From: Nocardioidaceae bacterium
Lineage (GTDB): Bacteria > Actinomycetota > Actinomycetes > Propionibacteriales > Nocardioidaceae
Assembly: GCA_017744365.1 (NCBI GenBank)
Contig: JAGIBL010000001.1
Span: forward strand, 865,416-929,415
Reading direction: 5' to 3'
Length of the DNA stretch: 64,000 bases
Shown: positions 1 through 64,000 of the stretch, one piece after another
Layout: the number at the start of each line of letters is the position of its first letter
Position numbering within the stretch: position 1 is the stretch's first letter
Translations under genes and position numbers: made by a program
Notes under the pieces: model-generated
Seen by the model: only the letters and a program-made list of their open reading frames with translations
Databases searched by the model: none
Told to the model about the DNA's origin: nothing

Positions 1-539
1 GAGGGGTCCGCGGGCTTCTCGGAGAAGCCCACGACCCGCTCGTCCTCGACCGAGAGGGCTCCCCAGCGAGGGAGCGGATGCACCGCGGTGACTGTCGCGG
101 TCGCGCGCTGGACGCGGTGGTGCTCGATGAGCGCGTCGATCGGGATGTCGGCGAGACCGTCGCCGTAGGTGAGCATGAAGGTGTCGTCGAGGAAGCGCTC
201 GAGGCGCTTGATCCTGCCGCCCGTCTTGGTGTCCTGACCGGTGTCGACCAGCGTCACCCGCCAGTTCTTGGCCGGCTGGGACAGCAGCTCCACCGACCCG
301 GTGTCGAGGTCGACCCGGATGTCGGACTCGTTCGCGCGGTAGCGGCTGAAGTACTCCTTGAGCACCTCGCCCTTGTATCCGCAGGCGACGATGAAGTCGT
401 CGAAACCGTAGGCCGCGTAGCGACTCATGATGTGCCAGATGATCGGGCGGCCGCCGATGCGGACCATCGGCTTCGGGATCGCGTGCGTCTCCTCCGAGAG
501 CCGCGTCCCCCGGCCCCCCGCCAGGATGACGACCTTCAC
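1..539 (-). CDS. rfbF: Glucose-1-phosphate cytidylyltransferase-like nucleotidyltransferase (3' end cut by window)
   Basis: Makes CDP-glucose or a similar activated sugar for surface polysaccharide or deoxysugar synthesis, in the cytoplasm. The translated N-terminus (VKVVILAGGRGTRLSEE) holds the nucleotide-binding GGxGTRL signature, followed by an IPKPM segment with the catalytic lysine and a GDGLAD metal-binding segment near residue 120. These match RfbF/glucose-1-phosphate cytidylyltransferase better than thymidylyltransferases. GTG start chosen because GGAGGAGG lies just upstream on the minus strand. About 179 residues are present and the C-terminus lies outside the window. It is divergent from the flippase, so this is the edge of a glycan locus. 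Confidence 0.85.
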   Translation of the reverse strand, partial: MKVVILAGGRGTRLSEETHAIPKPMVRIGGRPIIWHIMSRYAAYGFDDFIVACGYKGEVLKEYFSRYRANESDIRVDLDTGSVELLSQPAKNWRVTLVDTGQDTKTGGRIKRLERFLDDTFMLTYGDGLADIPIDALIEHHRVQRATATVTAVHPLPRWGALSVEDERVVGFSEKPADP

Positions 540-665
540 CTGAGTCCTCCTCCATGCGCCCACCGGCGCCCCGGCTTGAGGCTAACCTTTCGATTGCGCT
601 CCCGCTCATCTTCGCGGACTTCGACATCGAGACGGGGCAGACACTCAGATGGAGACGAAGCTGAC

Positions 666-1994
666 GTGAAGCGGCTCCCAGGCGCGGTCCACGATCGAGC
701 GATCGTGGCGACGCTCATCGCGGGTGTCGGGTCCCAGGTGGCGGTCGCGGTGTCCACACTGGTGGCACTGCCGTTCGTGACGCGCAGCCTCACCCCGCCC
801 GAGTTCGGGGTGTTCACCACACTGACCGGGTTCGTGGTGCTTCTCTCCTTCGCCGACTTCGGTGTTGGTGGTGCTCTGGCCACGCGGCTCGCGGAGGCAC
901 GCGGACGAGACGATGCCGGGGCGTCCAGGACCGCGGTCGCCACCGCCGTTCTCGCCTCCTGCGCGCTGGGCGCGCTGGTGGCCGGAGTGCTGCTGGTCTC
1001 GGTGTGGGTGCTGCCGTGGCGCTCGCTGCTCGGTGCTGAGGCCGTCAGCGCCGCCGACCTCGACGCGGCCCTGGTCGCGATGGCGTTCGCCGTCGGCGCC
1101 TCGGTCCCGGCGGGCATCGGCCAACGCATGCTGTACGGCGTGCACCGAGGCGGGCTGGTGAACGTGCAGCTGCTGGTCGGCGCGGTGGCGACGGCGGCGC
1201 TGCTGATCCTGGCGGCCGCGTTGTCCTGGTCCCTGCCGGTCTTCGTACTGCTCGCGCTGGCGCCGCAGGTGCTGGTCGGGGTCTCGTGCGGCGTCACCGC
1301 GGTGCGGCTCGCTCCCGTGCTTGCCCCTCGGTGCCGGCACGCCAGCCTGACGGAGTGGAAGGCCCTGAGGGCCTCGATCGGGTGGTACTTCGCCATCGGC
1401 GTCGCAGGTGCGACGAGCTTCCAGACCGATGCGCTGATCGTGTCCGGCGTCCTCGGCGCGGCGACCGCCGGAGTATTTGCGGTTGCGGTGCGGGTCTACG
1501 GTCTGGTCACGCAGTCGCTCTACCCGGCGATGATGCAGCTGTGGCCGGCCTTCGGCGAGGCGTACGGGCGTGGGGATGCGGGGTGGATCCGGTCCCGGCT
1601 CGTGCGAATCACGGCGCTCGCTGGTTCGCTGTCACTGGTGGCCGGCCTGCTCGTGGTCGGTGTTGGACGCCCGGTCATCGAGGCCTGGCTCGGCTCGGAC
1701 CTGGTACCGGAACGAGGGCTGCTGGTCGCCCTGACGTGCTGGACCGCCTACAGCCTGATGAGCGCGCCGAGCTTTCTGCTGCTGAACGCGTCCGGGCGCG
1801 TGCACGTGCACGCGCTATCGGCGATCGCGGTCGCGGTCGCCAACCTCCCGATCTCGTTGGTGCTCACCCACGCCGTCGGCATCTCGGGCCCGGTGTGGGG
1901 GAGCCTCATCGCGAGCGCCGCCTTCTCAGCACCCGTCGGAGTCGTCGCGGTTCGCCGGACACTTCACGAGGTCGCGCAACGCGCGGAAGCGTGA
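666..1994 (+). CDS. Polysaccharide flippase (Wzx/MATE-like, oligosaccharide translocase)
   Basis: Integral membrane protein of about 442 residues, expected to flip lipid-linked sugars across the cytoplasmic membrane. Long hydrophobic segments run through its whole length, starting with a helix at about residues 12-35, and the N-terminal LVALPFVTRSLTPPEFG is typical of this family (helix, then a conserved Leu-x-Pro-x-x-(Y/F)G). The GTG start at 666 is preferred: the frame stays open further upstream, but that stretch lies opposite the cytidylyltransferase gene. Its last 89 bases overlap the end of the convergent glycosyltransferase. Substrate unknown. Confidence 0.82.
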   Translation: MKRLPGAVHDRAIVATLIAGVGSQVAVAVSTLVALPFVTRSLTPPEFGVFTTLTGFVVLLSFADFGVGGALATRLAEARGRDDAGASRTAVATAVLASCALGALVAGVLLVSVWVLPWRSLLGAEAVSAADLDAALVAMAFAVGASVPAGIGQRMLYGVHRGGLVNVQLLVGAVATAALLILAAALSWSLPVFVLLALAPQVLVGVSCGVTAVRLAPVLAPRCRHASLTEWKALRASIGWYFAIGVAGATSFQTDALIVSGVLGAATAGVFAVAVRVYGLVTQSLYPAMMQLWPAFGEAYGRGDAGWIRSRLVRITALAGSLSLVAGLLVVGVGRPVIEAWLGSDLVPERGLLVALTCWTAYSLMSAPSFLLLNASGRVHVHALSAIAVAVANLPISLVLTHAVGISGPVWGSLIASAAFSAPVGVVAVRRTLHEVAQRAEA

Positions 1995-2865
1995 CGAACC
2001 GGCCGATCAGACGCCGTATCCATGGCCACCGGAGCGTTACGTCCTCCGCCAGGTGGTACCACCAGGCCGTGCCGAGGAGCACCGACGCGAGCTCCTGGCG
2101 GGCGACGCGACGGGTGCTGGCAGGCACCTGCGGGTCGCCCGTCATCTGCCACAGCGCCATCCACATCCGAATCTTGAGCCAGTGCTCCCGAGAGCTTCCG
2201 GGAGCGAGGTTCTCGGTCACTTCTTCGACGGACTTCACCCCGGCGACCCGGTAGTCGAGAAGCCGCTCATCGATCACCGCGAAAGGACCGCGCAGCAGCA
2301 GCCACCAGGTGAGCAACACGTCGGAGCCGTGTACCGGGAGCACCCTCGGTGAGCCGAGCAGTGCCTCGGTCCGGTACAAGCAGTAGAACTCGGTCCACCG
2401 CCGCCGGCGCAGGAAAGGGCGGAGGCGGGTGCGGGGATCGACCGACGCCAGCTCGTGGTCAACCTGGTCGTAGAAGTAGACGCCGTCCCCGTCGATGAAC
2501 CGGACAGCGGTGAGGCAAGCAGCGGCCGAGGGGGAGGCCTCGAGGGCCGCCAGTGCTCTCTCGAGGAACGCAGGAGCGAGCCGGTCGTCGGCGCCCAGCC
2601 ACATGAAGTACGGCTGGCTTGCGGCGAGGAGGGCACGGTTGAAGTTCGCGACTGCGCCCAGGTTCTGATCCGAGACGACCACTGCGCCGGGTGGCAGCAT
2701 CGCTGCCGCGACGGCAGCCGAGCCGTCGGTCGAAGCGTTGTCGAAGATCCGGAGCTCGGCGGGCGCGACCGTCTGGCCGAGCACGGACTCGATCGCCTCG
2801 CGGAGGTAGGGCATGCCGTTGTACACCGGGATGGCAACGCTCACCGGCACGGCGTCGGGCTCCAT
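1906..2865 (-). CDS. Family 2 glycosyltransferase
   Basis: Transfers a sugar from a nucleotide donor during cell-surface glycan assembly. The N-terminus (PVSVAIPVYNGMPYLREAI) is the GT-A beta1-alpha1 signature, FDNASTDGS follows, and WLGADDRL near residue 92 supplies the metal-binding acidic motif. About 319 residues, the usual length for a single-domain GT2, with no membrane segment. It overlaps the flippase by 89 bases at the 3' ends, an unusually long convergent overlap, so each gene lies antisense to the other's terminus. Donor and acceptor cannot be read from sequence. Confidence 0.85.
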   Translation of the reverse strand: MEPDAVPVSVAIPVYNGMPYLREAIESVLGQTVAPAELRIFDNASTDGSAAVAAAMLPPGAVVVSDQNLGAVANFNRALLAASQPYFMWLGADDRLAPAFLERALAALEASPSAAACLTAVRFIDGDGVYFYDQVDHELASVDPRTRLRPFLRRRRWTEFYCLYRTEALLGSPRVLPVHGSDVLLTWWLLLRGPFAVIDERLLDYRVAGVKSVEEVTENLAPGSSREHWLKIRMWMALWQMTGDPQVPASTRRVARQELASVLLGTAWWYHLAEDVTLRWPWIRRLIGRFVTLPRVARPREVSGEPRRLRRVLRRRRSR

Positions 2866-2874
2866 CGGCGCTGG

Positions 2875-3153
2875 TCAGTCGAGCCCGAGCGAGAACGCAG
2901 ACTCCAGATCGTGCTGGGAGTAGGCGCGGAAGGCGATGTGGGTCTCGGTCTCCTGGACGCCGGGCACCTTGTTGAGCCGGTCGGCGATCACGCTGGCGAC
3001 GGCGTCGTGGTCCTTGACCCGGACCATCGCGATCAGGTCGATCTGGCCGGTCACCGAGTAGACCTCGCTGACTCCCTCCAGCGCCGCGATGGCCTCGGCG
3101 ACCTCGGGGATGCGCGCCACGTCGGCCTTCACGAACACGATCGCGGTAATCAT
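2875..3153 (-). CDS. Lrp/AsnC ligand-binding (RAM) domain protein
   Basis: A 92-residue stand-alone version of the C-terminal regulatory domain of Lrp/AsnC regulators, with no helix-turn-helix. It begins MITAIVFVKAD, has the EVYSVTGQIDLIAMVRV segment typical of the ferredoxin-like RAM fold, and ends in a short acidic tail. Such proteins bind amino acids as oligomers; the role here is unknown. A TAGCGT box 6 bases before the ATG (3165-3160, minus strand) suggests a leaderless transcript even though the exonuclease gene lies only 9 bases upstream. Confidence 0.85.
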   Translation of the reverse strand: MITAIVFVKADVARIPEVAEAIAALEGVSEVYSVTGQIDLIAMVRVKDHDAVASVIADRLNKVPGVQETETHIAFRAYSQHDLESAFSLGLD

Positions 3154-3162
3154 GGACGCACG

Positions 3163-4956
3163 CTATCGCGCCGGCTGGTGGACCGTGGGCAGGCTGCGGC
3201 GCTCGTCGAAGGGCACCAGCGAGAGCCGGGACTGCTCGACCGCGTCGTGCGTGGCCAGGTGCCGCGCGGCACCCCGGACCGGGCAGGACCACTCGCCGTC
3301 GACGTGCACCAGCCGTATCCCCGGGCTCTCCAGCCAGCGCAGCACCTTCTCGGTCTCCTCCGCGGAGGCAGCGGGCGTGGGGCCGAGACCGGGGAGCACC
3401 GTGTCGGCCGAGGAGCGCAGCTGCTCGACGTACCGGCCGGCGTGGGCGTCGACCGGGATCACCCCGGCCGCGGCGAGCCGGCCGTGCCGGACCACGTGCA
3501 CCGCCCACCGGCCGTTGTCCTCGCGCCGAGCGGCGACCAGCTCGGAGCACCGGGTCAGCGCGCTCAGCCGCTGGGTCCGCGACGCGGCGCGGACGAACGC
3601 GGCCAGCCGGTCCCGGTGCACGCCCGCGTCCTCGAAGCGCTGCTCGGCGCTGAGCGTCTCCATCCGCGCGGAGATCGCTTCCACGACCTCGTCGGCGCGG
3701 CGCAGCAGGTTGTCCCGCAGGCTCTCCACCATCAACCCGTACGTCGGCCGGTCGACACTGCCGTCGCACGGCGCCAGGCAGCGGTCCATCTCGGCCAGCA
3801 CACACGCGGACCCGCTCGGCACCAGCGGAAGCCGTCCGCTGCACTGCCGGACCGGGAACGTCTCGTGCAGCGCGGCGAGCGTCTTCTCCGCACGCTTCCG
3901 GGACGAGAACGGACCCAGGTACACCGCGTCGTCGTCGAGCACGGTGCGCACCAGCGAGAGCCGCGGCCAGGGCTCGTCGGTCAGCTTGACCCAGTGCACC
4001 TTCTCGGGGAACCGGCTGCGCCGGTTGTAGCGCGGCTTGTGCTGCGCGATCAGCCGGAGCTCGCGCACCTCGGCCTCCAGCGGAGTGGCGCACTCGATGC
4101 CGTCGACCCGGCTGGCCAGGCCGACCATCTCGCCCATCCGGGTCCGGGTCTCCGAGGAGGTGAAGTAGGAGCGCACCCGGTTGCGCAGGTCGCGCGAGGT
4201 GCCGATGTACAGCACCCGGTCCCCGTCGTCGCGGAACAGGTACACCCCCGGGGCGTGCGGGAGCCCCTCGGCCAGGTGCCGCTTGCGTCGCTGCGCGGTG
4301 CTCACTCGCGAGCTGAAGGTCTGCAGCTCCTCCAGGGTGTGCACGCCGAGGCTGCCCAGCCGCTCGAAGAGCCCGTGCAGCACGTCCACGGTCGCGCGGG
4401 CGTCGGCGAGCGCGCGGTGGTTGGGCGTGGTGCTGGACCCGAACGCGACCGCCAGCGAGCTGAGCTTGCAGTTGGGGGCATCGTCGCGGGTGACCACCCG
4501 GCGGGCCACCTTGGCGGTGTCGAGCACCTCGAACCCGGGCCACGGGTGCCCGAGCTCGCGGGCGAAGTGCTGCAGGAACCCGACGTCGAACGGGGCGTTG
4601 TGGGCGACCAGCACGCTGCCGCGGGCGAACTCCAGGAAGGCCGGCAGCGCCGAGTCGATCGTGGGCGCGCTCGCCACCATCGAGTTCGTGATGCCGGTGA
4701 GCACCGCGATGAAGGCCGGGATCTCCGCGTGTGGGTTGACCAGGGTCTGGAACTCGCCGAGCACCTCGCCGGCGCGCACCTTGACCGCGCCGATCTCGGT
4801 GATCATCGCGCCCTGGCCGACCGCGGCACCGGTGGTCTCCAGGTCGACCACGCAGAAGGTCAGGTCGCGCAGCGGGCGGCCGAGCTCGTCGAAGCTCATC
4901 TGCGCCGACCACCGCGAGCCCGTCGAGGGCACGGAGGCGGTCGGGGCTGTGGTCAT
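3163..4956 (-). CDS. DEDDh 3'-5' exonuclease fused to a UvrC-like GIY-YIG domain
   Basis: A 597-residue protein. Residues about 30-200 form an RNase T/DnaQ-type exonuclease: CVVDLETTG (first acidic motif), then LVAHNAPFDVGFL (second). At about 220-310 a UvrC/Cho-type GIY-YIG nuclease follows (PGVYLFRDDG, VLYIGTSRDLRNRVRSYF). A UvrC-like middle section with Cys-containing turns (CSGRLPLVPSGSACVLAEM) follows. Proteins of this build are common in actinobacteria and are thought to act in DNA repair, but their reaction is not established. ATG at 4956 is chosen because a TACCGT box sits 6 bases upstream and the exonuclease fold begins shortly after; the longer open frame upstream is not credible. 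Confidence 0.88.
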   Translation of the reverse strand: MTTAPTASVPSTGSRWSAQMSFDELGRPLRDLTFCVVDLETTGAAVGQGAMITEIGAVKVRAGEVLGEFQTLVNPHAEIPAFIAVLTGITNSMVASAPTIDSALPAFLEFARGSVLVAHNAPFDVGFLQHFARELGHPWPGFEVLDTAKVARRVVTRDDAPNCKLSSLAVAFGSSTTPNHRALADARATVDVLHGLFERLGSLGVHTLEELQTFSSRVSTAQRRKRHLAEGLPHAPGVYLFRDDGDRVLYIGTSRDLRNRVRSYFTSSETRTRMGEMVGLASRVDGIECATPLEAEVRELRLIAQHKPRYNRRSRFPEKVHWVKLTDEPWPRLSLVRTVLDDDAVYLGPFSSRKRAEKTLAALHETFPVRQCSGRLPLVPSGSACVLAEMDRCLAPCDGSVDRPTYGLMVESLRDNLLRRADEVVEAISARMETLSAEQRFEDAGVHRDRLAAFVRAASRTQRLSALTRCSELVAARREDNGRWAVHVVRHGRLAAAGVIPVDAHAGRYVEQLRSSADTVLPGLGPTPAASAEETEKVLRWLESPGIRLVHVDGEWSCPVRGAARHLATHDAVEQSRLSLVPFDERRSLPTVHQPAR

Positions 4957-5057
4957 GGTCCGACGGTAGGAAAGAGCGCCGACAGAATCGGCCGCGACGC
5001 GCGCGACGGTGCCCCTAGGCTGTCCGGAAGCCCGCCGCCGAGACCGCAGGAGAGACC

Positions 5058-5315
5058 GTGAGCGTCGCCCTTCCGCAACCGCACCAGCGCTGGCGCTGCG
5101 GGGGCTGCGGCAACCTGACCCGGTTCGACGTGGCGCGCAGCCGCCGTACGACGGAGTTCTGGCACTTCGACCTGGGCGGCGACCACCAGGTCGAGGAGAC
5201 CGCGCTGCGCGAGGAGGTCGTCGAGTCGGTGACCTGCCGCTGGTGCGGACGCGCCGACGCGATCGAGCTGGTCGACCGGGCGGGCGCCGACGCCGCCGGG
5301 ACCCCGGGGGCCTGA
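5058..5315 (+). CDS. Small conserved CxxC protein, function unknown
   Basis: An 85-residue soluble protein with two CxxC pairs, CGGCG near residue 14 and CRWCG near residue 57, that look like a zinc ribbon split by about 40 residues. GTG start supported by AGGAGAG 6-9 bases upstream, with a TAGGCT -10 candidate at 5016-5021. A clear hairpin terminator follows immediately. I do not recognise a function; the small basic/acidic body and paired Cys motifs would fit a nucleic-acid or protein-binding role, but that is a guess. Confidence 0.7.
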   Translation: MSVALPQPHQRWRCGGCGNLTRFDVARSRRTTEFWHFDLGGDHQVEETALREEVVESVTCRWCGRADAIELVDRAGADAAGTPGA

Positions 5316-5334
5316 CGCCGCTCCGGCGGTTTTG
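5316..5334 (+). terminator. Rho-independent terminator after the CxxC protein gene
   Basis: CGCCG at 5316-5320 and CGGCG at 5324-5328 form a 5-bp stem with loop CTC, followed by GTTTT. It starts on the base after the stop codon. Confidence 0.65.
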
Positions 5335-5391
5335 TCGGTGCCCCCTGCCAGGCTCCTTCCCAGCTCGACCGACGAGCGCGAAGGAGTGTGG

Positions 5392-5601
5392 ATGATGGGC
5401 GTGCGCATCGACTGCGACAGCTGCCTGGTCCGCGGGCTGGCGTGCCACGACTGCGTGGTGACCGTGCTGCTCGGCCCGCCACCGGAGCTGGCGTTCGACA
5501 ACGAGGAGCAGCAGGCGCTCGAGGTGCTGGCGGGTTCCGGCCTGGTGCCGCCGCTGCGGATGGTGACCCCGCTCACCGGCCCGGGGGTGGAGTCCGCGTA
5601 G
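5392..5601 (+). CDS. Small conserved protein, function unknown
   Basis: A 69-residue protein starting MMGVRIDCDSC, with four cysteines in its first 22 residues (CDSCLVRGLACHDC), which could bind a metal. The rest is acidic and Pro-rich. ATG at 5392 or 5395 is chosen over the longer open frame because AAGGAG lies at 5381-5386 at normal ribosome-binding spacing. It precedes the riboswitch-controlled hydrolase but is separated from it by 338 bases, so it is probably a separate unit. Confidence 0.68.
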   Translation: MMGVRIDCDSCLVRGLACHDCVVTVLLGPPPELAFDNEEQQALEVLAGSGLVPPLRMVTPLTGPGVESA

Positions 5602-5734
5602 GCGCCTGCGTGACTGGAGTGACGGATGTGACGTGACTCTCCGAATTAGCGTCCGACTCGCCACGTTCGTGGGTTTGTGGCGTCGTTACCGTTCGTTTAT
5701 CGTCTTCCCTCAGGTCCCTGGACCAGCTACCGAC

Positions 5735-5914
5735 CGGGTCAGCTCAGGGACCGCGCCGAGTCTGGAGTCGTTCTCTTCGGGGAGAGCGAACCGGAGCCGG
5801 GGAACCACGTTTCCTTGGGGTGAATCCGGCGCGTCCTTGTCACGGATCGTGGCGAGGCGTGCTGGTAGGGCGAATCTTTGCCGCCCGAATCCGTCAGCTC
5901 ACCTGGTAGGCGTT
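5735..5914 (+). promoter_or_regulatory. c-di-AMP riboswitch (ydaO/yuaA class)
   Basis: The 338-base gap before the NlpC/P60 gene carries the conserved blocks of the ydaO/yuaA riboswitch: GAGCCGGGGAACCA at 5794-5807, TTGGGGTGAATCC at 5815-5827, a GGGCGAATC hairpin around 5868, and CCGAATCCGTCAGCT near 5885-5899 ending in GGTAGGCG at 5905-5912. In actinobacteria this class commonly controls cell-wall hydrolases, as here. An additional perfect 8-bp pair, GGTCCCTG (5713-5720) with CAGGGACC (5745-5752), lies at its 5' edge. Boundaries are approximate to about 20 bases. Whether it acts on transcription or translation is not visible. Confidence 0.88.
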
Positions 5915-5939
5915 TGGACAAAGAGGAGACCGTCCGCTC

Positions 5940-6938
5940 GTGCTCGACGGCCGGAAGCGCATCGCTGCGCTCGCAGCGACCCTGATCGCCCTGCTCGCCT
6001 CCGTGCTCGTGGTCGGCCTGGGAGTTGGTACTCCCTCGGCGACCGCGAAGCCCGACCTGGAGACGGTCAAGAAGAAGGTCGAGCGACTCGACCACCAGGC
6101 CGAGGTGGCCTCGGAGCGGTACAACGACGCGCGGGTCAAGCTCGCCGAGACCAAGACCAAGCTCAAGGCGCTGAACTCGGACCTGTCCCGGCAGCGGGCG
6201 GTCGTCGCCCAGATGCGCGAGCAGGTGGCCGCGATGGTCGTCGACCAGTTCCAGGGCGACGCGCTGTCCACGACCTCGCAGGTCGTGCTCTCCGACGACC
6301 CGGACAAGTTCCTCGACAACCTCAACGCGGTCTCGGCCTACAACGACCAGCGCGGCCAGGTGATGCGCGAGTTCAGCACCCAGCTCGACCGGCTCTCGCT
6401 GCGCAAGGCAGCGGTGACCGCCGAGGCCCGACGCCTGGGCGCCCTCGAGAAGAAGATGGCCGCCGAGAAGAAGAGCATCGACGAGAAGGCGGCCAAGGCC
6501 AAGAGCCTGCTCGACGACCTCGAGGCCGAGGCGCGCGCCAAGCTGATGTCCGGCGACTACGCCGGCGCGCTGCCGTCCGTGCCCGCCAGCGGCCGCGCAG
6601 CGGCGGCGGTGCGGTTCGCGATGGCCCAGGTCGGCAAGTCCTACGTGTACGGCGCCGCGGGCCCGAACTCCTACGACTGCTCCGGCCTGACCATGCGCGC
6701 CTGGGGTGCCGCCGGTGTCGGCCTGCCGCACTCCTCGAGGGCCCAGCAGGGCTCCGGCGTGCACGTCTCCGAGAGCCAGCTGCAGCCGGGCGACCTGGTG
6801 TTCTACTACAGCCCCGTCAGCCACGTGGGCATGTACATCGGCAACGGCCTGATCGTGAACGCGGAGAACCCGAGCTCGGGTGTCCGGGTCACCGGCCTGC
6901 ACTCGATGCCGTACGTCGGCGCGGTTCGTCCGGGCTGA
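5940..6938 (+). CDS. Secreted NlpC/P60 peptidoglycan endopeptidase with coiled-coil
   Basis: A 332-residue exported cell-wall hydrolase (RipA/RipC-like) that cleaves peptide stems of peptidoglycan. A signal peptide covers about residues 1-38 (RKRIAALAATLIALLASVLVVGLGVG). A long coiled-coil follows at about 38-205 (repeated K/E-rich heptads). The C-terminal NlpC/P60 domain has the catalytic cysteine in YDCSGLTMRAW, the histidine in GDLVFYYSPVSHVGMYI, and ends in a typical VRPG. GTG start chosen for the AGAGGAGA site at proper distance. Expression is expected to respond to c-di-AMP through the riboswitch just upstream. Confidence 0.93.
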   Translation: MLDGRKRIAALAATLIALLASVLVVGLGVGTPSATAKPDLETVKKKVERLDHQAEVASERYNDARVKLAETKTKLKALNSDLSRQRAVVAQMREQVAAMVVDQFQGDALSTTSQVVLSDDPDKFLDNLNAVSAYNDQRGQVMREFSTQLDRLSLRKAAVTAEARRLGALEKKMAAEKKSIDEKAAKAKSLLDDLEAEARAKLMSGDYAGALPSVPASGRAAAAVRFAMAQVGKSYVYGAAGPNSYDCSGLTMRAWGAAGVGLPHSSRAQQGSGVHVSESQLQPGDLVFYYSPVSHVGMYIGNGLIVNAENPSSGVRVTGLHSMPYVGAVRPG

Positions 6939-6984
6939 GCCAGCCGCGCGTCCGTCCGCCCAGCGCGCGGGTACCGTTCCTCGC

Positions 6985-8238
6985 GTGATCCTGCCCGCGC
7001 GCGTCCCGGCCGCTCGTCGGTGGCTGGCCGCCGCCGGGCTGCTCCTGAGCACGGCCGGACTGGTCGGCTGCTCGGAGGACGCCAGCGTCCCGCCGCCGAG
7101 CGCGACCGCAACCTCGGCTGCTCCCGACGCGGGCGAGGCCCAGCAGGTGGTGGCGGACCTGGAGATGGCGCTCCGCGCCCAGGACGCCGCGGGAGCCGCG
7201 AAGACCGGCGTTGCTGCCGCGGGCCCGCAGCTGCGGGCGATGGTCGCCAACGTCGGCAAGCTCGGCCTGACCGACCTGGGACTGCGCTACGTCGACACCG
7301 CGGCTCTCGACCCGGCCGCAGCGGACAGGTTCGGGCCGTCGGCCTGGGAGGCGGTCGTCGAGGTCAGCTACCGGCTGCCCCGCTGGGACGCCCAGGCCAC
7401 CCGGGTCGAGACTCCTTTCGTGCTGGTCCCCGACGGTGACGGCCAGCGCATCGCCGCGGTCGGTGCGCCCGGCGGGCGCACGCCGCTGTGGATGGCCGGT
7501 CCGGTCCAGGTAGCGGCGGGGGAGCGGACCCTGGTGATCAGCAGGTCCGGGCTCACGCCGTACACGACCCTGGCGCGTCGGGCCGTGCGCGACGTCGGCC
7601 TCGTGCTGCACGGCTGGCGCGGCACGCTGGTCCTCGAGGTGCCCGCCTCCGAGACCGAGCTCGACCAGGTGCTGGACGCGCCCCAGGAGCAGTACGCGAA
7701 CATCGCCGCGGTGACGGCCGCCGTCGACGGCACGCTGGCGCGCGGTGCGCCGGTGCACGTGTTCGTCAACCCACGGGTGTTCTCGCGGATCGGTCCCCGC
7801 GGCTCGCAGGTGGTGCTCAGCCACGAGACCACCCACGTCGCCACCGGCGCGACGTTCGCCGTGGATCTGCCGACCTGGCTGCTGGAGGGCTTCGCGGACT
7901 ACGTGGCGCTGGCGCACGCGGACATCCCGGTGCGCACCGCCGCCTCGCAGATCCTGGCCCGGATCCGCAAGCAGGGAGCGCCGGACCACCTGCCGACGGC
8001 GCATGAGCTCGACCCGACGGCCACCGGCCTGGGTGCGACGTACGAGGAGGCCTGGCTGGCCACCCGGTTCCTGGCGGCGCAGCACGGCGAGGCGAAGCTG
8101 GTCGCGTTCTACCGAGCGGTGGACCGGGGGACGCCCGTCACGACGGCGTTCGCCTCGGTGCTCGGCACCACCGAGGCCGCGTTCACGAAGCGCTGGCGCG
8201 CCGACCTGCTCCGGCTGGCCGGGGGCGAGCCCGGGTGA
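6985..8238 (+). CDS. Lipoprotein with gluzincin-type metalloprotease domain
   Basis: A 417-residue exported lipoprotein: basic N-terminus, hydrophobic stretch and lipobox LVGC (Cys about residue 27), then a Ser/Pro/Thr linker. The C-terminal third holds LSHETTHVATG (HExxH zinc motif) and, about 20 residues on, WLLEGFADYV with the third zinc ligand Glu, the gluzincin arrangement of peptidase-MA-like proteins. It probably cleaves proteins at the outer face of the membrane; substrate unknown. A TACCGT box at 6972-6977 lies 7 bases before the GTG, so it is probably leaderless. Its stop overlaps the next start (GTGA), giving a coupled protease pair. Confidence 0.8.
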   Translation: MILPARVPAARRWLAAAGLLLSTAGLVGCSEDASVPPPSATATSAAPDAGEAQQVVADLEMALRAQDAAGAAKTGVAAAGPQLRAMVANVGKLGLTDLGLRYVDTAALDPAAADRFGPSAWEAVVEVSYRLPRWDAQATRVETPFVLVPDGDGQRIAAVGAPGGRTPLWMAGPVQVAAGERTLVISRSGLTPYTTLARRAVRDVGLVLHGWRGTLVLEVPASETELDQVLDAPQEQYANIAAVTAAVDGTLARGAPVHVFVNPRVFSRIGPRGSQVVLSHETTHVATGATFAVDLPTWLLEGFADYVALAHADIPVRTAASQILARIRKQGAPDHLPTAHELDPTATGLGATYEEAWLATRFLAAQHGEAKLVAFYRAVDRGTPVTTAFASVLGTTEAAFTKRWRADLLRLAGGEPG

Positions 8239-9500
8239 GCGCCCGGGTGAGGGAGCTGCCGAGCCGGCGGGTCTCGCTCGTGGTCACGCTTGTCGCGGGT
8301 CTCGTCTTCGCCGTGCTGGCCGCGGTGCTGGTGCCCTGGCACTGGCTGCCCGGGGGACACGTCGAGGCGGCGCCGGCCGGCCGGGTGTTCTCGGCGGATC
8401 AGATCGCCCGGGGCGAGCACGTCTCCGGGCTGCTCCGCCACACGGGCTGGGCCAACCTCGCGGTCGGCCTGGTCGCCGGGCTGCTGCTCGGCCTGACCCG
8501 GGCCGGGTCCTGGCTCGTCCGGCGGCTGCCCGGACCGTGGCCGGCGAAGGTCGTGCTGGGCACGCTCGCCGTCTCCGTGGTCGGCACCCTCGCGGTCCTG
8601 CCGCTGTCGTGGCGCAGCCAGCACGTCGAGCGCGAGTACGGCCTGAGCCGGCAGGGGTGGGGGCCCTGGCTGCAGGACCAGGCGCTCTCCGTCCTGGTCA
8701 CGTCGGCGTTCACCGCGGTCGCCCTGGTGGTGGTCGCCTGGATCGCGCGACGGGCGCCGCGGACCTGGCCCGCCTGGGCCGCGGGGGCAGCGGTGGTGCT
8801 CACCTTCGCGGGCTCGTTCGTGTACCCGGTGGCGGTCGAGCCGTTGTTCAACGACTTCACCTCGATGCCGGCCGGTCAGCTGCGCACGGACATCCTCGCG
8901 CTGGCGAAGAAGGAGAACGTGCATGTCAGCGACGTCCTGGTGGCCGACGCGTCCCGGCGGACCACGACCCTGAACGCCTACGTCTCGGGCTTCGGTAGCA
9001 CCCGCCGGGTGGTCGTCTACGACACCCTGCTCACCGGCCTGCCGCGCGACCAGGTCGAGGTGGTCATCGCCCACGAGCTCGGGCACGCCCGGCACCATGA
9101 CGTGCTGGTCGGCACCGTGCTGGGCGCGGCCGGCTCCGCGTTCGGGATCGGGCTGCTCGGGCTGCTGCTGGGCAGCGAGCGGCTGCTGCGCCGGTCCGGC
9201 TCGTCCGGGATGGCCGACCCGCGGGCGATCCCGCTGGTGCTGGCGCTGGTGGCCGTCGGCATGCTGCTGGCCAGCCCGCTGGAGAACACCATCAGCAGGG
9301 CCGTGGAGGCGCGGGCGGACCGGTCGGCGCTGGAGGCCACCGGGAGCACGGACGCGTTTGTGGAGATGCAGCGCAACCTGGCGCTGCGCTCGCTGGCGGA
9401 CCCGACGCCGCCGCGGCTCAGTCAGTTCTGGTTCGGCTCGCACCCGACCGCGTTGCAGCGGATCGGGATGGCCGAGGAGATGGCGCGCCAGGGGCGCTGA
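8235..9500 (+). CDS. M48-family membrane metalloprotease (Ste24/HtpX-like)
   Basis: A 421-residue polytopic membrane protease. Hydrophobic segments lie at about residues 14-35, 75-95, 105-125, 155-178 and 182-205. The catalytic helix VIAHELGHARHHDV supplies HExxH, two more membrane spans follow, and SRAVEARADRSALE carries the distal zinc ligand Glu. This is the CAAX-protease/Ste24 layout; in bacteria such enzymes degrade or process membrane proteins. The GTG start overlaps the stop of the upstream lipoprotein protease by 4 bases, so the two are translated as a unit and likely act at the same membrane. Confidence 0.88.
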   Translation: MSARVRELPSRRVSLVVTLVAGLVFAVLAAVLVPWHWLPGGHVEAAPAGRVFSADQIARGEHVSGLLRHTGWANLAVGLVAGLLLGLTRAGSWLVRRLPGPWPAKVVLGTLAVSVVGTLAVLPLSWRSQHVEREYGLSRQGWGPWLQDQALSVLVTSAFTAVALVVVAWIARRAPRTWPAWAAGAAVVLTFAGSFVYPVAVEPLFNDFTSMPAGQLRTDILALAKKENVHVSDVLVADASRRTTTLNAYVSGFGSTRRVVVYDTLLTGLPRDQVEVVIAHELGHARHHDVLVGTVLGAAGSAFGIGLLGLLLGSERLLRRSGSSGMADPRAIPLVLALVAVGMLLASPLENTISRAVEARADRSALEATGSTDAFVEMQRNLALRSLADPTPPRLSQFWFGSHPTALQRIGMAEEMARQGR

Positions 9501-9504
9501 GAGG

Positions 9505-9699
9505 TCAGTTGCGTGCGCAGCTGGAGCCGCCGGTCTTCGCCTGGAGCTGGTCGCAGGTGTTTCCGAACATGGCGACCACCTGGCCGCCCAGCAGGAACAC
9601 GACGAGCACGATCAGCGTGGCGATGCCCGCGATCAGCAGCCCGTACTCGACGGACGATGCTCCGTCCTCGGATCGTTCCTTCGAACGCATGATGTCCAT
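9505..9699 (-). CDS. flp: Flp-type IVb pilin (divergent copy)
   Basis: A 64-residue prepilin. The leader ends in EDG, cleavage is expected before ASSVEYG (Glu at +5, Tyr at +6 as in Flp pilins), and a single 22-residue hydrophobic helix follows. The tail carries two cysteines (NTCDQLQ and SSCARN) that could form a disulfide loop. It differs clearly from the two near-identical copies upstream, and lies downstream of a strong hairpin separating it from them. No copy of the pilus palindrome is seen in its 100-base upstream gap. Confidence 0.85.
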   Translation of the reverse strand: MDIMRSKERSEDGASSVEYGLLIAGIATLIVLVVFLLGGQVVAMFGNTCDQLQAKTGGSSCARN

Positions 9700-9725
9700 C
9701 AGTTGCCCCCTCAGGCTGCAGGAAT

Positions 9726-9762
9726 GGTTTCGCCCACGGCGCAGTGCGCCGTGGGCGAAACC
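9726..9762. terminator. Perfect 18-bp hairpin between two flp genes
   Basis: GGTTTCGCCCACGGCGCA (9726-9743) is exactly complementary to 9745-9762, with a single central G. There is no U-tract, but a stem this long between flp copies should terminate or attenuate minus-strand transcription arriving from the middle flp gene, or protect the 3' end of its message. Confidence 0.7.
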
Positions 9763-9799
9763 GCGTAGATCCGCTAGACGGTCGTCTTGAAGCGGACCG

Positions 9800-10000
9800 T
9801 TAGCAGCTCGCGGCCGCGCCGGAGCCGCCGCCCTTGATGTTCTTGCAGGTGTCGTCGAACGACTTCTTGATCACCCCGCCGAGGGCGAACACGATGATCA
9901 CGATCAGCGCAGCGATGCCAGCGACCAGCAGGCCGTACTCGACGGCAGAGGCACCGTCTTCGTCACGACGGTTGGTCAGGCGACGAAAAAACTCGAGCAT
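9800..10000 (-). CDS. flp: Flp-type IVb pilin (tandem copy A)
   Basis: A 66-residue pilin subunit of the Tad pilus. Basic cytoplasmic leader ending DEDG, predicted cleavage before ASAVEYGLL, hydrophobic helix, then SFDDTC...ASC tail with a Cys pair. It differs from the neighbouring copy B at only three positions (residues 3, 10 and 46), so the duplication is recent or under conversion. The 23-base leader before the ATG, including CCTTCCCCTAGGGAACTCG, is also shared with copy B. A palindromic site lies 107-124 bases upstream of the start. Confidence 0.9.
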   Translation of the reverse strand: MLEFFRRLTNRRDEDGASAVEYGLLVAGIAALIVIIVFALGGVIKKSFDDTCKNIKGGGSGAAASC

Positions 10001-10106
10001 GTGGGTTCCTTCCCCTAGGGAACTCGAATATCCAGGCCCTCTGCCCGGAGGTATAGAGTCTTCGCGAACGGGTCATCCCGGACTATCGGTGGAACAGGCT
10101 TACGTG

Positions 10107-10124
10107 ATAGTCCGATCGGACTAC
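10107..10124. promoter_or_regulatory. Palindromic operator upstream of flp copy A
   Basis: ATAGTCC-GATC-GGACTAC, one base short of a perfect ATAGTCC-N4-GGACTAT palindrome. A further right half-site GGACTAT is at 10080-10086. Same motif as upstream of flp copy B and of cpaB. Confidence 0.6.
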
Positions 10125-10154
10125 CCGATTCGTGCCGGTTCGGCAGGCGGACGA

Positions 10155-10355
10155 CTAGCAGCTCGCGGCCGCGCCGGAGCCGCCGCCCTTGATGTTCTTG
10201 CAGGTGTCGTCGAACGAGTTCTTGATGACGCCGCCGAGGGCGAACACGATGATCACGATCAGCGCAGCGATGCCAGCGACCAGCAGGCCGTACTCGACGG
10301 CTGATGCGCCGTCCTCGTCACGACGCTCGGTCAGACGACGGAAGAAGTCGAGCAT
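10155..10355 (-). CDS. flp: Flp-type IVb pilin (tandem copy B)
   Basis: A 66-residue pilin, nearly identical to the copy at 9800-10000. The offset between the two genes is 355 bases and covers the gene and about 25 bases of leader, beyond which the upstream sequences diverge apart from the palindrome. The prepilin motif (DEDG/ASAVEYGLL) and the C-terminal Cys pair are intact. The palindromic site lies 112-129 bases upstream, almost the same distance as for copy A, so the two are probably controlled together. Confidence 0.9.
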   Translation of the reverse strand: MLDFFRRLTERRDEDGASAVEYGLLVAGIAALIVIIVFALGGVIKNSFDDTCKNIKGGGSGAAASC

Positions 10356-10466
10356 GAGGGTTCCTTCCCCTAGGGAACTCGTACGACGGCCCCGATGGCC
10401 GCCTCACTGAGCAGAACGATGTCCTATTTGCACCTTTTCCCGCATCCTCCAGGCAGCCTGACCTGC

Positions 10467-10484
10467 ATGGTCCGAATGGACTAT
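10467..10484. promoter_or_regulatory. Palindromic operator upstream of flp copy B
   Basis: ATGGTCC-GAAT-GGACTAT, one mismatch from ATAGTCC-N4-GGACTAT. It lies just after the stop codon of the response-regulator gene, 112 bases from the flp start. Confidence 0.6.
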
Positions 10485-10495
10485 TTCCTGGCTGG

Positions 10496-11137
10496 TCAGC
10501 GGGGCGGGGAACCGGCGTCAATGAGGCCGGCCCGCATCGCCGCGACGAGGGCCTGGGCGCGGTTCGCGGCGCCGAGCTTCTCGTAGACCTTCGCGATGTG
10601 CGTTTTGGCGGTCGACTCGCTGATGTAGAGCTTGGCTGAGATCGCCGCGACGCCGAGACCGTCCGCGAGCAGGTCGAGCACCTGCCGCTCCCGGTCGGAG
10701 AGCCGCGGGGTCGTCGACGACATCCGGCGCATCATCGCCTCGGGCAGCCCGGCGCAGGTGAAGCTGAGCGGCGAGACCGCGGCGTGCCGTGCGGCGGCGA
10801 TCACCTCGGTGCTGGGGGCGTCCTTGCCGACGAAGGCAGACGCGCCGGCGTCCATGGCGGCGAAGATCTGCTCGTCGCCGGCGTACATCGTCAGCACGAC
10901 GAGGCCGACGTCCTTGCGGTCCTTGCGCAGCGCCCGGACGATGTCGAGTCCGGAGCCGTCCGGAAGCTGCAGGTCGACGACGACGACATCGGGAGCGAGC
11001 GAGGAGGCCATGGTGATCGCCTCGGCCACCGAGCCGGCCTGTCCGGCGACGTCGAATGCCTCGTCGCGCGAGAACGCGCCCGCGAGACCGTTCCTGATGA
11101 GCTCGTGATCGTCGACCAGCATCACCGACGTTGCCAT
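10496..11137 (-). CDS. LuxR/NarL-family response regulator of the pilus locus
   Basis: A 213-residue regulator. Residues 1-125 are a receiver domain (VMLVDDHELIRNGL, phospho-acceptor Asp in VVVDLQLPDG, Lys in VGKDAPS). The C-terminal LuxR-type helix-turn-helix is LSDRERQVLDLLADG ... ISESTAKTHIAKVYEKLG. It follows its histidine kinase and the tad genes on the same strand, which suggests it controls pilus expression. A NarL-type dimer would suit the palindromes near flp and cpaB, but that link is inferred. GGAGGAAG precedes the ATG. Confidence 0.88.
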   Translation of the reverse strand: MATSVMLVDDHELIRNGLAGAFSRDEAFDVAGQAGSVAEAITMASSLAPDVVVVDLQLPDGSGLDIVRALRKDRKDVGLVVLTMYAGDEQIFAAMDAGASAFVGKDAPSTEVIAAARHAAVSPLSFTCAGLPEAMMRRMSSTTPRLSDRERQVLDLLADGLGVAAISAKLYISESTAKTHIAKVYEKLGAANRAQALVAAMRAGLIDAGSPPR

Positions 11138-11195
11138 GGTCAGCTTCCTCCTTCAGCCTTCGTCAGCGTACCGACCGTGCCGGGTTCCCGTGGGC

Positions 11196-12698
11196 TTATC
11201 CCACCCGCACCACGATGCGCGTGCCGCGTCCGTCGATCGCGGGGGACTCGACGGAGACCTCCGCGTCGATCCGGTCCGCGCGCTCACGCATGATCCGCAG
11301 CCCGTGCGAGTCCTGCCGGGGCGTCCCGAGACCGACGCCGTCGTCGACCACCTCGATCACCGCGTGCGGCGGCTGCACCACGCACTCCACCCAGAGGTTC
11401 TCGCCCTCCGAGTGACGGCGTGCGTTGTTGATCGCTTCCTGGGCGATCCGGAGCAGCTCGGCCTCCACGCGCGGTCGCAGTCGTATCGTCGACTCGTCCA
11501 GGCTGACGTGCACCCGCAGCGGCGAGTGCGACCCGATGTGCCGGGCGAACGAGGCGATGCTCTGCCCGAGTCCCTGGGTCGTGTCGGTCTCGTTGCGCAG
11601 GTCGAAGACGGAGTTGCGCAGCTCGGCAACCACGCGGGTCACCTCTCGGCGCAGGCCGGCCACCGCGTCCTGCTGCACCGGGTCGGTCACGGTCGCCGAC
11701 AGGTTGTCGACGAGGTAGCCGAGCGAGGCGACGTCCTGCGCAACACCGTCGTGCACCTCCCGGGCCAGCCGGCGCCGCTCCTCGCTGGTCGCGGACTCGC
11801 GCACGCTGTTGAACAGCAGAGCGGCGTTCAGCCGCACCGTCGCGGGAGCAAGTCGCGCCATCGTCCGCGCCAGCGCCTTGCCGTCGGGCAAGGAGGCGCA
11901 GTCCGCCAGCACCACGGCGACCCGCTCGTTGTCGGTGGCCATCGGCAGTGCCACCCGGCTGCCACCGACGACCGGTTCGTTCCGCTGCCAGCAGCGGTGC
12001 AGCATCGAGTCCGCGTCGTGCACCGGGAAGTGCAGCGGTCCGTGCGAGTAGCGCAACGGGGTGAACTCGCCGTTCTGACGAAGCAGCACCGCGGACTGGC
12101 GAACCATGATCTCTTCGGCCACCTCGGTCAGCGCCTGGTCGGCGATGTCGACCGGGTCCAAGCCGGAGGTGAGCTTGCCGGAGAGGGCGTGCAGTTGCTT
12201 GATGAGGTCGAGAGCGCTGCGGTACGAGCCTTCCGACCCCGAGCGGAGCACGTTGTGCCTGCTCACCACGCCGATCAGCCCGAGGCCGAGGCCGGTGGTC
12301 AGCCAGGTGACCACGTCGCCGGCAAGGTCGCCGTCGTAGTGACTGACCAGCCACCACCAGCCCAGACCGAGAACCGCGCCCTCAGCCACCAGACCGGCGG
12401 CGACGGCGCGCAGGCCGCCGGCAATGCCCGCGATCAGGATCGGGGTGGCGAGGTAGGGAAAGGCTGCCTCGTGCGTGGGGAACGAGGTGATGGCGACGGC
12501 CGCCGTCCCACCGGCCTCGAGAGCAAGCACGAACTCGGGAGAAAGACGTCGGGTGAACGACGCCACCTGGGCCATCGCCGCGATTGCGGCAACGAACCCA
12601 ACCCCGGTCGTGTCGACGTCTCCGGCCAGGGCGGTCGACGTGATCGCCACTAGGGCGAAGACACGGGCCGCGACCCCGAACCGCAGCGCATCGTTCAT
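11196..12698 (-). CDS. Membrane sensor histidine kinase of the pilus locus (NarL-type partner)
   Basis: About 500 residues. Four or five hydrophobic segments occupy roughly residues 1-145, then a GAF-like sensing region at about 165-310. The dimerisation box RRLAREVHDGVAQDVASLG carries the phospho-His of HisKA_3 kinases. The ATPase domain has the N-box (EAINNARRHS) and DDGVGLGTP, ending in a G-box. The ATG shares one base with the tadC stop (TGATG), so it is translated with the pilus genes. The signal sensed is unknown. Confidence 0.85.
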   Translation of the reverse strand: MNDALRFGVAARVFALVAITSTALAGDVDTTGVGFVAAIAAMAQVASFTRRLSPEFVLALEAGGTAAVAITSFPTHEAAFPYLATPILIAGIAGGLRAVAAGLVAEGAVLGLGWWWLVSHYDGDLAGDVVTWLTTGLGLGLIGVVSRHNVLRSGSEGSYRSALDLIKQLHALSGKLTSGLDPVDIADQALTEVAEEIMVRQSAVLLRQNGEFTPLRYSHGPLHFPVHDADSMLHRCWQRNEPVVGGSRVALPMATDNERVAVVLADCASLPDGKALARTMARLAPATVRLNAALLFNSVRESATSEERRRLAREVHDGVAQDVASLGYLVDNLSATVTDPVQQDAVAGLRREVTRVVAELRNSVFDLRNETDTTQGLGQSIASFARHIGSHSPLRVHVSLDESTIRLRPRVEAELLRIAQEAINNARRHSEGENLWVECVVQPPHAVIEVVDDGVGLGTPRQDSHGLRIMRERADRIDAEVSVESPAIDGRGTRIVVRVG

Positions 12699-13636
12699 CA
12701 GAAGCGGCCCCGGAAGTTGTCGAAGATCGTGATGCCGGCCGGCCCCAGCACCGCGATGAACAGGCAGGGCAGGATGCAGAAGATCAGCGGTACCAGGATC
12801 TTTACCGGCACCTTCTGGGCCTGTTCCTCCGCCCACTGGCGGCGCTTCACACGAATCTCCGAGGACTGCACCCGCAGCACCTGGCCGACCGGGATGCCGA
12901 AGGCGTCAGCCTGTGCCATGGCGCTCACGAACGCCTTGAGATCAGGCAGGTTGGTCCGATCGGCCATCGAGCGGAGCGCGTCCGTGCGTCCCCGTCCGAT
13001 CTGCATCTCCTGCAGCATCCGGGCGAACTCGTCGGCAAGGGGACCATCTGTGTTGCGGGCCACCTGGGCCACAGCAGCGTCGAAGCCGAGGCCCGACTCG
13101 ACGGAGATGGTGAGCAGGTCGATCGCGTCGGGCAGCGCCCGTTGCATGGTGGCCGAGCGGTCGTAGGCCTTCTGGTACAGATACATGTTCGGGGCCATGT
13201 ACCCGGCGAGCGACGCGACCACCACGAAACCGAGGGTGGGTAGGAACGGCATCCCGAGTACGAGCGCGATCACCAACGAGACCATCAGGGCGGCGAAGAA
13301 GCAGACCACCTTGCCGGCGCTGACCCGGTCCGCAGTCCAGCCTCGTGGGTTGCCGGCGAGCTCGAGCTTCTCGTGGATGCGTTCGTTGGCGTCTGCGGGG
13401 GTGAGCTTGCGTCCGAGACCTTGGGCGCGTCCCAGCAAGGGCACCAGCACCCGGTCCCCGAAGGGAACATCCAGCTCGGTCTTGAGCTCCTTGGGAGCCG
13501 AGGTGAGCGCTTCCAGGACGGCGATCGAGCGATTCACACCCACTTCGCCCCGTGGCGACAGCGCCAGCGCCGCGATGACGATGAGCAGGGCAACGAAGAT
13601 CAAGCCGATTCCGGCGAGCATGATTCCGGTCGTCAT
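12698..13636 (-). CDS. tadC: TadC, inner-membrane platform protein of the Tad pilus
   Basis: A 312-residue type II secretion F-domain protein. One membrane span at the N-terminus, a pair of spans at about 115-155, the F-domain (ALPDAIDLLTISVESGLGFDAAV), and a C-terminal span with FCILPCLFIAVLGPAGI. With TadB it anchors the pilus motor in the membrane. ATG at 13636 is chosen over the upstream frame because GGAGGTG lies just before it and the tadB stop is one base away. Confidence 0.9.
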   Translation of the reverse strand: MTTGIMLAGIGLIFVALLIVIAALALSPRGEVGVNRSIAVLEALTSAPKELKTELDVPFGDRVLVPLLGRAQGLGRKLTPADANERIHEKLELAGNPRGWTADRVSAGKVVCFFAALMVSLVIALVLGMPFLPTLGFVVVASLAGYMAPNMYLYQKAYDRSATMQRALPDAIDLLTISVESGLGFDAAVAQVARNTDGPLADEFARMLQEMQIGRGRTDALRSMADRTNLPDLKAFVSAMAQADAFGIPVGQVLRVQSSEIRVKRRQWAEEQAQKVPVKILVPLIFCILPCLFIAVLGPAGITIFDNFRGRF

Positions 13637-13637
13637 G

Positions 13638-15593
13638 TCACACCTCCACCTTCGCAACCTTGCTCATCCAGAAGATCCCGACGGCGAGCAGGGCTGACAT
13701 CAGCCCGATCATGCCCCAGCCGAGGACCGTCGTGAACATCGGCTTCACGTACTCCGGACGGGAGACGGCAAGGTAGGCAAGGAAAGCGGGTGGCAGGCCA
13801 CCGAGGATCCAGCAGGAAAGCCGTCCTTCGGCAGAGAGAGCCCGTACGTGCCGGCGGATGTACTCGCGCTCGCGCAGCGTCGCGGCGACGGTGGTGAGCA
13901 GCTCGGCCAAGTTGCCGCCGACCTCGCGCTGGATCCGAATCGCCATGACGACCCACCGGAAGTCGACGCTCTGCATACGCTCGGCGACGCCGTCGAGGGC
14001 ATCCTCCAACGGAACGCCCAACCGACTCTCCACGATGACTCGCTTGAACTCGGAAGTGATCGGCTCGGTGCCCTCGCGCACGATGGTGTCCAGCGACTGC
14101 GCCAGGGAGAGCCCGGCCGACATGCTGCCCGACATCAGTTGAAGCGTGTCGGCGAGCCCTTCGGAGAATGCCTTCAGGCGGCGACTGCGCTTGAACGACA
14201 GATACACCCAGGGACCGATCGCGCCGAGGATCAGGAAGACCACCAGTCCGATCGGGTTACCTGCGGTGAGCAGCAGGCCGAGCAGTCCGGCCAGGAAGGC
14301 GATGCCGGCGTGCATCAGCAGCCATTCGGAAGCCTTGAGCGCCATGCCGGCACCCTCGAGCCGGTGCGCGATCTTGGCCTCGATGCTCGCGTTGCTGGCC
14401 AGCACGTTCTCGGCTGCTTGTTTGGCCTGGTCGGCGATCGACGGGCCGGCCGGCTTCACGGCGCCGCGTTTGCGCTGATGCGCCTCGGCCGTGTCCGCCG
14501 AGGCGCTGTAGACGGCCAGCTGGTCGCCCAGGCTGACCGGCTGTGCCTTGGCGGGGGTCAGCAGCACGCCCAGCAGCACGACGGCGCCCAGCCCGATCGC
14601 CGCGATCGCGCCGTACATGACGTTCGTCGGGACCTCGAACGGCGCCTTGCTCTCCGCTGCGATCGCCGGGCTGGTGTCCGGCGGCGGCGCCGCGGCGGCC
14701 TTCACGTTCACGAAAGCCGAGGCCGTGTGGGTCGACCCGCCTGCGTCCAGGCTCACCTGGACCGAGGCATCCGTCGCGGTCACCGACGCCGGCACGGTCG
14801 CGGTGACCAGGATCTGGCGGGCCAGCGCGTCGGCCTCGTTGGCGAAGGCGTCGCCGAGCGCCTCGGCGTCCGCGGAGATGACCTGGCCCTTGCTGGTGTC
14901 GGCCATCGACTTCAGCGCCGGCGGCGCCTGGGCGCCCTGCTCGAGCGCGACCGCGTCCACCTTCACGCCGGACTTGCGGATCGCGGAGAGCACCGGCGCG
15001 AGCGGCGCCTTGGTGTTGTCCTCGCCGTCGGAGAGCACCAGCACCTGGCGCTGGCCGGCGCCGGTCCCGGTGGCGGTGATCGCGGTCTGAACGCCGCGGT
15101 ACAGCGCGGTGTTCAGCTTGAGCGAGAGCGCCTCCACGATCGCCTTGGAGGCAGCCCGGTCCAGGCTCGGCTGCTGCCGGACGACCACGTCGTTGTCGAA
15201 GGTGACGATGCCGATGTAGACGTTGTCCGGGACGGTGTCCAGGTAGGTGAGCGCGGCCGCCTTGGCTGCCGCGATCCGGTCGCCCGCCATGCTGTTGCTG
15301 GTGTCGATCGCCAGCACCGTCGTACGGCGGATCGCGTCGGAGCTCTCCGCCACGGTCGCCTCGGCGTCCACGGTGCTGCCGTCCAGCGTGACCTTCACCG
15401 ACCCCAGGTCGACGTCGGCGTCACCGGGCACGCTGACCAGCAGCTTGAGCTGGCCGGCAGCGGTCTCGGAGTGGTCGATGGTGGCGTCGTCGGCCGCGTG
15501 CGCCCCGGCGAGGAACCCGCCGCTGAGCGCCAGCAGGCACGCCGCCGCCGCGCCCGCGCCGAGCGAGCGCCACCGCCGTACGACGGTGCTCAC
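13638..15593 (-). CDS. tadB: TadB with an N-terminal secreted von Willebrand A domain
   Basis: A 651-residue fusion. Residues about 1-33 look like a signal peptide (LALSGGFLAGAHA). A VWA domain follows at about 90-270, with an intact metal-site motif DTSNS at 97-101 and VLSDGEDN. A membrane span at about 325-345 leads to a cytoplasmic linker, and the C-terminal half is the TadB F-domain (LADTLQLMSGSMSAGLSLAQ) between membrane spans, ending MSKVAKVEV. Topology therefore puts the VWA domain outside the cell, joined to the pilus platform inside. Start is GTG, overlapping the tadA stop (GTGA). Confidence 0.88.
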   Translation of the reverse strand: MSTVVRRWRSLGAGAAAACLLALSGGFLAGAHAADDATIDHSETAAGQLKLLVSVPGDADVDLGSVKVTLDGSTVDAEATVAESSDAIRRTTVLAIDTSNSMAGDRIAAAKAAALTYLDTVPDNVYIGIVTFDNDVVVRQQPSLDRAASKAIVEALSLKLNTALYRGVQTAITATGTGAGQRQVLVLSDGEDNTKAPLAPVLSAIRKSGVKVDAVALEQGAQAPPALKSMADTSKGQVISADAEALGDAFANEADALARQILVTATVPASVTATDASVQVSLDAGGSTHTASAFVNVKAAAAPPPDTSPAIAAESKAPFEVPTNVMYGAIAAIGLGAVVLLGVLLTPAKAQPVSLGDQLAVYSASADTAEAHQRKRGAVKPAGPSIADQAKQAAENVLASNASIEAKIAHRLEGAGMALKASEWLLMHAGIAFLAGLLGLLLTAGNPIGLVVFLILGAIGPWVYLSFKRSRRLKAFSEGLADTLQLMSGSMSAGLSLAQSLDTIVREGTEPITSEFKRVIVESRLGVPLEDALDGVAERMQSVDFRWVVMAIRIQREVGGNLAELLTTVAATLREREYIRRHVRALSAEGRLSCWILGGLPPAFLAYLAVSRPEYVKPMFTTVLGWGMIGLMSALLAVGIFWMSKVAKVEV

Positions 15594-17194
15594 ATCCCCT
15601 CCGGGACGAAGACCCGTGGGTCCACGGTCACGTTCGCGAACGCCATCTTCTCCAGGAACTTCGGGCGCAGGCCGGTGGACTTCAGCGTGCCCAGGCTGCG
15701 GCCGTCGGCGTCGAAGCCCGCGTTGTGGTCGAACAGGAAGATGTCCTGGAGGGTGATGACGTCGCCCTCCATCCGCTCGACCTCGGTGACGTGGGTGATC
15801 CGGCGGGTGCCGTCCTTGAGACGGGCCTGGTGCACGATCAGGTCCACCGCGGAGGCGACCTGCTCGCGGATCGCCTTCATCGGCAGCTCCATGCCGGCCA
15901 TCATCACCATGGTCTCGATGCGCGAGAGGGTGTCGCGCGGGCCGTTGGAGTGCACCGTGGTGATCGAGCCGTCGTGACCGGTGTTCATCGCCTGCAGCAT
16001 GTCCAGTGCCGAGGCGTCTCGAACCTCACCGACGACGATGCGGTCGGGGCGCATACGCAGCGAGTTCTTGACCAGGTCGCGGATGGTGACCTCGCCCTTG
16101 CCCTCGATGTTGGACGGGCGCGACTCCAGCCGGACCACGTGGTCCTGCTTGAGCTGGAGCTCGGCGGCGTCCTCGATGGTGACGATGCGCTCGTCGCCGG
16201 GGATGAACGAGGACAGCACGTTCAGCGTGGTGGTCTTGCCGGCACCGGTACCGCCGGAGACGATCACGTTGAGCCGGCCGCGCACGCAGGCGTCCAGGAA
16301 GTCGGCGGTCTTGCGCGAGATGGTGCCGAAGTCGATGAGGTTCTCCGCCGTCAGCGGGTCCCGGGAGAACTTGCGGATGGTCAGCGAGCTGCCGTCGATC
16401 GCCAGCGGCGGCACCACCGCGTTGACACGGCTGCCGTCGGGCAGACGGGCATCCACCATGGGGGAGGCCTCGTCGATGCGGCGGCCGATCCGGGAGACGA
16501 TCTTGTCGATGGTGCGGCGCAGGTGCGCCTCGTCGTTGAACCGGCCGTCCACCCGCTCGAGGCGGCCCTTGCGCTCCAGCCAGATGTCGAACGGCCCGTT
16601 GACCATGACCTCGGCGACGCTGTCGTCGCGCAGGTAGGGCTCCAGGGGTCCGTAGCCGAGGATGTCGTCGGCGATCTCCTGGGTGATCCGCTGCCGATCG
16701 GTGCTGGTCAGCGGCCGGTCACTGGCGGCCATCACGTCGCCGAGCGCCTGCCGGACCATCGCCTCGAGCTCGGACGGGCTCAGGTTGGCGTCGTACAGCT
16801 TCGGGCCCAGCTGGACCAGGAGCTCCTCGTGGACGCTCTCCTTGAGGTCGTCGAAGCGGCCCTTGACCGGTCGGGTCCGGACCGCCTGCTGCGGCGGCGT
16901 CGAGACCGGGCGCTGCGGCGGCGCGGCCGACGCGACCGGGACGGCGGACGCGGGCTCGGCGTGCGCCCCCTGCGGGCCGCCCGTGGAAGGGGCCGGAGAC
17001 GAGGCTTGCGGAGCGGCCTGAGGAGCGGCTTGCGGAGCACTCTGCGGAACAGCCGGGGGAGCAGCGGCGGCCGGCGGCGTCGCCGGTCGAGCCGGTGTCG
17101 GCCCCGCGGCCTCGGCCTGCTCGGAACCCCCCGGCTCCTGCTGGCCCTTGCCGCCCCGCATCAGCTCGGCGAGCCGATCGGAGAAGTCACTCAT
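15590..17194 (-). CDS. tadA: TadA/CpaF, pilus assembly secretion ATPase
   Basis: A 534-residue AAA+ motor that powers Flp pilus assembly at the membrane. The first ~110 residues are low-complexity Ala/Pro. The conserved domain starts at VKGRFDDLKESVHEELL. Near residue 310 is Walker A (SGGTGAGKTTTLNVL), followed by the Asp box (TIEDAAELQL), Walker B (RIVVGEVRD) and the His box (TGHDGSITTVHSN). The gene follows cpaE by 20 bases and overlaps tadB. Confidence 0.95.
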   Translation of the reverse strand: MSDFSDRLAELMRGGKGQQEPGGSEQAEAAGPTPARPATPPAAAAPPAVPQSAPQAAPQAAPQASSPAPSTGGPQGAHAEPASAVPVASAAPPQRPVSTPPQQAVRTRPVKGRFDDLKESVHEELLVQLGPKLYDANLSPSELEAMVRQALGDVMAASDRPLTSTDRQRITQEIADDILGYGPLEPYLRDDSVAEVMVNGPFDIWLERKGRLERVDGRFNDEAHLRRTIDKIVSRIGRRIDEASPMVDARLPDGSRVNAVVPPLAIDGSSLTIRKFSRDPLTAENLIDFGTISRKTADFLDACVRGRLNVIVSGGTGAGKTTTLNVLSSFIPGDERIVTIEDAAELQLKQDHVVRLESRPSNIEGKGEVTIRDLVKNSLRMRPDRIVVGEVRDASALDMLQAMNTGHDGSITTVHSNGPRDTLSRIETMVMMAGMELPMKAIREQVASAVDLIVHQARLKDGTRRITHVTEVERMEGDVITLQDIFLFDHNAGFDADGRSLGTLKSTGLRPKFLEKMAFANVTVDPRVFVPEGM

Positions 17195-17214
17195 GTCCCC
17201 ACCCCCGGTTGTCT

Positions 17215-18411
17215 CTACTTCCGCCGGCGTCCGAAGACGCGGCGCTTCGGCTCCGCAGCCTCGATCGGCTGCCTCTCAGCGTTGTTGACCGCTTTCTCGG
17301 CCCCGGCTCCCGCGCCGAGCTTCTGCGCGAGCCGGACCAGCGCCTTGCTGACGGCGTGGTCCGGGCGGCTGAGCACGATCGGACGTCCGTGGTTGGTCGC
17401 GTTCGCCACGGCCAGGGCCGAGGGCAGCGCGGTGGCCACGGGCATCTTGAGCAGGCTCTCCACGTTGGCGGGCGAGAGCCCGACCTCGTCGTCGGCCCGG
17501 TTGAGCAGCAGGTGCCGGTGGCCCTCGACCAGGTTGAGGGCGTCCAGCGTCTCCAGTGCGACCTTCATGTTCTTGACCGTGGGCACGTCCAGGGTGGCGA
17601 CCAGGATGCACTCGTCGGTCTCGTCGAAGGCGTGCAGCACCTGGTCGTCGAACGACGGCGAGGTGTCCACCACGATGTAGTCGAAGTGCTGGCGCAGGAT
17701 CCGCAGCACCCGGCGGATCAGCGCCGGCGAGATCCGGTCCTTGCCCTCCGGGTGGGTGGGCGCGGCCAGGATCGAGCAGTTCTCGTGCCGGGTCAGCAGC
17801 GTCTCGAGCAGGCTGAAGTCCAGGTGCTCCTCGGCCTCGACCGCCTCGGCGATGGTGTGCTCGGGGATCAGCTGCAGGGTGATCGCCACGTCGCCGAAGG
17901 CCAGGTCGAGGTCGACCACGCAGACCCGGGCGGCACCGCTGCCGCCCAGCGCCACGCCGATGTTCACCGCGACCGTGGTCTTGCCGACCCCGCCCTTGGG
18001 GGAGAAGACGGTGATGACCTTGCCGTGCCGGTCCTCGCCCTCGAAGGCCGGCCCGCGGATGGCCTCCCAGGTCTGCCGGCTGCGCTCGACCGCCGCGGCC
18101 ATGCCCTCCAGGTCGGCGGCGGCCACCACGGCGGGGATGCCGGCCCGCATCGCCTGCTGGAAGACCTCCGAGCTCAGCTCGTGGCGCAGCAGGACCAGTC
18201 CCGTCGTCGGGTGCGAGTAGCGCAGCCGCTCGGCCAGCGCGACGGTGTCGGCGAGCGCGATGTTCGGCCCCAGCACGACGGCGTACTCGTCGCTCTGGTT
18301 CGCCAGCCAGTTGCCGAGCTCGGCCACGCCGGGTACCACCTGGGTGCCGGAGGGCAGGCCGGCAGCGAGGGCGTTCGCCCAGGCGGCGTCGTGCTCGACG
18401 AGGACTGGCAT
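17215..18411 (-). CDS. cpaE: CpaE/TadZ-like localisation ATPase
   Basis: A 398-residue protein. The N-terminal ~125 residues resemble a degenerate receiver-type domain. A MinD/ParA ATPase follows with deviant Walker A FSPKGGVGKTTVAVN near residue 135, DLDLAFGDVA, and DYIVVDTSPSF. CpaE/TadZ proteins position the pilus machine in the cell. Between cpaB (26 bases) and tadA (20 bases), same strand. Confidence 0.9.
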   Translation of the reverse strand: MPVLVEHDAAWANALAAGLPSGTQVVPGVAELGNWLANQSDEYAVVLGPNIALADTVALAERLRYSHPTTGLVLLRHELSSEVFQQAMRAGIPAVVAAADLEGMAAAVERSRQTWEAIRGPAFEGEDRHGKVITVFSPKGGVGKTTVAVNIGVALGGSGAARVCVVDLDLAFGDVAITLQLIPEHTIAEAVEAEEHLDFSLLETLLTRHENCSILAAPTHPEGKDRISPALIRRVLRILRQHFDYIVVDTSPSFDDQVLHAFDETDECILVATLDVPTVKNMKVALETLDALNLVEGHRHLLLNRADDEVGLSPANVESLLKMPVATALPSALAVANATNHGRPIVLSRPDHAVSKALVRLAQKLGAGAGAEKAVNNAERQPIEAAEPKRRVFGRRRK

Positions 18412-18436
18412 CGGGTGACCTTTCGGGAGGGGACGC

Positions 18437-19165
18437 TTACTTGAACAGGCTGTCCGCGGAGGTGCCCGGTCCGGGCCGCACCTCGGAGTCCTTGTTCAGC
18501 AGGCCGAACGCGACCTGGCCGCCCCCTGAGCCACCGTTGGTCGCGTAGAGGATCTTCTCGGCCTGGGCCTGCGTCACGCCCACGGTGAAGAGCGTACGCG
18601 GCAGCTGCTCGGTCGTCTGGTTGCCACTGGCGTCGGTCGTCGTGGTCGGGACCACGGCGGTCGCGCCGACGGCGATCACCTCGACGTCGTTGAGCAGCAG
18701 CCGGGTGAAGGCCGGTGTGGTCAGGAAGATCGCGACCTTGTCGCCCGGGTTCACGAAGCCCGCGACCCGGCCGGTGTCGGTCAGGTTGAGCGAGATCGCG
18801 ATCGAGCCCTTCGGGATGGTCAGGTTGTTCCCGGTGGCCACGGTGGTGGCGAACTTCGCCGCGATGACCTGCTCGCCCGGGTAGAGCGTGGTCTGCGCGA
18901 TCTGCCCCTCGATCGGCGAGAGCGAGTCGAGCGAGCCCGGCAGCCGCTGCCCCTCGGCGACCGAGCCGAGCTCGATCTTGCCGGCGGCCTGCGCGGCGGC
19001 GACGGTCTCGCCCGGGTTGATCTGCTTGGTCACCGTCAGCACCTTGACGGCGTTGAACTTCTCGTTCGCCCGGTCGTCCGCGCCGCGGACGTAGAGCACC
19101 ACGAGCAGGGTGCCCAGGGCGGCGATGATGGCGGCGACGACGAGCAGAACTCTCCTGCGGTCCAT
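18437..19165 (-). CDS. cpaB: CpaB/RcpC pilus assembly protein
   Basis: A 242-residue single-span protein. MDRRRVLLVVAAIIAALGTLLVVLY is the membrane anchor. The SAF domain follows (VTKQINPGETV, TTLYPGEQVIAAKFA) and then the RcpC-type beta domain (GSIAISLNLTDTGRVAGFVNPGDKVAIFL). It is the first gene of the tad operon. ATG at 19165 is chosen because GGAAAGG lies upstream and it places the anchor at the N-terminus. Confidence 0.9.
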   Translation of the reverse strand: MDRRRVLLVVAAIIAALGTLLVVLYVRGADDRANEKFNAVKVLTVTKQINPGETVAAAQAAGKIELGSVAEGQRLPGSLDSLSPIEGQIAQTTLYPGEQVIAAKFATTVATGNNLTIPKGSIAISLNLTDTGRVAGFVNPGDKVAIFLTTPAFTRLLLNDVEVIAVGATAVVPTTTTDASGNQTTEQLPRTLFTVGVTQAQAEKILYATNGGSGGGQVAFGLLNKDSEVRPGPGTSADSLFK

Positions 19166-19518
19166 GTGCAGGGCCTTTCCTTCAGTGGCGCCCCCCTGAG
19201 CCGCCTCCTCCAGCCCCCGGGTGCTGCCGGGAGGAGGTCGCTCGCGCGAGCACCGAAGTGTCGACCGGCATCCCCTCCGGTGCCGGTGAGTAGGAACTCT
19301 GCCCGATAGTCCTCTCGGTTGCACCGAAGTCCGGCAGACATGACCCGCATGGAAGTGGGGCCATAGTCACATCGGACTATTTAGCATGATTAGTCCGGTT
19401 TATCCACAGTTCCGATACGCCTTGTGCGCCCGGTTTGGGGACTTAGGTCATGACCCAGCAGGACCACGCGGGCTCCGCTGGACCAGACCACGGCGTGTCG
19501 CCGCCGGACGACCTCCGG
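19166..19518. other. 353-base non-coding region upstream of the tad operon
   Basis: Lies between cpaB and the convergent-side end of the acyl-CoA synthetase gene. It holds the pilus palindrome cluster in 19306-19396 and a comparatively AT-rich patch around 19375-19420 (GGACTATTTAGCATG, CCGGTTTATCCACAG). I see no convincing gene in it and no clear -10/-35 pair. Confidence 0.6.
19306..19396. promoter_or_regulatory. Cluster of pilus-operator sites upstream of cpaB
   Basis: A full site ATAGTCA-CATC-GGACTAT is at 19363-19380. A left half-site ATAGTCC is at 19306-19312, and TTAGTCC is at 19390-19396. The full site differs from ATAGTCC-N4-GGACTAT at one base. This is the only other place I found the motif besides the flp upstream regions. 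Confidence 0.6.
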
Positions 19519-21321
19519 TCAGCGCGAGTAGAGCGCCTCGACGTCGTCGACGTGCTCGCGCATCACCACGTTGCGCTTGAGCTTGAGGCTCGGGGTGAGC
19601 TGGCCGCCCTCCTCGGTCCACTCGCCCGGAAGGATGGTGAACTTCCGGATCGACTCGGCCTTGGAGACCGCCTTGTTGGCGTCCTCGACCGCGGCCTCGA
19701 TCTCGGCACGCAGATCCGGGTCGTCGACGAGCTTGGCGATGTCGGTGGTCTTGCCACGCTGCTCGGCCCAGGCCGGCACGGTCTCCCGGTCCAGGGTGAT
19801 GAGCACGCCGATGAACGGCCGGCCGTCGCCGACCACGATGCACTGGTCGACGAGCAGGTGCGCGCGCAGCCGGTCCTCGAGCACCGCGGGAGCGACGTTC
19901 TTGCCGCCGGCGGTCACCAGGATCTCCTTCTTGCGCCCGGTGATCTTCACGAAGCCCTCGTCGTCGATCTCGCCGACGTCGCCGGTGTGGAACCAGCCGT
20001 CGGCCTCCTTGGCCTCGGCGGTCGCGGCCGGGTTGTTCCAGTAGCTGGCAAAGACCTGGCCGCCGCGGAACAGCAGCTCGCCGTCGTCGGCGACCCGGAC
20101 CTCGGTGCCCTGGAGGGGGCGGCCCACGGTGCCGACCTTCTGCGCGTTCGGCAGGTTCACCGTCAGCGCGGCGGTGGTCTCGGTGAGGCCGTAGCCCTCG
20201 AGCACGTTGACGCCGATGCCGCGGTAGAAGTGGCCGAGCCGGTCGCCGAGCGGGGCCCCGCCGGAGACGGCGTACTCGCACCGGCCGCCCAGTGCCGTGC
20301 GCAGCTTGGCGTAGACGAGCTTGTCGAAGACGGCGTGCTGCGCCTTGACCGCGAGGCTGGTCCGGCCGGTCTCCAGCCCGCGCGACCACGCCATCGCCAC
20401 CTCGGCGGCGCGGTTGAAGATCCGGCCCTTGCCGTCGGCGACCGCGCGCTGCGAGGCGGTGTTGAACACCTTCTCGAAGACCCGCGGCACGGCCAGGATG
20501 AACGTCGGCCGGAACGCCTCGAAGTCGTCGAGCAGGTTCTTGATGTCCGCCGAGTGACCCATCCGCACCCGGGCCTTCACGCAGCCGACCTGGATGATCC
20601 GCGCGAAGACGTGCGCCAGCGGCAGGAACAGCAGCGTCGCGGCCCCCTCTGTGTCGAACAGCTTCTCGAGCTCGTCGACGGCCACGGTGAGCTCGAAGGT
20701 GAAGTTCCCGTGGGTGAGCACGCATCCCTTGGGGCGGCCGGTGGTGCCCGAGGTGTAGATCAGGGTGGCGGGGGAGTCCGGGCCTGCCGCCGTACGACGC
20801 TCCTCGAGCTGCTCGTCGCCGATCTCCTCGCCGAGCGTCGTCAGCACCGAGACCGCGCCCGACTCGTTGCCGGTCTCGATCGACCAGACGTGGTGCAGCT
20901 CCGGCAGTCCGTCGCGGATCTCCTTCAGCCGGGTGGTGTGCTCCGAGGTCTCGACGACCGCCGCCCGGGCGCCGGAGTCGGCCAGGATCCACTCGATCTG
21001 CTCGGCGCTGGAGGTCTCGTAGATCGGCACGGTCACCGCGCCGGCGAACCAGATGGCGTAGTCGAACAGGGTCCACTCGTAGCGGGTCCGGGACAGCAGC
21101 GCGACCCGGTCGCCGGGCTCGACGCCGGCCGCGACCAGGCCCTTGGCGACCGCGCGCACCTCGGTGAGGAACGTGGCCGCGGTGACGTCGCTCCAGCCTT
21201 GCGCCGTACGCCGGGAGAAGACCACCGCGCTCGGGTGCTCGGTGCCGTTCCCGACGACGTCGTCGGTGAGGTTCCCGGTCGCCGGGATCTCGACCTGCAG
21301 GGGGGTGGAGTACTCGCGCAC
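19519..21321 (-). CDS. Long-chain acyl-CoA synthetase (AMP-forming, FadD15-like)
   Basis: A 600-residue adenylate-forming enzyme that activates long-chain fatty acids with ATP and CoA. The P-loop-like motif LIYTSGTTGRPKG is near residue 180, then the GYGLTETTA core (residue about 375), WFHTGDVGEID, the A8 motif ITGRKKEIL, and a terminal basic region with SLKLKRNVV. GTG start with a TAACGT box 6 bases before it (21333-21328, minus). Divergent from the SRPBCC gene with only 47 bases between starts. Confidence 0.93.
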   Translation of the reverse strand: MREYSTPLQVEIPATGNLTDDVVGNGTEHPSAVVFSRRTAQGWSDVTAATFLTEVRAVAKGLVAAGVEPGDRVALLSRTRYEWTLFDYAIWFAGAVTVPIYETSSAEQIEWILADSGARAAVVETSEHTTRLKEIRDGLPELHHVWSIETGNESGAVSVLTTLGEEIGDEQLEERRTAAGPDSPATLIYTSGTTGRPKGCVLTHGNFTFELTVAVDELEKLFDTEGAATLLFLPLAHVFARIIQVGCVKARVRMGHSADIKNLLDDFEAFRPTFILAVPRVFEKVFNTASQRAVADGKGRIFNRAAEVAMAWSRGLETGRTSLAVKAQHAVFDKLVYAKLRTALGGRCEYAVSGGAPLGDRLGHFYRGIGVNVLEGYGLTETTAALTVNLPNAQKVGTVGRPLQGTEVRVADDGELLFRGGQVFASYWNNPAATAEAKEADGWFHTGDVGEIDDEGFVKITGRKKEILVTAGGKNVAPAVLEDRLRAHLLVDQCIVVGDGRPFIGVLITLDRETVPAWAEQRGKTTDIAKLVDDPDLRAEIEAAVEDANKAVSKAESIRKFTILPGEWTEEGGQLTPSLKLKRNVVMREHVDDVEALYSR

Positions 21322-21327
21322 GCCTGC

Positions 21328-21361
21328 ACGTTACTAGGGGGTACTTCCGATCCGATAGCCT
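21328..21361. promoter_or_regulatory. Divergent leaderless promoter pair
   Basis: TAACGT on the minus strand (21333-21328) lies 6 bases before the acyl-CoA synthetase GTG. TAGCCT on the plus strand (21356-21361) lies 7 bases before the SRPBCC ATG. The 47-base gap leaves no room for untranslated leaders. Confidence 0.6.
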
Positions 21362-21368
21362 CGTCGCC

Positions 21369-21806
21369 ATGCCCGACCAGACGACCTCGAGCATCGTGAT
21401 CGACGCCACTGCGCAGGCCGTGATGGCGGTGATCGTCGACTTCGAGGACTACCCCGCGTGGGTGCAGGGCATGAAGAACGTCCGGGTCACCCGGACCGAC
21501 GACGCCGGCCGCGCCGCCGAGGTGCACTTCGAGCTCGAGGCCGCGCCGATCAAGGACTCCTACACGCTCGCCTACGACTACGTCTCGGACACCACCTTGC
21601 GCTGGCACCTGACCGAGGGCCGGATGCTGCGTGCGATGGAGGGCTCCTACGACCTGGTCCCGAACGGCACCGGCACCGAGGTGACCTACAAGCTCGCCGT
21701 CGACGTGGCCATCCCGATGATCGGCATGCTGCGTCGCAAGGCCGAGAAGGTCATCGTCGACACCGCCCTCAAGGGACTGAAGAAGCGCGTCGAGTCGCTC
21801 GCGTGA
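21369..21806 (+). CDS. SRPBCC (START-like) lipid/ligand-binding protein
   Basis: A 145-residue polyketide-cyclase/START-fold protein: N-terminal strand SSIVIDATAQAVMAVIVDFEDYPAW, central VHFELEAAPIKDSYTL, C-terminal helix KAEKVIVDTALKGLKKRVES. These proteins bind hydrophobic ligands in a helix-grip cavity. Its place between a fatty acid CoA ligase and an ArsA-like ATPase, 4 bases apart from the latter, suggests a lipid-linked role, but no ligand can be assigned. Confidence 0.85.
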   Translation: MPDQTTSSIVIDATAQAVMAVIVDFEDYPAWVQGMKNVRVTRTDDAGRAAEVHFELEAAPIKDSYTLAYDYVSDTTLRWHLTEGRMLRAMEGSYDLVPNGTGTEVTYKLAVDVAIPMIGMLRRKAEKVIVDTALKGLKKRVESLA

Positions 21807-21810
21807 GGTT

Positions 21811-23004
21811 GTGCCGTTGACCCCGCGGATCATCCTGTTCACCGGGAAGGGCGGTGTCGGGAAGACCACGTCCGCGGCCGGGACGGCGACGCTGGCTGCC
21901 CGGCGCGGTGAGCGGACCCTGGTGCTCTCCACCGATGCCGCGCACTCGCTGGCGGACGCCTTCGGCGAGGCGGTCGGCCCCGAGCCGACGCCGGTCGCGG
22001 AGAACCTCTGGGTCCACCAGGTCGACACCCAGCGTCGGTTCGAGCGCTCCTGGGGCGAGCTGCAGGGCTACCTGCTCTCCGTCCTCGACGCCGCCGGCGT
22101 GGACCCGATCACCGCCGAGGAGCTGACCGTGATCCCGGGCGCCGAGGAGGTGCTGGCGCTGCTCGAGCTGCGCAACCACGCGGTCTCCGGGCAGTGGGAC
22201 GTGATCGTGGTCGACTGCGCACCGACCGCGGAGACGCTGCGGCTGCTGGCGCTGCCGGAGGCGCTCAACTGGTACATGGCCCGGATGTTCGGCGTCCAGC
22301 GCCGGGTCGTGAAGGCGCTGCGACCGGTGCTCAGCCGGGCCGCCGGGGTGCCGATGCCGGAGGACTCGGTCTTCGACGCCGTCGAGCGGTTGCACCGCGA
22401 CCTCGAGGAGGTCCAGCGGATCCTCAGCGACAAGGAGGCCAGCGTCCGGCTGGTGCTCACCCCCGAGACCGTCGTGGTGGCCGAGGCCCGCCGCTCGCTG
22501 ACCACGCTCTCGCTGTACGGCTACCGGGTCGACGGGGTCATCGCCAACCGGGTCTTCCCCGACGGCGACGGCGATGCGTGGCGCTCCTCCTGGGTGCAGG
22601 CCCAGGCCGGCGTGCTGGCCGAGGTGCGGCAGTCCTTCGCGGACCTGCCGATCTGGCTCTCGGCGTACCAGCCGGGGGAGCCGGTCGGCGCCGAGAGCCT
22701 GGCGGCGTTCGCCGCAGCCGCGTACGGCGAGAGCGATCCGCTCGCGGTGCCCACCGGCGAGGGCCCGATGACGATCAGCCGGACCGAGTCCGGCGCGGTG
22801 CTGCGGATCGCGCTGCCGTTCGCGGAGAAGAAGGACGTGGACCTCGCCCGGCACGGCGACGAGCTGGTGGTCACCGTCGGGTCCTATCGTCGACTCCTCG
22901 CCCTTCCGGCCGCGCTGGCCCGGCACACCGTGACCGGCGCCCGGGTGGAGGCGGGATCGCTGCAGGTGAAGTTCCGGATCGAGCCCGACGAGCCCCAGGA
23001 GTGA
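21811..23004 (+). CDS. ArsA/Get3-like ATPase with C-terminal Hsp20-like domain
   Basis: A 397-residue protein. Walker A is IILFTGKGGVGKTTSAAG (residues ~8-23), STDAAHSLADAFG is the switch I region, and VDCAPTAETLRLL is the switch II/Walker B region. The C-terminal ~80 residues form an ArsA-HSP20 domain (TESGAVLRIALPFAEKKDVDLARHGDELVV). The CxC metal-binding residues of true arsenite pumps are not evident and no ars genes are nearby, so arsenic export is unlikely; a chaperone role like Get3 fits better. Confidence 0.85.
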   Translation: MPLTPRIILFTGKGGVGKTTSAAGTATLAARRGERTLVLSTDAAHSLADAFGEAVGPEPTPVAENLWVHQVDTQRRFERSWGELQGYLLSVLDAAGVDPITAEELTVIPGAEEVLALLELRNHAVSGQWDVIVVDCAPTAETLRLLALPEALNWYMARMFGVQRRVVKALRPVLSRAAGVPMPEDSVFDAVERLHRDLEEVQRILSDKEASVRLVLTPETVVVAEARRSLTTLSLYGYRVDGVIANRVFPDGDGDAWRSSWVQAQAGVLAEVRQSFADLPIWLSAYQPGEPVGAESLAAFAAAAYGESDPLAVPTGEGPMTISRTESGAVLRIALPFAEKKDVDLARHGDELVVTVGSYRRLLALPAALARHTVTGARVEAGSLQVKFRIEPDEPQE

Positions 23005-23010
23005 GCCCCG

Positions 23011-23427
23011 GTGAGTGACGAGCACGGGCCGCAGCGTCCGACCACGGGTGGGACCGGCCAGGGCGGCGAGCCGATCGGCAGCGTCGGTGAGGAGGCCGCG
23101 AAGCTGTTCCTGGCCCTCTCCGGCTGGGCGAAGGACCACGGCGCCGGGACGGCCGGCTCGGCCGCGGGCATGGCCGGCCAGGTCACCGACGCGCTGCGTG
23201 ATGTGAACGCGCACATCGCCACCGGTGGCGAGGACTGCAAGTACTGCCCGGTGTGCCAGGTGATCTCGGCGGTGCGCGCCACCAGCCCGGAGGTCAAGGC
23301 GCACCTGACCGTCGCGGCCAGCTCTCTGATGCACGCCGCGGCCGGGATGCTGGCCACCCAGGTCCCCGACCAGGAGAAGACCTCGCCGGTGCAGAAGATC
23401 GACCTCGAGGACTGGGAGGACGAATGA
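23011..23427 (+). CDS. DUF5304-like conserved actinobacterial protein
   Basis: A 138-residue acidic, soluble protein with an Ala/Gly-rich body and one CKYCPVC motif near residue 76 that could bind metal. It lies between the ArsA-like ATPase (6 bases) and the glucokinase, whose ATG overlaps its stop (ATGA), so the three are co-translated. I recall similar proteins in this position in other actinobacteria. Function unknown. Confidence 0.75.
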   Translation: MSDEHGPQRPTTGGTGQGGEPIGSVGEEAAKLFLALSGWAKDHGAGTAGSAAGMAGQVTDALRDVNAHIATGGEDCKYCPVCQVISAVRATSPEVKAHLTVAASSLMHAAAGMLATQVPDQEKTSPVQKIDLEDWEDE

Positions 23428-24371
23428 CCTTGACGATCGGCGTCGACATCGGCGGTACGAAGATCGCCGCCGGTGTGGTCGACGAGGAGGGCAAGGTGGT
23501 CGCGGACGCGCGCCGCGAGTCCCCGGCCCAGCACCCCGACGCGATCGCGGACAGCATCGCCGAGATGGTCGCCGAGCTGCGCGCGGGCCACGAGGTCGCC
23601 GCGGTCGGGCTGGCCGCCGCCGGGTTCGTCGACCTGGCCGGCGAGGAGATCATGTTCGCGCCCAACCTGGCCTGGCGCGACGAGCCGCTGCGCCGGCTGG
23701 TGGCCGACCGGATCGACCTGCCCACGGCGATGGACAACGACGCCAACGCGGCCGCCTGGGCCGAGTACCGGTTCGGGGCCGGCCAGGGCGCGCGCACCCT
23801 GCTGCTGGCCGCGATCGGCACCGGCATCGGGGGCGGCCTGGTCGTGGCGGGTGACGTCTTCCGCGGTGGCTTCGGGGCGGCCGCGGAGTTCGGCCACATG
23901 CGCGTGGTCCCCAACGGCCGGCTGTGCGCCTGCGGCCTGCACGGCTGCTGGGAGGCCTACGGCTCCGGGACCGGTCTGACCGCGCGCGCTCGCGAGCTCG
24001 CCCAGCAGGACCCGGCCTCGGCCGCGGTGATGCTCGAGCTGGCCGGCGGCGACCCGCACGACATCCTCGGGCCGATGGTCTCCGAGGCCGCCGACCGGGG
24101 CGACGCCGCGGCCAAGCAGAGCTTCGCCGAGCTGGCGCACTGGATCGGCGAGGGGCTGGCCAGCCTCGGCTCGATCCTCGACCCCGACGTCATCCTCATC
24201 GGCGGCGGGGTCAGCGAGTCCGAGGAGCTCGACCTGGGCGTGATCGTCAGCTCGTTCCGCGCCGCCGAGAGCGGCATCGCCTACCGCCCGGTCCCGGACA
24301 TCAAGCTCGCCGAGCTCGGCAACCAGGCGGGGCTGATCGGCGCCGCGGACCTCGCCCGCGAGGCTCTCTAG
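23424..24371 (+). CDS. ROK-family glucokinase
   Basis: A 315-residue cytoplasmic sugar kinase, probably ATP-dependent glucokinase. It has GVDIGGTKIAAG (phosphate-1 motif) at the N-terminus, catalytic Asp in MDNDANAAAW, GTGIGGGLV, and the ROK zinc site CACGLHGCWEAYGSG (His just upstream in EFGHMRV). The C-terminal ILIGGGVSES closes the ATP site. ATG overlaps the upstream stop by 4 bases. Its stop TAG abuts the stop of the convergent gene with no base between. Confidence 0.9.
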   Translation: MTLTIGVDIGGTKIAAGVVDEEGKVVADARRESPAQHPDAIADSIAEMVAELRAGHEVAAVGLAAAGFVDLAGEEIMFAPNLAWRDEPLRRLVADRIDLPTAMDNDANAAAWAEYRFGAGQGARTLLLAAIGTGIGGGLVVAGDVFRGGFGAAAEFGHMRVVPNGRLCACGLHGCWEAYGSGTGLTARARELAQQDPASAAVMLELAGGDPHDILGPMVSEAADRGDAAAKQSFAELAHWIGEGLASLGSILDPDVILIGGGVSESEELDLGVIVSSFRAAESGIAYRPVPDIKLAELGNQAGLIGAADLAREAL

Positions 24372-25610
24372 TCAGCGCCGCCTGTAGTCAGGGACCAGCT
24401 CTCCCGCCAGCTGCTCGACGAAGAGGCCCACGTCGGTCACGATCCCGCGGGCCTGCGAGGAACCGCGGTCGGCCAGCTTGGTCACGGTGGCCGGGTTGAT
24501 GTCCACGCACACCAGCGGTACCGAGGCCGGCAGGATGTTCCCGGTCGCCACCGAGTGCAGCATCGTGGCCACCATCAGGCAGAACCCGACGTCGGTCAGG
24601 CCCGCGCGCATCGCCCGCTGCCCCTCGATCACGTCGGTGTAGACGTCCGGCAGGGGGCCGTCGTCGCGCACCGAGCCGACCAGCACGAACTCCTTGCCCG
24701 CGGTCACCAGGGCGTGCATGATCCCGCCGGTCAGCACGCCCTGCTCGACGGCCGCTCTGATCGAGCCGGCCTTGCGGATGGTGTTGATCGCGCGGATGTG
24801 GTGCTCGTGACCGTGCTCGACGCCCTTGCCGACGGCCAGGTCGATGCCGAGCGAGGTGCCGTACAGCGAGGACTCGATGTCGTGGGTGGCCAGTGCGTTC
24901 CCGGCGAACAGCACGTCGACGAACCCGGCCTTGACCAGCTCGACCATCGCCGGCGCCGCGCCGGTGTGCACCACGCCCGGACCGCCGACCCAGAGCACGT
25001 TCTGCCCGTTGGCCTTGGCCTGCCGCATCCCGTCGGCGACCTGGCGGACCAGCACCGCCTGCGGCTTCTCGCTGGACACGTCGGACTCCATGAACCCGAA
25101 CGACTCCTCGCTGCGGTCGGTGCGCAGCGGCTCGACCCGGATCCCGGAGGCGCCCGCGACGATCTGCATGCCCCGCCGTACGTCGACCATCGGCAGCGTC
25201 CGCACCCGCCGGGCACCCTCGACCTGCTCGACCACCAGCCCGCAGTCCATCTCGGGGTTGTCCACCCGGATCCACGCGCCGTCCAGGCGGACCTTGGTCT
25301 CCAGGTTCGTCGTCGAGTAGAAGCCGTCGGGGAACACCCCGTCCGCATCGGCCTCGGCGATGGTGGCCTCGCCCGGGTCGGTCTGGTTGACCCCGCGGGT
25401 CTGCAGCCGCATCAGCAGCCGCTGCAGGGCCTCGTCGTCCTCGGCGGCCACCTGGATCTGCGCGTACGACGGGTCGCCGGCGTCGTGGCCGACGTCGAAG
25501 CGCTCGATCACGTAGTCGCCGCCGTACTCGCGGATGTCGTCGAGGACCTGGGACAGGATCCCGGAGTCCATCAGATGGCCGCTGATCTCGACGGTCTCGG
25601 TGTGCTGCAC
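24372..25610 (-). CDS. TIGR00300/LOR-SDH family protein, ornithine cyclodeaminase-like
   Basis: A 412-residue protein matching the family found as archaeal ornithine cyclodeaminase and as the C-terminal half of cyanobacterial ArgZ/AgrE. Recognisable parts: N-terminal EISGHLMDSGILSQVLDDI, the middle LPMVDVRRGMQIV, nucleotide-binding WVGGPGVVHTGAAPAMVEL, and the C-terminal GTSLGIDLAVG / HEHHIRAINTI. Ornithine-to-proline conversion is a family-based inference. GTG at 25610 is chosen for GGAAGGG upstream and agreement with the family's N-terminus. Confidence 0.72.
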   Translation of the reverse strand: MQHTETVEISGHLMDSGILSQVLDDIREYGGDYVIERFDVGHDAGDPSYAQIQVAAEDDEALQRLLMRLQTRGVNQTDPGEATIAEADADGVFPDGFYSTTNLETKVRLDGAWIRVDNPEMDCGLVVEQVEGARRVRTLPMVDVRRGMQIVAGASGIRVEPLRTDRSEESFGFMESDVSSEKPQAVLVRQVADGMRQAKANGQNVLWVGGPGVVHTGAAPAMVELVKAGFVDVLFAGNALATHDIESSLYGTSLGIDLAVGKGVEHGHEHHIRAINTIRKAGSIRAAVEQGVLTGGIMHALVTAGKEFVLVGSVRDDGPLPDVYTDVIEGQRAMRAGLTDVGFCLMVATMLHSVATGNILPASVPLVCVDINPATVTKLADRGSSQARGIVTDVGLFVEQLAGELVPDYRRR

Positions 25611-25680
25611 GCTCGCCCTTCCTCCCGGCGCCCTCACGCCGGCTCGTGTGTGAAACAGACTGTGTGAACCAGACCGGGCG

Positions 25681-26100
25681 CTACAGGACCGCGCCGTCGT
25701 CCCAGCCGTCGTCGCGGTCACCGCGCCGGTCGTTCATGGTCATCACCAGGTAGCCGAACCCGGCGACGAACCAGCAGAACAGCAGCAGGCCCGCGTACGA
25801 CGGCAGCGAGATGCCGGCGACCACGGTCAGCAGCGCGACCGCGGGGACGCCGAACAGCCCGATCCAGGCGGCCAGCCGGGCGCCGTGGGGGACCGGCACC
25901 GGCGGGGCCGGCGGCGGCACGTAGTGCTCCTCGTCGTACGACGGCGCCAGCTCGGCGGGGATCTCCAGCACCGGAGCCTGTTCGGGCTCGGGCTCGGGCT
26001 CGGGTGGCGCGGTCGCGGCGATCTCGTCGGCGCTCAGCTCGGCACGGTCGCCGAAGTGCTCGACGATGGAGCGCCAGGCCTCGTCCTCGCGGCTGGTCAC
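25681..26100 (-). CDS. Small two-span membrane protein, function unknown
   Basis: A 139-residue protein. The first ~75 residues are acidic and contain an EPEPEPE stretch and a PPPAPPVPVP stretch. Two hydrophobic helices follow at about 83-105 and 107-125, and then a charged tail. GTG start overlaps the stop of the upstream hydrolase gene (GTGA), so it is co-translated with it. No family recognised. Confidence 0.7.
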   Translation of the reverse strand: MTSREDEAWRSIVEHFGDRAELSADEIAATAPPEPEPEPEQAPVLEIPAELAPSYDEEHYVPPPAPPVPVPHGARLAAWIGLFGVPAVALLTVVAGISLPSYAGLLLFCWFVAGFGYLVMTMNDRRGDRDDGWDDGAVL

Positions 26101-26888
26101 GACCCCGGGTTCCTCTCTGCCACCTTCGCGATGAACTCGGCGGACTCGGTGAAGATCTGCTCGGCGTCGTTGTCCAGCGTGGCCACGTGGTAGCTGTTCG
26201 CCAGCACACGCTCGGCGGCGTCGCGCGAGGAGATGCCGGCCAGGATGATCCGCGCCGAGGACGGGTCGACCACGTGGTCCTCGGCGGAGCGGAACAGCAG
26301 GACCGGCACGGTGACCTTGGCCAGGTCCGCACGGACCTGCTTCCAGGCGCGCAGCATCGAGGCCAGCGGCTTGAGCGGGGTCTTGTCGTAGGCGTGCTCG
26401 ACGGCGCCGGCCTTCTTGATGTCGCTGCCGATGCCGGGGAACGCGCGCACCAGGTACTGCATCACGGGCAGCGCCAGCAGCTGCTTGTTGGTGCTGGCCA
26501 CCGCCGGGTTCACCAGCACGAGTCCCGCGATCTCGCCGGGACGCCGCTCGGTGAGCTGGAGGGCGAGGCAGCCGCCCATCGACAGTCCGGCCACCACGAT
26601 CGCGTCGGTGCGCGCCTTGAGCGTCTCGAACTCGCGCTCGAGGGTGGCGTAGTAGTCGTCGTACCGGGTCCTGGTCATCTCCTGCCAGGTGGTCCCGTGT
26701 CCCGGCAGCAGCGGCACGCTGACCGCGTAGCCCTGCTCGGCCAGGTACTGCCCCCAGGGAACCATCGACGCCGGCGACCCGGTGAACCCGTGGCTGAGCA
26801 GCACGCCGATCCGGCGCCCGTCCGGACCCGGGGTGCCGTCTGCGTAGAAGGGCGCGTGGATCGCGGCGGCGTTCGGGGAAGTCGTCAC
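26097..26888 (-). CDS. Alpha/beta hydrolase (carboxylesterase/monoacylglycerol lipase-like)
   Basis: A 263-residue cytoplasmic esterase of the Est30 type. The oxyanion HGFTGSP is at about residue 33, the nucleophile elbow is GLSMGGCLAL (Ser about 100), the acid is in FRSAEDHVV, and the His is in NSYHVATLD. The lack of a signal peptide and the length fit carboxylesterase Est30 relatives. Substrate unknown; PlsC, a phospholipid acyltransferase, is divergent. Confidence 0.85.
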   Translation of the reverse strand: MTTSPNAAAIHAPFYADGTPGPDGRRIGVLLSHGFTGSPASMVPWGQYLAEQGYAVSVPLLPGHGTTWQEMTRTRYDDYYATLEREFETLKARTDAIVVAGLSMGGCLALQLTERRPGEIAGLVLVNPAVASTNKQLLALPVMQYLVRAFPGIGSDIKKAGAVEHAYDKTPLKPLASMLRAWKQVRADLAKVTVPVLLFRSAEDHVVDPSSARIILAGISSRDAAERVLANSYHVATLDNDAEQIFTESAEFIAKVAERNPGS

Positions 26889-26949
26889 CTGGGCATCGTT
26901 TCACGGGCTCCTAGGAGCGGCTAGGGTAAAGCGGTCGAGGAGGTGTGGG

Positions 26950-27702
26950 TTGTTCTACTGGTTCCTGAAGTGGATCGCTCTCGGGCCACTGCTGCGGATC
27001 GTCTTCCGCCCGCAGACCGAGGGTGTGGAGAACGTCCCACTGGAGGGTCCGGCGATCCTGGCCAGCAACCACCTCTCCTACGCGGACTGGCTGTTCATGC
27101 CGCTGACCGTGCCGCGCCGGGTGACGTTCGTCGCGAAGGCCGAGTACTTCACCACCCCGGGCATCAAGGGCTGGTTCCAGAAGCTCTTCTTCTCCGGCTC
27201 CGGGCAGGTGCCGATCGACCGCTCCGGTGCGTCGGCCGCCGAGGGCGCGCTGGTCACCGCCAAGAGGGTGCTGGCCGAGGGCGACCTGTTCGGCATCTAC
27301 CCCGAGGGCACCCGCTCGCACGACGGCCGGCTCTACCGCGGCAAGACCGGCGTGGCCCGGCTCGCCCTGGAGACCGGCGTCCCGGTGATCCCGGTGGCCG
27401 TCGTCGGCACCGACGTGGTCGCGCCGCCGGGCAAGAAGTTCGGCTCGTTCACCCGGCCGGTGGTGCGGTTCGGCAAGCCGCTGGACTTCGAGCGCTACGA
27501 GGGCCTGGAGAACGACCGCTACATCCTGCGCTCGGTCACCGACGAGATCATGTACGAGATCATGAAGCTCTCCGGCCAGGAGTACGTCGACATGTACGCC
27601 ACCCGGGCCAAGGAGGAGTCGAAGAAGGCCGAGCGGGCCGAGCGGGCTGCCGCCTCGGCGGAGGACCCGACCTCGGGGCCTCCTGAGACGAAGGCGTCCT
27701 AG
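26950..27702 (+). CDS. plsC: 1-acyl-sn-glycerol-3-phosphate acyltransferase
   Basis: A 250-residue membrane-associated enzyme that adds the second acyl chain to lysophosphatidate. Catalytic NHLSYADW (HX4D) is near residue 38, GSGQVPIDRSG follows, and YPEGTRSHDG binds the phosphate. Rare TTG start: no in-frame ATG/GTG is near, GAGGAGG lies at proper distance, and the N-terminus FYWFLKWIALGPLLRI is the family's usual one. A TAGGGT -10 candidate is at 26922-26927. It begins a run with the MacS-like kinase. Confidence 0.92.
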   Translation: MFYWFLKWIALGPLLRIVFRPQTEGVENVPLEGPAILASNHLSYADWLFMPLTVPRRVTFVAKAEYFTTPGIKGWFQKLFFSGSGQVPIDRSGASAAEGALVTAKRVLAEGDLFGIYPEGTRSHDGRLYRGKTGVARLALETGVPVIPVAVVGTDVVAPPGKKFGSFTRPVVRFGKPLDFERYEGLENDRYILRSVTDEIMYEIMKLSGQEYVDMYATRAKEESKKAERAERAAASAEDPTSGPPETKAS

Positions 27703-27708
27703 CCCCTG

Positions 27709-28821
27709 ATGGGGAGCGACCCGGCCGGCACGGCCGTGGTGAGCACGCTGTTCCGCGCGATCGCGGTGCTGCGCGTCGTGGTCCTGGTGAACACCGTCGT
27801 CCTCTACGCCTACCGCTACGACCGCTACCCGCACGCGGCGACCGGTGCCTGGGCGCTGGCCGGGCTGACCGTCTGGACGCTGGTCGCGCTCTGGGCGTAC
27901 GACGACGCCCGCCGCCGGCGCTGGCCGCTGCTGGTGACCGACCTCGCCGTGGCCGTCGGGGCGATCCTGCTCTCGCCGTACGTGAAGGGCGACGGGCTCA
28001 ACGCGACCCTCCCGGGCTTCTGGGTGATGGGCGTGGTGCTCGCCTGGGCGGCCGCGTGGCGGCTGACCGGCGGGCTGGTCTCCGCGGTGCTCATCAGCGC
28101 CGCGGACCTGTCGGTGCGCGACGAGATCACCTTGTCCCGCTGGCCGAACATCTTCCTGCTCGTCCTCGGCGGTGTCGTGGTGGGCTTCCTCTCCGACCTG
28201 CTGCAGCGCACCGCGGCCGAGCGGGACCGGGCCGAGCGCGCGGCCGCGGCCGCCGCCGAGCGCCAGCGCCTGGGCCGGGTGGTCCACGACGGCGTGCTCC
28301 AGGTGCTCGCCCTGGTGCAGAAGCGCGGTTCCGAGCTGGGCGGGGAGGCCGCGGAGCTGGGCCGGCTGGCCGGGGAGCAGGAGGTCGCCCTGCGCGCCTA
28401 CGTGCAGCGCGAGACGAGCACGCCGGCCGAAGGCACCCCGTACGACCTGGGCGGAGCGCTGGCCGCTCTCGGCACCTCGACCGTCACGGTCGCGCTGCCC
28501 GCCACGCCCGTCCGCGTCGACCCGGTCGCCGGCGTGGAGATCGCCGCGGTCGTGGCCGAGTGCCTCAGCAACGTCCGCCACCACGTCGGCCGGGACGCGC
28601 CGGCCTGGGTGCTGCTGGAGGACCTCGGCGGCGAGCTGGTCGTCTCGGTCCGCGACCAGGGCCCGGGCATCCCGGAGGGACGGCTCGCGGAGGCCGCCGC
28701 CCAGGGCCGGCTCGGCGTCGCCTCGTCCATCCGGGGACGCATCGAGGACCTCGGTGGCACCGCGACGCTGGAGACCGGCTCCTTCGGCACCGAGTGGGAG
28801 TTCCGGGTACCCGTCCGATGA
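27709..28821 (+). CDS. MacS-family membrane sensor histidine kinase
   Basis: A 370-residue kinase. Five or so hydrophobic segments fill residues ~15-165 (the N-terminal membrane domain of actinobacterial MacS kinases), then a coiled linker. The dimerisation box RLGRVVHDGVLQVL has the phospho-His. The ATPase domain has ECLSNVRHHV (N-box) and DQGPGIP, and a reduced G-box ending. Its response regulator lies one gene downstream. In Streptomyces MacRS governs a membrane/lipoprotein regulon; the link here is by homology. Confidence 0.83.
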   Translation: MGSDPAGTAVVSTLFRAIAVLRVVVLVNTVVLYAYRYDRYPHAATGAWALAGLTVWTLVALWAYDDARRRRWPLLVTDLAVAVGAILLSPYVKGDGLNATLPGFWVMGVVLAWAAAWRLTGGLVSAVLISAADLSVRDEITLSRWPNIFLLVLGGVVVGFLSDLLQRTAAERDRAERAAAAAAERQRLGRVVHDGVLQVLALVQKRGSELGGEAAELGRLAGEQEVALRAYVQRETSTPAEGTPYDLGGALAALGTSTVTVALPATPVRVDPVAGVEIAAVVAECLSNVRHHVGRDAPAWVLLEDLGGELVVSVRDQGPGIPEGRLAEAAAQGRLGVASSIRGRIEDLGGTATLETGSFGTEWEFRVPVR

Positions 28822-29330
28822 GCATCCACAGCGAGCACCCGTTCCTCGAGGAGGACGACCCGGTCCGCCGCTTCCGCGGGCGGGTCGGCGGCGCGGTCTC
28901 GCTCTGGACGGCAGGAGACGAGACGTCTCGTTCCGGTCTGACGGTCTCCTCGTTCCTGGTCGCCAACGGTGACCCGGCGTCGGTGGTCGGCGTGCTCGAC
29001 CCCGACTCGGACCTGGCCGAGACCCTGGCCGCGACCGGTCGCGGAGTCGTGCAGCTGCTGGCCTGGTCCGACCACGACCTGGCAGACGCGTTCGGCGGGG
29101 TGGCGCCCGCGCCCGGAGGGCCCTTCCGCACGGGCACCTGGGAGCAGACGTCGTACGGGCCCGCGCTGGCCGGCCGGACCCGGGCGCTGGTCCGGGTGGC
29201 GCGCACCGAGGAGCTGGGCTGGTCGGTGCTCGTGGTCGCGGAGATCGACGAGATCGTGATCGCCGCGGACGACGACGCGCTGGAGCACCGGCGCGGTCGT
29301 TACCGCCGTACGGGCGGCTCACCTGAGTAG
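28818..29330 (+). CDS. Flavin-reductase-like FMN-binding domain protein
   Basis: A 170-residue split-barrel protein: RFRGRVGGAVSLWTAG, LTVSSFLVANGDPASVVGVL (flavin phosphate contact), and C-terminal VAEIDEIVIAADDDALEHRRGRYRR are typical of the flavin-reductase-like family. ATG overlaps the kinase stop (ATGA). It sits between a histidine kinase and its regulator, so it may affect signalling or be regulated with it. Its stop TAG forms the first half of the regulator's -10 box. Confidence 0.78.
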   Translation: MSIHSEHPFLEEDDPVRRFRGRVGGAVSLWTAGDETSRSGLTVSSFLVANGDPASVVGVLDPDSDLAETLAATGRGVVQLLAWSDHDLADAFGGVAPAPGGPFRTGTWEQTSYGPALAGRTRALVRVARTEELGWSVLVVAEIDEIVIAADDDALEHRRGRYRRTGGSPE

Positions 29331-29333
29331 GGT
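29328..29333 (+). promoter_or_regulatory. TAGGGT box of the MacR-like gene, reusing a stop codon
   Basis: TAGGGT spaced 7 bases from the GTG at 29341. Its TAG is the stop codon of the flavin-reductase-like gene. Confidence 0.55.
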
Positions 29334-29340
29334 CGCGGCT

Positions 29341-30015
29341 GTGAACCAGGCAGCGGACCGCACCGGCATCCGGGTGATGGTGGTCGACGACCACCCGATG
29401 TGGCGCGACGGCGTCGCCCGTGACCTGACCGAGGCCGGGTTCAGCATCGTTGCCACCGCGGGCACCGGGACCGAGGCGCTGACCCGGTTCCCGGCCACCC
29501 AGCCCGACGTCGTCGTGCTCGACCTGCAGATCCCGGAGCCCAACGGCGTCGAGGTCACCGCCGAGCTGATCCGGCAGAACGCCGCGGTCAAGGTGCTGGT
29601 GCTCTCCGCCAGCGGCGAGCAGAACGACGTGCTCGAGGCGGTCAAGGCCGGCGCGATCGGCTACCTGGTCAAGTCCGCGTCGCGGCCCGAGCTGATCGCC
29701 GCGGTGGACCGGGTCGCGGCGGGGGAGACCGTGTTCACCCCGGGCCTGGCCGGGCTGGTGCTCGGCGAGTACCGCCGCCTGGTGGACGCGCCCGCCGAGG
29801 ACAGCACCGCGCCGCGGCTGACCGAGCGCGAGACCGAGGTCCTGCGGCTGGTGGCCAAGGGACTGTCGTACAAGGACGTGGCCGACCGGCTGGTGATCTC
29901 GCACCGGACCGTGCAGAACCACGTGCAGAACACGCTGCGCAAGCTGCAGCTGCACAACCGGGTGCAGCTGGTCCGGTACGCGATCGAGCAGGGTCTCGAC
30001 GAGACGGAAGAGTGA
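29341..30015 (+). CDS. MacR-like LuxR/NarL-family response regulator
   Basis: A 224-residue regulator with a receiver domain ([14 protein letters not shown], phospho-Asp in [11 protein letters not shown], Lys in [10 protein letters not shown]) and a LuxR helix-turn-helix ([25 protein letters not shown] ... [17 protein letters not shown]). It pairs with the MacS-like kinase encoded upstream. Probably leaderless from the TAGGGT at 29328, besides being reached by read-through from plsC. Confidence 0.88.
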
Positions 30016-30082
30016 GTCGAGCGGCGGGAAGAACCACGCTCCGGGTAGCGTTGGGCCCAGGTGCAGGAGAGAGGGGTTCGCG

Positions 30083-30394
30083 ATGGTGCTGTTCCGACGG
30101 CAGCTCGGTGACGTGCTTCGCAACGAGCGGATGCGTCAGGGGATGACGCTGCGCGAGCTCTCCTCCGAGGCCCGGATCTCTCTCGGCTACATCTCCGAGA
30201 TCGAGCGCGGCCAGAAGGAAGCCTCCTCCGAGCTGCTCTCCTCGCTGTGCGAGGCCCTCGACGTGCCGCTGTCCGCGGTGCTCCGCGAGGTCAGCGACAC
30301 CGTGGCCGTCGAGGAGCAGCGCCTCGTCGCCGAGGCCATCGTCGAGCGCGTGGGCCAGGCCCGCGAGGGCGACGTGGTCGCCTCCGCCGCCTGA
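30083..30394 (+). CDS. ClgR-like XRE-family regulator
   Basis: A 103-residue regulator with one Cro/C1-type helix-turn-helix (LREVs-like [24 protein letters not shown]). The sequence [11 protein letters not shown] followed by [16 protein letters not shown] is diagnostic of the actinobacterial ClgR group, which controls clp protease and stress genes. Preceded by a TAGCGT box at 30046-30051 and an AGGAGAGAGG site. No clp gene is in the window. Confidence 0.83.
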
Positions 30395-30404
30395 TCCGGG
30401 CCGC

Positions 30405-31808
30405 CTAGATACCCGCGGCCTTCTCCAGGGCCGTCAGCTCCTCGTCGAGGAAGATCAGCAGCCGCTGCAGGTGCGGCACCGTACGGCGGCAGCCGGTCAG
30501 CCCGAACATCATGTCCTCGGCGTAGCTGTTGCAGGTGATGTTGAGCGCCATCCCCTGCATCGGCACCGAGACCGGGTAGGTGCCGGTGAGCCGGGCCCCG
30601 TTGAGGTACTGCACGCTCCGCGGCCCGGGCACGTTGCTGATGATGAGGTTGAACGGCGGCCGGACGAGCCCGTTGAGCCGCAGGAACGGGATCACCAGCG
30701 AGGGCGCCATCCCGATCGCGCTCATCGCCAGGATCTGGTTGGGCGTCATCGCCTCCAGAGCGTCCTTGCCTGCCCGCATCGACTCGTTGATCGTGCGGAG
30801 CCGGTCCGCGGGGTCGGCCAGGTCGGTGCCGAGCTTGCACATCACCGAGCCGACCGCGTTCCCGCCACCGCCGGCGTGCGACTCGTCGCTGCGCGACTTC
30901 AGCCCGACCGGCACCATCGCCACCAGCGAGGCGTCCGGCAGCCGGCTCACCTCGCGCAGGTAGCCCCGGACGGCGCCGCCGCACATCGCCAGCACCACGT
31001 CGTTCATGGTGGTCCGGGTCGACTTCGCGATCGCCCGGATCCGCTCCAGCGGCCAGTCGTCGGCGGCGAACCGGCGCGACCCGGTGATCGCGGTGTTGAA
31101 CATCGACTTGGGCGCGTAGAACGAGAACGCCGAGGCCTCGTTGCGGACTCCCTTGGTCAGCGTGCGGATCAGCGCGGCGGGCAGGCCGGCGGCGTCCGCG
31201 GTGAGCCCGAGCGCCGAGCGCAGCGCGTCCATCGGCACCGCCGCCAGGGACTGCTCGGCGTGCTCGCGCTCGCGCCGGGCCTTGCCGGTCGCCCGGGCGT
31301 CGAAGGGCAGCGGCATCCCGCGCTTGTCCGGGTCGGTGGTGAGCACGTTCTGCATCAGGCGCATCGCCGAGATGCCGTCGACCAGGGCGTGGTGGAGCTT
31401 GGTGTACATCGCCAGCCGGCCGTCGGCCAGGCCCTCGATGATGTGCGCCTCCCACAGCGGCCGCTCCCGGGCGAGCATGGTGCCGTGCAGCCGGGAGACC
31501 AGCTCGAGCAGCTCCCGGATCCGGCCGGGCTGGGGGAGTGCGGAGTGCCGGACGTGGTGCTCGATGTCGAACTGCTTGTCCTCGGTCCACATCCACTGCC
31601 CGAGGGTGCCCACCGAGCGCAGCGGCCGCTTGCGGAACAGGGGCGCGACCTCCTCGATGCCCAGCGCCGACTCGTACATCTCCCGGGCGAACTCCGGTCC
31701 GGCGTCGGCGGGCGGCTCGAACAGCTGCAGCCCGGCCACGTGCATCGGCTGGTTGCGGTTCTCGGCGAGCAGGAAGGCGAGCGAGGTCGGGTCGATGGTG
31801 ACGGGCAC
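30405..31808 (-). CDS. Wax ester synthase/diacylglycerol acyltransferase (WS/DGAT)
   Basis: A 467-residue enzyme that esterifies diacylglycerol or fatty alcohol with acyl-CoA to store triacylglycerol or wax. The catalytic KLHHALVDGISAM (HHxxxDG) is near residue 138, and the second conserved block TMNDVVLAMCGGAVRGYL near 255. FNLIISNVPGPR is the C-terminal family signature. GTG at 31808 is chosen because AGGAGG lies 6-9 bases upstream; the frame continues open much further but without family similarity. Fits the lipid genes nearby (plsC, acyl-CoA synthetase). Confidence 0.92.
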   Translation of the reverse strand: MPVTIDPTSLAFLLAENRNQPMHVAGLQLFEPPADAGPEFAREMYESALGIEEVAPLFRKRPLRSVGTLGQWMWTEDKQFDIEHHVRHSALPQPGRIRELLELVSRLHGTMLARERPLWEAHIIEGLADGRLAMYTKLHHALVDGISAMRLMQNVLTTDPDKRGMPLPFDARATGKARREREHAEQSLAAVPMDALRSALGLTADAAGLPAALIRTLTKGVRNEASAFSFYAPKSMFNTAITGSRRFAADDWPLERIRAIAKSTRTTMNDVVLAMCGGAVRGYLREVSRLPDASLVAMVPVGLKSRSDESHAGGGGNAVGSVMCKLGTDLADPADRLRTINESMRAGKDALEAMTPNQILAMSAIGMAPSLVIPFLRLNGLVRPPFNLIISNVPGPRSVQYLNGARLTGTYPVSVPMQGMALNITCNSYAEDMMFGLTGCRRTVPHLQRLLIFLDEELTALEKAAGI

Positions 31809-31947
31809 GGGCTGCCTCCTGGGTAGTGGCTGTCCGCGATCCTCGCGCGTGTGCCCGGGTTTGGCCAGCAGGCGGACTCCTCCCGCGGGGTGATGTTCTG
31901 CCGCGCCGGCCCGGAGTAGGTTCGGGGCAACACCCGAAGGAGCCCCG

Positions 31948-33459
31948 ATGACCATCACCGAGCCCAGTCCCACCGCGGCGGCCGCGCCGACCTTCGACTC
32001 CCTCAACCCGCGCACCGGCGAGGTGGTCGCCACCCATGCGGTCCACTCCGAGGCGGACGTGCGCGCCGCCGTCGCGCGTGCCCGCGAGGCCGCCTCCTGG
32101 TGGGGGGCGCTCACCTTCGCCGAACGGGCTTCCCGGCTGGACGCGTGGAAGGCGCTGGTCACCCGCCGGGTCGCCGACCTGGCCGCGGTGATGGAGGCCG
32201 AGACCGGCAAGCCGCACGGCGACGCGATGCTCGAGTCGGCGCTGGCCATCGACCACCTGGCCTGGGCCGCCAAGCACGCAGGCAAGGTGCTCAAGCGCAA
32301 GCGGGTCCCCAGCGGCCTGGTGATGGCCAACCAGAAGGCCACCGTCGAGTATCGCCCGCTGGGCGTGGTCGGCGTGATCGGCCCGTGGAACTACCCGGTG
32401 TTCACCCCGATGGGCTCGATCGCCTACGCGCTCGCGGCCGGCAACGCGGTGGTGTTCAAGCCCAGCGAGTACACCCCAGGAGTCGGGGTGTGGCTGGCGG
32501 AGACCTTCGTCGAGGCCGTCGGCCGCCCGGTGCTGCAGACCGTGACCGGGCTCGGCGAGACCGGAGCCGCGCTCTGCCGCGCGGGCGTCGACAAGCTGGC
32601 CTTCACCGGATCGACCGCCACCGGCAAGAAGGTGATGGCCGCCTGTGCCGAGTCGCTGACGCCGGTGCTCATCGAGGCAGGCGGCAAGGACGCGCTGATC
32701 GTGGACGAGGACGCAGACCTGGCCGCCGCCGCGGACGGCGCCGTGTGGGGTGCCTGCGCGAACGCGGGCCAGACCTGCGCCGGCGTCGAGCGGGTCTACG
32801 TGCACGAGCGCGTGTACGACGCCTTCCTCGGCCAGGTCGTCGCCAAGGCCCAGCAGGTGCACGCCGACGCCGACGCGAGCGCGCAGATCGGCCCGATCAC
32901 CATGCCCGGCCAGCTCGACATCATCCGCCGGCACATCGACGACGCGCTGGCCAAGGGCGGCCGGGCGCTGGTCGGCGGCGCGGAGGCGGTCGGCGACCGG
33001 TTCGTGCAGCCGACGATCCTGGTCGACGTCCCGGAGGACTCCTCGGCGTGGACCGAGGAGACGTTCGGCCCGACGATGACGATCGCCAAGGTCAAGGACA
33101 TGGACGAGGCGGTCGCGAAGACCAACTCCTCGCGCTACGCCCTCGGCTCGGCGGTGTTCTCCAAGTCGAACGGCATGCGGATCGCCGAGCGGCTCCGGGT
33201 CGGGATGACCTCGGTCAACGGCGTCATCACCTTCGCCGGCGTGCCGTCGCTGCCGTTCGGCGGGATCGGCGACTCCGGCTTCGGGCGCATCCACGGCCCG
33301 GACGGGCTCAAGGAGTTCAGCTACGCGCACGCGATCACCCGGCAGCGGTTCAAACCGCTGCTCGCGCTGACCACCTTCGAGCGCACCGAGAAGGCCGAGG
33401 ACCAGCTGGGCAAGCTCATCACGATGCTGCACGGGCGCGGTGGCGACAAGCGCCGGTGA
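31948..33459 (+). CDS. Aldehyde dehydrogenase (succinate-semialdehyde dehydrogenase type)
   Basis: A 503-residue NAD(P)+-dependent enzyme. It has the cofactor turn GVIGPWNYPVFTPM, FTGSTATGKKV, the general base Glu in IEAGGKDALIV, and the catalytic Cys in NAGQTCAGVERVYV. The likely substrate, succinate semialdehyde, is a family-level guess; other aldehydes are possible. TAGGTT upstream and GAAGGAG before the ATG at 31948. It overlaps the next gene by 20 bases. Confidence 0.88.
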   Translation: MTITEPSPTAAAAPTFDSLNPRTGEVVATHAVHSEADVRAAVARAREAASWWGALTFAERASRLDAWKALVTRRVADLAAVMEAETGKPHGDAMLESALAIDHLAWAAKHAGKVLKRKRVPSGLVMANQKATVEYRPLGVVGVIGPWNYPVFTPMGSIAYALAAGNAVVFKPSEYTPGVGVWLAETFVEAVGRPVLQTVTGLGETGAALCRAGVDKLAFTGSTATGKKVMAACAESLTPVLIEAGGKDALIVDEDADLAAAADGAVWGACANAGQTCAGVERVYVHERVYDAFLGQVVAKAQQVHADADASAQIGPITMPGQLDIIRRHIDDALAKGGRALVGGAEAVGDRFVQPTILVDVPEDSSAWTEETFGPTMTIAKVKDMDEAVAKTNSSRYALGSAVFSKSNGMRIAERLRVGMTSVNGVITFAGVPSLPFGGIGDSGFGRIHGPDGLKEFSYAHAITRQRFKPLLALTTFERTEKAEDQLGKLITMLHGRGGDKRR

Positions 33460-34588
33460 CCGGGAGGACGGCGCGGCGGACGGGTGGCTCGCCCGTCCCT
33501 ACGTCGATCTCGTCGTCAAGCGCAGCCGAACGTCGCTGCGCGCGCGCATCGCCCGGCTGCGGTCACGCTCCTGGCAGGTGGCGCAGTGCGCGATCGCGGC
33601 CGGGGTGGCCTGGGTCGTGGCCGCGGACTTGTTCGACCACGCCACGCCGTTCTTCGCGCCGATCGCGGCGGTCGTCAGCCTCGGCACCAGCTACGGCCAG
33701 CGGCTGCGCCGGGTCGCGGAGGTCACCGTCGGCGTCGCGGTCGGGGTCTTCCTCGGCGACCTGTTCACGCACTGGCTCGGGTCGGGTGGCTGGCAGATCG
33801 CGCTGATCGTCGGCTTGGCGATGACCTCGGCGCTGCTGCTCGACGCCGGCCAGCTGTTCGTGACCCAGGCGGCCATCCAGGCGATCGTGGTGAGCACGCT
33901 GCTGCCCGACCCTGGCAAGGCCTTCACCCGGTGGAGCGACGCGGTGATCGGCGGGGCGGTCGCGCTGGTCGCGGCCACCGTGGTCCCGCAGGCCCCGCTG
34001 CGACGCCCGCGCGAGCAGGCGGCTGTCGTCGTACGGCGGATCTCGTCGCTGCTGCGCTCCTCGGCGGACAGCATCGAGGACGGGGACGTCGAGCGCGCGC
34101 TGGCCACGCTGGCCGAGGCCCGGACCACCGACGCGCTGATCGCGGAGCTGCGCGGCGCGGCCGACGAGGGCCTCTCGGTGATCGCGTCGTCGCCGTTCCG
34201 GTACCGGCACCGCGGCGGCGTGCGCCGGATGGCCGAGCTGGTCGACCCGCTGGACTACGCGCTGCGCAACACGCGGGTGATCGCGCGCCGGGTGGCGGTG
34301 GCCTGCTACCGCCGCGAGCCGCTGCCGTCCGGGTACGCGATCTTCCTGCGCGACCTGGCCGAGGCGACCGACGCGATGGCCGCGGAGCTGCACGCCGACC
34401 GGATGGCCAGCGGCGCCCGTGACCGGCTCTACCAGCTCGCCGACGCCTCCTCGCGCCTCGAGCGCACCTCCGAGCTCTCCGCCGAGGTCATCCTGGCCCA
34501 GACCCGTTCCCTCATCGCCGACCTCCTCGCCGTCAGCGGCCTGGACCCCCTCGCCGCCACCGACGCCATCCCCTCACTCGCCGACTAG
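33440..34588 (+). CDS. FUSC/aromatic-acid-exporter family membrane protein
   Basis: A 382-residue protein. Hydrophobic segments lie at about residues 48-66, 70-88, 92-112, 118-140 and 165-185, then a long soluble, helical C-terminal half. SWQVAQCAIAAGVAWVVA and TPFFAPIAAVVSLGTSYGQRLRR match FUSC-like proteins, thought to export aromatic or fusaric acids. GTG start inside the end of the aldehyde dehydrogenase gene (20-base overlap). Followed by a 22-bp repeat array that begins at its stop codon. Confidence 0.8.
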   Translation: MATSAGDREDGAADGWLARPYVDLVVKRSRTSLRARIARLRSRSWQVAQCAIAAGVAWVVAADLFDHATPFFAPIAAVVSLGTSYGQRLRRVAEVTVGVAVGVFLGDLFTHWLGSGGWQIALIVGLAMTSALLLDAGQLFVTQAAIQAIVVSTLLPDPGKAFTRWSDAVIGGAVALVAATVVPQAPLRRPREQAAVVVRRISSLLRSSADSIEDGDVERALATLAEARTTDALIAELRGAADEGLSVIASSPFRYRHRGGVRRMAELVDPLDYALRNTRVIARRVAVACYRREPLPSGYAIFLRDLAEATDAMAAELHADRMASGARDRLYQLADASSRLERTSELSAEVILAQTRSLIADLLAVSGLDPLAATDAIPSLAD

Positions 34589-34589
34589 C

Positions 34590-34763
34590 GCGAATCCGGC
34601 CTTCTGGCCCTCCGAGTCCGGCCTTCTGGTCCGGCGAGTCCGGCCTTCTGGTCCGGCGAGTCCGGCTTTCTGGTCCGGCGAGTCCGGCCTTTTGGTCGCC
34701 AAAACCCCTGACTGGGTGAGCCAAACCCCCTGATTCGGCGAGCCAAAGGGCCCGATTCGCGGG
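34590..34763. repeat. 22-bp tandem array between convergent stops, orientation reversing midway
   Basis: Fills the gap between two convergent genes. Five plus-oriented units start at 34590, 34612, 34634, 34656 and 34678 (consensus GCGAGTCCGGCCTTCTGGTC plus CG). From 34698 on, three 22-base units (GCCAAACCCCCTGATTCGGC plus GA type) resemble the reverse complement of the first kind (CGAATC...GG.TTTGGC). The first family runs from the plus gene's stop and the second from the minus gene's stop. Confidence 0.85.
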
Positions 34764-35879
34764 TCAGTCGAGCTCGCGGACGACCGAGTCGACCACGGCC
34801 ACGAGGTCGCCGTAGGTGCGTTCGGCGACCCGGCGCTGGCGCTGGTAGGACGCGCCGCGGTCGAGGATGTCGTGGATCAGCTGCAGGTCCTCGAGGCAGC
34901 CGAGCCGGCGGGCCACGGGTGCCAGGTCGTCGAGCAGGTCGGCGAGGTCCTCGCGGAGCAGCCGCTCGTTCGACGCCGAGTCGAGGATGATCCAGGCGTC
35001 CAGCCCGTACCGGGCCGCGCGCCACTTGTTCTCCTGCACGTGCCAGGGCGGCATCGAGGGCAGCGTCTCGCCGCGGTCGAACCGGTCAGCCAGGTGCACC
35101 ACCAGGCAGTGCGTCAGCGCCACCAGCGCGCGCATCTCCCACACCGTCGAGACGCCGTCGCAGATGCGCACCTCGACCGTCCCGGTCCGCGGTGCCGGAC
35201 GCACGTCCCAGCGGATCTCGTCGATCACCTCGATCACGCCGGTGGTGAACAGGTCCTCGGCGTAGGCCTCGAAGTCGGCCCAGGTGTCGAACTGGAAGGG
35301 CAGTCCCGCGGTCGGCAGCTGCTGGAACATCATCGCCCGGTTGCTCGCGTAGCCGGTGTCGGTGCCGGCCCAGATCGGCGAGGACGCCGAGAGCGCCTGC
35401 AGGTGCGGGTACCAGGTGAGCAGCGCGCTCACGATCGGGATCGCCTGCTCCCTGCGCACCCCGACGTGCACGTGCACGCCCCAGATCAGCATCTGCCGGC
35501 CCCACCACTGGGTGCGCGCGATCAGCTCCTCGTACCGGTGCCCCGGCGTGAGCAGCTGCGTGGACCACTGCGCGAACGGGTGCGTACCGGCGCTGTACAG
35601 GTCGACCCCGAGCTCGTCGGCGAGCGGGCGCACCTTGGCCAGCATCTCGACCAGCTCGTCCATCGCCGCGGAGGTGTTCGTGCAGATCCCGGTGGTCAGC
35701 TCGACGGTGTTGCGGAGCAGCTCCTTGTGCAGCCGCGGCTCGGGTCCGTGGCGCTTCTCGACGAGGTCGAAGAGCTCGGAGGCTTTGTTGGCCAGGTCGC
35801 GGGTCTGCTTGTCGACGAGCGCGAACTCCCACTCGACGCCCAGGGACGGACCGGGCGAGTCGGCGAAATCGATGGCCAC
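34764..35879 (-). CDS. Glutamate-cysteine ligase family protein (YbdK/carboxylate-amine ligase type)
   Basis: A 371-residue ATP-grasp-like ligase. The N-terminus PSLGVEWEFALVD is the metal/glutamate-binding signature, followed by ELLRNTVELTTGICTN, WGVHVHVGV, and the C-terminal ENKWRAARYGLDAWII. Enzymes of this group make gamma-glutamylcysteine or related amides; in mycothiol-using actinobacteria the real product is often unclear. GTG at 35879 is chosen for GGAAGG 8 bases upstream; an in-frame ATG at 35897 would add six residues. Confidence 0.83.
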   Translation of the reverse strand: MAIDFADSPGPSLGVEWEFALVDKQTRDLANKASELFDLVEKRHGPEPRLHKELLRNTVELTTGICTNTSAAMDELVEMLAKVRPLADELGVDLYSAGTHPFAQWSTQLLTPGHRYEELIARTQWWGRQMLIWGVHVHVGVRREQAIPIVSALLTWYPHLQALSASSPIWAGTDTGYASNRAMMFQQLPTAGLPFQFDTWADFEAYAEDLFTTGVIEVIDEIRWDVRPAPRTGTVEVRICDGVSTVWEMRALVALTHCLVVHLADRFDRGETLPSMPPWHVQENKWRAARYGLDAWIILDSASNERLLREDLADLLDDLAPVARRLGCLEDLQLIHDILDRGASYQRQRRVAERTYGDLVAVVDSVVRELD

Positions 35880-35895
35880 GGAGAAAGCCTTCCAC

Positions 35896-36594
35896 ATGGC
35901 AGCATCAGGAACCGTGATCGCCTGGGTGAGTGCCTTCCTGGATCTGCCGGCCGCCTCGTGGGAGCGCGGGGTCGCGTTCTGGACGGCGGTCACCGCGACC
36001 TCGTTGTCACCCACGCGAGGCCCGTACGACGAGTTCGCGACGCTCGTGCCCGGCGACGGCGAGCCGTTCCTCCGAGTGCAGCGCATCGGCTCCGAGCGCC
36101 CCGGCGTCCACCTCGACCTGCACCGGCCGGGTGGAGCCTTCGCGGTCCGGACCTCACCGGGCGGGTTCACGTTCTGCGAGAACACCCCCGCCGGGGGCAG
36201 CCGCCCCGCACCGGTGGACCACGGCGGGCACGCCTCGCTGGTCGACCAGGTCTGCCTGGACATCCCGCCCGCCGGGTACGACGAGGAGTGCGCGTTCTGG
36301 GCCGCGACGACCGGCTGGGAGCTGGCACCGACCAGTGCTCCGTCCATGCGCCAGCTGGTCCGGCCCACGGGGCAGCCGTTGCGGATCCTGCTGCAGCGCC
36401 GCGACGAGGGTGATCCGCCGGTCACCGCGCACCTCGACCTGGCCGCGACGGACCGGGAGGCCGAGGTCGCGCGGCACCTCGCGCTCGGCGCCGAGGTGGA
36501 CGGCGGGGGTGCGCGGTGGACGAGGATGCGCGACCCGGGCGGGATGCTCTACTGCGTGACGGATCGCGACCCTACGACCGGGCTGCTGCCTTGA
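35896..36594 (+). CDS. VOC/glyoxalase-like protein with two domains
   Basis: A 232-residue protein made of two vicinal-oxygen-chelate modules: WVSAFLDLPAASWERGVAFW at the start and VCLDIPPAGYDEECAFWAATTGW in the middle, ending in MRDPGGMLYCVTDRDP. Metal-ligand positions are not all obvious, so catalytic activity is uncertain. Start at 35896 or at the in-frame GTG 35914; neither has a strong ribosome site. It begins 16 bases from the divergent ligase and its 3' end overlaps the DUF402 gene by 23 bases. Confidence 0.75.
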   Translation: MAASGTVIAWVSAFLDLPAASWERGVAFWTAVTATSLSPTRGPYDEFATLVPGDGEPFLRVQRIGSERPGVHLDLHRPGGAFAVRTSPGGFTFCENTPAGGSRPAPVDHGGHASLVDQVCLDIPPAGYDEECAFWAATTGWELAPTSAPSMRQLVRPTGQPLRILLQRRDEGDPPVTAHLDLAATDREAEVARHLALGAEVDGGGARWTRMRDPGGMLYCVTDRDPTTGLLP

Positions 36595-37096
36595 GGCGGG
36601 CGATCCACTCCAGTCCGATGCCGTCGAAGGGAGCGCGACCGGCCTGCATCGCCGCGAGCACCTCGGCACAGGACGAGACCGCCCGCTCCACCACGTCGCC
36701 GGGGTAGCCGAGCGTGACCTGGTGCTCGGCGAACTCGTCCTCGTCGTCGACCCAGATCCGGCCGTCGACCTCGCGGATCACGTCCAGGTCGAGGTCGACC
36801 GCGCTGACCGACGACTCGTCGTCGGACCAGACGCACGGCGTGGTGATGTCGACGTAGAAGTCCACGGGCCGGTCCTCGTCGGTGCCGTAGATGGTCGCCA
36901 CCCACCAGGCGTCGTGGGGGAGCAGCACCACGTGGTCGGCCCAGGCGGTGAACGCCTTGTCGGGCCGCGCCAGCAGGGTGCCGGCCGGGACGCCGACCCA
37001 GTGCCCGTGCGCGTCCACGCCGAGGCGGACCGCGTCGAACTCCCAGTGCGGCCCGTCGGGCCACTTGCGGGTGAGGACTCTCGTCGTACGGCGCAC
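36572..37096 (-). CDS. DUF402 family protein
   Basis: A 174-residue soluble protein with the DUF402 fold hallmarks: WADHVVLLPHDAWWVATIYG, VDFYVDITTPCVW, and a run of acidic residues VSAVDLDLDVIRE. The known relatives include nucleotide phosphatases and the AU-1/RNase E-linked proteins, but the function here is not assigned. GTG start with TAGCCT 6 bases upstream; that box reuses the SDR gene's stop. Confidence 0.83.
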   Translation of the reverse strand: MRRTTRVLTRKWPDGPHWEFDAVRLGVDAHGHWVGVPAGTLLARPDKAFTAWADHVVLLPHDAWWVATIYGTDEDRPVDFYVDITTPCVWSDDESSVSAVDLDLDVIREVDGRIWVDDEDEFAEHQVTLGYPGDVVERAVSSCAEVLAAMQAGRAPFDGIGLEWIARLKAAARS

Positions 37097-37102
37097 CCCG
37101 TG

Positions 37103-37108
37103 AGGCTA
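37103..37108 (-). promoter_or_regulatory. TAGCCT box of the DUF402 gene, reusing a stop codon
   Basis: TAGCCT is 6 bases before the GTG at 37096. Its TAG (37108-37106) is the stop of the SDR gene upstream. Confidence 0.55.
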
Positions 37109-37927
37109 GGGCATCACCTTGGGCGCGAACGCCGCGACGATGTCCTGGTAGCGCGAGCCGGTCAGCTTGGCGAACTGGTGGAACAGGTGCGCGTCGATGC
37201 CGACCAGCACCCGGGCGCGCTTCTTCATCGCGCCGTCGAGGATGATCTGCGCGGCCTTCTCGGCGGTCATCCGGGCCAGCTTCTTGTCGAAGAGCTCGTC
37301 GACCTTGGCGGCGTTCTGGCTGGCGGTCTTCCGGCCGTTGCGGGCGATGCCGGTCTTGATGCCGCCCGGGTGCACGCACGTCACCGACACCGGGTGCCTG
37401 GCGATGAGCATCTCTTCGCGCAGCGCCTCGGTGAAGCCGCGCACGGCGTACTTGGTGGCGTTGTAGGCGGTCTGCCCGGGCATCGAGATGAGTCCGAACA
37501 GGCTGGAGATGTTGACCAGCGCGCCGTCGCCGGAGGCGATCAGGTGCGGCAGGAACTCCTTGGTGCCGTTGACGACGCCGTAGAAGTTCACCCCGACGAT
37601 CCAGTCGAAGTCCTCGTACGACATCTCCTCGAAGTCGCCGGTGACGGTCACGCCGGCGTTGTTCACGACCAGGTTCACGACGCCGAACTGCTCGACGACG
37701 GCGGTGGCCCACGCGCCCATCGCGGCCCGGTCGGAGACGTCGACGACGTCGCTGCGCACCTCGGCGCCGAGCTGCTTGACCAGGTCCACGGTCTCGGCGA
37801 GGCCGTCGGCGTTCCAGTCCGAGATGGCCAGCTTGGCGCCGCGCTTGGCGGCCAGCACCGACATCTCCCGGCCCATGCCGGAGCCGGCGCCGGTGATGAC
37901 GACGACCTTGTCCTTCAGCGACTTCAC
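37106..37927 (-). CDS. Short-chain dehydrogenase/reductase
   Basis: A 273-residue NAD(P)(H)-dependent oxidoreductase. Rossmann motif VVITGAGSGMGRE, NNAGVTVTG, catalytic Ser in ISSLFGLI and YNATK (YxxxK), then HPGGIKTGI. It probably oxidises or reduces an alcohol/ketone that feeds or leaves the adjacent Baeyer-Villiger monooxygenase. GTG start overlaps the monooxygenase stop (GTGA), so they are one operon under the TetR-type regulator. Confidence 0.9.
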   Translation of the reverse strand: MKSLKDKVVVITGAGSGMGREMSVLAAKRGAKLAISDWNADGLAETVDLVKQLGAEVRSDVVDVSDRAAMGAWATAVVEQFGVVNLVVNNAGVTVTGDFEEMSYEDFDWIVGVNFYGVVNGTKEFLPHLIASGDGALVNISSLFGLISMPGQTAYNATKYAVRGFTEALREEMLIARHPVSVTCVHPGGIKTGIARNGRKTASQNAAKVDELFDKKLARMTAEKAAQIILDGAMKKRARVLVGIDAHLFHQFAKLTGSRYQDIVAAFAPKVMP

Positions 37928-39408
37928 GATGCGAGCTCCTTGGTGATGGTGTCGTAGGCGTCGAGGTCGAAGCGCTTCAGCTGCGACCGGAAGGTGAACG
38001 TGGTGCGCGGCCACAGGGTGGTGTTGCGGCCGTGCTCGTCGAGGTACCACGACGCGCAGCCGCCGGTGCTCCACACGGTCCGCTTCATCCGCCGCTGCAG
38101 GTCGGTGTTCCAGGCGTCCTGCGCCTGCTGGGTCGGCTCGACCGCCGCGACGCCGCGCTCCTTCATCGTCGCCAGCGCGGAGAGGATGTAGGCGATCTGG
38201 CTCTCGATGATGAACACCATGCTGGAGTGGCCCAGGCCGGTGTTCGCGCCGACGATCTGGAACAGGTTGGGGAAGCCGCGCGTCGTCGTTCCCTTGTACG
38301 ACGCCATCCCGTGCTCGGCCCAGACATCGGCCAGCGTGCGACCGTCACGGCCCTTGATGCCGTGCGCGATCGGCTGGTCGGTGGTGTAGAAGCCGGTGGC
38401 CACGATGATGCAGTCGACCTCGCGCTCGGTGCCGTCCGTGGTCACGATCCCGGTCGGGGTGATCGAGGCGATCCTGTCCGTCACCAGCGTGGTCGAGGAG
38501 CGCGCCAGCGCCGGGTAGTAGGTGTTCGAGATCAGGATCCGCTTGCAGCCGATCTCGAAGTCCGGGGTCACCTTGGCGCGCAGCTCCGGGTCGGCGATGC
38601 CGCGCTCGATGTTCTTCAGCGCGGCCAGCTTGGCCGGCGTGGCGATCTTCGGCTGCCAGGTGAAGGCCGGCACGAAGGTCTCGCGGCCCCAGTAGATCGC
38701 GGTCCGGTAGAGCTTCTGGAAGCCCGGCACGAACCGGAAGCCGAGCCGCTCGATCCCCGTGTACGCACGGTCGTGGCGCGGCATCACCCAGGGCGCGGTG
38801 CGCTGGTAGACGTCGAGGTGGGCGACCTTCTCCACGATCGAGGGGATGATCTGGATCGCCGAGGCGCCGGTGCCGATGACGGCGACGCGCTTGCCGGTCA
38901 GGTCGACGTCGTGGTTCCACTGCGCCGAGTGGAAGATCTCGCCGCGGAAGTCCTCGATGCCGTCGATCTCGGGCAGCTTCGGCTCGGACAGCCCGCCGGA
39001 GCCGCTGATGAGCACGTCGGCGACGACGGTCCCGGCGCTGGTGTCGACGGTCCAGACCCGGTCGGTCTCGTCCCAGGCGGCGCCGGTCACGCTCACGCCG
39101 AAGTGGAACCTGTCCAGCACGCCCGACGTCCGGGCGACGTCCTCGAGGTAGGCCTGGATCTCCGGCTGCGGCGAGAACGAGCGCGACCAGCTCGGGTTCG
39201 GCGCGAACGAGAACGAGTACAGCTGGCTGGGCACGTCGCAGGCCGCGCCGGGGTAGGTGTTGTCGCGCCAGGTGCCGCCGACGGTCTCGCCCTTGTCGAC
39301 GACCACGAAGTCGTGCTCGCCGGCCTCGTCGAGCTTGATCGCCGCACCGAGGCCGGCGAAGCCCGCGCCGACGACGAGGATGCGGACCTTCTCGGGGAGA
39401 GTGCTCAT
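37924..39408 (-). CDS. Flavin-containing (Baeyer-Villiger type) monooxygenase
   Basis: A 494-residue FAD/NADPH enzyme that inserts oxygen into ketones. FAD motif VVGAGFAGLGAAIKL, GGTWRDNTYPGAACD, the Baeyer-Villiger fingerprint FRGEIFHSAQWN at about residue 155, and the NADPH motif VAVIGTGASAIQIIP. ATG at 39408, preceded by a promoter with -35 TTGACG (39444-39439), 16-base spacer and -10 TAGGGT (39422-39417), 8 bases before the start. Its -35 lies in the TetR-type operator. Confidence 0.9.
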   Translation of the reverse strand: MSTLPEKVRILVVGAGFAGLGAAIKLDEAGEHDFVVVDKGETVGGTWRDNTYPGAACDVPSQLYSFSFAPNPSWSRSFSPQPEIQAYLEDVARTSGVLDRFHFGVSVTGAAWDETDRVWTVDTSAGTVVADVLISGSGGLSEPKLPEIDGIEDFRGEIFHSAQWNHDVDLTGKRVAVIGTGASAIQIIPSIVEKVAHLDVYQRTAPWVMPRHDRAYTGIERLGFRFVPGFQKLYRTAIYWGRETFVPAFTWQPKIATPAKLAALKNIERGIADPELRAKVTPDFEIGCKRILISNTYYPALARSSTTLVTDRIASITPTGIVTTDGTEREVDCIIVATGFYTTDQPIAHGIKGRDGRTLADVWAEHGMASYKGTTTRGFPNLFQIVGANTGLGHSSMVFIIESQIAYILSALATMKERGVAAVEPTQQAQDAWNTDLQRRMKRTVWSTGGCASWYLDEHGRNTTLWPRTTFTFRSQLKRFDLDAYDTITKELAS

Positions 39409-39430
39409 GGGAGACAACCCTAACCGCTGT

Positions 39431-39466
39431 TGAACGAGCGTCAATAGCGTTGTTGACGTTGGTTCA
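39431..39466. promoter_or_regulatory. TetR-type operator between BVMO and regulator genes
   Basis: TGAACGAGCGTCAA (39431-39444) and TTGACGTTGGTTCA (39453-39466) are inverted repeats matching at 12 of 14 positions around an 8-base spacer. The left arm covers the -35 of the monooxygenase promoter, and the right arm ends one base before the regulator's TAATCT -10 (39468-39473). A bound dimer, or two, would therefore repress both genes. Confidence 0.7.
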
Positions 39467-39480
39467 GTAATCTGTCCCAC

Positions 39481-40086
39481 ATGACCAGCAGCAGTGGACG
39501 GATCCGGATGTCGCCCGAGAGCCGTCGCGAGCAGCTCCTCGAGCTCGGCACCCAGCTGCTGTCCACCCGCACCCTCGAGGAGCTCTCGATCGAGGTGCTC
39601 GCCGAGGAGGCCGGCATCTCACGCGGCCTGCTGTACCACTACTTCGGCAACAAGCAGGAGTTCCATGTCGCTGTCGTCCGCCGGGCGGTCGAGCAGCTCG
39701 TCGCGATCACCGCGCCGCGCGACATCGCGGACCCGCTGGAGCAGCTGGCGGTCTCGATCGGCGCCTACCTGGACTACGTGGTCGAGAACCACACCGGGTA
39801 CGTGTCCCTGGTCCGGGCGGCCGCCGGCGGCAACGAGGAGGTGCGCACGATCTACGAAGAGGGCCGTCGCGCGCTCATCGACCGGATCTTCGAGATCAAC
39901 GGACCCGAGCAGCTGGCCCAGCTCGGCATCGAGGACTCCCCGGGCCTGCGGCTGATGGTCGACGGCTGGGGAGCGATGACGGAGTCGGTGATCCTGGCCT
40001 GGATCGAGGACCCGCACGGGCTGAGCCGGGAGGACCTGCTGCACCGGCTCGCGGTCGCCCTCCCGGCCATCGCGCTGGCCCGCTAG
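39481..40086 (+). CDS. TetR-family repressor
   Basis: A 201-residue regulator with an N-terminal helix-turn-helix (LAEEAGISRGLLYHYFGNKQEF) and a divergent ligand-binding domain. It is expected to repress the monooxygenase/SDR operon and itself. TAATCT 7 bases upstream of the ATG suggests a leaderless message. Its stop shares CTAG with the stop of the convergent glycosyltransferase. Confidence 0.88.
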   Translation: MTSSSGRIRMSPESRREQLLELGTQLLSTRTLEELSIEVLAEEAGISRGLLYHYFGNKQEFHVAVVRRAVEQLVAITAPRDIADPLEQLAVSIGAYLDYVVENHTGYVSLVRAAAGGNEEVRTIYEEGRRALIDRIFEINGPEQLAQLGIEDSPGLRLMVDGWGAMTESVILAWIEDPHGLSREDLLHRLAVALPAIALAR

Positions 40087-41258
40087 CGCCGGACGAACAT
40101 CCACCAGCGCATCGCCGCGAACCTCAGCACCGTCACCACCAGGTTCGCCGCGGTCAGCACCACGACCTCGACGGTCGGGTGGGTCCCGTCCGGCACCAGC
40201 AGCAGCGCCGCGGTCGTGAACGCGACCCCGATCCCGAAGACGAGCAGCCCCTGAGCCTGGTGGCGGAGCACGTCGGCCCGGCCGCGGACCCCGAAGGAGA
40301 ACCGGCGGTTGGCCGCGGTGTTCGCGATCGCCGTCAGCAGCAGGGCGAGCACGTTCGCCGTCATCGGTGCGGCCAGGTGCCGCAGGCCGAGGTAGAGCAG
40401 CGCGTACGCCAGCGTCGAGAAGACGCCGACGACCACGAACATCGCGGCCTGCAGTCCGATCCGGCCGGACCCTGCATCCGCGGAGACCCGCCCCAGGCGC
40501 TCACCGACCTCGCGCAGCGGCAGCCGGCCGCGGGCGAGCGCGGTGCCGAGCCGGACCACCCCGCGCAGGTCGTGGTAGGCCGTCCGCAGGATGTCGACGC
40601 GGCTGTCCGGGTCGTCCACCCAGTCCACCGGCACCTCGTGGATGCGCAGCCCGGCGCGCTCGGCCACGATGAGTAGCTCGGTGTCGAAGAACCAGCCCTC
40701 GTCCTCCACGAGGGGCAGCAGCTCGGCGGCCGCCTCCCGAGTGATCGCCTTGAACCCGCACTGGGCGTCGGCGAACCCGACCCGCAGCGACCCGCGCAGC
40801 AGCACGTTGTAGCAGCGCGAGATCACCTCCCGTCGCAGACCACGCTCGACCCGCGAGCTGCGCGCGAGCCGGTTGCCGACGGCCAGGTCCGAGTGCCCGG
40901 AGATCAGCGGCGCCACCAGCGGCAGCAGCGCGCCCAGGTCGGTGGACAGGTCCACGTCCATGTAGACCAGCACGTCCGCGTCCGAGGTGCTCCACACCCG
41001 TCGCAGCGCGCGACCGCGTCCTTTCTCGGCCAGGTGCACGGCCCGTACGGCGGGGTGCCGGTGGCTCAGCCGCCGGGCGATCTCCGAGGTGCGGTCGGTC
41101 GAGGCGTTGTCGGCGATCGTGACCCGGAACGTCCAGGGCAGCGTCGCCAGGTGTGCCAGCACCCGCTCGACCGAGAGGGCCAGCGCGACCTCCTCGTTGT
41201 GCACCGGGATCACCACGTCGAGGACCGCGGTGCGGGTGGGAGCGGCGAGCGTGGTCAC
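40083..41258 (-). CDS. GT2 glycosyltransferase fused to a GtrA-type membrane domain
   Basis: A 391-residue fusion. The N-terminal GT2 domain (VVIPVHNEEVALALSV, TIADNASTDRTSEIARRL, YMDVDLSTDLGALLPL) resembles dolichol-phosphate-mannose synthases and transfers a sugar to a polyprenyl carrier. The C-terminal ~130 residues have four membrane spans typical of GtrA, with ANRRFSFG, which helps move the lipid-linked sugar across the membrane. GTG start overlaps the stop of the GT39 gene (GTGA), so donor and user enzymes are made together. Confidence 0.88.
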   Translation of the reverse strand: MTTLAAPTRTAVLDVVIPVHNEEVALALSVERVLAHLATLPWTFRVTIADNASTDRTSEIARRLSHRHPAVRAVHLAEKGRGRALRRVWSTSDADVLVYMDVDLSTDLGALLPLVAPLISGHSDLAVGNRLARSSRVERGLRREVISRCYNVLLRGSLRVGFADAQCGFKAITREAAAELLPLVEDEGWFFDTELLIVAERAGLRIHEVPVDWVDDPDSRVDILRTAYHDLRGVVRLGTALARGRLPLREVGERLGRVSADAGSGRIGLQAAMFVVVGVFSTLAYALLYLGLRHLAAPMTANVLALLLTAIANTAANRRFSFGVRGRADVLRHQAQGLLVFGIGVAFTTAALLLVPDGTHPTVEVVVLTAANLVVTVLRFAAMRWWMFVRR

Positions 41259-43183
41259 GAGACACCGCCGCTCAGGTCGTAGAGGGTGATGCCGTCCACC
41301 GTGGTCGCGGTGAAGGTCGCCGCGACCCACGATGCGATCGCCGAGCTGGTGCCACCGCCCGGCCCCATGCCGCCGCCCATGCCACCGCCCCCGCCGATGA
41401 ACCAGTGGATCTTCCCGGCGGCGACGTACTCCTGGAACCGCGCCAGCGTCGGGCTGGGGTCCGAGCCGTTGAAGCCGCCGATCGCCATCACCGGCTCCTC
41501 GGTGGCGAGCTGGTAGCCCGAGGCGACGTTCGAGCCGACCGCGGCGGCGACCCAGGTGTAGTCGCCGGCGTTCTCGGTGAGCAGCTCGTCGATGGCCGTG
41601 CTGGAGGTGCTGCCGTCCAGCAGGCCGCCGGCGCTGCCCGCGTTGCCGGCCGGGCGCCGTAGGCCGGCCGGTTGCATCCCCGGAGGCGGCCCGCCGTTCG
41701 GGAGACCGCCGTTCGGGAGACCGCCGTTCGGGGGACCGGCCCGGAAGCCGCCGCCGGGGCCGAAGCCGCTGGTCACCGTCGGGCCGGCCGTCGGGATCGA
41801 GCCGGTGTGCGGAGTGCCCGCCGTCTGCACCGCGTACGCCGCCGGGCCGGCCAGGCCCGCGAGCAGAGCGGTGGCCAGCGCCAGCGTGGCGAACCGCCGC
41901 GGGAGGGATGGCATCCCGAGCAGCAGGGCGGCGCCCGCGAAGCCGGCCAGCACGACGGCGTACCGGAGCCAGGGCACGAAGTCGGCCGACCGGTCCAGCA
42001 CCACGAAGGCGAGCATCGCGGTCCCGGCGGTCGTCGCGGCCAGCGCGAGCCGTGCCAGGAGCGAGGCCCGGTTCTGCCAGAGCGCCCAGCCGCCGATGCC
42101 GACCAGGGCGCCGATCGACGGGGCCAGCGCGACGGTGTAGTAGGCGTGGAAGATCCCGGCCATGAACGAGAAGGTCAGCCAGGTGCTGACCAGGGTCAGG
42201 CTCCACAGCAGCAGCGCGGCCCGAAGGCGGCGGTTCGCCCAGCCGGACCAGAGCCCGGCCAGGCCGAGTACGAGCGCGGCGGGCAGCAGCCAGGCGACCT
42301 GACCGCCGATCTCGCCGTCGAAGAGCCGGCCGATCCCGGTCGCCCCCCACATTCCCCCGCCACCGGGACCTCCGCCGCCGACCGAGCCGGTCTCGTTCCC
42401 GTTGAGCCGGCCGAACCCGTTGTAGCCGAGCGTGAGCTCGAGGATCGAGTTGTGCTGCGAGCCGCCGATGTAAGGACGGGAGGCTGCCGGCCAGAGCGAC
42501 ACGATCGCGAGCCACCAGCCCGCCGAGGCGACCACCGCGGCGAGCGCGGCGAGGAGGTGCGCAATCCGGCGGCCGAACCCGACCCGCGCGCAGAGCAGGT
42601 AGACCAGCGCGACGGCCGGCAGCACCAGGAACGCCTGCAGCATCTTGGTGAGGAACGCCAGACCGACCAGCGCGCCGGCCAGCACCAGCCAGCGCACCGC
42701 GCGCCCGGGCCTCTCGATCGCCTCCAGGGTGGCGCCGGCGGCCGCGGTGAGCAGCAGCACCAGCAGCGCGTCCGGGTTGTTGAACCGGAACATCAGCACC
42801 GCCACCGGGGTCAGCGCGAGCACGGCCCCCGCGACCAGCCCCGCCACGGCGGAGCCCGTCGTACGGCGGACCAGGTGGTGCACGAGCGCGACCGTGGCCA
42901 CACCCTCGATCGCCTGCGGCACCAGGATGCTCCACGACGACAGGCCGAAGACCTTCACCGAGAGCGCCATCGGCCACAGCGACAGCGGTGTCTTGTCCAC
43001 GGTGATCGCGTTCGAGGCGTCGGAGCTGCCGAAGAAGAAGGCCTTCCACGACTCCGATCCGGCCTGCACCGCCGCGGAGTAGAAGGAGTTCGCCCAGCCG
43101 CTCTCGCCGAGTCCCCAGAGGTAGAGCGCGGCGGTGGCGGCGAGCAGCACCACGAACGCGGCCCGGGTCCAGTTGATCGTCAT
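41255..43183 (-). CDS. GT39-family membrane mannosyl/glycosyltransferase with Gly-rich extracellular segment
   Basis: A 642-residue polytopic membrane enzyme (ArnT/YkcB-like). The first loop has WANSFYSAAVQAGSESW and ITVDKTPLSLWPMAL, the family's acidic catalytic loop. About ten further hydrophobic segments follow. Residues ~470-540 are Gly/Pro/Asn-rich and include LPNGG repeats, and the tail is a soluble domain with YTWVAAAVGSNVASGYQLA and RFQEYVAAGKIHWFI. It likely uses lipid-linked sugar from the adjacent GT2-GtrA protein outside the membrane. Confidence 0.86.
   Translation of the reverse strand: MTINWTRAAFVVLLAATAALYLWGLGESGWANSFYSAAVQAGSESWKAFFFGSSDASNAITVDKTPLSLWPMALSVKVFGLSSWSILVPQAIEGVATVALVHHLVRRTTGSAVAGLVAGAVLALTPVAVLMFRFNNPDALLVLLLTAAAGATLEAIERPGRAVRWLVLAGALVGLAFLTKMLQAFLVLPAVALVYLLCARVGFGRRIAHLLAALAAVVASAGWWLAIVSLWPAASRPYIGGSQHNSILELTLGYNGFGRLNGNETGSVGGGGPGGGGMWGATGIGRLFDGEIGGQVAWLLPAALVLGLAGLWSGWANRRLRAALLLWSLTLVSTWLTFSFMAGIFHAYYTVALAPSIGALVGIGGWALWQNRASLLARLALAATTAGTAMLAFVVLDRSADFVPWLRYAVVLAGFAGAALLLGMPSLPRRFATLALATALLAGLAGPAAYAVQTAGTPHTGSIPTAGPTVTSGFGPGGGFRAGPPNGGLPNGGLPNGGPPPGMQPAGLRRPAGNAGSAGGLLDGSTSSTAIDELLTENAGDYTWVAAAVGSNVASGYQLATEEPVMAIGGFNGSDPSPTLARFQEYVAAGKIHWFIGGGGGMGGGMGPGGGTSSAIASWVAATFTATTVDGITLYDLSGGVS
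41691..41735. repeat. Three 15-bp tandem repeats in the GT39 gene
   Basis: CCGCCGTTCGGGAGA at 41691-41705 and 41706-41720, then CCGCCGTTCGGGGGA at 41721-41735, encode the LPNGG-type repeats on the minus strand. Likely unstable in copy number. Confidence 0.8.
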
Positions 43184-43306
43184 GCCCCGAGGCTCGCCAG
43201 CGGAACTGCGGTGGCCGTGTGGTCGCTCTGTGGCATTCCTGTGACTGCTTGCGGGGGACCGGCGATAATCGCGTCGTCCCTCCCCGACGTACAGGAGAAC
43301 TCCCGC

Positions 43307-44479
43307 GTGCCTGTGACTGTCCTGGTCGAGCCGAACCCGAGTGGCCACCGCTACCAGGCCGTGGCCAACGTGGCCGCGGTCGCCGCCGAGACCGCCGAGG
43401 TGGTGCTGCTGACCTCGGTCGGCGCCCGCGACGCCGAGGAGTTCGTCGTCTACCTCGCGGACGCGCCGGTGCGGGTGGTGGAGCGGTTCGGCTCGACCAA
43501 GCCGACGACGGCGGAGGTGGCCGCCGAGGTCGCCGCGCTGCTGCGCGCCGAGGACGTCACCACCGTCGTGCACATGGACGGCGACCAGGACCTCAAGCAC
43601 TGGTGGTACGCCGCCCCGCGCGCCTTCCGCGGGCTGCCCAAGCCGCGGGTCGCGTTCTTCCTGACCCGCTACCCGGCCAAGCTCAAGCTGTCCGACGCCA
43701 CCGGGTGGAAGCTCCGGATCCCCAAGGCGTCGCTCGCGGTCGCCGCGATGGCCTCGGGCACGATGCACCACGTGGCCGGGTTCGCGGGCCGCGACGACAT
43801 GGCGAAGGGCTGGATCGTACGGCGGGCGCGCGACCCGGAGATCTGTACGGCGCACGCCCGTGACCGCGACCAGCTGCGCAAGGAGCTCGACCTGCCCGCC
43901 GATCGCAAGCTGGTCGGCATCTACGGCGGCATATCCGAGCGCAAGAACGCCAGGCTCGTCTTCGAGGCGATGAGGGCCGAGGGGCTCGACGAGGCCGACC
44001 TGCTGCTGGCCGGGGGAGTCGCCCCCGAGGTGTGGGCCTGGATCGACGCGCTGCCGGCCGAGGACCGGGCCCGGATCATCGTGCGGGACGGGTTCCTCTC
44101 CAACGAGCTGCTGGACAAGCTGGTCGCCGCCTCGGACGTGGCCCCGATCGCGCTGACCAACAACGGGCCCAGCGGGATCATGGGCAAGGCCTCGGCCGCC
44201 GGGGTCCCCGTGGTCACCGCCGGGTCCGAGGTGCGGGCCCAGGAGCTGATCGCGACCGACGGCGGCGAGGTCGCCGAGCTGACCGCAGCCAGCATCGGCG
44301 CGGCGATCCGGCGGGTCTTCGAGAAGGACCCGGACGCCCCGCGTCGCAACACCGTGCCGCCCGCGACGGCGGAGGAGTTCTCGCGCAGCCTGCTGGGCGT
44401 GGACGCGCACGGGCGGGTGCTCGGCCGAACCCCGAGGAACCGGCGGAATCGGTCCCGTCTCGCGCCTACCTCGCGGTAG
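43307..44479 (+). CDS. Glycosyltransferase (GT-B-like), acceptor unknown
   Basis: A 390-residue soluble protein. The second half has a GT-B C-terminal domain: LVGIYGGISERKNARLVFEAM, then APIALTNNGPSGIMGKASAAGVPVV, the acidic/nucleotide region, and later GGEVAELTAASIGAAI. The first half is less recognisable. GTG start with AGGAG about 12 bases upstream. Grouped with other surface-sugar genes. Its stop TAG is the start of the next gene's -10 box. Confidence 0.68.
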   Translation: MPVTVLVEPNPSGHRYQAVANVAAVAAETAEVVLLTSVGARDAEEFVVYLADAPVRVVERFGSTKPTTAEVAAEVAALLRAEDVTTVVHMDGDQDLKHWWYAAPRAFRGLPKPRVAFFLTRYPAKLKLSDATGWKLRIPKASLAVAAMASGTMHHVAGFAGRDDMAKGWIVRRARDPEICTAHARDRDQLRKELDLPADRKLVGIYGGISERKNARLVFEAMRAEGLDEADLLLAGGVAPEVWAWIDALPAEDRARIIVRDGFLSNELLDKLVAASDVAPIALTNNGPSGIMGKASAAGVPVVTAGSEVRAQELIATDGGEVAELTAASIGAAIRRVFEKDPDAPRRNTVPPATAEEFSRSLLGVDAHGRVLGRTPRNRRNRSRLAPTSR

Positions 44480-44482
44480 CCT
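44477..44482 (+). promoter_or_regulatory. TAGCCT box of the methyltransferase gene, reusing a stop codon
   Basis: TAGCCT at 7 bases before the GTG 44490; its TAG is the stop of the upstream glycosyltransferase. Confidence 0.55.
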
Positions 44483-44489
44483 CGGCGCC

Positions 44490-45149
44490 GTGAACCCCCG
44501 TCTGCGTCGCTTGATCCTGCCCGCCAAGCCTGCCGTCATCGCGATCAACAAGCCGTTCGCGAGCGCGCGCGCCAAGAAGGCCTTCGCCGACGCCCCGCGT
44601 CCGCTGAAGCTGGAGATCGGCGGGCTCAAGCCGCGCGCCGGCTGGGTGGTGACCAATGTCGGCCCGACCACGCGGAACTACCTGGACGCGACGGTGCGGT
44701 GGCCGCTGGAGGACGGCGCCTGCCAGTTCGTGTTCTCCGACAACGTGGTCGAGCACATCACCTTGGACATGGCCCGGGCGATGTTCGCGGAGACCCACCG
44801 CTGCCTGCAGCCGGGAGGGGTCACCCGGATCGTGACGCCGGACATCCGCAAGCACGTGCAGATGTACCTGGACGGCACCGGCACCGACGGCCACATCGCC
44901 GACCACTACCGCGGCATGGGCCTGACCGTCGAGCACCCGATCGACCTGGTCCGGATCCCGATCGCCTCCTTCGGCCACCACCTCGGCTACGTCTGGGACT
45001 TCGCGACCCTCGAGGCCGAGCTCAAGCGCGCCGGCTTCCACTCGATCCGCGAGGTCACCCTCGGCGAGAGCGAGTACCCGGATCTCCAGGGCCTGGACGT
45101 CCGCACCAAGGAGGGCGGCGCCCAGATCGCCGTCGAGGCCACCAAGTAG
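44490..45149 (+). CDS. Predicted SAM-dependent methyltransferase
   Basis: A 219-residue protein. The core YLDATVRWPLEDGACQFVFSDNVVEHITLDMARAMFAE with CLQPGGVTRIVTPDIR has the strand/helix order and DNVVEH/PGG landmarks of class I methyltransferases acting on sugars or lipids. The glycine-rich motif I is degenerate (LEIGGLKPRAGW), so cofactor binding is not certain. Directly downstream of a glycosyltransferase, probably modifying the same glycan. Confidence 0.68.
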   Translation: MNPRLRRLILPAKPAVIAINKPFASARAKKAFADAPRPLKLEIGGLKPRAGWVVTNVGPTTRNYLDATVRWPLEDGACQFVFSDNVVEHITLDMARAMFAETHRCLQPGGVTRIVTPDIRKHVQMYLDGTGTDGHIADHYRGMGLTVEHPIDLVRIPIASFGHHLGYVWDFATLEAELKRAGFHSIREVTLGESEYPDLQGLDVRTKEGGAQIAVEATK

Positions 45150-45151
45150 TC

Positions 45152-45334
45152 CAGCCGTCTCTGCTGAAAACCCCCACGTCCCCGAGGCGTCTCCTCTGAA
45201 AGCCTCCCGTACGCCGAGGCGCGCCAGATGAACGTCCCCAAGCCGGTGAGGCGTCTCAGTTGAAAGTCTTCTCCTGTCGTTGACTTTCATCTGCGACGCC
45301 TCAGCGTGTTTTTGGCTTTCATCTGGCGCGCCTC
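45152..45334. repeat. 32-bp-period array between convergent stops, four direct and two inverted copies
   Basis: Units of about 21 bases (GAGGCGTCTCAGATGAAAGT plus C consensus) start at 45152 (degenerate), 45184, 45216 and 45248, exactly 32 bases apart. The reverse complement occurs at 45282-45302 and 45314-45334, again 32 apart. Copies 45216 and 45314 pair perfectly over 17 bases. Direct copies adjoin the plus gene's stop and inverted copies adjoin the minus gene's stop. Confidence 0.88.
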
Positions 45335-45341
45335 GGCGGAA

Positions 45342-46754
45342 TCAGGCGGGCAGGGTGACCGTGAAGGTCGTGAACCCCGGGCGGGAGACGACGGCCGCGG
45401 TTCCTCCGTGGGCTTCGGCGATCGCGCTCACCAGGGAGAGTCCCAGGCCGGCGCCGCCGCTGGCCCGGGTCCGGCTGGAGTCGCCCCGCGAGAAGCGGTC
45501 GAACGCCTCGGGGACCAGGTCCGCGGGCAGGCCCGGGCCGTCGTCGTGCACCTCGACGGTGACCTGACCGTTCTGAGCACCGGCCCGTACGTTCACCGTC
45601 GTGCCCGGCGGGGTGTGGCTGCGGGCGTTGTTGAGCAGGTTCGTGACCACTTGGTGCAGCCGCGCCTCGTCGCCGACCAGGGTGACCGGCTCCTCGGGAA
45701 GACTCAGCCGCCAGACGTGGTCGGGCGCGAGCACCCGGGCGTCCGCGACGGTCTCGAGCAGCAGCCGGGTCACGTCCACCTCCTCGCGGGCCAGCGGACG
45801 GCCGGAGTCGAGGCGGGCGAGCAGCAGCAGGTCGTCGACCAGGCCGGACATCCTCCCGGCTTCGGTCTCGACCTTGTTCAGGGCGGCGCCCAAGGCGGCC
45901 GGGTCGTCCGGCGTACGGCGGGAGAGCTCGGCGTACCCGTGGATGGTGGACAGCGGCGTGCGCAGCTCGTGCGAGGCGTCCGCGACGAACTGGCGAACTT
46001 GCTGCTCGCTGCGGTGCCGGGCGGCGAGGGCGTCGTCGACGTGGTCGAGCAGGGTGTTGAGCGCCGCGCCGACCTGGCCGACCTCGGTGTCCTCGTCGGT
46101 GAGGCCCTCGGGGACCCGGGTGCTGATCGCGGCCTCGCCCACGGAGAGATCCTGCGTGGTGACCTCGCGGGCCGCGTCGGCGACCTGGTGCAGCGGGCGG
46201 AGCTGGCGGCGGACGAGGTAGGTGCCCGCGCCTCCGGCGACGAGGACGCCGAGGAGCGTGAGCAGGGCGAACCAGCTGATCATGCTGGTGAGGGTCTCGT
46301 CGATGTCATGGGTGGGGAGGCCGACGATGCGGAGGGTGCCGTCGGGGTCGGTGCGGGAGATGACGCGGTAGCCGTCGCCCTCCGCCGTGAAGGTGTGCGG
46401 CTTGTCGTCTCTCGTTGTCGAGACCAGGCGGCGCACGGTGCCGAGGGTGAGTGTCTTGCCTTCGCCACCTTCGGTCGTGATCCCGGCGCGTGCGGTGCTC
46501 GAACCCGCCGGCACGATCACCGTGAGCGAACCGGGCCGGTAGAACGTGCCCTCCGTGACGGGGCCGCCCCCGTTCGGAGGAACGCCCAGCCTCGGTCCGC
46601 CGATGGCCTCCTTGACCTGGCCGTCCAGCCGGTCGTACAGGTACCCCCGCATCGCCAGCGTCGCGCTCGTCGCCACCAGCACCCCCACCAGCGCCACCAG
46701 CGCGACCGCCGTCACGACGAGCCGCGTGGTGAGCGTGCGCGGGACCAGCCTCAT
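45342..46754 (-). CDS. Membrane sensor histidine kinase (HAMP, HisKA)
   Basis: A 470-residue kinase. Membrane spans at about 10-33 and 165-185 flank an extracytoplasmic sensor domain with a PPNGGGP segment. A HAMP linker is followed by HisKA with the phospho-His in FVADASHELRTPLSTIHGY. The ATPase domain has NLLNNARSHT, DDGPGLP, FDRFSRG and GGAGLGLSLV. ATG overlaps the regulator's stop (ATGA). TrcS/PrrB-like, signal unknown. Confidence 0.9.
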   Translation of the reverse strand: MRLVPRTLTTRLVVTAVALVALVGVLVATSATLAMRGYLYDRLDGQVKEAIGGPRLGVPPNGGGPVTEGTFYRPGSLTVIVPAGSSTARAGITTEGGEGKTLTLGTVRRLVSTTRDDKPHTFTAEGDGYRVISRTDPDGTLRIVGLPTHDIDETLTSMISWFALLTLLGVLVAGGAGTYLVRRQLRPLHQVADAAREVTTQDLSVGEAAISTRVPEGLTDEDTEVGQVGAALNTLLDHVDDALAARHRSEQQVRQFVADASHELRTPLSTIHGYAELSRRTPDDPAALGAALNKVETEAGRMSGLVDDLLLLARLDSGRPLAREEVDVTRLLLETVADARVLAPDHVWRLSLPEEPVTLVGDEARLHQVVTNLLNNARSHTPPGTTVNVRAGAQNGQVTVEVHDDGPGLPADLVPEAFDRFSRGDSSRTRASGGAGLGLSLVSAIAEAHGGTAAVVSRPGFTTFTVTLPA

Positions 46755-47482
46755 GCCTCCACCGGCTTCAGCACGTACCCGGCCCCGCGCATGGTGTGGA
46801 TCATCGGGTCCCGGCCGGCGTCGACCTTCTTGCGCAGGTAGGAGATGTACAGCTCGACCACGTTGGCCTGCCCGCCGAAGTCGTAGTTCCAGACCCGGTC
46901 CAGGATCTGCGCCTTGGAGAGCACCCGCTTGGGATTGCGCATCAGGTAGCGCAACAGCTCGAACTCGGTCGCGGTCAGCGAGATCGGCTCCCCGGCCCGG
47001 GAGACCTCGCGGCTGTCCTCGTCGAGCACCAGGTCGCCGACGGCGAGCACCGAGTGGTCGTCGGCCTGCTGGGCCCCGGCACGGCGCATCAGCGCGCGCA
47101 GCCGGGCGACCACCTCCTCCAGCGAGAACGGCTTGGTCACGTAGTCGTCGCCGCCCGCGGTCAGTCCCGCGACCCGGTCCTCCACGGCGTCGCGCGCGGT
47201 CAGGAACAGCACCGGGACGTCGCCGGCGTCGGCGCGCAGCCGGCGCAGCACCTCCATGCCGTCGAAGTCGGGCAGCATCATGTCGAGGACGACCGAGTCC
47301 GGCGCGAACGCGCGGGCCGCGGCCACCGCCTTGCTCCCGGTGTGCGCCACCTCGACGTCCCAGCCCTCGTAGCGCAGCGCCATCCGGAGCAGCTCGGCGA
47401 TGTTCACCTCGTCGTCGACGACCAGCACCCGCAGGGGAGTGCCGTCGATCCGGGTGAGCTCGGGTCCACGGGTGGCGGTCAT
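46751..47482 (-). CDS. OmpR/PhoB-family response regulator
   Basis: A 243-residue regulator. The receiver domain has LRVLVVDDEVNIAELL, phospho-Asp in VVLDMMLPDFDG, and Lys in DYVTKPFS. The winged helix domain is ISLTATEFELLRYLM ... VVELYISYLRKKVD ... HTMRGAGYVLKP. Paired with the downstream kinase. A tandem CCTGTGA repeat lies in the upstream gap and is a candidate binding site shared with the divergent membrane protein gene. Confidence 0.92.
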   Translation of the reverse strand: MTATRGPELTRIDGTPLRVLVVDDEVNIAELLRMALRYEGWDVEVAHTGSKAVAAARAFAPDSVVLDMMLPDFDGMEVLRRLRADAGDVPVLFLTARDAVEDRVAGLTAGGDDYVTKPFSLEEVVARLRALMRRAGAQQADDHSVLAVGDLVLDEDSREVSRAGEPISLTATEFELLRYLMRNPKRVLSKAQILDRVWNYDFGGQANVVELYISYLRKKVDAGRDPMIHTMRGAGYVLKPVEA

Positions 47483-47526
47483 GGCACCAAGCGTCGCGCA
47501 GGCGACCGGGTGGAGACCATGGGTTC

Positions 47527-47544
47527 CCTGTGAGAAACCTGTGA
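47527..47544 (+). promoter_or_regulatory. Tandem CCTGTGA direct repeat, candidate OmpR-type site
   Basis: CCTGTGA at 47527-47533 and 47538-47544, 11 bases apart, one helical turn, as for many OmpR-family dimers. It lies in the 118-base divergent gap. Confidence 0.45.
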
Positions 47545-47600
47545 AGGATTCCGTGGGCGATCCACAGCGCGCTGACAGGTTCCGGGCGCACAGTAGAGGC

Positions 47601-47999
47601 ATGTCCGAGAACGAACCGGTCGCCGACGTACCGGAGAAGGAACCGGCGGAGCCGCGTCCGGCCGGCACGCGCTGGACCGACACCCTGTGGACCTTCCGCT
47701 CGGTGGTCGCGGTCGCCCTCGCCTCGCTGCTGGTCGGCGGGGCCGGCGGTGCGCTGATCGTCGCGGCCACCAACGGCGACGACGGACCAGACCACGGCCG
47801 GATGGTGATCTTCGACGGCCCCGGCCGGGGCAACGGGCACGGCAACGGGCACGGCCCCAAGCTCCGCCACGGTCCCTTCCAGGACGGCGGCCCGCGCTGG
47901 CACTGGGACGACGACGAGCAGGGCCAGCCGCCGTCGACCCCGCCGTCGACCCCGCCGTCGACCCCGCCGTCGCCGACCACCCCGACGCCGTCCTCCTGA
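47601..47999 (+). CDS. Small single-span membrane protein with His/Gly and Pro-rich tail
   Basis: A 132-residue protein. One hydrophobic span at about 33-56 (SVVAVALASLLVGGAGGALIV) with an acidic N-terminal region inside. The outside part has repeated GHGNGHG and a DDDEQGQ segment, which could bind metal, and ends in PPSTPPS repeats. Divergent from the OmpR-type regulator, so it may be its target or sensor partner. Function unknown. Confidence 0.72.
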   Translation: MSENEPVADVPEKEPAEPRPAGTRWTDTLWTFRSVVAVALASLLVGGAGGALIVAATNGDDGPDHGRMVIFDGPGRGNGHGNGHGPKLRHGPFQDGGPRWHWDDDEQGQPPSTPPSTPPSTPPSPTTPTPSS

Positions 48000-48043
48000 A
48001 CTGATTGGCGCGGGTTGCGCGCGCCCGTCAGACTTGCCGGGTT

Positions 48044-51000
48044 GTGCGCATCCAGTTCCCCGCCGAGCTCCCGGTCTCGGCACGCCGTGAGGAGATCGCG
48101 AAGACGATCCGCGACCACCAGGTCGTGATCGTCGCCGGCGAGACCGGTTCGGGGAAGACCACCCAGCTGCCGAAGATCTGCCTGGCGCTGGGGCGCGGCG
48201 AGGGCAGGCTGATCGGGCACACCCAGCCACGCCGGATCGCCGCGCGCAGTGTCGCCGAGCGGATCGCCGAGGAGCTGGGCACCGAGCTGGGCGACGTCGT
48301 GGGCTACCAGGTCCGGTTCACCGACCGTACGTCGAAAGCCGGACGCATCAAGCTGATGACCGACGGCATCCTGCTCGCCGAGCTGCAGCACGACCGCGAC
48401 CTGAAGCGCTACGACACCCTCATCATCGACGAGGCGCACGAGCGCAGCCTCAACATCGACTTCATCCTCGGCTACCTCAAGCGGCTGTTGCCGCGCCGGC
48501 CCGATCTCAAGGTGATCGTCACCTCGGCGACCATCGACGTCGAGCGCTTCTCCGCGCACTTCGACGGGGCGCCGGTGGTGGAGGTCTCCGGGCGGACCTA
48601 CCCCGTCGAGATCCGCTACCGGCCGCTGATGGAGGTGCCGGAGGAAGACGAGGAGGGTGAGGTCGTCGTCCGCGACCAGACCGAGGCGATCGTGGCCGCG
48701 GTGGACGAGCTGCGTGCCGAGATCGACGGCGACATCCTGGTCTTCCTGCCCGGCGAGCGGGAGATCCGCGACACCGCCGACGTGCTGAAGCGCAAGGCGG
48801 ATGGCCCGCAGGGCTTCGACGTCGTGCCGCTCTTCTCCCGGCTCTCTGCGGCCGAGCAGCACCGGGTCTTCGAGCCGCACACCCGGCGCCGGGTCGTGCT
48901 CGCCACCAACGTCGCCGAGACATCACTGACCGTGCCCGGGATCCGCGCGGTCATCGACACCGGCGTGGCCCGGATCAGCCGGTACTCGGTGCGCACCAAG
49001 GTCCAGCGCCTGCCGATCGAGCCGATCAGCCAGGCCTCGGCCAACCAGCGATCCGGGCGCTGCGGCCGGCTCGGGCCGGGCATCGCGATCCGGCTCTACT
49101 CCGAGGCCGACTTCGAGGCACGCCCGGAGTTCACCGACCCCGAGATCCTCCGTACGACGCTCGCCGGGGTGATCCTGCAGATGGCCGCGCTCCGGCTCGG
49201 GGACCTGGGCCGGTTCCCGTTCGTGGAGCCCCCGGACGCCCGCAACGTACGGTCCGGGCAGCTGCTCCTGGAGGAGCTGGGTGCGGTCAAGGCGCGAGGC
49301 GGCCTCACCGGGATCGGCCGCAAGCTCGCCCGCCTGCCCATCGACCCGCAGCTGGGCCGGATGCTGCTGGAGGCCGACCGGCTCGGCTGCCTGCGCGAAG
49401 TGCTGGTCATCGCGGCGGCGCTGTCGATCCAGGACCCGCGCGAGCGCCCGGTCGAGCAGCAGACCCGCGCCGACCAGCTGCACGCCCGGTTCCGGGACCC
49501 GCGCTCGGACTTCGTCAGCTGGCTCAACCTGTGGGCCTACCTGCGCGAGCAGCAGCAGGAGCGTGGCTCGAGCTCGTTCCGGCGGATGTGCCGCGAGGAG
49601 CACCTGAACTACCTGCGCATCCGCGAGTGGCAGGACTTCGAGGCCCAGCTGCGCCAGGTCGCCAAGCAGGTAGGCCTCGCCGTCCCGAAGCGGACCGACA
49701 AGGCTCCGGACGCCGACCGGATCCACCAGGCGCTGCTCACCGGGCTGCTCTCGCACATCGGCCTGCGCGACCCCGACCGCCGCGACTACCTGGGCGCCCG
49801 TGGCGCGCGGTTCTCGATCTTCCCCGGCTCCGGGCTGTTCCGGAACCAGCCGCAGTTCGTCGTCGCCGCGGAGCTCGTCGAGACCAGCCGCCTGTGGGGT
49901 CGCCAGTGTGCCGCGGTCGACCCGCTCTGGGTGGAGCGCGCCGCGGACCACCTGGTCAAGCGCACCTACTCCGAGCCGCACTGGTCGCGCAAGCGTGCCG
50001 CCGTGCTCGCCCACGAGCGCGTCACCCTGTACGGCGTGCCGCTGGTCGCCGACCGGCTGGTCAACTTCGGCGCCCAGGACCCCGAGGTCGCCCGCGAGCT
50101 GTTCATCCGGCACGCGCTGGTCCAGGGGGAGTGGCACACCCGGCACCGGTTCTTCGAGACCAACCGGGCGCTGCTGGAGGAGGCCGAGGAGCTCGAGCAC
50201 CGGGCCCGCCGGCGTGACCTGGTCGTCGACGAGCACACCCTGTTCGACTTCTACGACCGGGTGGTGCCCGCGGACATCGTCTCCGGGGCGCACTTCGACT
50301 CCTGGTGGAAGCAGGAGCGCCGCCAGAGCCCGGACCTGCTCACCTTCGACCCGGCGATGCTGCTCAACGAGAACGCCGCCGAGGTCGCCGCGAGCGACTT
50401 CCCGGACACCTGGCAGGAGGGCGACCTGGCGCTGCCGCTGCGCTACCACTTCGAGCCGGGCGCCGACGAGGACGGTGTCGTGGTCGACGTACCGCTGGCC
50501 ACCCTCAACCACGTCGGTGCCGGCGCGTTCTCCTGGCACGTGCCCGGCCTGCGCGAGGAGCTGGTCACCGCGCTGCTGCGCTCGCTGCCCAAGGCGCTGC
50601 GGGTCAGCTTCGTGCCCGCGCCGAACGTGGCCAAGGCCTTCCTGGCGGCGGTGCCGCCGGGGGAGGAGCCGCTGGTCGTCGCGCTGACCCGCTACCTGCG
50701 CTCGACCACCGGCGTGCACGTTCCCGAGGACGCCTGGGACTGGGAGAAAGTGCCCGCCCACCTCCAGCCGACGTTCCGGATCCTCGACGAGGCCGGCACG
50801 GTGCTCGGCGAGGGCAAGGACCTGGACCGGCTCAAGGAGCCCCTGCGGCCCTCGTTCGAGGCGGCCGTGGCGGGAGCCGCGGAGGACTCAGGGCTCACCA
50901 CGACCGGCCAGACCACCTGGACCTTCGGGACCATCCCCGCGGACTTCCGCGAGCACCGGGCCGGTCACGACGTGATCGGCTACCCGGGGCTCACCGATGA

Positions 51001-51751
51001 GGGCAGCACCGTCGGTCTGCGGGTCTTCGGCACCACCGACGAGCAGGCCGCTCAGCACCTGCGCGGGGTCCGCCGGCTCCTCGCGCTCGCCCTGGACACC
51101 AAGGCGGTCGCCGCCGAGCTCGGCGACGGGCTGGACAACGCGACCAAGCTGACCCTGGCCGCGGCGCCGTACCCGAACGTGAAGGCGCTGCTGGCGGACT
51201 GCGTGCTCGCGGCGCTCGGGGAGCTGACCCGGCCGGTCCGCGACGAGGAGTCCTTCCGGAAGCTGGTGGAGGAGGCCGGGCGGGATCTGCCGGAACGGGC
51301 GCTCAACACCAGGCACCAGGTCACCCGGGTGCTCCAGGACGTCCGCGAGGTCGACAGGACGCTGACCGGCAGCGTGGACCTGGCGGTGCTGCCCTCGATG
51401 AACGACATGCGCCAGCACCTGGGCCGGCTCGTCGGTCCCGGGTTCGTCGCGGACGCCGGGGCCGAGGCGCTACGCGAGTACCCGCGCTACCTCGCCGCGC
51501 TGAAGGAACGCCGGGCCCGGGTCGACGAGTTGCCCGCCCGGGACCAGCAGCTGATGCTGCAGGTGCGGCCGTTCCAGGACGCCTGGGAGCACCGGATGGC
51601 CGCCTTGCCCGAGGGACGCCCGCCGGGTGAGGGACTGGTCAACCTGCGCTGGCTGGTCGAGGAGTTCCGGGTCTCGCTGTGGGCGCAGCGGCTGGGCACG
51701 AAGCAGCCGGTCTCGGAGACCCGCCTGCGCCAGGCCGTCGAGCGCGCCTAG
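48044..51751 (+). CDS. hrpA: ATP-dependent RNA helicase HrpA
   Basis: A 1235-residue DEAH-box helicase, the normal HrpA length. VIVAGETGSGKTTQLPK (motif I) is near residue 30, TQPRRIAARSVAERIAEE follows, the DEAH box is IIDEAHERSLNIDF near 128, and motif III is VTSATID. Later motifs are TNVAETSLTVPGI and QRSGRCGRLGPG. The helicase-associated and DUF3418-type C-terminal regions are present. GTG at 48044 is chosen because it gives the usual N-terminus (VRIQFPAELPVSARREEI); a TTG 39 bases upstream is less likely. Acts on RNA-protein complexes; its 3' end shares CTAG with the convergent MazF-like gene. Confidence 0.93.
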   Translation: MRIQFPAELPVSARREEIAKTIRDHQVVIVAGETGSGKTTQLPKICLALGRGEGRLIGHTQPRRIAARSVAERIAEELGTELGDVVGYQVRFTDRTSKAGRIKLMTDGILLAELQHDRDLKRYDTLIIDEAHERSLNIDFILGYLKRLLPRRPDLKVIVTSATIDVERFSAHFDGAPVVEVSGRTYPVEIRYRPLMEVPEEDEEGEVVVRDQTEAIVAAVDELRAEIDGDILVFLPGEREIRDTADVLKRKADGPQGFDVVPLFSRLSAAEQHRVFEPHTRRRVVLATNVAETSLTVPGIRAVIDTGVARISRYSVRTKVQRLPIEPISQASANQRSGRCGRLGPGIAIRLYSEADFEARPEFTDPEILRTTLAGVILQMAALRLGDLGRFPFVEPPDARNVRSGQLLLEELGAVKARGGLTGIGRKLARLPIDPQLGRMLLEADRLGCLREVLVIAAALSIQDPRERPVEQQTRADQLHARFRDPRSDFVSWLNLWAYLREQQQERGSSSFRRMCREEHLNYLRIREWQDFEAQLRQVAKQVGLAVPKRTDKAPDADRIHQALLTGLLSHIGLRDPDRRDYLGARGARFSIFPGSGLFRNQPQFVVAAELVETSRLWGRQCAAVDPLWVERAADHLVKRTYSEPHWSRKRAAVLAHERVTLYGVPLVADRLVNFGAQDPEVARELFIRHALVQGEWHTRHRFFETNRALLEEAEELEHRARRRDLVVDEHTLFDFYDRVVPADIVSGAHFDSWWKQERRQSPDLLTFDPAMLLNENAAEVAASDFPDTWQEGDLALPLRYHFEPGADEDGVVVDVPLATLNHVGAGAFSWHVPGLREELVTALLRSLPKALRVSFVPAPNVAKAFLAAVPPGEEPLVVALTRYLRSTTGVHVPEDAWDWEKVPAHLQPTFRILDEAGTVLGEGKDLDRLKEPLRPSFEAAVAGAAEDSGLTTTGQTTWTFGTIPADFREHRAGHDVIGYPGLTDEGSTVGLRVFGTTDEQAAQHLRGVRRLLALALDTKAVAAELGDGLDNATKLTLAAAPYPNVKALLADCVLAALGELTRPVRDEESFRKLVEEAGRDLPERALNTRHQVTRVLQDVREVDRTLTGSVDLAVLPSMNDMRQHLGRLVGPGFVADAGAEALREYPRYLAALKERRARVDELPARDQQLMLQVRPFQDAWEHRMAALPEGRPPGEGLVNLRWLVEEFRVSLWAQRLGTKQPVSETRLRQAVERA

Positions 51752-52122
51752 AGGAACCGCCGGGCCTCGCGCACGACCTCGTCGAAGATCTCGCGGGGGA
51801 GCGCGGCGCCCTCGCGCCGCACGGCATACACGTCGAGGGTGAGCACCCGGTCCAGCCGCACCTCGCTGGGGCGGCGCCGCCGATCCCAGTCGCCGGTGCC
51901 GACATCCATCCAGTAGCGGCCGGCCCGGGCCTCCTGGGCCTCGTCGCGGTCGTGGTCCTTGCTGGTCAGCGCGAGGGCGGTGAGCCGGTTGCCGTCGCGG
52001 GCGAGGACGAGCACCGGCCGGTCCTTGCCGCGGGAGGGGTCCTCCTCGTAGGGGACCCAGGCCCAGACGATCTCGCCGGGATCGGGGCGGCCGTCGAGGA
52101 CCGGGGAGTACTCGATGTCCAT
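51748..52122 (-). CDS. MazF/PemK-like protein, no antitoxin partner seen
   Basis: A 124-residue protein. PDPGEIVWAWVPYEEDPSRGKDRPVLVLAR matches the opening strands of the MazF/PemK fold (G-E-I-VW, then the K-x-RPvLV strand), and EVRLDRVLTLDV fits the later strand. The family includes mRNA-cleaving toxins, but a partner antitoxin gene is not found on either side, so it may be a domesticated or regulatory variant. Transcription probably starts near 52228 and gives a leader of about 106 bases containing a four-helix element. Confidence 0.72.
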   Translation of the reverse strand: MDIEYSPVLDGRPDPGEIVWAWVPYEEDPSRGKDRPVLVLARDGNRLTALALTSKDHDRDEAQEARAGRYWMDVGTGDWDRRRRPSEVRLDRVLTLDVYAVRREGAALPREIFDEVVREARRFL

Positions 52123-52143
52123 GCCGCCCCTGTCAGAAAGCTT

Positions 52144-52228
52144 GTGCGCCGGACCGGGAGCGCCTCACGGCGCGGGGCCGCTCGTAGCGGCTGATTTTGG
52201 AGCCCGGGGCTTCCGCGGTCCGGCGCAC
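52144..52228 (-). ncRNA. Predicted four-helix RNA in the leader of the MazF-like gene
   Basis: GTGCGCCGGACC (minus strand, 52228-52217) pairs perfectly with GGTCCGGCGCAC (52155-52144), closing an 85-base element. Inside, in order, are GGAAGCC-CCG-GGCTCC with a bulged A, GCCGCT-ACG-AGCGGC (52191-52177), and GCGCC-GTGA-GGCGC with a GNRA-type loop. A TACACT box (52239-52234) places the transcript start at about the first base of the outer helix. ATG follows 21 bases after the element. It fits no class I know and has no tRNA T-loop. Could also act as DNA inverted repeat. Confidence 0.5.
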
Positions 52229-52278
52229 GAACGAGTGTAACGGGAGGCAGGGCGCGCCGATTCCCCGACGAGCCGAAA

Positions 52279-52899
52279 TCAGGCCAGCGTTCCGTCGAGC
52301 TCCAGCCTTCCGGCGTGCTGCAGCTGCTCGGCCAGGGTCAGCAGCCGGGCCGCGGCCAGGTCGGAGGGGTAGGTCGAGCCCGCGTGCTCCTCCTGGGCCC
52401 GCCCGGCCGCGGCGACCCGGGCGAAGGCGGCCGCCCGGAACAGGGTGTCCGCGAAGTCCCCGACCACCACGCCCCGCAGCACCGCGTCGACCAGCTCGCG
52501 CACCTCGTCGGGCCCCGGCGGCTCCTGGACCCCGGAGATCGCCTCGGCCACCGGCGCCAGTGCCCGGCCCCGGTCGAACTCGCGGGCCGCGGTCGCCGGG
52601 TCGGCGTGCACCCAGGAGCGCAGCAGGTAGAGCCGCCAGAGTGCCCCGGCCAGCGAGTCCGCGGCGGCGCCGGACCACAGGTCGGCGAGAGTCTCGATGC
52701 CCTCGTTGTCGGCCAGGTGGACCACCCGGGAGACCAGGTCCGCGTCGACGTGGTCGCGAGCGCCACGGACCAGCGCGGTCGCGGCTCGGTCGGCGGCCTC
52801 GGACAGCACCGCCGGGTCCACGCCCACGCCGGTGGTCTCGATCGCCTCGAAGTGCTGGGCTCCGGGGAACGAGGGCTTGTGGTGCTGGCGGTCGCTCAC
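52279..52899 (-). CDS. Conserved actinobacterial protein, function unknown
   Basis: A 206-residue soluble, mostly helical, acidic protein without recognisable catalytic motifs. The sequence AADSLAGALWRLYLLRSWVHADP and REFDRGRALAPVAEAISGV suggest an all-helical repeat-like fold. GTG start with TAAGGT 6 bases upstream (52911-52906, minus), so likely leaderless. Upstream of a lipoprotein gene on the same strand. I do not assign a function. Confidence 0.65.
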   Translation of the reverse strand: MSDRQHHKPSFPGAQHFEAIETTGVGVDPAVLSEAADRAATALVRGARDHVDADLVSRVVHLADNEGIETLADLWSGAAADSLAGALWRLYLLRSWVHADPATAAREFDRGRALAPVAEAISGVQEPPGPDEVRELVDAVLRGVVVGDFADTLFRAAAFARVAAAGRAQEEHAGSTYPSDLAAARLLTLAEQLQHAGRLELDGTLA

Positions 52900-52929
52900 A
52901 GACCGACCTTACGACTCCAACGAGACAAA

Positions 52930-53667
52930 TCAGCCCAGCTTGGCCGCAGCCGCCTTCACCATGGCGACCATCGGCTCCTTGCCCTTCGGGTAGCTGTAGT
53001 CCTGACCGCTGTTGGTCATGGTCAGCACCGAGATCGTGGTGCCCTTGCGGATCATCCCGACCGCGTCGAAGCGGCCGGTCTCCTCGCCCATCGGCTGGGA
53101 GGTGACCAGGTACCACGACGCCTCGTCGGCCGACGTACGGACCGCCACCGGCGCGCCCGCGCGGATCTTCACGTCCGCGCTGATCGCCTCGCCGCAGCGC
53201 AGCTGCCAGGACTTGAGCACCGACCAGGCGCTCGCGGTCGTCTTGGCGTCCGGGAACACCGCGATCTGCTGGGCCGCGTTGTCGTCGCTGTCGTCCGGCG
53301 GGAAGAAGGTCCGGAAGACGCCGTTGGTGGCTCCGATGTCGACCAGGGAGGCCTGTGCGCAGATGTTGGAGGGCTCGGTGCCGAGCTGCGCGGTCCGGCC
53401 GTCCTGCCAGTGCCACTGGGCGTTGAGGCCCGGCACCTGTGCGGTGAGGAGCAGCCGGTCCGAGAGCGTCGCCGGGTCGGGCGTGCTCGGAGCAGAGGTC
53501 TCCGGCGCGGGCGTGGTGGGCGCCGGCGTGACCGGGGCGGAGGTGGCCGGGGTGTCCTCGGCGACCGGCTTGCTGGGCTCGTCGTCGGCGCCGCAGCCGG
53601 CCAGCAGCGCCGCGCAGGCGGTCGCCGCCACACCGGCGACCACGACGGAACGGGGGAAGGCACGCAT
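52930..53667 (-). CDS. Lipoprotein with PknH-like sensor-type domain
   Basis: A 245-residue exported lipoprotein: signal peptide with lipobox LLAGC (Cys near residue 25), then a long Thr/Ala/Pro linker. The folded part (about 65-245) resembles the extracellular PknH-like domains (RLLLTAQVPGLNAQWHW, paired Cys, MIRKGTTISVLTMTNSGQDYSY). TAGGCT 7 bases upstream of the ATG (53680-53675, minus). The ligand is unknown. Confidence 0.75.
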   Translation of the reverse strand: MRAFPRSVVVAGVAATACAALLAGCGADDEPSKPVAEDTPATSAPVTPAPTTPAPETSAPSTPDPATLSDRLLLTAQVPGLNAQWHWQDGRTAQLGTEPSNICAQASLVDIGATNGVFRTFFPPDDSDDNAAQQIAVFPDAKTTASAWSVLKSWQLRCGEAISADVKIRAGAPVAVRTSADEASWYLVTSQPMGEETGRFDAVGMIRKGTTISVLTMTNSGQDYSYPKGKEPMVAMVKAAAAKLG

Positions 53668-53747
53668 GGACCCGAGCCTAGAAGGCAGGTCCGCACGTGA
53701 GGCTGCGCACACGCCGTACGACGGGTGAGAGCGGTCCCGGGAACGCT

Positions 53748-53786
53748 GGGCGGCCCCGCTAGGGTGAACCTGCTCCGGGGCCGCCC
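53748..53786. promoter_or_regulatory. 11-bp inverted repeat straddling a -10 box
   Basis: GGGCGGCCCCG (53748-53758) and CGGGGCCGCCC (53776-53786) are perfectly complementary across a 17-base loop. A TAGGGT -10 candidate (53760-53765) of the downstream solute-binding protein gene lies in the loop. Could be an operator or a leader hairpin. Confidence 0.55.
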
Positions 53787-53808
53787 CAGAGCAGGAGGGA
53801 GCGCTGCT

Positions 53809-55209
53809 GTGATCGGCCGGAGCCGGCTCGTCGCCATCGTCGCGTCCGTCGGTGCCTTGGCCCTGACGGCGGCCTGCTCGGGGGGCGACCCGAAGAGCGA
53901 GCCGACACCGACGCCGACTCCCACCGGCCCGACGCTGCTCACCTTCGCGGTCTACGGCCCGCCGCCCGTCGTCACCGCCTACACCAAGATCGCCGCGGAC
54001 TTCTCGGCCGAGCACCCGGACATCGTGGTCAACGTGCACCCGTACGCCAACGCCGCCGAGGCGACCGCGGCGCTGGCCAAGCAGGTCGCCGCCGGCAACC
54101 CGCCCGACGCCTTCCTCACGCCGCAGTCGAGCCTGCGCGGCCTGGTCGAGGACAAGGCCGTGCGCCCGCTCGACGAGCTGCTCGGCGAGCGGGAGGTCGA
54201 CTTCGGCGACGGCTTCCAGCGCGACGCCCTGGAGGCCTACAGCGCCGACAACCGGCTGCAGTGCATGCCCGTGGACGTCTCGCCGCTGGTCGTCTACTAC
54301 AACACCACCCTGGTCAACCTGGCCGCGCTGACCGAGCCGGGCCGCCGCCCGATCACCTCGGACACCGGCTGGAAGGTCGACAAGTTCGCGCTGGCCGCGC
54401 AGCAGGCGACGGCGCTCGGGCGGCCGGGCGTGCGCGGCGTGTACGTCGCCCCTGACCTGACCCAGGTGGCCCCGTTCGTCTGGTCCGGCGGGGGCGAGGT
54501 CGTCGACAGTGCCGACGAGCCGACCTCGCTCACCCTGGCGGACTCGGCCAGCGCCGCGGGCATGGAGAAGCTGCTCGAGGTGGTCCGCAACCCGCGGCTG
54601 ACCTTCACGGCCCAGCAGGTCGCGGCCCGCTCGGCGCTGCAGCGTTTCAAGTCCGGGCGGCTGGCGATGATGCTCGGCTTCCGCAGCCTGACGCCCGAGC
54701 TGCGCGCCCAGCAGGGCCTCAGCTTCGACGTGATGCCGCTGCCGCGGGTCGGCTCCAAGGCGACCTCCGGGGACAGCCGCGGACTGTGCCTGGCCGAGGC
54801 CTCCGAGCACCCGGAGAAGACCGCCGACTTCCTGGCGTACGCGGTCTCCAACGACGCCCAGGCCCAGCTCTCGGCCACCGGCTACGTGGTGCCGCCGAAC
54901 ACCGACGTGGTCAACTCCGACGCCTTCCGCCAGCCGGGGGAGTACCCGGCGAACGCGCAGGTCTTCGCGGCGGGGGTGCGCGCGATCCGGCAGTTCCCCT
55001 CGGTGGACACCTGGCCCTCGGTCGCGACCCACACCGCGACGTTGCTGCAGGGGCTGTTCTACGACCCGGTGATCGACCCGCTGGAGGACCGGCTCAAGGC
55101 GATCGACGCCGCCTCCGCGCCGCTGTTCACCCCGGTGCCGACCGCGACTCCGTCGGCAACCCCGAGCCCGTCGGCAACCCCGACCGCGACCGCGACCCCG
55201 ACGTCCTAG
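53809..55209 (+). CDS. Extracellular solute-binding lipoprotein (ABC transporter family 1 type)
   Basis: A 466-residue exported lipoprotein. Signal peptide with lipobox LTAAC near residue 22, Pro/Thr linker (TPTPTPTG), then a two-domain binding protein: TFAVYGPPPVVTAYTKIAADF, NPPDAFLTPQSSLRGLV, LVVYYNTTLVNLAAL, and ALQRFKSGRLAMMLGF. Such proteins bind sugars, but no ABC permease or ATPase is next to it, so the transporter is missing or elsewhere. C-terminal repeats of TPTAT/TPSAT. GTG start with AGGAGGGAG at 53793-53801. Confidence 0.85.
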   Translation: MIGRSRLVAIVASVGALALTAACSGGDPKSEPTPTPTPTGPTLLTFAVYGPPPVVTAYTKIAADFSAEHPDIVVNVHPYANAAEATAALAKQVAAGNPPDAFLTPQSSLRGLVEDKAVRPLDELLGEREVDFGDGFQRDALEAYSADNRLQCMPVDVSPLVVYYNTTLVNLAALTEPGRRPITSDTGWKVDKFALAAQQATALGRPGVRGVYVAPDLTQVAPFVWSGGGEVVDSADEPTSLTLADSASAAGMEKLLEVVRNPRLTFTAQQVAARSALQRFKSGRLAMMLGFRSLTPELRAQQGLSFDVMPLPRVGSKATSGDSRGLCLAEASEHPEKTADFLAYAVSNDAQAQLSATGYVVPPNTDVVNSDAFRQPGEYPANAQVFAAGVRAIRQFPSVDTWPSVATHTATLLQGLFYDPVIDPLEDRLKAIDAASAPLFTPVPTATPSATPSPSATPTATATPTS

Positions 55210-56489
55210 TCCTCGGGGGCCGCCGGGACCTTCCCCGGGTTCCGGATCGCCTCGGCCAGGATCGGGGCCATCAGCTCGACCTGCCACGCGCGGGCCCCGA
55301 GGCGGCGCAGCTCGTCGGCGACCGCCCGGTCCAGGTCCGCGTCGGCCACCTCCGGCGGCGTCCAGAGCACCCGGCGCAGGTAGTCGGGGGTGAGCAGGTT
55401 CTCCACCGGGACGTTCCGCTCCTCCGAGAGTGCGGTGACCGCGGCCCGCGCGGTGCTCAGCCGGGCGGCCGCGACCGGGTCCCGGTCGGCCCACGCGCGC
55501 ACCTGCGGCGGCCCGTCGGACCGGTTCGCCACCGGTGGCAGCTCCGACTCCGCGAGCGCGCGGGCCCGCTTGAGCGCGTCCACCCAGCTGTCCAGGTAGC
55601 GCCGGGCGCCGCGGCCGTGGAAGCCGGGCGTGTCCATGAGCAGCTTGCCGTTGGTGGGCAGCGCGTTCGCCGCGGCGATCACGGCGGAGTCGGGGATGAG
55701 CCGGCCGGGCGTGGTGTCCAGGTCGGCGGCGATCGCGTCGCGCACCGCCCACAGCTCCCGTACGGCGGCGAGCGCACGACGTCCCTTGGCCTTGTGGATG
55801 CCCGAGGTACGCCGCCACGGGTCCTGCCGCGGGGCCGGCTCGAAGGCGATCAGGTGCTCGAACTCCTGCCGCGCCCACTCGGTCTTGCCGGCCTCCTCGA
55901 GCTCGCGGCCGAGCACGTCGCGCAGCTCCACCAGCACCTCGACGTCGAGCGCGGCGTACTCCAGCCACGGCGTCGGCAGCGGGCGCTTGGACCAGTCCGC
56001 GGCCGAGTGCTCCTTGCGCATCGACCTGCCCACGATGGTCTCCACCAGGGTGGCCAGGCCGACCCGCGGGTACCCGAGCAGCCGGGCGGCCAGCTCGGTG
56101 TCGAACAGCGAAGCCGGCTCGAGCCCGACCTCGCGCAGGCAGGGCAGGTCCTGGCTGGCGGCGTGCAGGATCCACTCGGCGTCGCCGATGGCCTCGTTCA
56201 GCGCGGTCAGGTCGTCGTAGGCGATGGGGTCGATGAGCGCGGTGCCGGCGCCCTCGCGGCGCAGCTGGATCAGGTAGGCACGCGCCGAGTAGCGGTAGCC
56301 CGACGCGCGCTCGGCGTCCAGGCCCACCGGGCCGGTGCCCTGGGCGACCGCGTCCACCACGGCGGCGAGCGCGTCGTCGGTGTCGGTGAGGTCGGGCAGG
56401 CCGTCGCGCAGGGTCAGCAGCGGTGCGGGCGGTGCTTCGGGTTCGGTGCCGGTCTCTGCTCCCGTTTCCGGGCTCTTCGCTTCCGCCAT
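55206..56489 (-). CDS. rnd: Ribonuclease D
   Basis: A 427-residue DEDDy exonuclease acting on the 3' ends of stable RNA precursors. VGLDAERASGYRY (first motif) near residue 50 is followed by HAASQDLPCLREVGLEP (second) and WLEYAALDVEVLVELRD (Tyr-containing third). A HRDC-like domain lies at about 230-310 (AVRELWAVRDAIAADLD). ATG shares one base with the DUF3000 stop (TGATG), so they are co-translated. The 3' end shares CTAG with the convergent gene. Confidence 0.9.
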   Translation of the reverse strand: MAEAKSPETGAETGTEPEAPPAPLLTLRDGLPDLTDTDDALAAVVDAVAQGTGPVGLDAERASGYRYSARAYLIQLRREGAGTALIDPIAYDDLTALNEAIGDAEWILHAASQDLPCLREVGLEPASLFDTELAARLLGYPRVGLATLVETIVGRSMRKEHSAADWSKRPLPTPWLEYAALDVEVLVELRDVLGRELEEAGKTEWARQEFEHLIAFEPAPRQDPWRRTSGIHKAKGRRALAAVRELWAVRDAIAADLDTTPGRLIPDSAVIAAANALPTNGKLLMDTPGFHGRGARRYLDSWVDALKRARALAESELPPVANRSDGPPQVRAWADRDPVAAARLSTARAAVTALSEERNVPVENLLTPDYLRRVLWTPPEVADADLDRAVADELRRLGARAWQVELMAPILAEAIRNPGKVPAAPED

Positions 56490-57085
56490 CACTCGCCGCG
56501 CTGACCACGCCGGCTCGGCATGGTCGCGACCCCTTCTGGGACCGGGGGCAGCCCGGCGGCGGTGCAGAGCAGCTCGCCCCAGGCCTCCACGTGCGGAGTC
56601 AGGTCGGCGACCGGCGTCCACGAGGCACGGATCTCGATCTGGGCGGTGCCGGGCTCGGCCGACATCCCGCCGAAGGACTCCGAGGTCACGCAGGTGACCG
56701 TGCCCGACGGCGCCAGGTACTCCGCCCCGTGCGCCTCCAGGGCCTCGGTCAGCCAGCTCCAGCCGACCTCGGCGAGGAGCGGGTCGGTGACCAGCTCGGG
56801 GTCGATGTCCGCGCGGGCGTAGGCGACGCAGCGGAAGGTGCCCTCCCAGGTGTCGTTGCCGGCGGGGTCGTGCAGCACCACGATCCGGCCGGTGCCGACG
56901 TCCTCGCCCTCGACGGTCACGTCGGCCGAGAGCGCGGAGGCGAACGGGGCGATCCGCTGCGGGGCCGGCATCTCCTCGGCGAGCACCTCGGGACGGAACC
57001 TGGCCGACCTCAGCTGCTGCACCGCGCGCGTGAACTCGGCCGGCACGGGCGCCGGGTCGAGGTGTCGTTCGCGCGGGGCTGCCAT
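56489..57085 (-). CDS. DUF3000 family protein
   Basis: A 198-residue soluble protein of the actinobacterial DUF3000 family: RFRPEVLAEEMPAPQRIAPFASALSADV, GRIVVLHDPAGNDTWEGTFRCVAYARA, and IEIRASWTP. The order DUF3000, RNase D and hemE is a conserved neighbourhood in actinobacteria. TAGCCT 6 bases upstream of the ATG (57097-57092, minus). No biochemical function known to me. Confidence 0.88.
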   Translation of the reverse strand: MAAPRERHLDPAPVPAEFTRAVQQLRSARFRPEVLAEEMPAPQRIAPFASALSADVTVEGEDVGTGRIVVLHDPAGNDTWEGTFRCVAYARADIDPELVTDPLLAEVGWSWLTEALEAHGAEYLAPSGTVTCVTSESFGGMSAEPGTAQIEIRASWTPVADLTPHVEAWGELLCTAAGLPPVPEGVATMPSRRGQRGE

Positions 57086-57155
57086 GGCCTCAGGCTAGAG
57101 CGGATCTTCCGATCCCGCCGCCCCGACTCGCCGCCTGACCTGCGAAGATCGCCCC

Positions 57156-58181
57156 ATGCCGGCCCTCACCGATGCCCCGTTCCTCCGTGCCGCGCGCGGC
57201 GAGGAGGTGCCGCACACGCCGGTCTGGTTCATGCGGCAGGCCGGTCGCTCGCTGCCGGAGTACCTCAAGGTGCGCGAGGGCGTCAGCATGCTCGACTCCT
57301 GCATGCGACCGGACCTGGTCACCGAGATCACCCTGCAGCCGGTGCGCCGGTACGGCGTGGACGCGGCCATCTTCTTCTCCGACATCGTGCTGCCGCTCAA
57401 GGCGATCGGCGTCGACCTGGACATCGTCGCCGGGATCGGCCCGGTGGTGGACAAGCCGGTGCGGACGCTGGCCGACGTCGCGGCGATCCCGGACCTGACC
57501 CCCGAGCACGTCCCGTTCATCACCGAGGCGGTCCGGTCCCTGGTCGGCGAGCTCGGCGCCACCCCGCTGATCGGCTTCGCCGGCGCCCCCTTCACGGTGG
57601 CCTCCTACCTGGTCGAGGGCGGCCCGTCGAAGGAGCACGCCCGGACCAAGGCGCTCATGTTCGGCGCCCCCGACGTGTGGGACGCGCTGATGCGCAAGAT
57701 CGCCGGCATCTCGGCGGCCTACCTGCAGGTCCAGGTCGCTGCCGGGGCCAGCGCGGTGCAGCTGTTCGACTCCTGGGCGGGCGCGGTCACCCGGGCCGAC
57801 TACGAGCGCAGCGTGCTGCCGTACTCGGCCTCGGTGCTCTCCGCGATCACGAGCGTGCCGCGGATCCACTTCGGCGTCGGCACCGGCGAGATCCTCGACC
57901 TGATGGGCCAGGCCGGCGCGGAGGTCGTCGGGGTGGACTGGCGAGTGCCGCTCGCCGAGGGCGTACGACGGGTGCAGGGCCGCGTGGTGCAGGGCAACCT
58001 CGACCCGACCCTGGTGTTCGCGCCCACCGAGGTGATGCTGGCCCGCGCCGACGAGGTGCTGGCCGCCGGCCGGGCCGCGCCCGGGCACATCTTCAACCTG
58101 GGCCACGGGGTGATCCCGTCCACGGACCCGGACCAGCTCAAGCGGCTGACCGACCACGTGCACGAAGCCTCCGCACGCTGA
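57156..58181 (+). CDS. hemE: Uroporphyrinogen decarboxylase
   Basis: A 341-residue enzyme that converts uroporphyrinogen III to coproporphyrinogen III in haem synthesis, in the cytosol. N-terminal TPVWFMRQAGRSLPEY carries the diagnostic active-site arginines; AAIFFSDIVLPL holds the catalytic Asp region, and FAGAPFTVASYLVEGG follows. The end, FNLGHGVIPSTDP, has the conserved His. Preceded by GAAGAT 6 bases before the ATG. Its last 44 bases overlap the convergent DUF4349 gene. Confidence 0.97.
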   Translation: MPALTDAPFLRAARGEEVPHTPVWFMRQAGRSLPEYLKVREGVSMLDSCMRPDLVTEITLQPVRRYGVDAAIFFSDIVLPLKAIGVDLDIVAGIGPVVDKPVRTLADVAAIPDLTPEHVPFITEAVRSLVGELGATPLIGFAGAPFTVASYLVEGGPSKEHARTKALMFGAPDVWDALMRKIAGISAAYLQVQVAAGASAVQLFDSWAGAVTRADYERSVLPYSASVLSAITSVPRIHFGVGTGEILDLMGQAGAEVVGVDWRVPLAEGVRRVQGRVVQGNLDPTLVFAPTEVMLARADEVLAAGRAAPGHIFNLGHGVIPSTDPDQLKRLTDHVHEASAR

Positions 58182-59004
58182 GGTAGAGCACCCCGACCAG
58201 CGCCAGCACGAGCGCGAACGGCAGCACCGCGCCGAGCACCACGCCGAGCACGACGACCGTGCGGCCGAGTGCGCGCCAGCCGTCCCCGAATCCGCCGGCG
58301 AACCCGCCCGCCTGGTCGGTGTCCTCGTGCCGGACCCGGTGCACCTGCACCTCGACGGTCGACATCGAGGTCTGGTCCGCCAGGTACTTCTGCTGCTGGA
58401 CCAGCGAGTCGAGCTCGCCGCGGCGGGAGGTGAGCTGGTCCTCGATGGAGATGACCTCGCCGATGGTCCGCGCCCGGGCGAGCAGACGCTGGAAGCTCTC
58501 CACCGTCGCGCGCTGGGCCTTCACCTTGGCGTCGAGGTCGATGACCTGCGTGGTGACGTCGGTGGCGGACTGCTCGCGGTGCTCGAGGGTCCCGAGCGCG
58601 GCGAGCTGGTCGAGCGCCTTCTCGAACGAGTCCGCGGGCACCCGCAGGGTCAGCAGGACCTCCTCCACCCGGCCCTCGTCGTCCGAGGTGGCCTGCTCCT
58701 TGTCGACGCCCCCGCCCAGTGCCTCGACCACGGCCAGGGCGCGCCGTCGTACGTCGTCGGGCTTGCGTGCCGCCAGGCCCAGGCTCCCGGTGGCGATCAC
58801 CGAGCGCTTGATCGTGGTGCGCTCCAGCGCGGCATCGCGCGCCGCGGGCGCGGGGGCAGGAGCCTCGGCGACGCTGCCGCCGCTCGCGGTATCGGCCTTG
58901 TCGGCCTGCTCGGCCGTGGTCCCGGCGGCGCACGCCGTGACGACGGCGCCGGCCAGGACGGTGGCGAGCAGCACTCCGAGACGGGTCCCTCGGTTCGCGT
59001 TCAT
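58138..59004 (-). CDS. DUF4349 lipoprotein with coiled-coil and C-terminal membrane span
   Basis: A 288-residue exported protein. Lipobox VVTAC at the N-terminus (Cys near residue 25). An Ala-rich linker is followed by the DUF4349 fold: TIKRSVIATGSLGLAARKPDDV, VLLTLRVPADSFEKALDQLAALG and a helical RATVESFQRLLARARTIGEVISIE coiled-coil. A hydrophobic span lies at about 250-275 with basic residues after. Function unknown; possibly an envelope protein. It is convergent with hemE by 44 bases and lies between two haem genes. Confidence 0.82.
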   Translation of the reverse strand: MNANRGTRLGVLLATVLAGAVVTACAAGTTAEQADKADTASGGSVAEAPAPAPAARDAALERTTIKRSVIATGSLGLAARKPDDVRRRALAVVEALGGGVDKEQATSDDEGRVEEVLLTLRVPADSFEKALDQLAALGTLEHREQSATDVTTQVIDLDAKVKAQRATVESFQRLLARARTIGEVISIEDQLTSRRGELDSLVQQQKYLADQTSMSTVEVQVHRVRHEDTDQAGGFAGGFGDGWRALGRTVVVLGVVLGAVLPFALVLALVGVLYLSVRRLRARGRSAA

Positions 59005-59085
59005 GGTCGTGGGACGCCGTGACCCGGCTCACGGTTCCGCGGCCGCGGCGGGCGCGCGGGTGAGCCGGGGTGGGAGAGTGGGAGG

Positions 59086-60501
59086 GTGACCGTCCTCGAG
59101 AGCAGCCCCACTGTTGTCGTGGTGGGCGGCGGCATCGCCGGCCTCGCCGCCGCGGCGCGGCTGCGCGAGGAACGACCCGACGCGCACGTGCTGGTGCTCG
59201 AGGGCTCCCCGGAGATCGGCGGCAAGCTCCGGCTGGCCGAGGTCGGCGGGGTGACCCTGGACGTCGGCGCCGAGTCGATGCTCAACCGGCGCCCGGAGGC
59301 GGTCGCGCTGGCCCGGACCAGCGGTCTGGCCGACGACATCGTGCACCCCGCGACGACCACCGCCGGCCTGTGGAACCGCGGCGAGCTCGTCCCGATGCCG
59401 CGCACCCTGCTCGGCATCCCCACCGACCTGCGCGCGCTCGCCGAGTCCGGGGTCATCTCCAAGCCGGGACTGGCGCGGGCCGCGATGGACGCGGTGCTGC
59501 CGGCCACCTCGCTGGACGGCCGCGACACCAGCATCGGCGGCCTGGTCGAGGAGCGGTTCGGCAAGGAGGTCGTGGACCGGCTCGTCGAGCCGCTGCTCGG
59601 CGGCGTCTACGCCGGCCATGCCCGGGAGATCTCCGCCCGGGCTGCCGTCCCGCAGGTGGTCGCGCTGCTCGACCGCGACCGCTCGCTGGGCAAGGCCGCG
59701 GCCCGGGCCGCGTCCGGGCCGGCCAGCGACGTCCCGGTCTTCGCCGGCATCCGCGGCGGGATCGGCCGGCTGCCGCACGCGGTCGCCGAGGCCAGCGGCG
59801 CCACCATCGAGACCGGCGCGACCGTGCGCGACCTGGCCCGGCGCTCCGGGGGCGGGTGGACGCTGGTGGTCGGGCCGACGCGCGAGCCCCGCCTGGTGCA
59901 CGCGGACGCGGTGGTGCTGGCCACCCCGGCCCGGGCCAGCGCGCGGCTGCTCAGCGACATCGCGCCCGGCGCCGCCCTGGAGCTGGCCCGGATCGAGTAC
60001 GCCTCGGTCGCCCTGGTGACGATGGCCTTCCCGGCCCGCGACTTCCCGGCCGTCGGCGGGTCCGGCTTCCTGGTGCCGCCGGTGGAGAAGCGTGCGGTCA
60101 AGGGCGCCACCTTCTCCTTCGCCAAGTGGGAGTGGGTCCAGCAGGCCGGCCAGGACGACGGGCTGCTGCTCATGCGCGCCTCGCTGGGAAGGCACCGCGA
60201 GGAGCACCAGCTGCAGCGCGAGGACGCCGAGCTGGTCGACCTGGCCTGCGCCGACCTGGCCGACATGGTGGGGCTGGCCGTCAAGCCGGTGGACGCGCAG
60301 GTCCAGCGCTGGGGCGGGGGACTGCCGCAGTACGCGGTCGGTCACCTGGACCGGGTGGCCGCGATCCGCGCGGACGTGGCCCGGGTCCCGGGGCTGGCCG
60401 TGTGCGGGGCGGCGTACGACGGCGTCGGCATCCCGGCCTGCATCTCCTCCGCGCACGCCGCGGTGCACACGATCCTGGCCGACCTGCCGGTCGCGCACTG
60501 A
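59086..60501 (+). CDS. hemY: Coproporphyrinogen/protoporphyrinogen oxidase (HemY/CgoX type)
   Basis: A 471-residue FAD enzyme. FAD motif [17 protein letters not shown] at the N-terminus, [10 protein letters not shown], and the C-terminal [18 protein letters not shown] tail. In actinobacteria this enzyme oxidises coproporphyrinogen III to coproporphyrin III (CgoX) for the pathway that ends with HemQ, which is encoded next. GTG start with both GGAGG and GAGAGT (59074-59079, 6 bases before). hemE lies upstream with one convergent gene between. Confidence 0.93.
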
Positions 60502-60524
60502 GCACCCTCGGGGAGAATGGGCCC

Positions 60525-61223
60525 ATGGCGACGAACGTGAAGAAGGCCCGCGAGATCAACGAGATGGTCCGCTACACGATGTGGTCGGTCTTCCGGCTGC
60601 GCGACCTGCTCGGGGACGCCGACCGCGGCGAGGAGATCGCCGAGGTCGAGGCGCTGTTCAAGGACCTCGACGCCGCCGACGTGGTGATCCGAGGCCTGTA
60701 CGACGTCGCCGGGCTGCGCGCGGACGCCGACCTGATGGTGTGGTGGCACGCGGAGACCGCCGACGAGCTCCAGGCCGCCTACCAGCGGTTCCGCTCGACG
60801 GCCTTCGGCCGCCGGCTCGACCCGGTCTGGTCGCAGATGGCGCTGCACCGGCCCGCGGAGTTCAACAAGAGCCACGTGCCGTCGTTCCTCGCCGACGAGG
60901 AGGCCCAGGCGTACGTGTGCGTCTACCCGTTCGTGCGCTCCTACGAGTGGTACCTCCTCGAGGACGCCGAGCGCCGCCGCCTGCTCGCCGAGCACGGCCA
61001 GATGGCGCGTGACTACCCCGACGTACGGGCCAACACGGTCTCCTCGTTCGCGCTCGGTGACTACGAGTGGATGCTGGCCTTCGAGGCGGCCGAGCTGCAC
61101 CGGATCGTGGACCTCATGCGGCACCTGCGCGGCTCGGAGACCCGCCGCCACGTTCGCGAGGAGATCCCCTTCTACACCGGTCGCAAGGTCGAGCCCGCCG
61201 CCCTGATCGCCGCCCTCCCCTAA
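60525..61223 (+). CDS. hemQ: Coproheme decarboxylase HemQ/ChdC
   Basis: A 232-residue peroxide-dependent enzyme that makes haem b from coproheme, the last step of the coproporphyrin-dependent pathway. [15 protein letters not shown] at the start, the conserved Tyr region [13 protein letters not shown] with the active-site Tyr near residue 133, and ending in [12 protein letters not shown] are the family signatures. ATG 60525 follows a GAGAAT box by 6 bases. Its stop is followed by a 32-bp repeat array. Confidence 0.95.
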
Positions 61224-61233
61224 ATCCGCGACA

Positions 61234-61312
61234 GGGCACAAACGTGCCGAGATTTCGCGCCGACCGGGCACGAACCTGCCGAGATTTCGCGCCGACCGGG
61301 CACGAAATCGGG
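61234..61312 (+). repeat. 32-bp direct repeats after hemQ
   Basis: Unit GGGCACGAACCTGCCGAGAT... of 32 bases starts at 61234, 61266 and (partial, 15 bases) 61298. Each full unit includes a short hairpin such as GGCAC/GTGCC and the invariant GAGATTTCGCGCCGACC. It begins 11 bases after the hemQ stop and ends 11 bases before the next start. Only one orientation, because the next gene runs the same way. Confidence 0.85.
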
Positions 61313-61323
61313 AACCTGGTTCG

Positions 61324-62280
61324 ATGAAGGCGCGTCGTACGACCATGCGGACCCGACGACCGGCCAGGTTCTGGGGCTCACTGTGTGTCCTGCTCAGTGC
61401 TGTGCAGCTCAGTGCCTCGCTGGCCGGATGTGGCTCGGCGTCTCCGGTCCCCCGTGGGGACGGCGATGTCGTCGGGTCCGCACCCACCTCGTCCCCGGCA
61501 GTCATGCCGTCGGCGGCCCCGGTGCCCCGGGGTCTCGTCGTGGCCGCGTGGGCGACCGTGATCGAGGGCCCCGAGCAGGCGACCGAGCTCTGCCTCGGCG
61601 GGGTCGCCACCTCGCTGCCACCGCAGTGCGGCGGACCGCGCCTGCGGGGGTTCGCCTGGGAGGACCACCGCGGCCACTTCGAGGAGGCCTCCGGGGTCCG
61701 CTGGGGTGAGTTCGCCGTGACCGGCAGGTTCGACGGGACCACGTTCACGGCCACCAAGGTCGGGCCCGCGCGGCAGGAGAGCGTGACCGACGAGCCGGAC
61801 TTCACCACCCCGTGCCCGGAGCCGCCCGGCGGCTGGCGGGTGCTCGACCCCGCGACGACCACCGACGAGTCGATGTCGGCCACCTTCGAGGCGGCCGCGA
61901 AGCTGCCCGGCTACGCCGACTCCTGGATCGACTCCTCCCGCGACGCCGGGCTGGACCAGGGGGAGGAGGCGGTCCAGGACCCGCGGAAGGCGACCGTCAA
62001 CGTGCGGGTCACCCGCGACGTCGCCGGTGCCGAGCGGGCGCTCCGGAAGACCTGGGGCGGTGCGCTCTGCGTCACCCGTGCCGAGCACACCGACCGCGAG
62101 CTGCGCCGGATCCAGGACGAGGTGGTCGACCTGCCCGGCTTCCTCAGCGGCGGTGCCTCGATGGGCCGGGTCGAGGTCGGCGTGGTCTTCGACGACGGAA
62201 CCCTGCAGCGCTGGGCCGATGCGCGGTACGGCGCCGGCCTGGTCCGGATCAGCTCTGTGCTGGCTCCAGCGTCAGGCTGA
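61324..62280 (+). CDS. Lipoprotein, function unknown
   Basis: A 318-residue exported protein. Signal region with lipobox SLAGC (Cys near residue 36), Ser/Pro linker, then a folded part with several paired Cys (ELCLGG, PQCGGP, TPCPEP, ALCVTR) and a DEPDFTTPCPEPPGGWRVLDP segment. No family recognised. The start could also be the in-frame ATG eight codons downstream. Overlaps the convergent msrB by 32 bases. Confidence 0.72.
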   Translation: MKARRTTMRTRRPARFWGSLCVLLSAVQLSASLAGCGSASPVPRGDGDVVGSAPTSSPAVMPSAAPVPRGLVVAAWATVIEGPEQATELCLGGVATSLPPQCGGPRLRGFAWEDHRGHFEEASGVRWGEFAVTGRFDGTTFTATKVGPARQESVTDEPDFTTPCPEPPGGWRVLDPATTTDESMSATFEAAAKLPGYADSWIDSSRDAGLDQGEEAVQDPRKATVNVRVTRDVAGAERALRKTWGGALCVTRAEHTDRELRRIQDEVVDLPGFLSGGASMGRVEVGVVFDDGTLQRWADARYGAGLVRISSVLAPASG

Positions 62281-62656
62281 TCGAGTTGATGCAGTAGCGC
62301 TGGTCGGTCGGGGTGTCGTAGCCCTCGCCCTCGAAGACGTGGCCCAGGTGTGAGCCACAGTTGGCGCAGCGGACCTCGGTGCGGACCATGCCGAGGGTCT
62401 TGTCGACGATGTACTCGACCCGGTCCTCGGCCAGCGGGGTGTAGAACGACGGCCAGCCGCAGTGCGAGTCGAACTTGTTGTCGCTGCGGAACAGCTCGGT
62501 GCCGCACGCACGGCACTTGTAGACGCCGACCGTCTTGGTGTCGGTGTACTCACCGGTGAACGGCCGCTCGGTGCCGGCCTCGCGCAGCACGTGGTACTCC
62601 GCCGGGCTGAGCTGCTCGCGCCACTCCGCGTCGGACTTCTCGACCTGGTAACCCAT
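62249..62656 (-). CDS. msrB: Peptide-methionine (R)-S-oxide reductase
   Basis: A 135-residue cytoplasmic enzyme that repairs methionine-R-sulfoxide in proteins. Four zinc cysteines (CRAC and CANC pairs), HCGWPSF, and the catalytic Cys in RYCINSISL are all present. TAACCT 6 bases upstream of the ATG (62668-62663, minus), back to back with the LigD-polymerase promoter, so both are leaderless and divergent. Confidence 0.95.
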   Translation of the reverse strand: MGYQVEKSDAEWREQLSPAEYHVLREAGTERPFTGEYTDTKTVGVYKCRACGTELFRSDNKFDSHCGWPSFYTPLAEDRVEYIVDKTLGMVRTEVRCANCGSHLGHVFEGEGYDTPTDQRYCINSISLTLEPAQS

Positions 62657-62662
62657 ATATGC

Positions 62663-62694
62663 AGGTTACTGACCAGCACCAGCCCCCGTAGGGT
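62663..62694. promoter_or_regulatory. Divergent leaderless promoter pair
   Basis: TAACCT (62668-62663, minus) before msrB and TAGGGT (62689-62694, plus) before the LigD-type gene, 6 and 7 bases from their starts. Confidence 0.6.
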
Positions 62695-62701
62695 GCGGAG
62701 C

Positions 62702-63781
62702 ATGCCCGCCCCCGCAGCCGAGGTGATCGCCGGTGACCGCGCCGTCCGGGTGTCCAGCCCCGACCGGGTGATCTACCAGGCCACCGAGCGCACGCCCGAG
62801 GTCACCAAGCTCATGGTCGCCCAGTTCTTCGCCGACGTCGGCGACGGCCTGATGCGTGCGCTCCGCGACCGGCCGACGGCGCTGGAGAGGTGGCCCTCCG
62901 GGGTGCTGCCCGGGATCAAGCTGGCCACCGGGCGGCCGGGGGAGAAGGCCGACGCGTTCTACCAGAAGCGGGTGCCCAAGGGAGCGCCCGACTATCTGCA
63001 CACCGCAACGGTCACCTTCCCGTCCGGCCGCACCGCCGACGAGATCTGCCCGACCGAGATCGCGGTCCCGGTCTGGTGCGCGCAGATGGGCACGCTGACC
63101 TTTCACCCGTGGCCCGTACGCCGGGACGACGTGAACCGGCCCGACGAGCTGCGCATCGACCTCGACCCCCAGCCCGGCACCGACTTCACCGACGCCGTCC
63201 GGGTCGCCGGTGTGGCCCGCGAGCTGCTCGCCGACCTCGGCATGGTCGGCTTCCCGAAGACGTCCGGGAACCGCGGCGTGCACATCTACGTCCGCATCGA
63301 GCCGCGCTGGGACTTCACGGATGTACGGCACGCGGCGATCGCCTTCGGCCGCGAGCTGGAGAAGCGCGACGACGGGGTGACCACGGCCTGGTGGAAGGAG
63401 GAGCGCGGCGCGCGGATCTTCGTCGACTTCAACCAGAACTCCCGGGACCGGACCATCGCCTCGGCCTACTCGCTGCGCCCGATCCCCGGGGCTCCGGTCT
63501 CCACGCCGATGACCTGGGAGGAGCTCGCGGGCGTCACCGATCCTCGCGGGTACAACCTGTTCACCGTGCCCGAGCGGATGAAGGACGGAGACCCGTGGGC
63601 GGGCATCGACGACGTGGTGAACTCGCTGGAGCCGCTGCTGGAGAAGTTCGAGGAGCAGGGCGCGGTCGAGCTCAACTACCCGCCGGACTACCCGAAGATG
63701 CCGGGGGAGCCGCCCCGGGTGCAGCCGTCGAAGAAGGTCGCGGAGCACTGGGACGAGGACGGGAACCGGATCGCCGACTGA
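62702..63781 (+). CDS. LigD-type primase/polymerase domain protein
   Basis: A 359-residue stand-alone polymerase domain like that of bacterial NHEJ ligase D (archaeo-eukaryotic primase fold). The conserved parts include YQKRVPKGAPDYLHT, RIDLDPQPGTDF (catalytic acidic pair), GNRGVHIYVRI, ARIFVDFNQNSRDRTIASAYSLRP and the C-terminal PVSTPMTWEEL. It can add nucleotides at breaks, but Ku and ligase genes are absent from the window. ATG at 62702 follows a TAGGGT box by 7 bases. Confidence 0.88.
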   Translation: MPAPAAEVIAGDRAVRVSSPDRVIYQATERTPEVTKLMVAQFFADVGDGLMRALRDRPTALERWPSGVLPGIKLATGRPGEKADAFYQKRVPKGAPDYLHTATVTFPSGRTADEICPTEIAVPVWCAQMGTLTFHPWPVRRDDVNRPDELRIDLDPQPGTDFTDAVRVAGVARELLADLGMVGFPKTSGNRGVHIYVRIEPRWDFTDVRHAAIAFGRELEKRDDGVTTAWWKEERGARIFVDFNQNSRDRTIASAYSLRPIPGAPVSTPMTWEELAGVTDPRGYNLFTVPERMKDGDPWAGIDDVVNSLEPLLEKFEEQGAVELNYPPDYPKMPGEPPRVQPSKKVAEHWDEDGNRIAD

Positions 63782-63804
63782 CATGGCTCCGCTATCGTCC
63801 CGCC

Positions 63805-64000
63805 ATGCCTGAGCAGCCTTCCCTCACCGAGCTCACCGCCGGGGTGCATGCCCTGGTCCCCATCCTGGGGGCGATGGGGATCGAGGTGGTCGAGTCGGTG
63901 CCCGGGCGCGCGGCCGCGCTCCTGCCCACCGGCCCGAACGTGAACCACTTCGGGGTCTCCTACGCCGGCTCGCTGTTCTCGGTCGCGGAGATGCTCGGCG
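63805..64000 (+). CDS. Hotdog-fold thioesterase-like protein (cut by window end)
   Basis: The first 65 residues of a gene running off the window. MPEQPSLTELTAGVHALVPILGAMGIEVVE, then NHFGVSYAGSLFSVAEMLG, which is the conserved helix entrance of YiiD-C/PaaI-type acyl-CoA thioesterases. TATCGT (63793-63798) lies 6 bases before the ATG. Substrate unknown. Confidence 0.65.
   Translation, partial: MPEQPSLTELTAGVHALVPILGAMGIEVVESVPGRAAALLPTGPNVNHFGVSYAGSLFSVAEMLG

Follow-up and report, generated by a model that had tools for sequence, protein, structure and literature searches.

The window, a 64,000-nucleotide stretch of a Nocardioidaceae genome, holds a Tad/Flp pilus locus in which CpaB, TadZ, TadA, TadB, TadC and Flp are encoded in a single run of genes. 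A sequence-only reading of this DNA had placed a histidine kinase and a NarL-type regulator at the end of the run, and domain matches bear this out (HisKA_3 and HATPase_c for the kinase, Response_reg and GerE for the regulator). The genes of the run are:

9505–9699, minus strand: third Flp-type pilin open reading frame (PF04964, just above the cut-off)
9800–10000, minus strand: flp pilin gene (PF04964)
10155–10355, minus strand: flp pilin gene, nearly identical to that at 9800–10000
10496–11137, minus strand: NarL/LuxR-type response regulator (PF00072 and PF00196), the binder proposed in the sequence-only reading
11196–12698, minus strand: histidine kinase
12698–13636, minus strand: TadC-type T2SSF protein
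13638–15593, minus strand: vWA domain fused to a TadB-type T2SSF domain
15590–17194, minus strand: TadA/CpaF ATPase (PF00437)
17215–18411, minus strand: CpaE/TadZ-type ParA-like ATPase
18437–19165, minus strand: CpaB/RcpC (TIGR03177, above the cut-off)

An 18-bp palindrome, ATAGTCC-N4-GGACTAT, is read directly at three places in the window, each copy with one mismatch and each at the position claimed for it, and the claimed distances to the flp genes and cpaB also hold. Its core is TAGTCC-N4-GGACTA, with a half-site of roughly TRGYCM; in what follows, sites are scored as matches over these 12 core bases and the reversed pattern serves as control. The sites and associated elements are:

10107–10124, unstranded: Box 1, ATAGTCCGATCGGACTAC; core 10108–10123, TAGTCCGATCGGACTA, 12/12; kept upstream of flp in relatives; 106 bp between it and the start codon of flp 9800–10000
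10467–10484, unstranded: Box 2, ATGGTCCGAATGGACTAT; core 10468–10483, 11/12; between the response regulator stop codon and flp 10155–10355, with 111 bp to the start of the latter
19363–19380, unstranded: Box 3, ATAGTCACATCGGACTAT; core 19364–19379, 11/12; 197 bp between it and the cpaB start (about 19165)
10080–10086, unstranded: additional half-site GGACTAT, between Box 1 and flp
19306–19312, unstranded: half-site ATAGTCC, between Box 3 and cpaB
19390–19396, unstranded: half-site TTAGTCC, beyond Box 3
10050–10055, minus strand: putative -10 element TATACC of flp 9800–10000, chosen by eye; the Box 1 centre lies 60 bp before it

The half-sites at 10080 and 19306 are exact, and the one at 19390 is one base off. 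That at 10080–10086 belongs to a second, degenerate palindrome, which reads TAGTCCGGGATGACCC on the minus strand and scores 9/12. No box of at least 10/12 lies upstream of the third pilin reading frame at 9505–9699.

In the window, three matches with up to three mismatches were found against 0.47 expected, and none of 100 shuffles got to three. Over the whole genome (4.76 Mb) there are five sites with at most one mismatch and none for the reversed pattern, and six against two when two mismatches are allowed. With up to three mismatches the enrichment is gone (25 sites against 30 for the reversed pattern), so we regard loose matches as noise. For the strong sites, equal frequency at random positions, which would have counted against the sequence-only reading, is not what we see. 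Three of these five lie inside the window where 0.027 would be expected at the outside density, a comparison that is partly circular, these three having served to define the motif. The remaining two strong sites, outside the window, are independent of the motif definition: a perfect one at C1:73325, flanked by a peroxiredoxin gene and tRNA-Val, and one at C3:18847, about 40 bp upstream of the gene for a class I fumarase. The fumarase gene was rejected as a conserved target, with only one of 27 fum upstream regions, that of this genome itself, reaching 10/12. This genome's second tad locus (42% identical) was likewise dropped as a target, having no site of at least 10.

We then examined relatives, in which genes were called by a crude GC3-based script and genes without a profile match were named by eye. 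In 149 genomes of the family the exact core occurs at 93 places, compared with 18 for the reversed control. Upstream of flp in loci that have an orthologous response regulator, a box of at least 10/12 is present in 18/22 and one of at least 9/12 in 21/22, while the reversed control reaches 10/12 in 0/22; these 22 loci include the present one and exclude L142, whose contig ends after the regulator, and L135, which has no flp. The distance from the box to the flp start codon in relatives is 107–162 bp, and one locus (L065) has three flp copies, each with its own box at 105–110 bp (9, 10 and 11 of 12). Upstream of cpaB the box is less widespread: it scores at least 10/12 in 5/14 named loci that have a cpaB match, although in one of these five (L050) the reversed control reaches 10 as well. 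Four close relatives (L040, L041, L042 and L065) have it at 195–199 bp from cpaB with 10–11 of 12 matches. These comparisons support the existence of a real, putatively regulatory box common to pilin promoters and, less widely, to cpaB promoters.

What follows the box most consistently is a gene for a WhiB-family protein, beside genes for an ArsA-type ATPase and a bifunctional penicillin-binding protein (PBP). Pfam confirmed the WhiB identity (PF02467) at two such loci; whiB4, wblA and ponA2 are used here as putative names, given by synteny with Mycobacterium and Streptomyces. A box of at least 10/12 is present in the whiB4/ponA2 intergenic region of 87/113 family genomes and absent in the other 26, and it is found in 0/14 order-level outgroup genomes. 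The reversed control gives 1/113 in the family and 1/127 with the outgroup included. The 113 were drawn from the 149 family genomes, leaving out G001 (no close match), G074, G077 and G110 (no match) and 32 others, with one of the two PBP copies of G085 included; the outgroup is 14 of 21 genomes. We placed whiB4 starts by the pattern W-N-E-x-W, present in 55 of the 87 promoters, and in 53 of these 55 measurable cases the box lies 98–130 bp from the start (median 113). As this spacing is tight and the box stands anywhere from 42 to 228 bp from the start of the PBP match, whiB4 is the likelier target of the two. The sequence-only reading had proposed that the palindrome would define a pilus regulon, and this is not supported: the same box, at a similar distance, is a whiB4 promoter element across the family, and its equal conservation in the whiB4/ponA2 region is why we rejected a private pilus element.

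Among 73 dereplicated whiB4 promoters, a -10-like TAnnnT follows the box at 45 bp in 17, at 46 bp in 29 and at 47 bp in 12, and occurs at most twice at every other offset from 25 to 79. A third half-site lies 7 bp after the box in 16/73 and 8 bp after it in 20/73, where about two (2.8%) would be expected per offset. The whiB4 promoters therefore show the class I arrangement of an inverted repeat at a fixed distance before -35/-10, and their spacing suggests an activator-type geometry. At flp, the fixed -10 spacing is found in 4/29 promoters, all from genus g26, three being copies of one locus type; it is absent from the g26 flp promoters L297 and L301, from L281 and from the flp promoters linked to the response regulator. 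In the last group, hand-picked -10 elements place the box centre 53–60 bp before the -10 in one subgroup and 80–83 bp before it in another.

The protein that the sequence-only reading held responsible is the response regulator of the tad run. On this view it would regulate its own operon through the cpaB box and drive the pilin genes, and in genomes that lack it another regulator of similar specificity would hold the sites. Its gene immediately precedes a boxed flp within one run of genes, and paired half-sites with a short spacer fit NarL-type dimers. The distribution of the box also follows the regulator to a degree. Of the first 58 genomes, 17/24 with an ortholog of the regulator and 3/34 without it contain a site of no more than one mismatch; exact cores number 63 against 8 for the control in 77 genomes with it, and 30 against 10 in 72 genomes without it. 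Similarly, one genome (G013) that has lost tad and kept kinase and regulator has a 12/12 whiB4 box, a tad locus without the regulator (L234, from G027) has no box, and the whiB4 box is kept somewhat more often where the regulator is present (44/51 vs 43/62, Fisher p = 0.04, phylogeny ignored). However, a box confined to genomes with the regulator, as would be expected of an operator of the tad regulator, is not what we find. The 43 of 62 genomes that keep the whiB4 box without an ortholog include all three such genomes of g6, and the tad loci L296, L297 and L298 have a flp box with no regulator or kinase in 19 kb of locus. A hidden ortholog in such box-bearing genomes was rejected, since in the nine searched no response regulator exceeds 41% identity. 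A further tad locus, in the order-level family f3 (L236), has a more distant regulator (47%) and no box, a weak point against the proposal in that the specificity of this regulator may differ. Other loci with the regulator lack the box beside it: L048, L054 and L063 have tad genes and a regulator at 60–68% identity but no flp match, which leaves them without weight on either side, and the Jiangellaceae loci L051, L053, L055–L062 and L064 (L058 being a MAG without family name) have a regulator at 62–65% and no box nearby. No tad or flp gene was found at the Jiangellaceae loci, which consequently do not test the link between regulator and box. A tad locus without the regulator (L238) contains one 10/12 site. 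A box shared by pilin and, less widely, cpaB promoters is supported, and the regulator as its general binder is not: judging from these genomes, the box is retained even without the adjoining two-component system. We consider it rather unlikely that the tad regulator is the protein behind the box in the manner proposed, though it may be an additional binder where it is present.

Two further explanations do without a DNA-binding protein. The arms of the palindrome are perfect around a 4-nt loop, which is GAAA in several copies, as might be expected if it worked as RNA in a hairpin, attenuator or processing site. However, at whiB4 the box stands upstream of the -10-like element at a fixed distance, between the divergent whiB4 and ponA2 genes, changes in one arm are frequently uncompensated (TGGCCC...GGACTA), and the loops vary, with both GAAA and TTTC occurring. 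We rejected this explanation as highly improbable. It is scarcely credible that the box arose by chance or was inherited as a stretch without function: strong sites do number only about 1–5 per genome, with loose matches at control level, but the box is conserved across several genera with similar spacing at two unrelated promoters, and the reversed-pattern controls (1/127 and 0/22) contradict such an origin.

The sequence of the box, its enrichment, its conservation, its spacing at whiB4 and flp and its persistence without the tad response regulator are direct observations. We favor the explanation that the box is probably the operator, near -65, of a putative homodimeric activator found throughout the Nocardioidaceae and acting on whiB4 and the Flp pilin genes. 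At the whiB4 promoter, which often has a third half-site near -46, a dimer near -65 would contact RNA polymerase, with -35 and -10 following at a fixed distance. The flp pilin genes would be driven by the same box, with looser promoter spacing; certain lineages would add cpaB and scattered surface or envelope genes. Here we infer protein binding, activation rather than repression, a single protein at all sites and co-regulation of pilus assembly with WhiB4; that one binder serves them all is an assumption. Our expectations are evenly divided on a broader proposal, that a novel family-wide activator, whose promoter module (TAGTCC-N4-GGACTA, about 45–47 bp, then TAnnnT) is strictly spaced at whiB4 and more loosely so at flp, links the WhiB4 redox regulator with Flp pilus expression, with tad loci having joined an older circuit and the kinase–regulator pair of some tad loci forming a later or parallel layer.

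How actinobacteria switch on whiB4 (wblA-type) genes and Flp pili is little understood, and for both systems the box offers a defined cis-element that can be tested; it could also serve as a bait sequence for retrieving the true regulator. The motif, in several written forms, was not found in the open-access literature searched, and the titles and abstract beginnings found on whiB4/wblA promoters mention no such box.

The NarL/LuxR-type response regulators, including ComA, LiaR, DosR and NarL, bind short inverted repeats that lie upstream of -35 and are often in tandem. The regulator of the tad run belongs to this type, but many genomes retain the box while lacking this protein, and none of ComA, LiaR, DosR and NarL is known to have this operator sequence. 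The LiaR 7-4-7 box was considered and set aside, as a dedicated literature search found nothing on it. In NCBIfam, the best match of the tad regulator is the MadR family response regulator (NF047785; 152 bits, E 1e-44), far under the curated cut-off of 300, and we do not count it as a member; the literature has a MadR from mycobacteria and one from enterococci. The Crp operator is TGTGA-N6-TCACA. We excluded Crp as the binder, the half-site here being TAGTC and the single Crp-like protein read (G036) having a standard-looking SRETVNK helix. TcrA, an orphan response regulator of Actinoplanes missouriensis, reportedly controls flagella and pili as well. TcrA resembles the activator proposed here in that it acts globally in an actinobacterium and has a box, a 21-bp repeat, upstream of transcription starts (PMC12691653). 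However, the TcrA box is a direct repeat of another sequence, GCA(A/C)CCG-n4-GCA(A/C)CCG (PMC12691653), and is ruled out, whereas the box at whiB4 and flp is the inverted repeat TAGTCC-N4-GGACTA.

To judge from sequence comparison, the palindrome ATAGTCC-N4-GGACTAT is a new regulatory box whose most conserved predicted target is whiB4, with the Flp pilin second. The sequence-only reading had noticed that three copies are shared by the pilin and tad promoters; all three lie where it placed them, each with one mismatch, and the observation was right and stronger than claimed. Across the 15 contigs (4.76 Mb) of the bacterium's own genome, the box with at most one mismatch was found five times and the reversed pattern, our control, not at all; with at most two mismatches the counts were 6 and 2. 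At up to three mismatches the counts were about equal (25 for the box, 30 for the control), and thus only strong sites are informative. The sites in the window and elsewhere in this genome include:

Window 10107-10124, one-mismatch box before flp
Window 10467-10484, one-mismatch box before flp
Window 19363-19380, one-mismatch box before cpaB
Locus L001 (1501-1518), perfect box flanked by a peroxiredoxin gene and tRNA-Val
Locus L002, box lying some 40 bp ahead of a class I fumarase gene
Locus L006, two-mismatch box with a whiB-like gene on one side and a PBP gene on the other

The peroxiredoxin/tRNA-Val position is boxed likewise in G015 (L025:1501-1518), making two genomes in all. Within the tad run, window 13638-15593 encodes an N-terminal vWA domain (with a DTSNS metal-site motif) fused to a TadB-type T2SSF domain, and the product has an apparent signal peptide ahead of the vWA domain. 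The genome also carries a second tad-type locus (L237, G000:C9:244000-262000), 42% identical, about 36 kb from whiB4/ponA2 and without the box.

Orthologs of the NarL-type response regulator (RR) of the tad run, at 60% identity or more, were found in 24 of 58 genomes, and 22 of these loci, including our own, have flp just downstream; L135, with no flp, and L142, where the contig ends too soon, were left out. Upstream of flp, the 12-base core of the box (TAGTCC-N4-GGACTA) matched at all 12 positions in 10 loci, at 11 in seven, at 10 in one, at 9 in three and at 8 in one, whereas the reversed pattern in the same 22 stretches reached at most 9, a score found in 8/22. The box lies 107-162 bp before the flp start codon as located in the 22 loci, and L065 has boxes 105-110 bp before three flp copies. 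The flp box is likewise present in Nocardioides pocheonensis, N. marmoriginsengisoli, N. marmorisolisilvae and a Marmoricola sp. Upstream of cpaB, a box of at least 10/12 was seen in five of the 14 named loci with a cpaB match. Its distance to cpaB is 197 bp in our genome and 195-199 bp in L040, L041, L042 and L065, which come from the same genomes as G016, G007, G015 and G018 and are not independent of the 22 loci; in the fifth, L050, it is 186 bp, and there the reversed control also reaches 10. The pilus-locus box is, by these comparisons, real and maintained in evolution.

In several site-bearing loci of relatives, the neighbours of the site are a WhiB-family gene on one side and a gene for a bifunctional PBP on the other, the whiB4/ponA2 intergenic region by synteny, and we therefore surveyed the 300 bp upstream of the bifunctional PBP in 127 genomes. 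A core of at least 10/12 was present in 44/51 Nocardioidaceae genomes with the RR ortholog, in 43/62 without it and in none of 14 outgroup genomes, and the reversed pattern reached 10 in one of the 127. The "pilus regulon" proposed by the earlier reading is therefore too narrow, as the box is conserved to an equal degree at whiB4/ponA2. Of the 87 boxed promoters, 55 had a whiB start that could be located; it lies 98-130 bp from the box in 53 of these (median 113), whereas the distance to the PBP, measured to where the protein match begins rather than to the start codon, spans 42-228 bp. Because the first distance is nearly constant and the second variable, whiB4 is more likely than ponA2 to be the target.

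Aligning 73 dereplicated whiB4 promoters on the box revealed a third half-site, T.G.CC, 7 or 8 bases past it (16 and 20 of 73, with 5 or 6 of 6 bases matched), and minor half-site peaks of up to 9 promoters near offsets 16-17 and 22-23. Further along the profile come CTG, at +37 from the box start, and CTTAa.TT, at +60. The motif TAnnnT occurs 45 bp past the box in 17 promoters, 46 bp past it in 29 and 47 bp past it in 12, but in at most two at any other offset from 25 to 79. Assuming a start about 6-7 bp past the -10, the box centre would be at roughly -65, with the third half-site at roughly -46. A class I activator requires fixed spacing upstream of the -35, and the whiB4 arrangement strongly suggests this geometry. 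At flp the suggestion is weak. TTAACT or TTAGGT stands at a like 45-46 bp in the flp promoters of four loci of genus g26 (L256, L257, L296 and L298, three of them copies of one locus type), and the remaining 25 of the 29 flp promoters studied have no TTAnnT there. The box centre of RR-linked flp promoters is 53-60 bp from a hand-picked -10 in one subgroup and 80-83 bp in another, and several have extra half-sites lying between the two elements. The RR-linked flp promoters L121-L123, L129-L134 and L137 also share a conserved stretch between the box and the -10, CGATGTCC..TCTGTCC, to which the tad RR itself might bind.

Exact boxes were also seen at other loci of relatives. The dnaB/MATE-transporter intergenic region has one in five genomes of genus g6 (L280, assigned by Pfam; L283, L284, L290 and L292, by eye), and others are:

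L288:2009, before flgB in a g6 genome
L289:2069, adjoining fliM (match below the cut-off) in a g6 genome
L029, L285, L294 and L295, downstream of tad, in the neighbourhood of an AsnC-type domain gene and of a gene for a glycosyltransferase or a secreted protein
L249, L252 and L255, before secreted-protein genes

These extra targets, each seen in one to five genomes, suggest a surface or envelope flavour. TTAGTCCACGTGGACTAA-like palindromes adjoin genes that by eye are PadR-like at L021:1501-1518 (G057) and L039:1501-1518 (G045); they probably represent a different operator.

The earlier reading had assigned the box to the NarL-type RR that the tad run itself encodes. In favour of this, the RR gene lies beside the pilin genes, a strong site occurs in 17/24 of the first 58 genomes that have the RR and in 3/34 that lack it, and exact cores are in surplus where it is present. 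However, the whiB4 box is kept where the RR is absent, including in three of three g6 genomes that lack it (24/26 examined among those with it). Furthermore, exact boxes stand about 100-150 bp ahead of flp in four tad loci of genus g26. In three of these (L296, L297 and L298) the 19-kb stretch contains neither an RR nor a histidine kinase (HK), and L301 contains a 33% identical RR with an HK about 4.5 kb away. The nine RR-less genomes searched contained no RR above 41% identity. As a general binder the tad RR is therefore unsupported and seems rather unlikely, and a family-wide regulator is probably the better candidate, although the tad RR, where present, may bind the boxes in addition. Some tad loci have no box, among them L234, without an RR, and L236, whose RR is 47% identical. 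G013 retains orthologs of both HK and RR (L235, G013:C1:98000-112000) and a 12/12 whiB4 box with no close TadA in the genome, which fits either a family-wide regulator or the tad RR. Window 29341-30394, read by eye from the translation, encodes one more NarL-type response regulator and, after it, a regulator of XRE type.

In the Jiangellaceae and one MAG (L051, L053, L055-L062 and L064) the RR is 62-65% identical and the fetched stretches contain no tad gene. These loci are therefore no argument against a link between RR and box, and the RR may serve a function other than tad there.

The box was not found described in the open-access literature, nor did we find a paper there on the LiaR box; both negatives are weak evidence. 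The box reported here is a palindrome, and the TcrA box is a direct repeat (PMC12691653).
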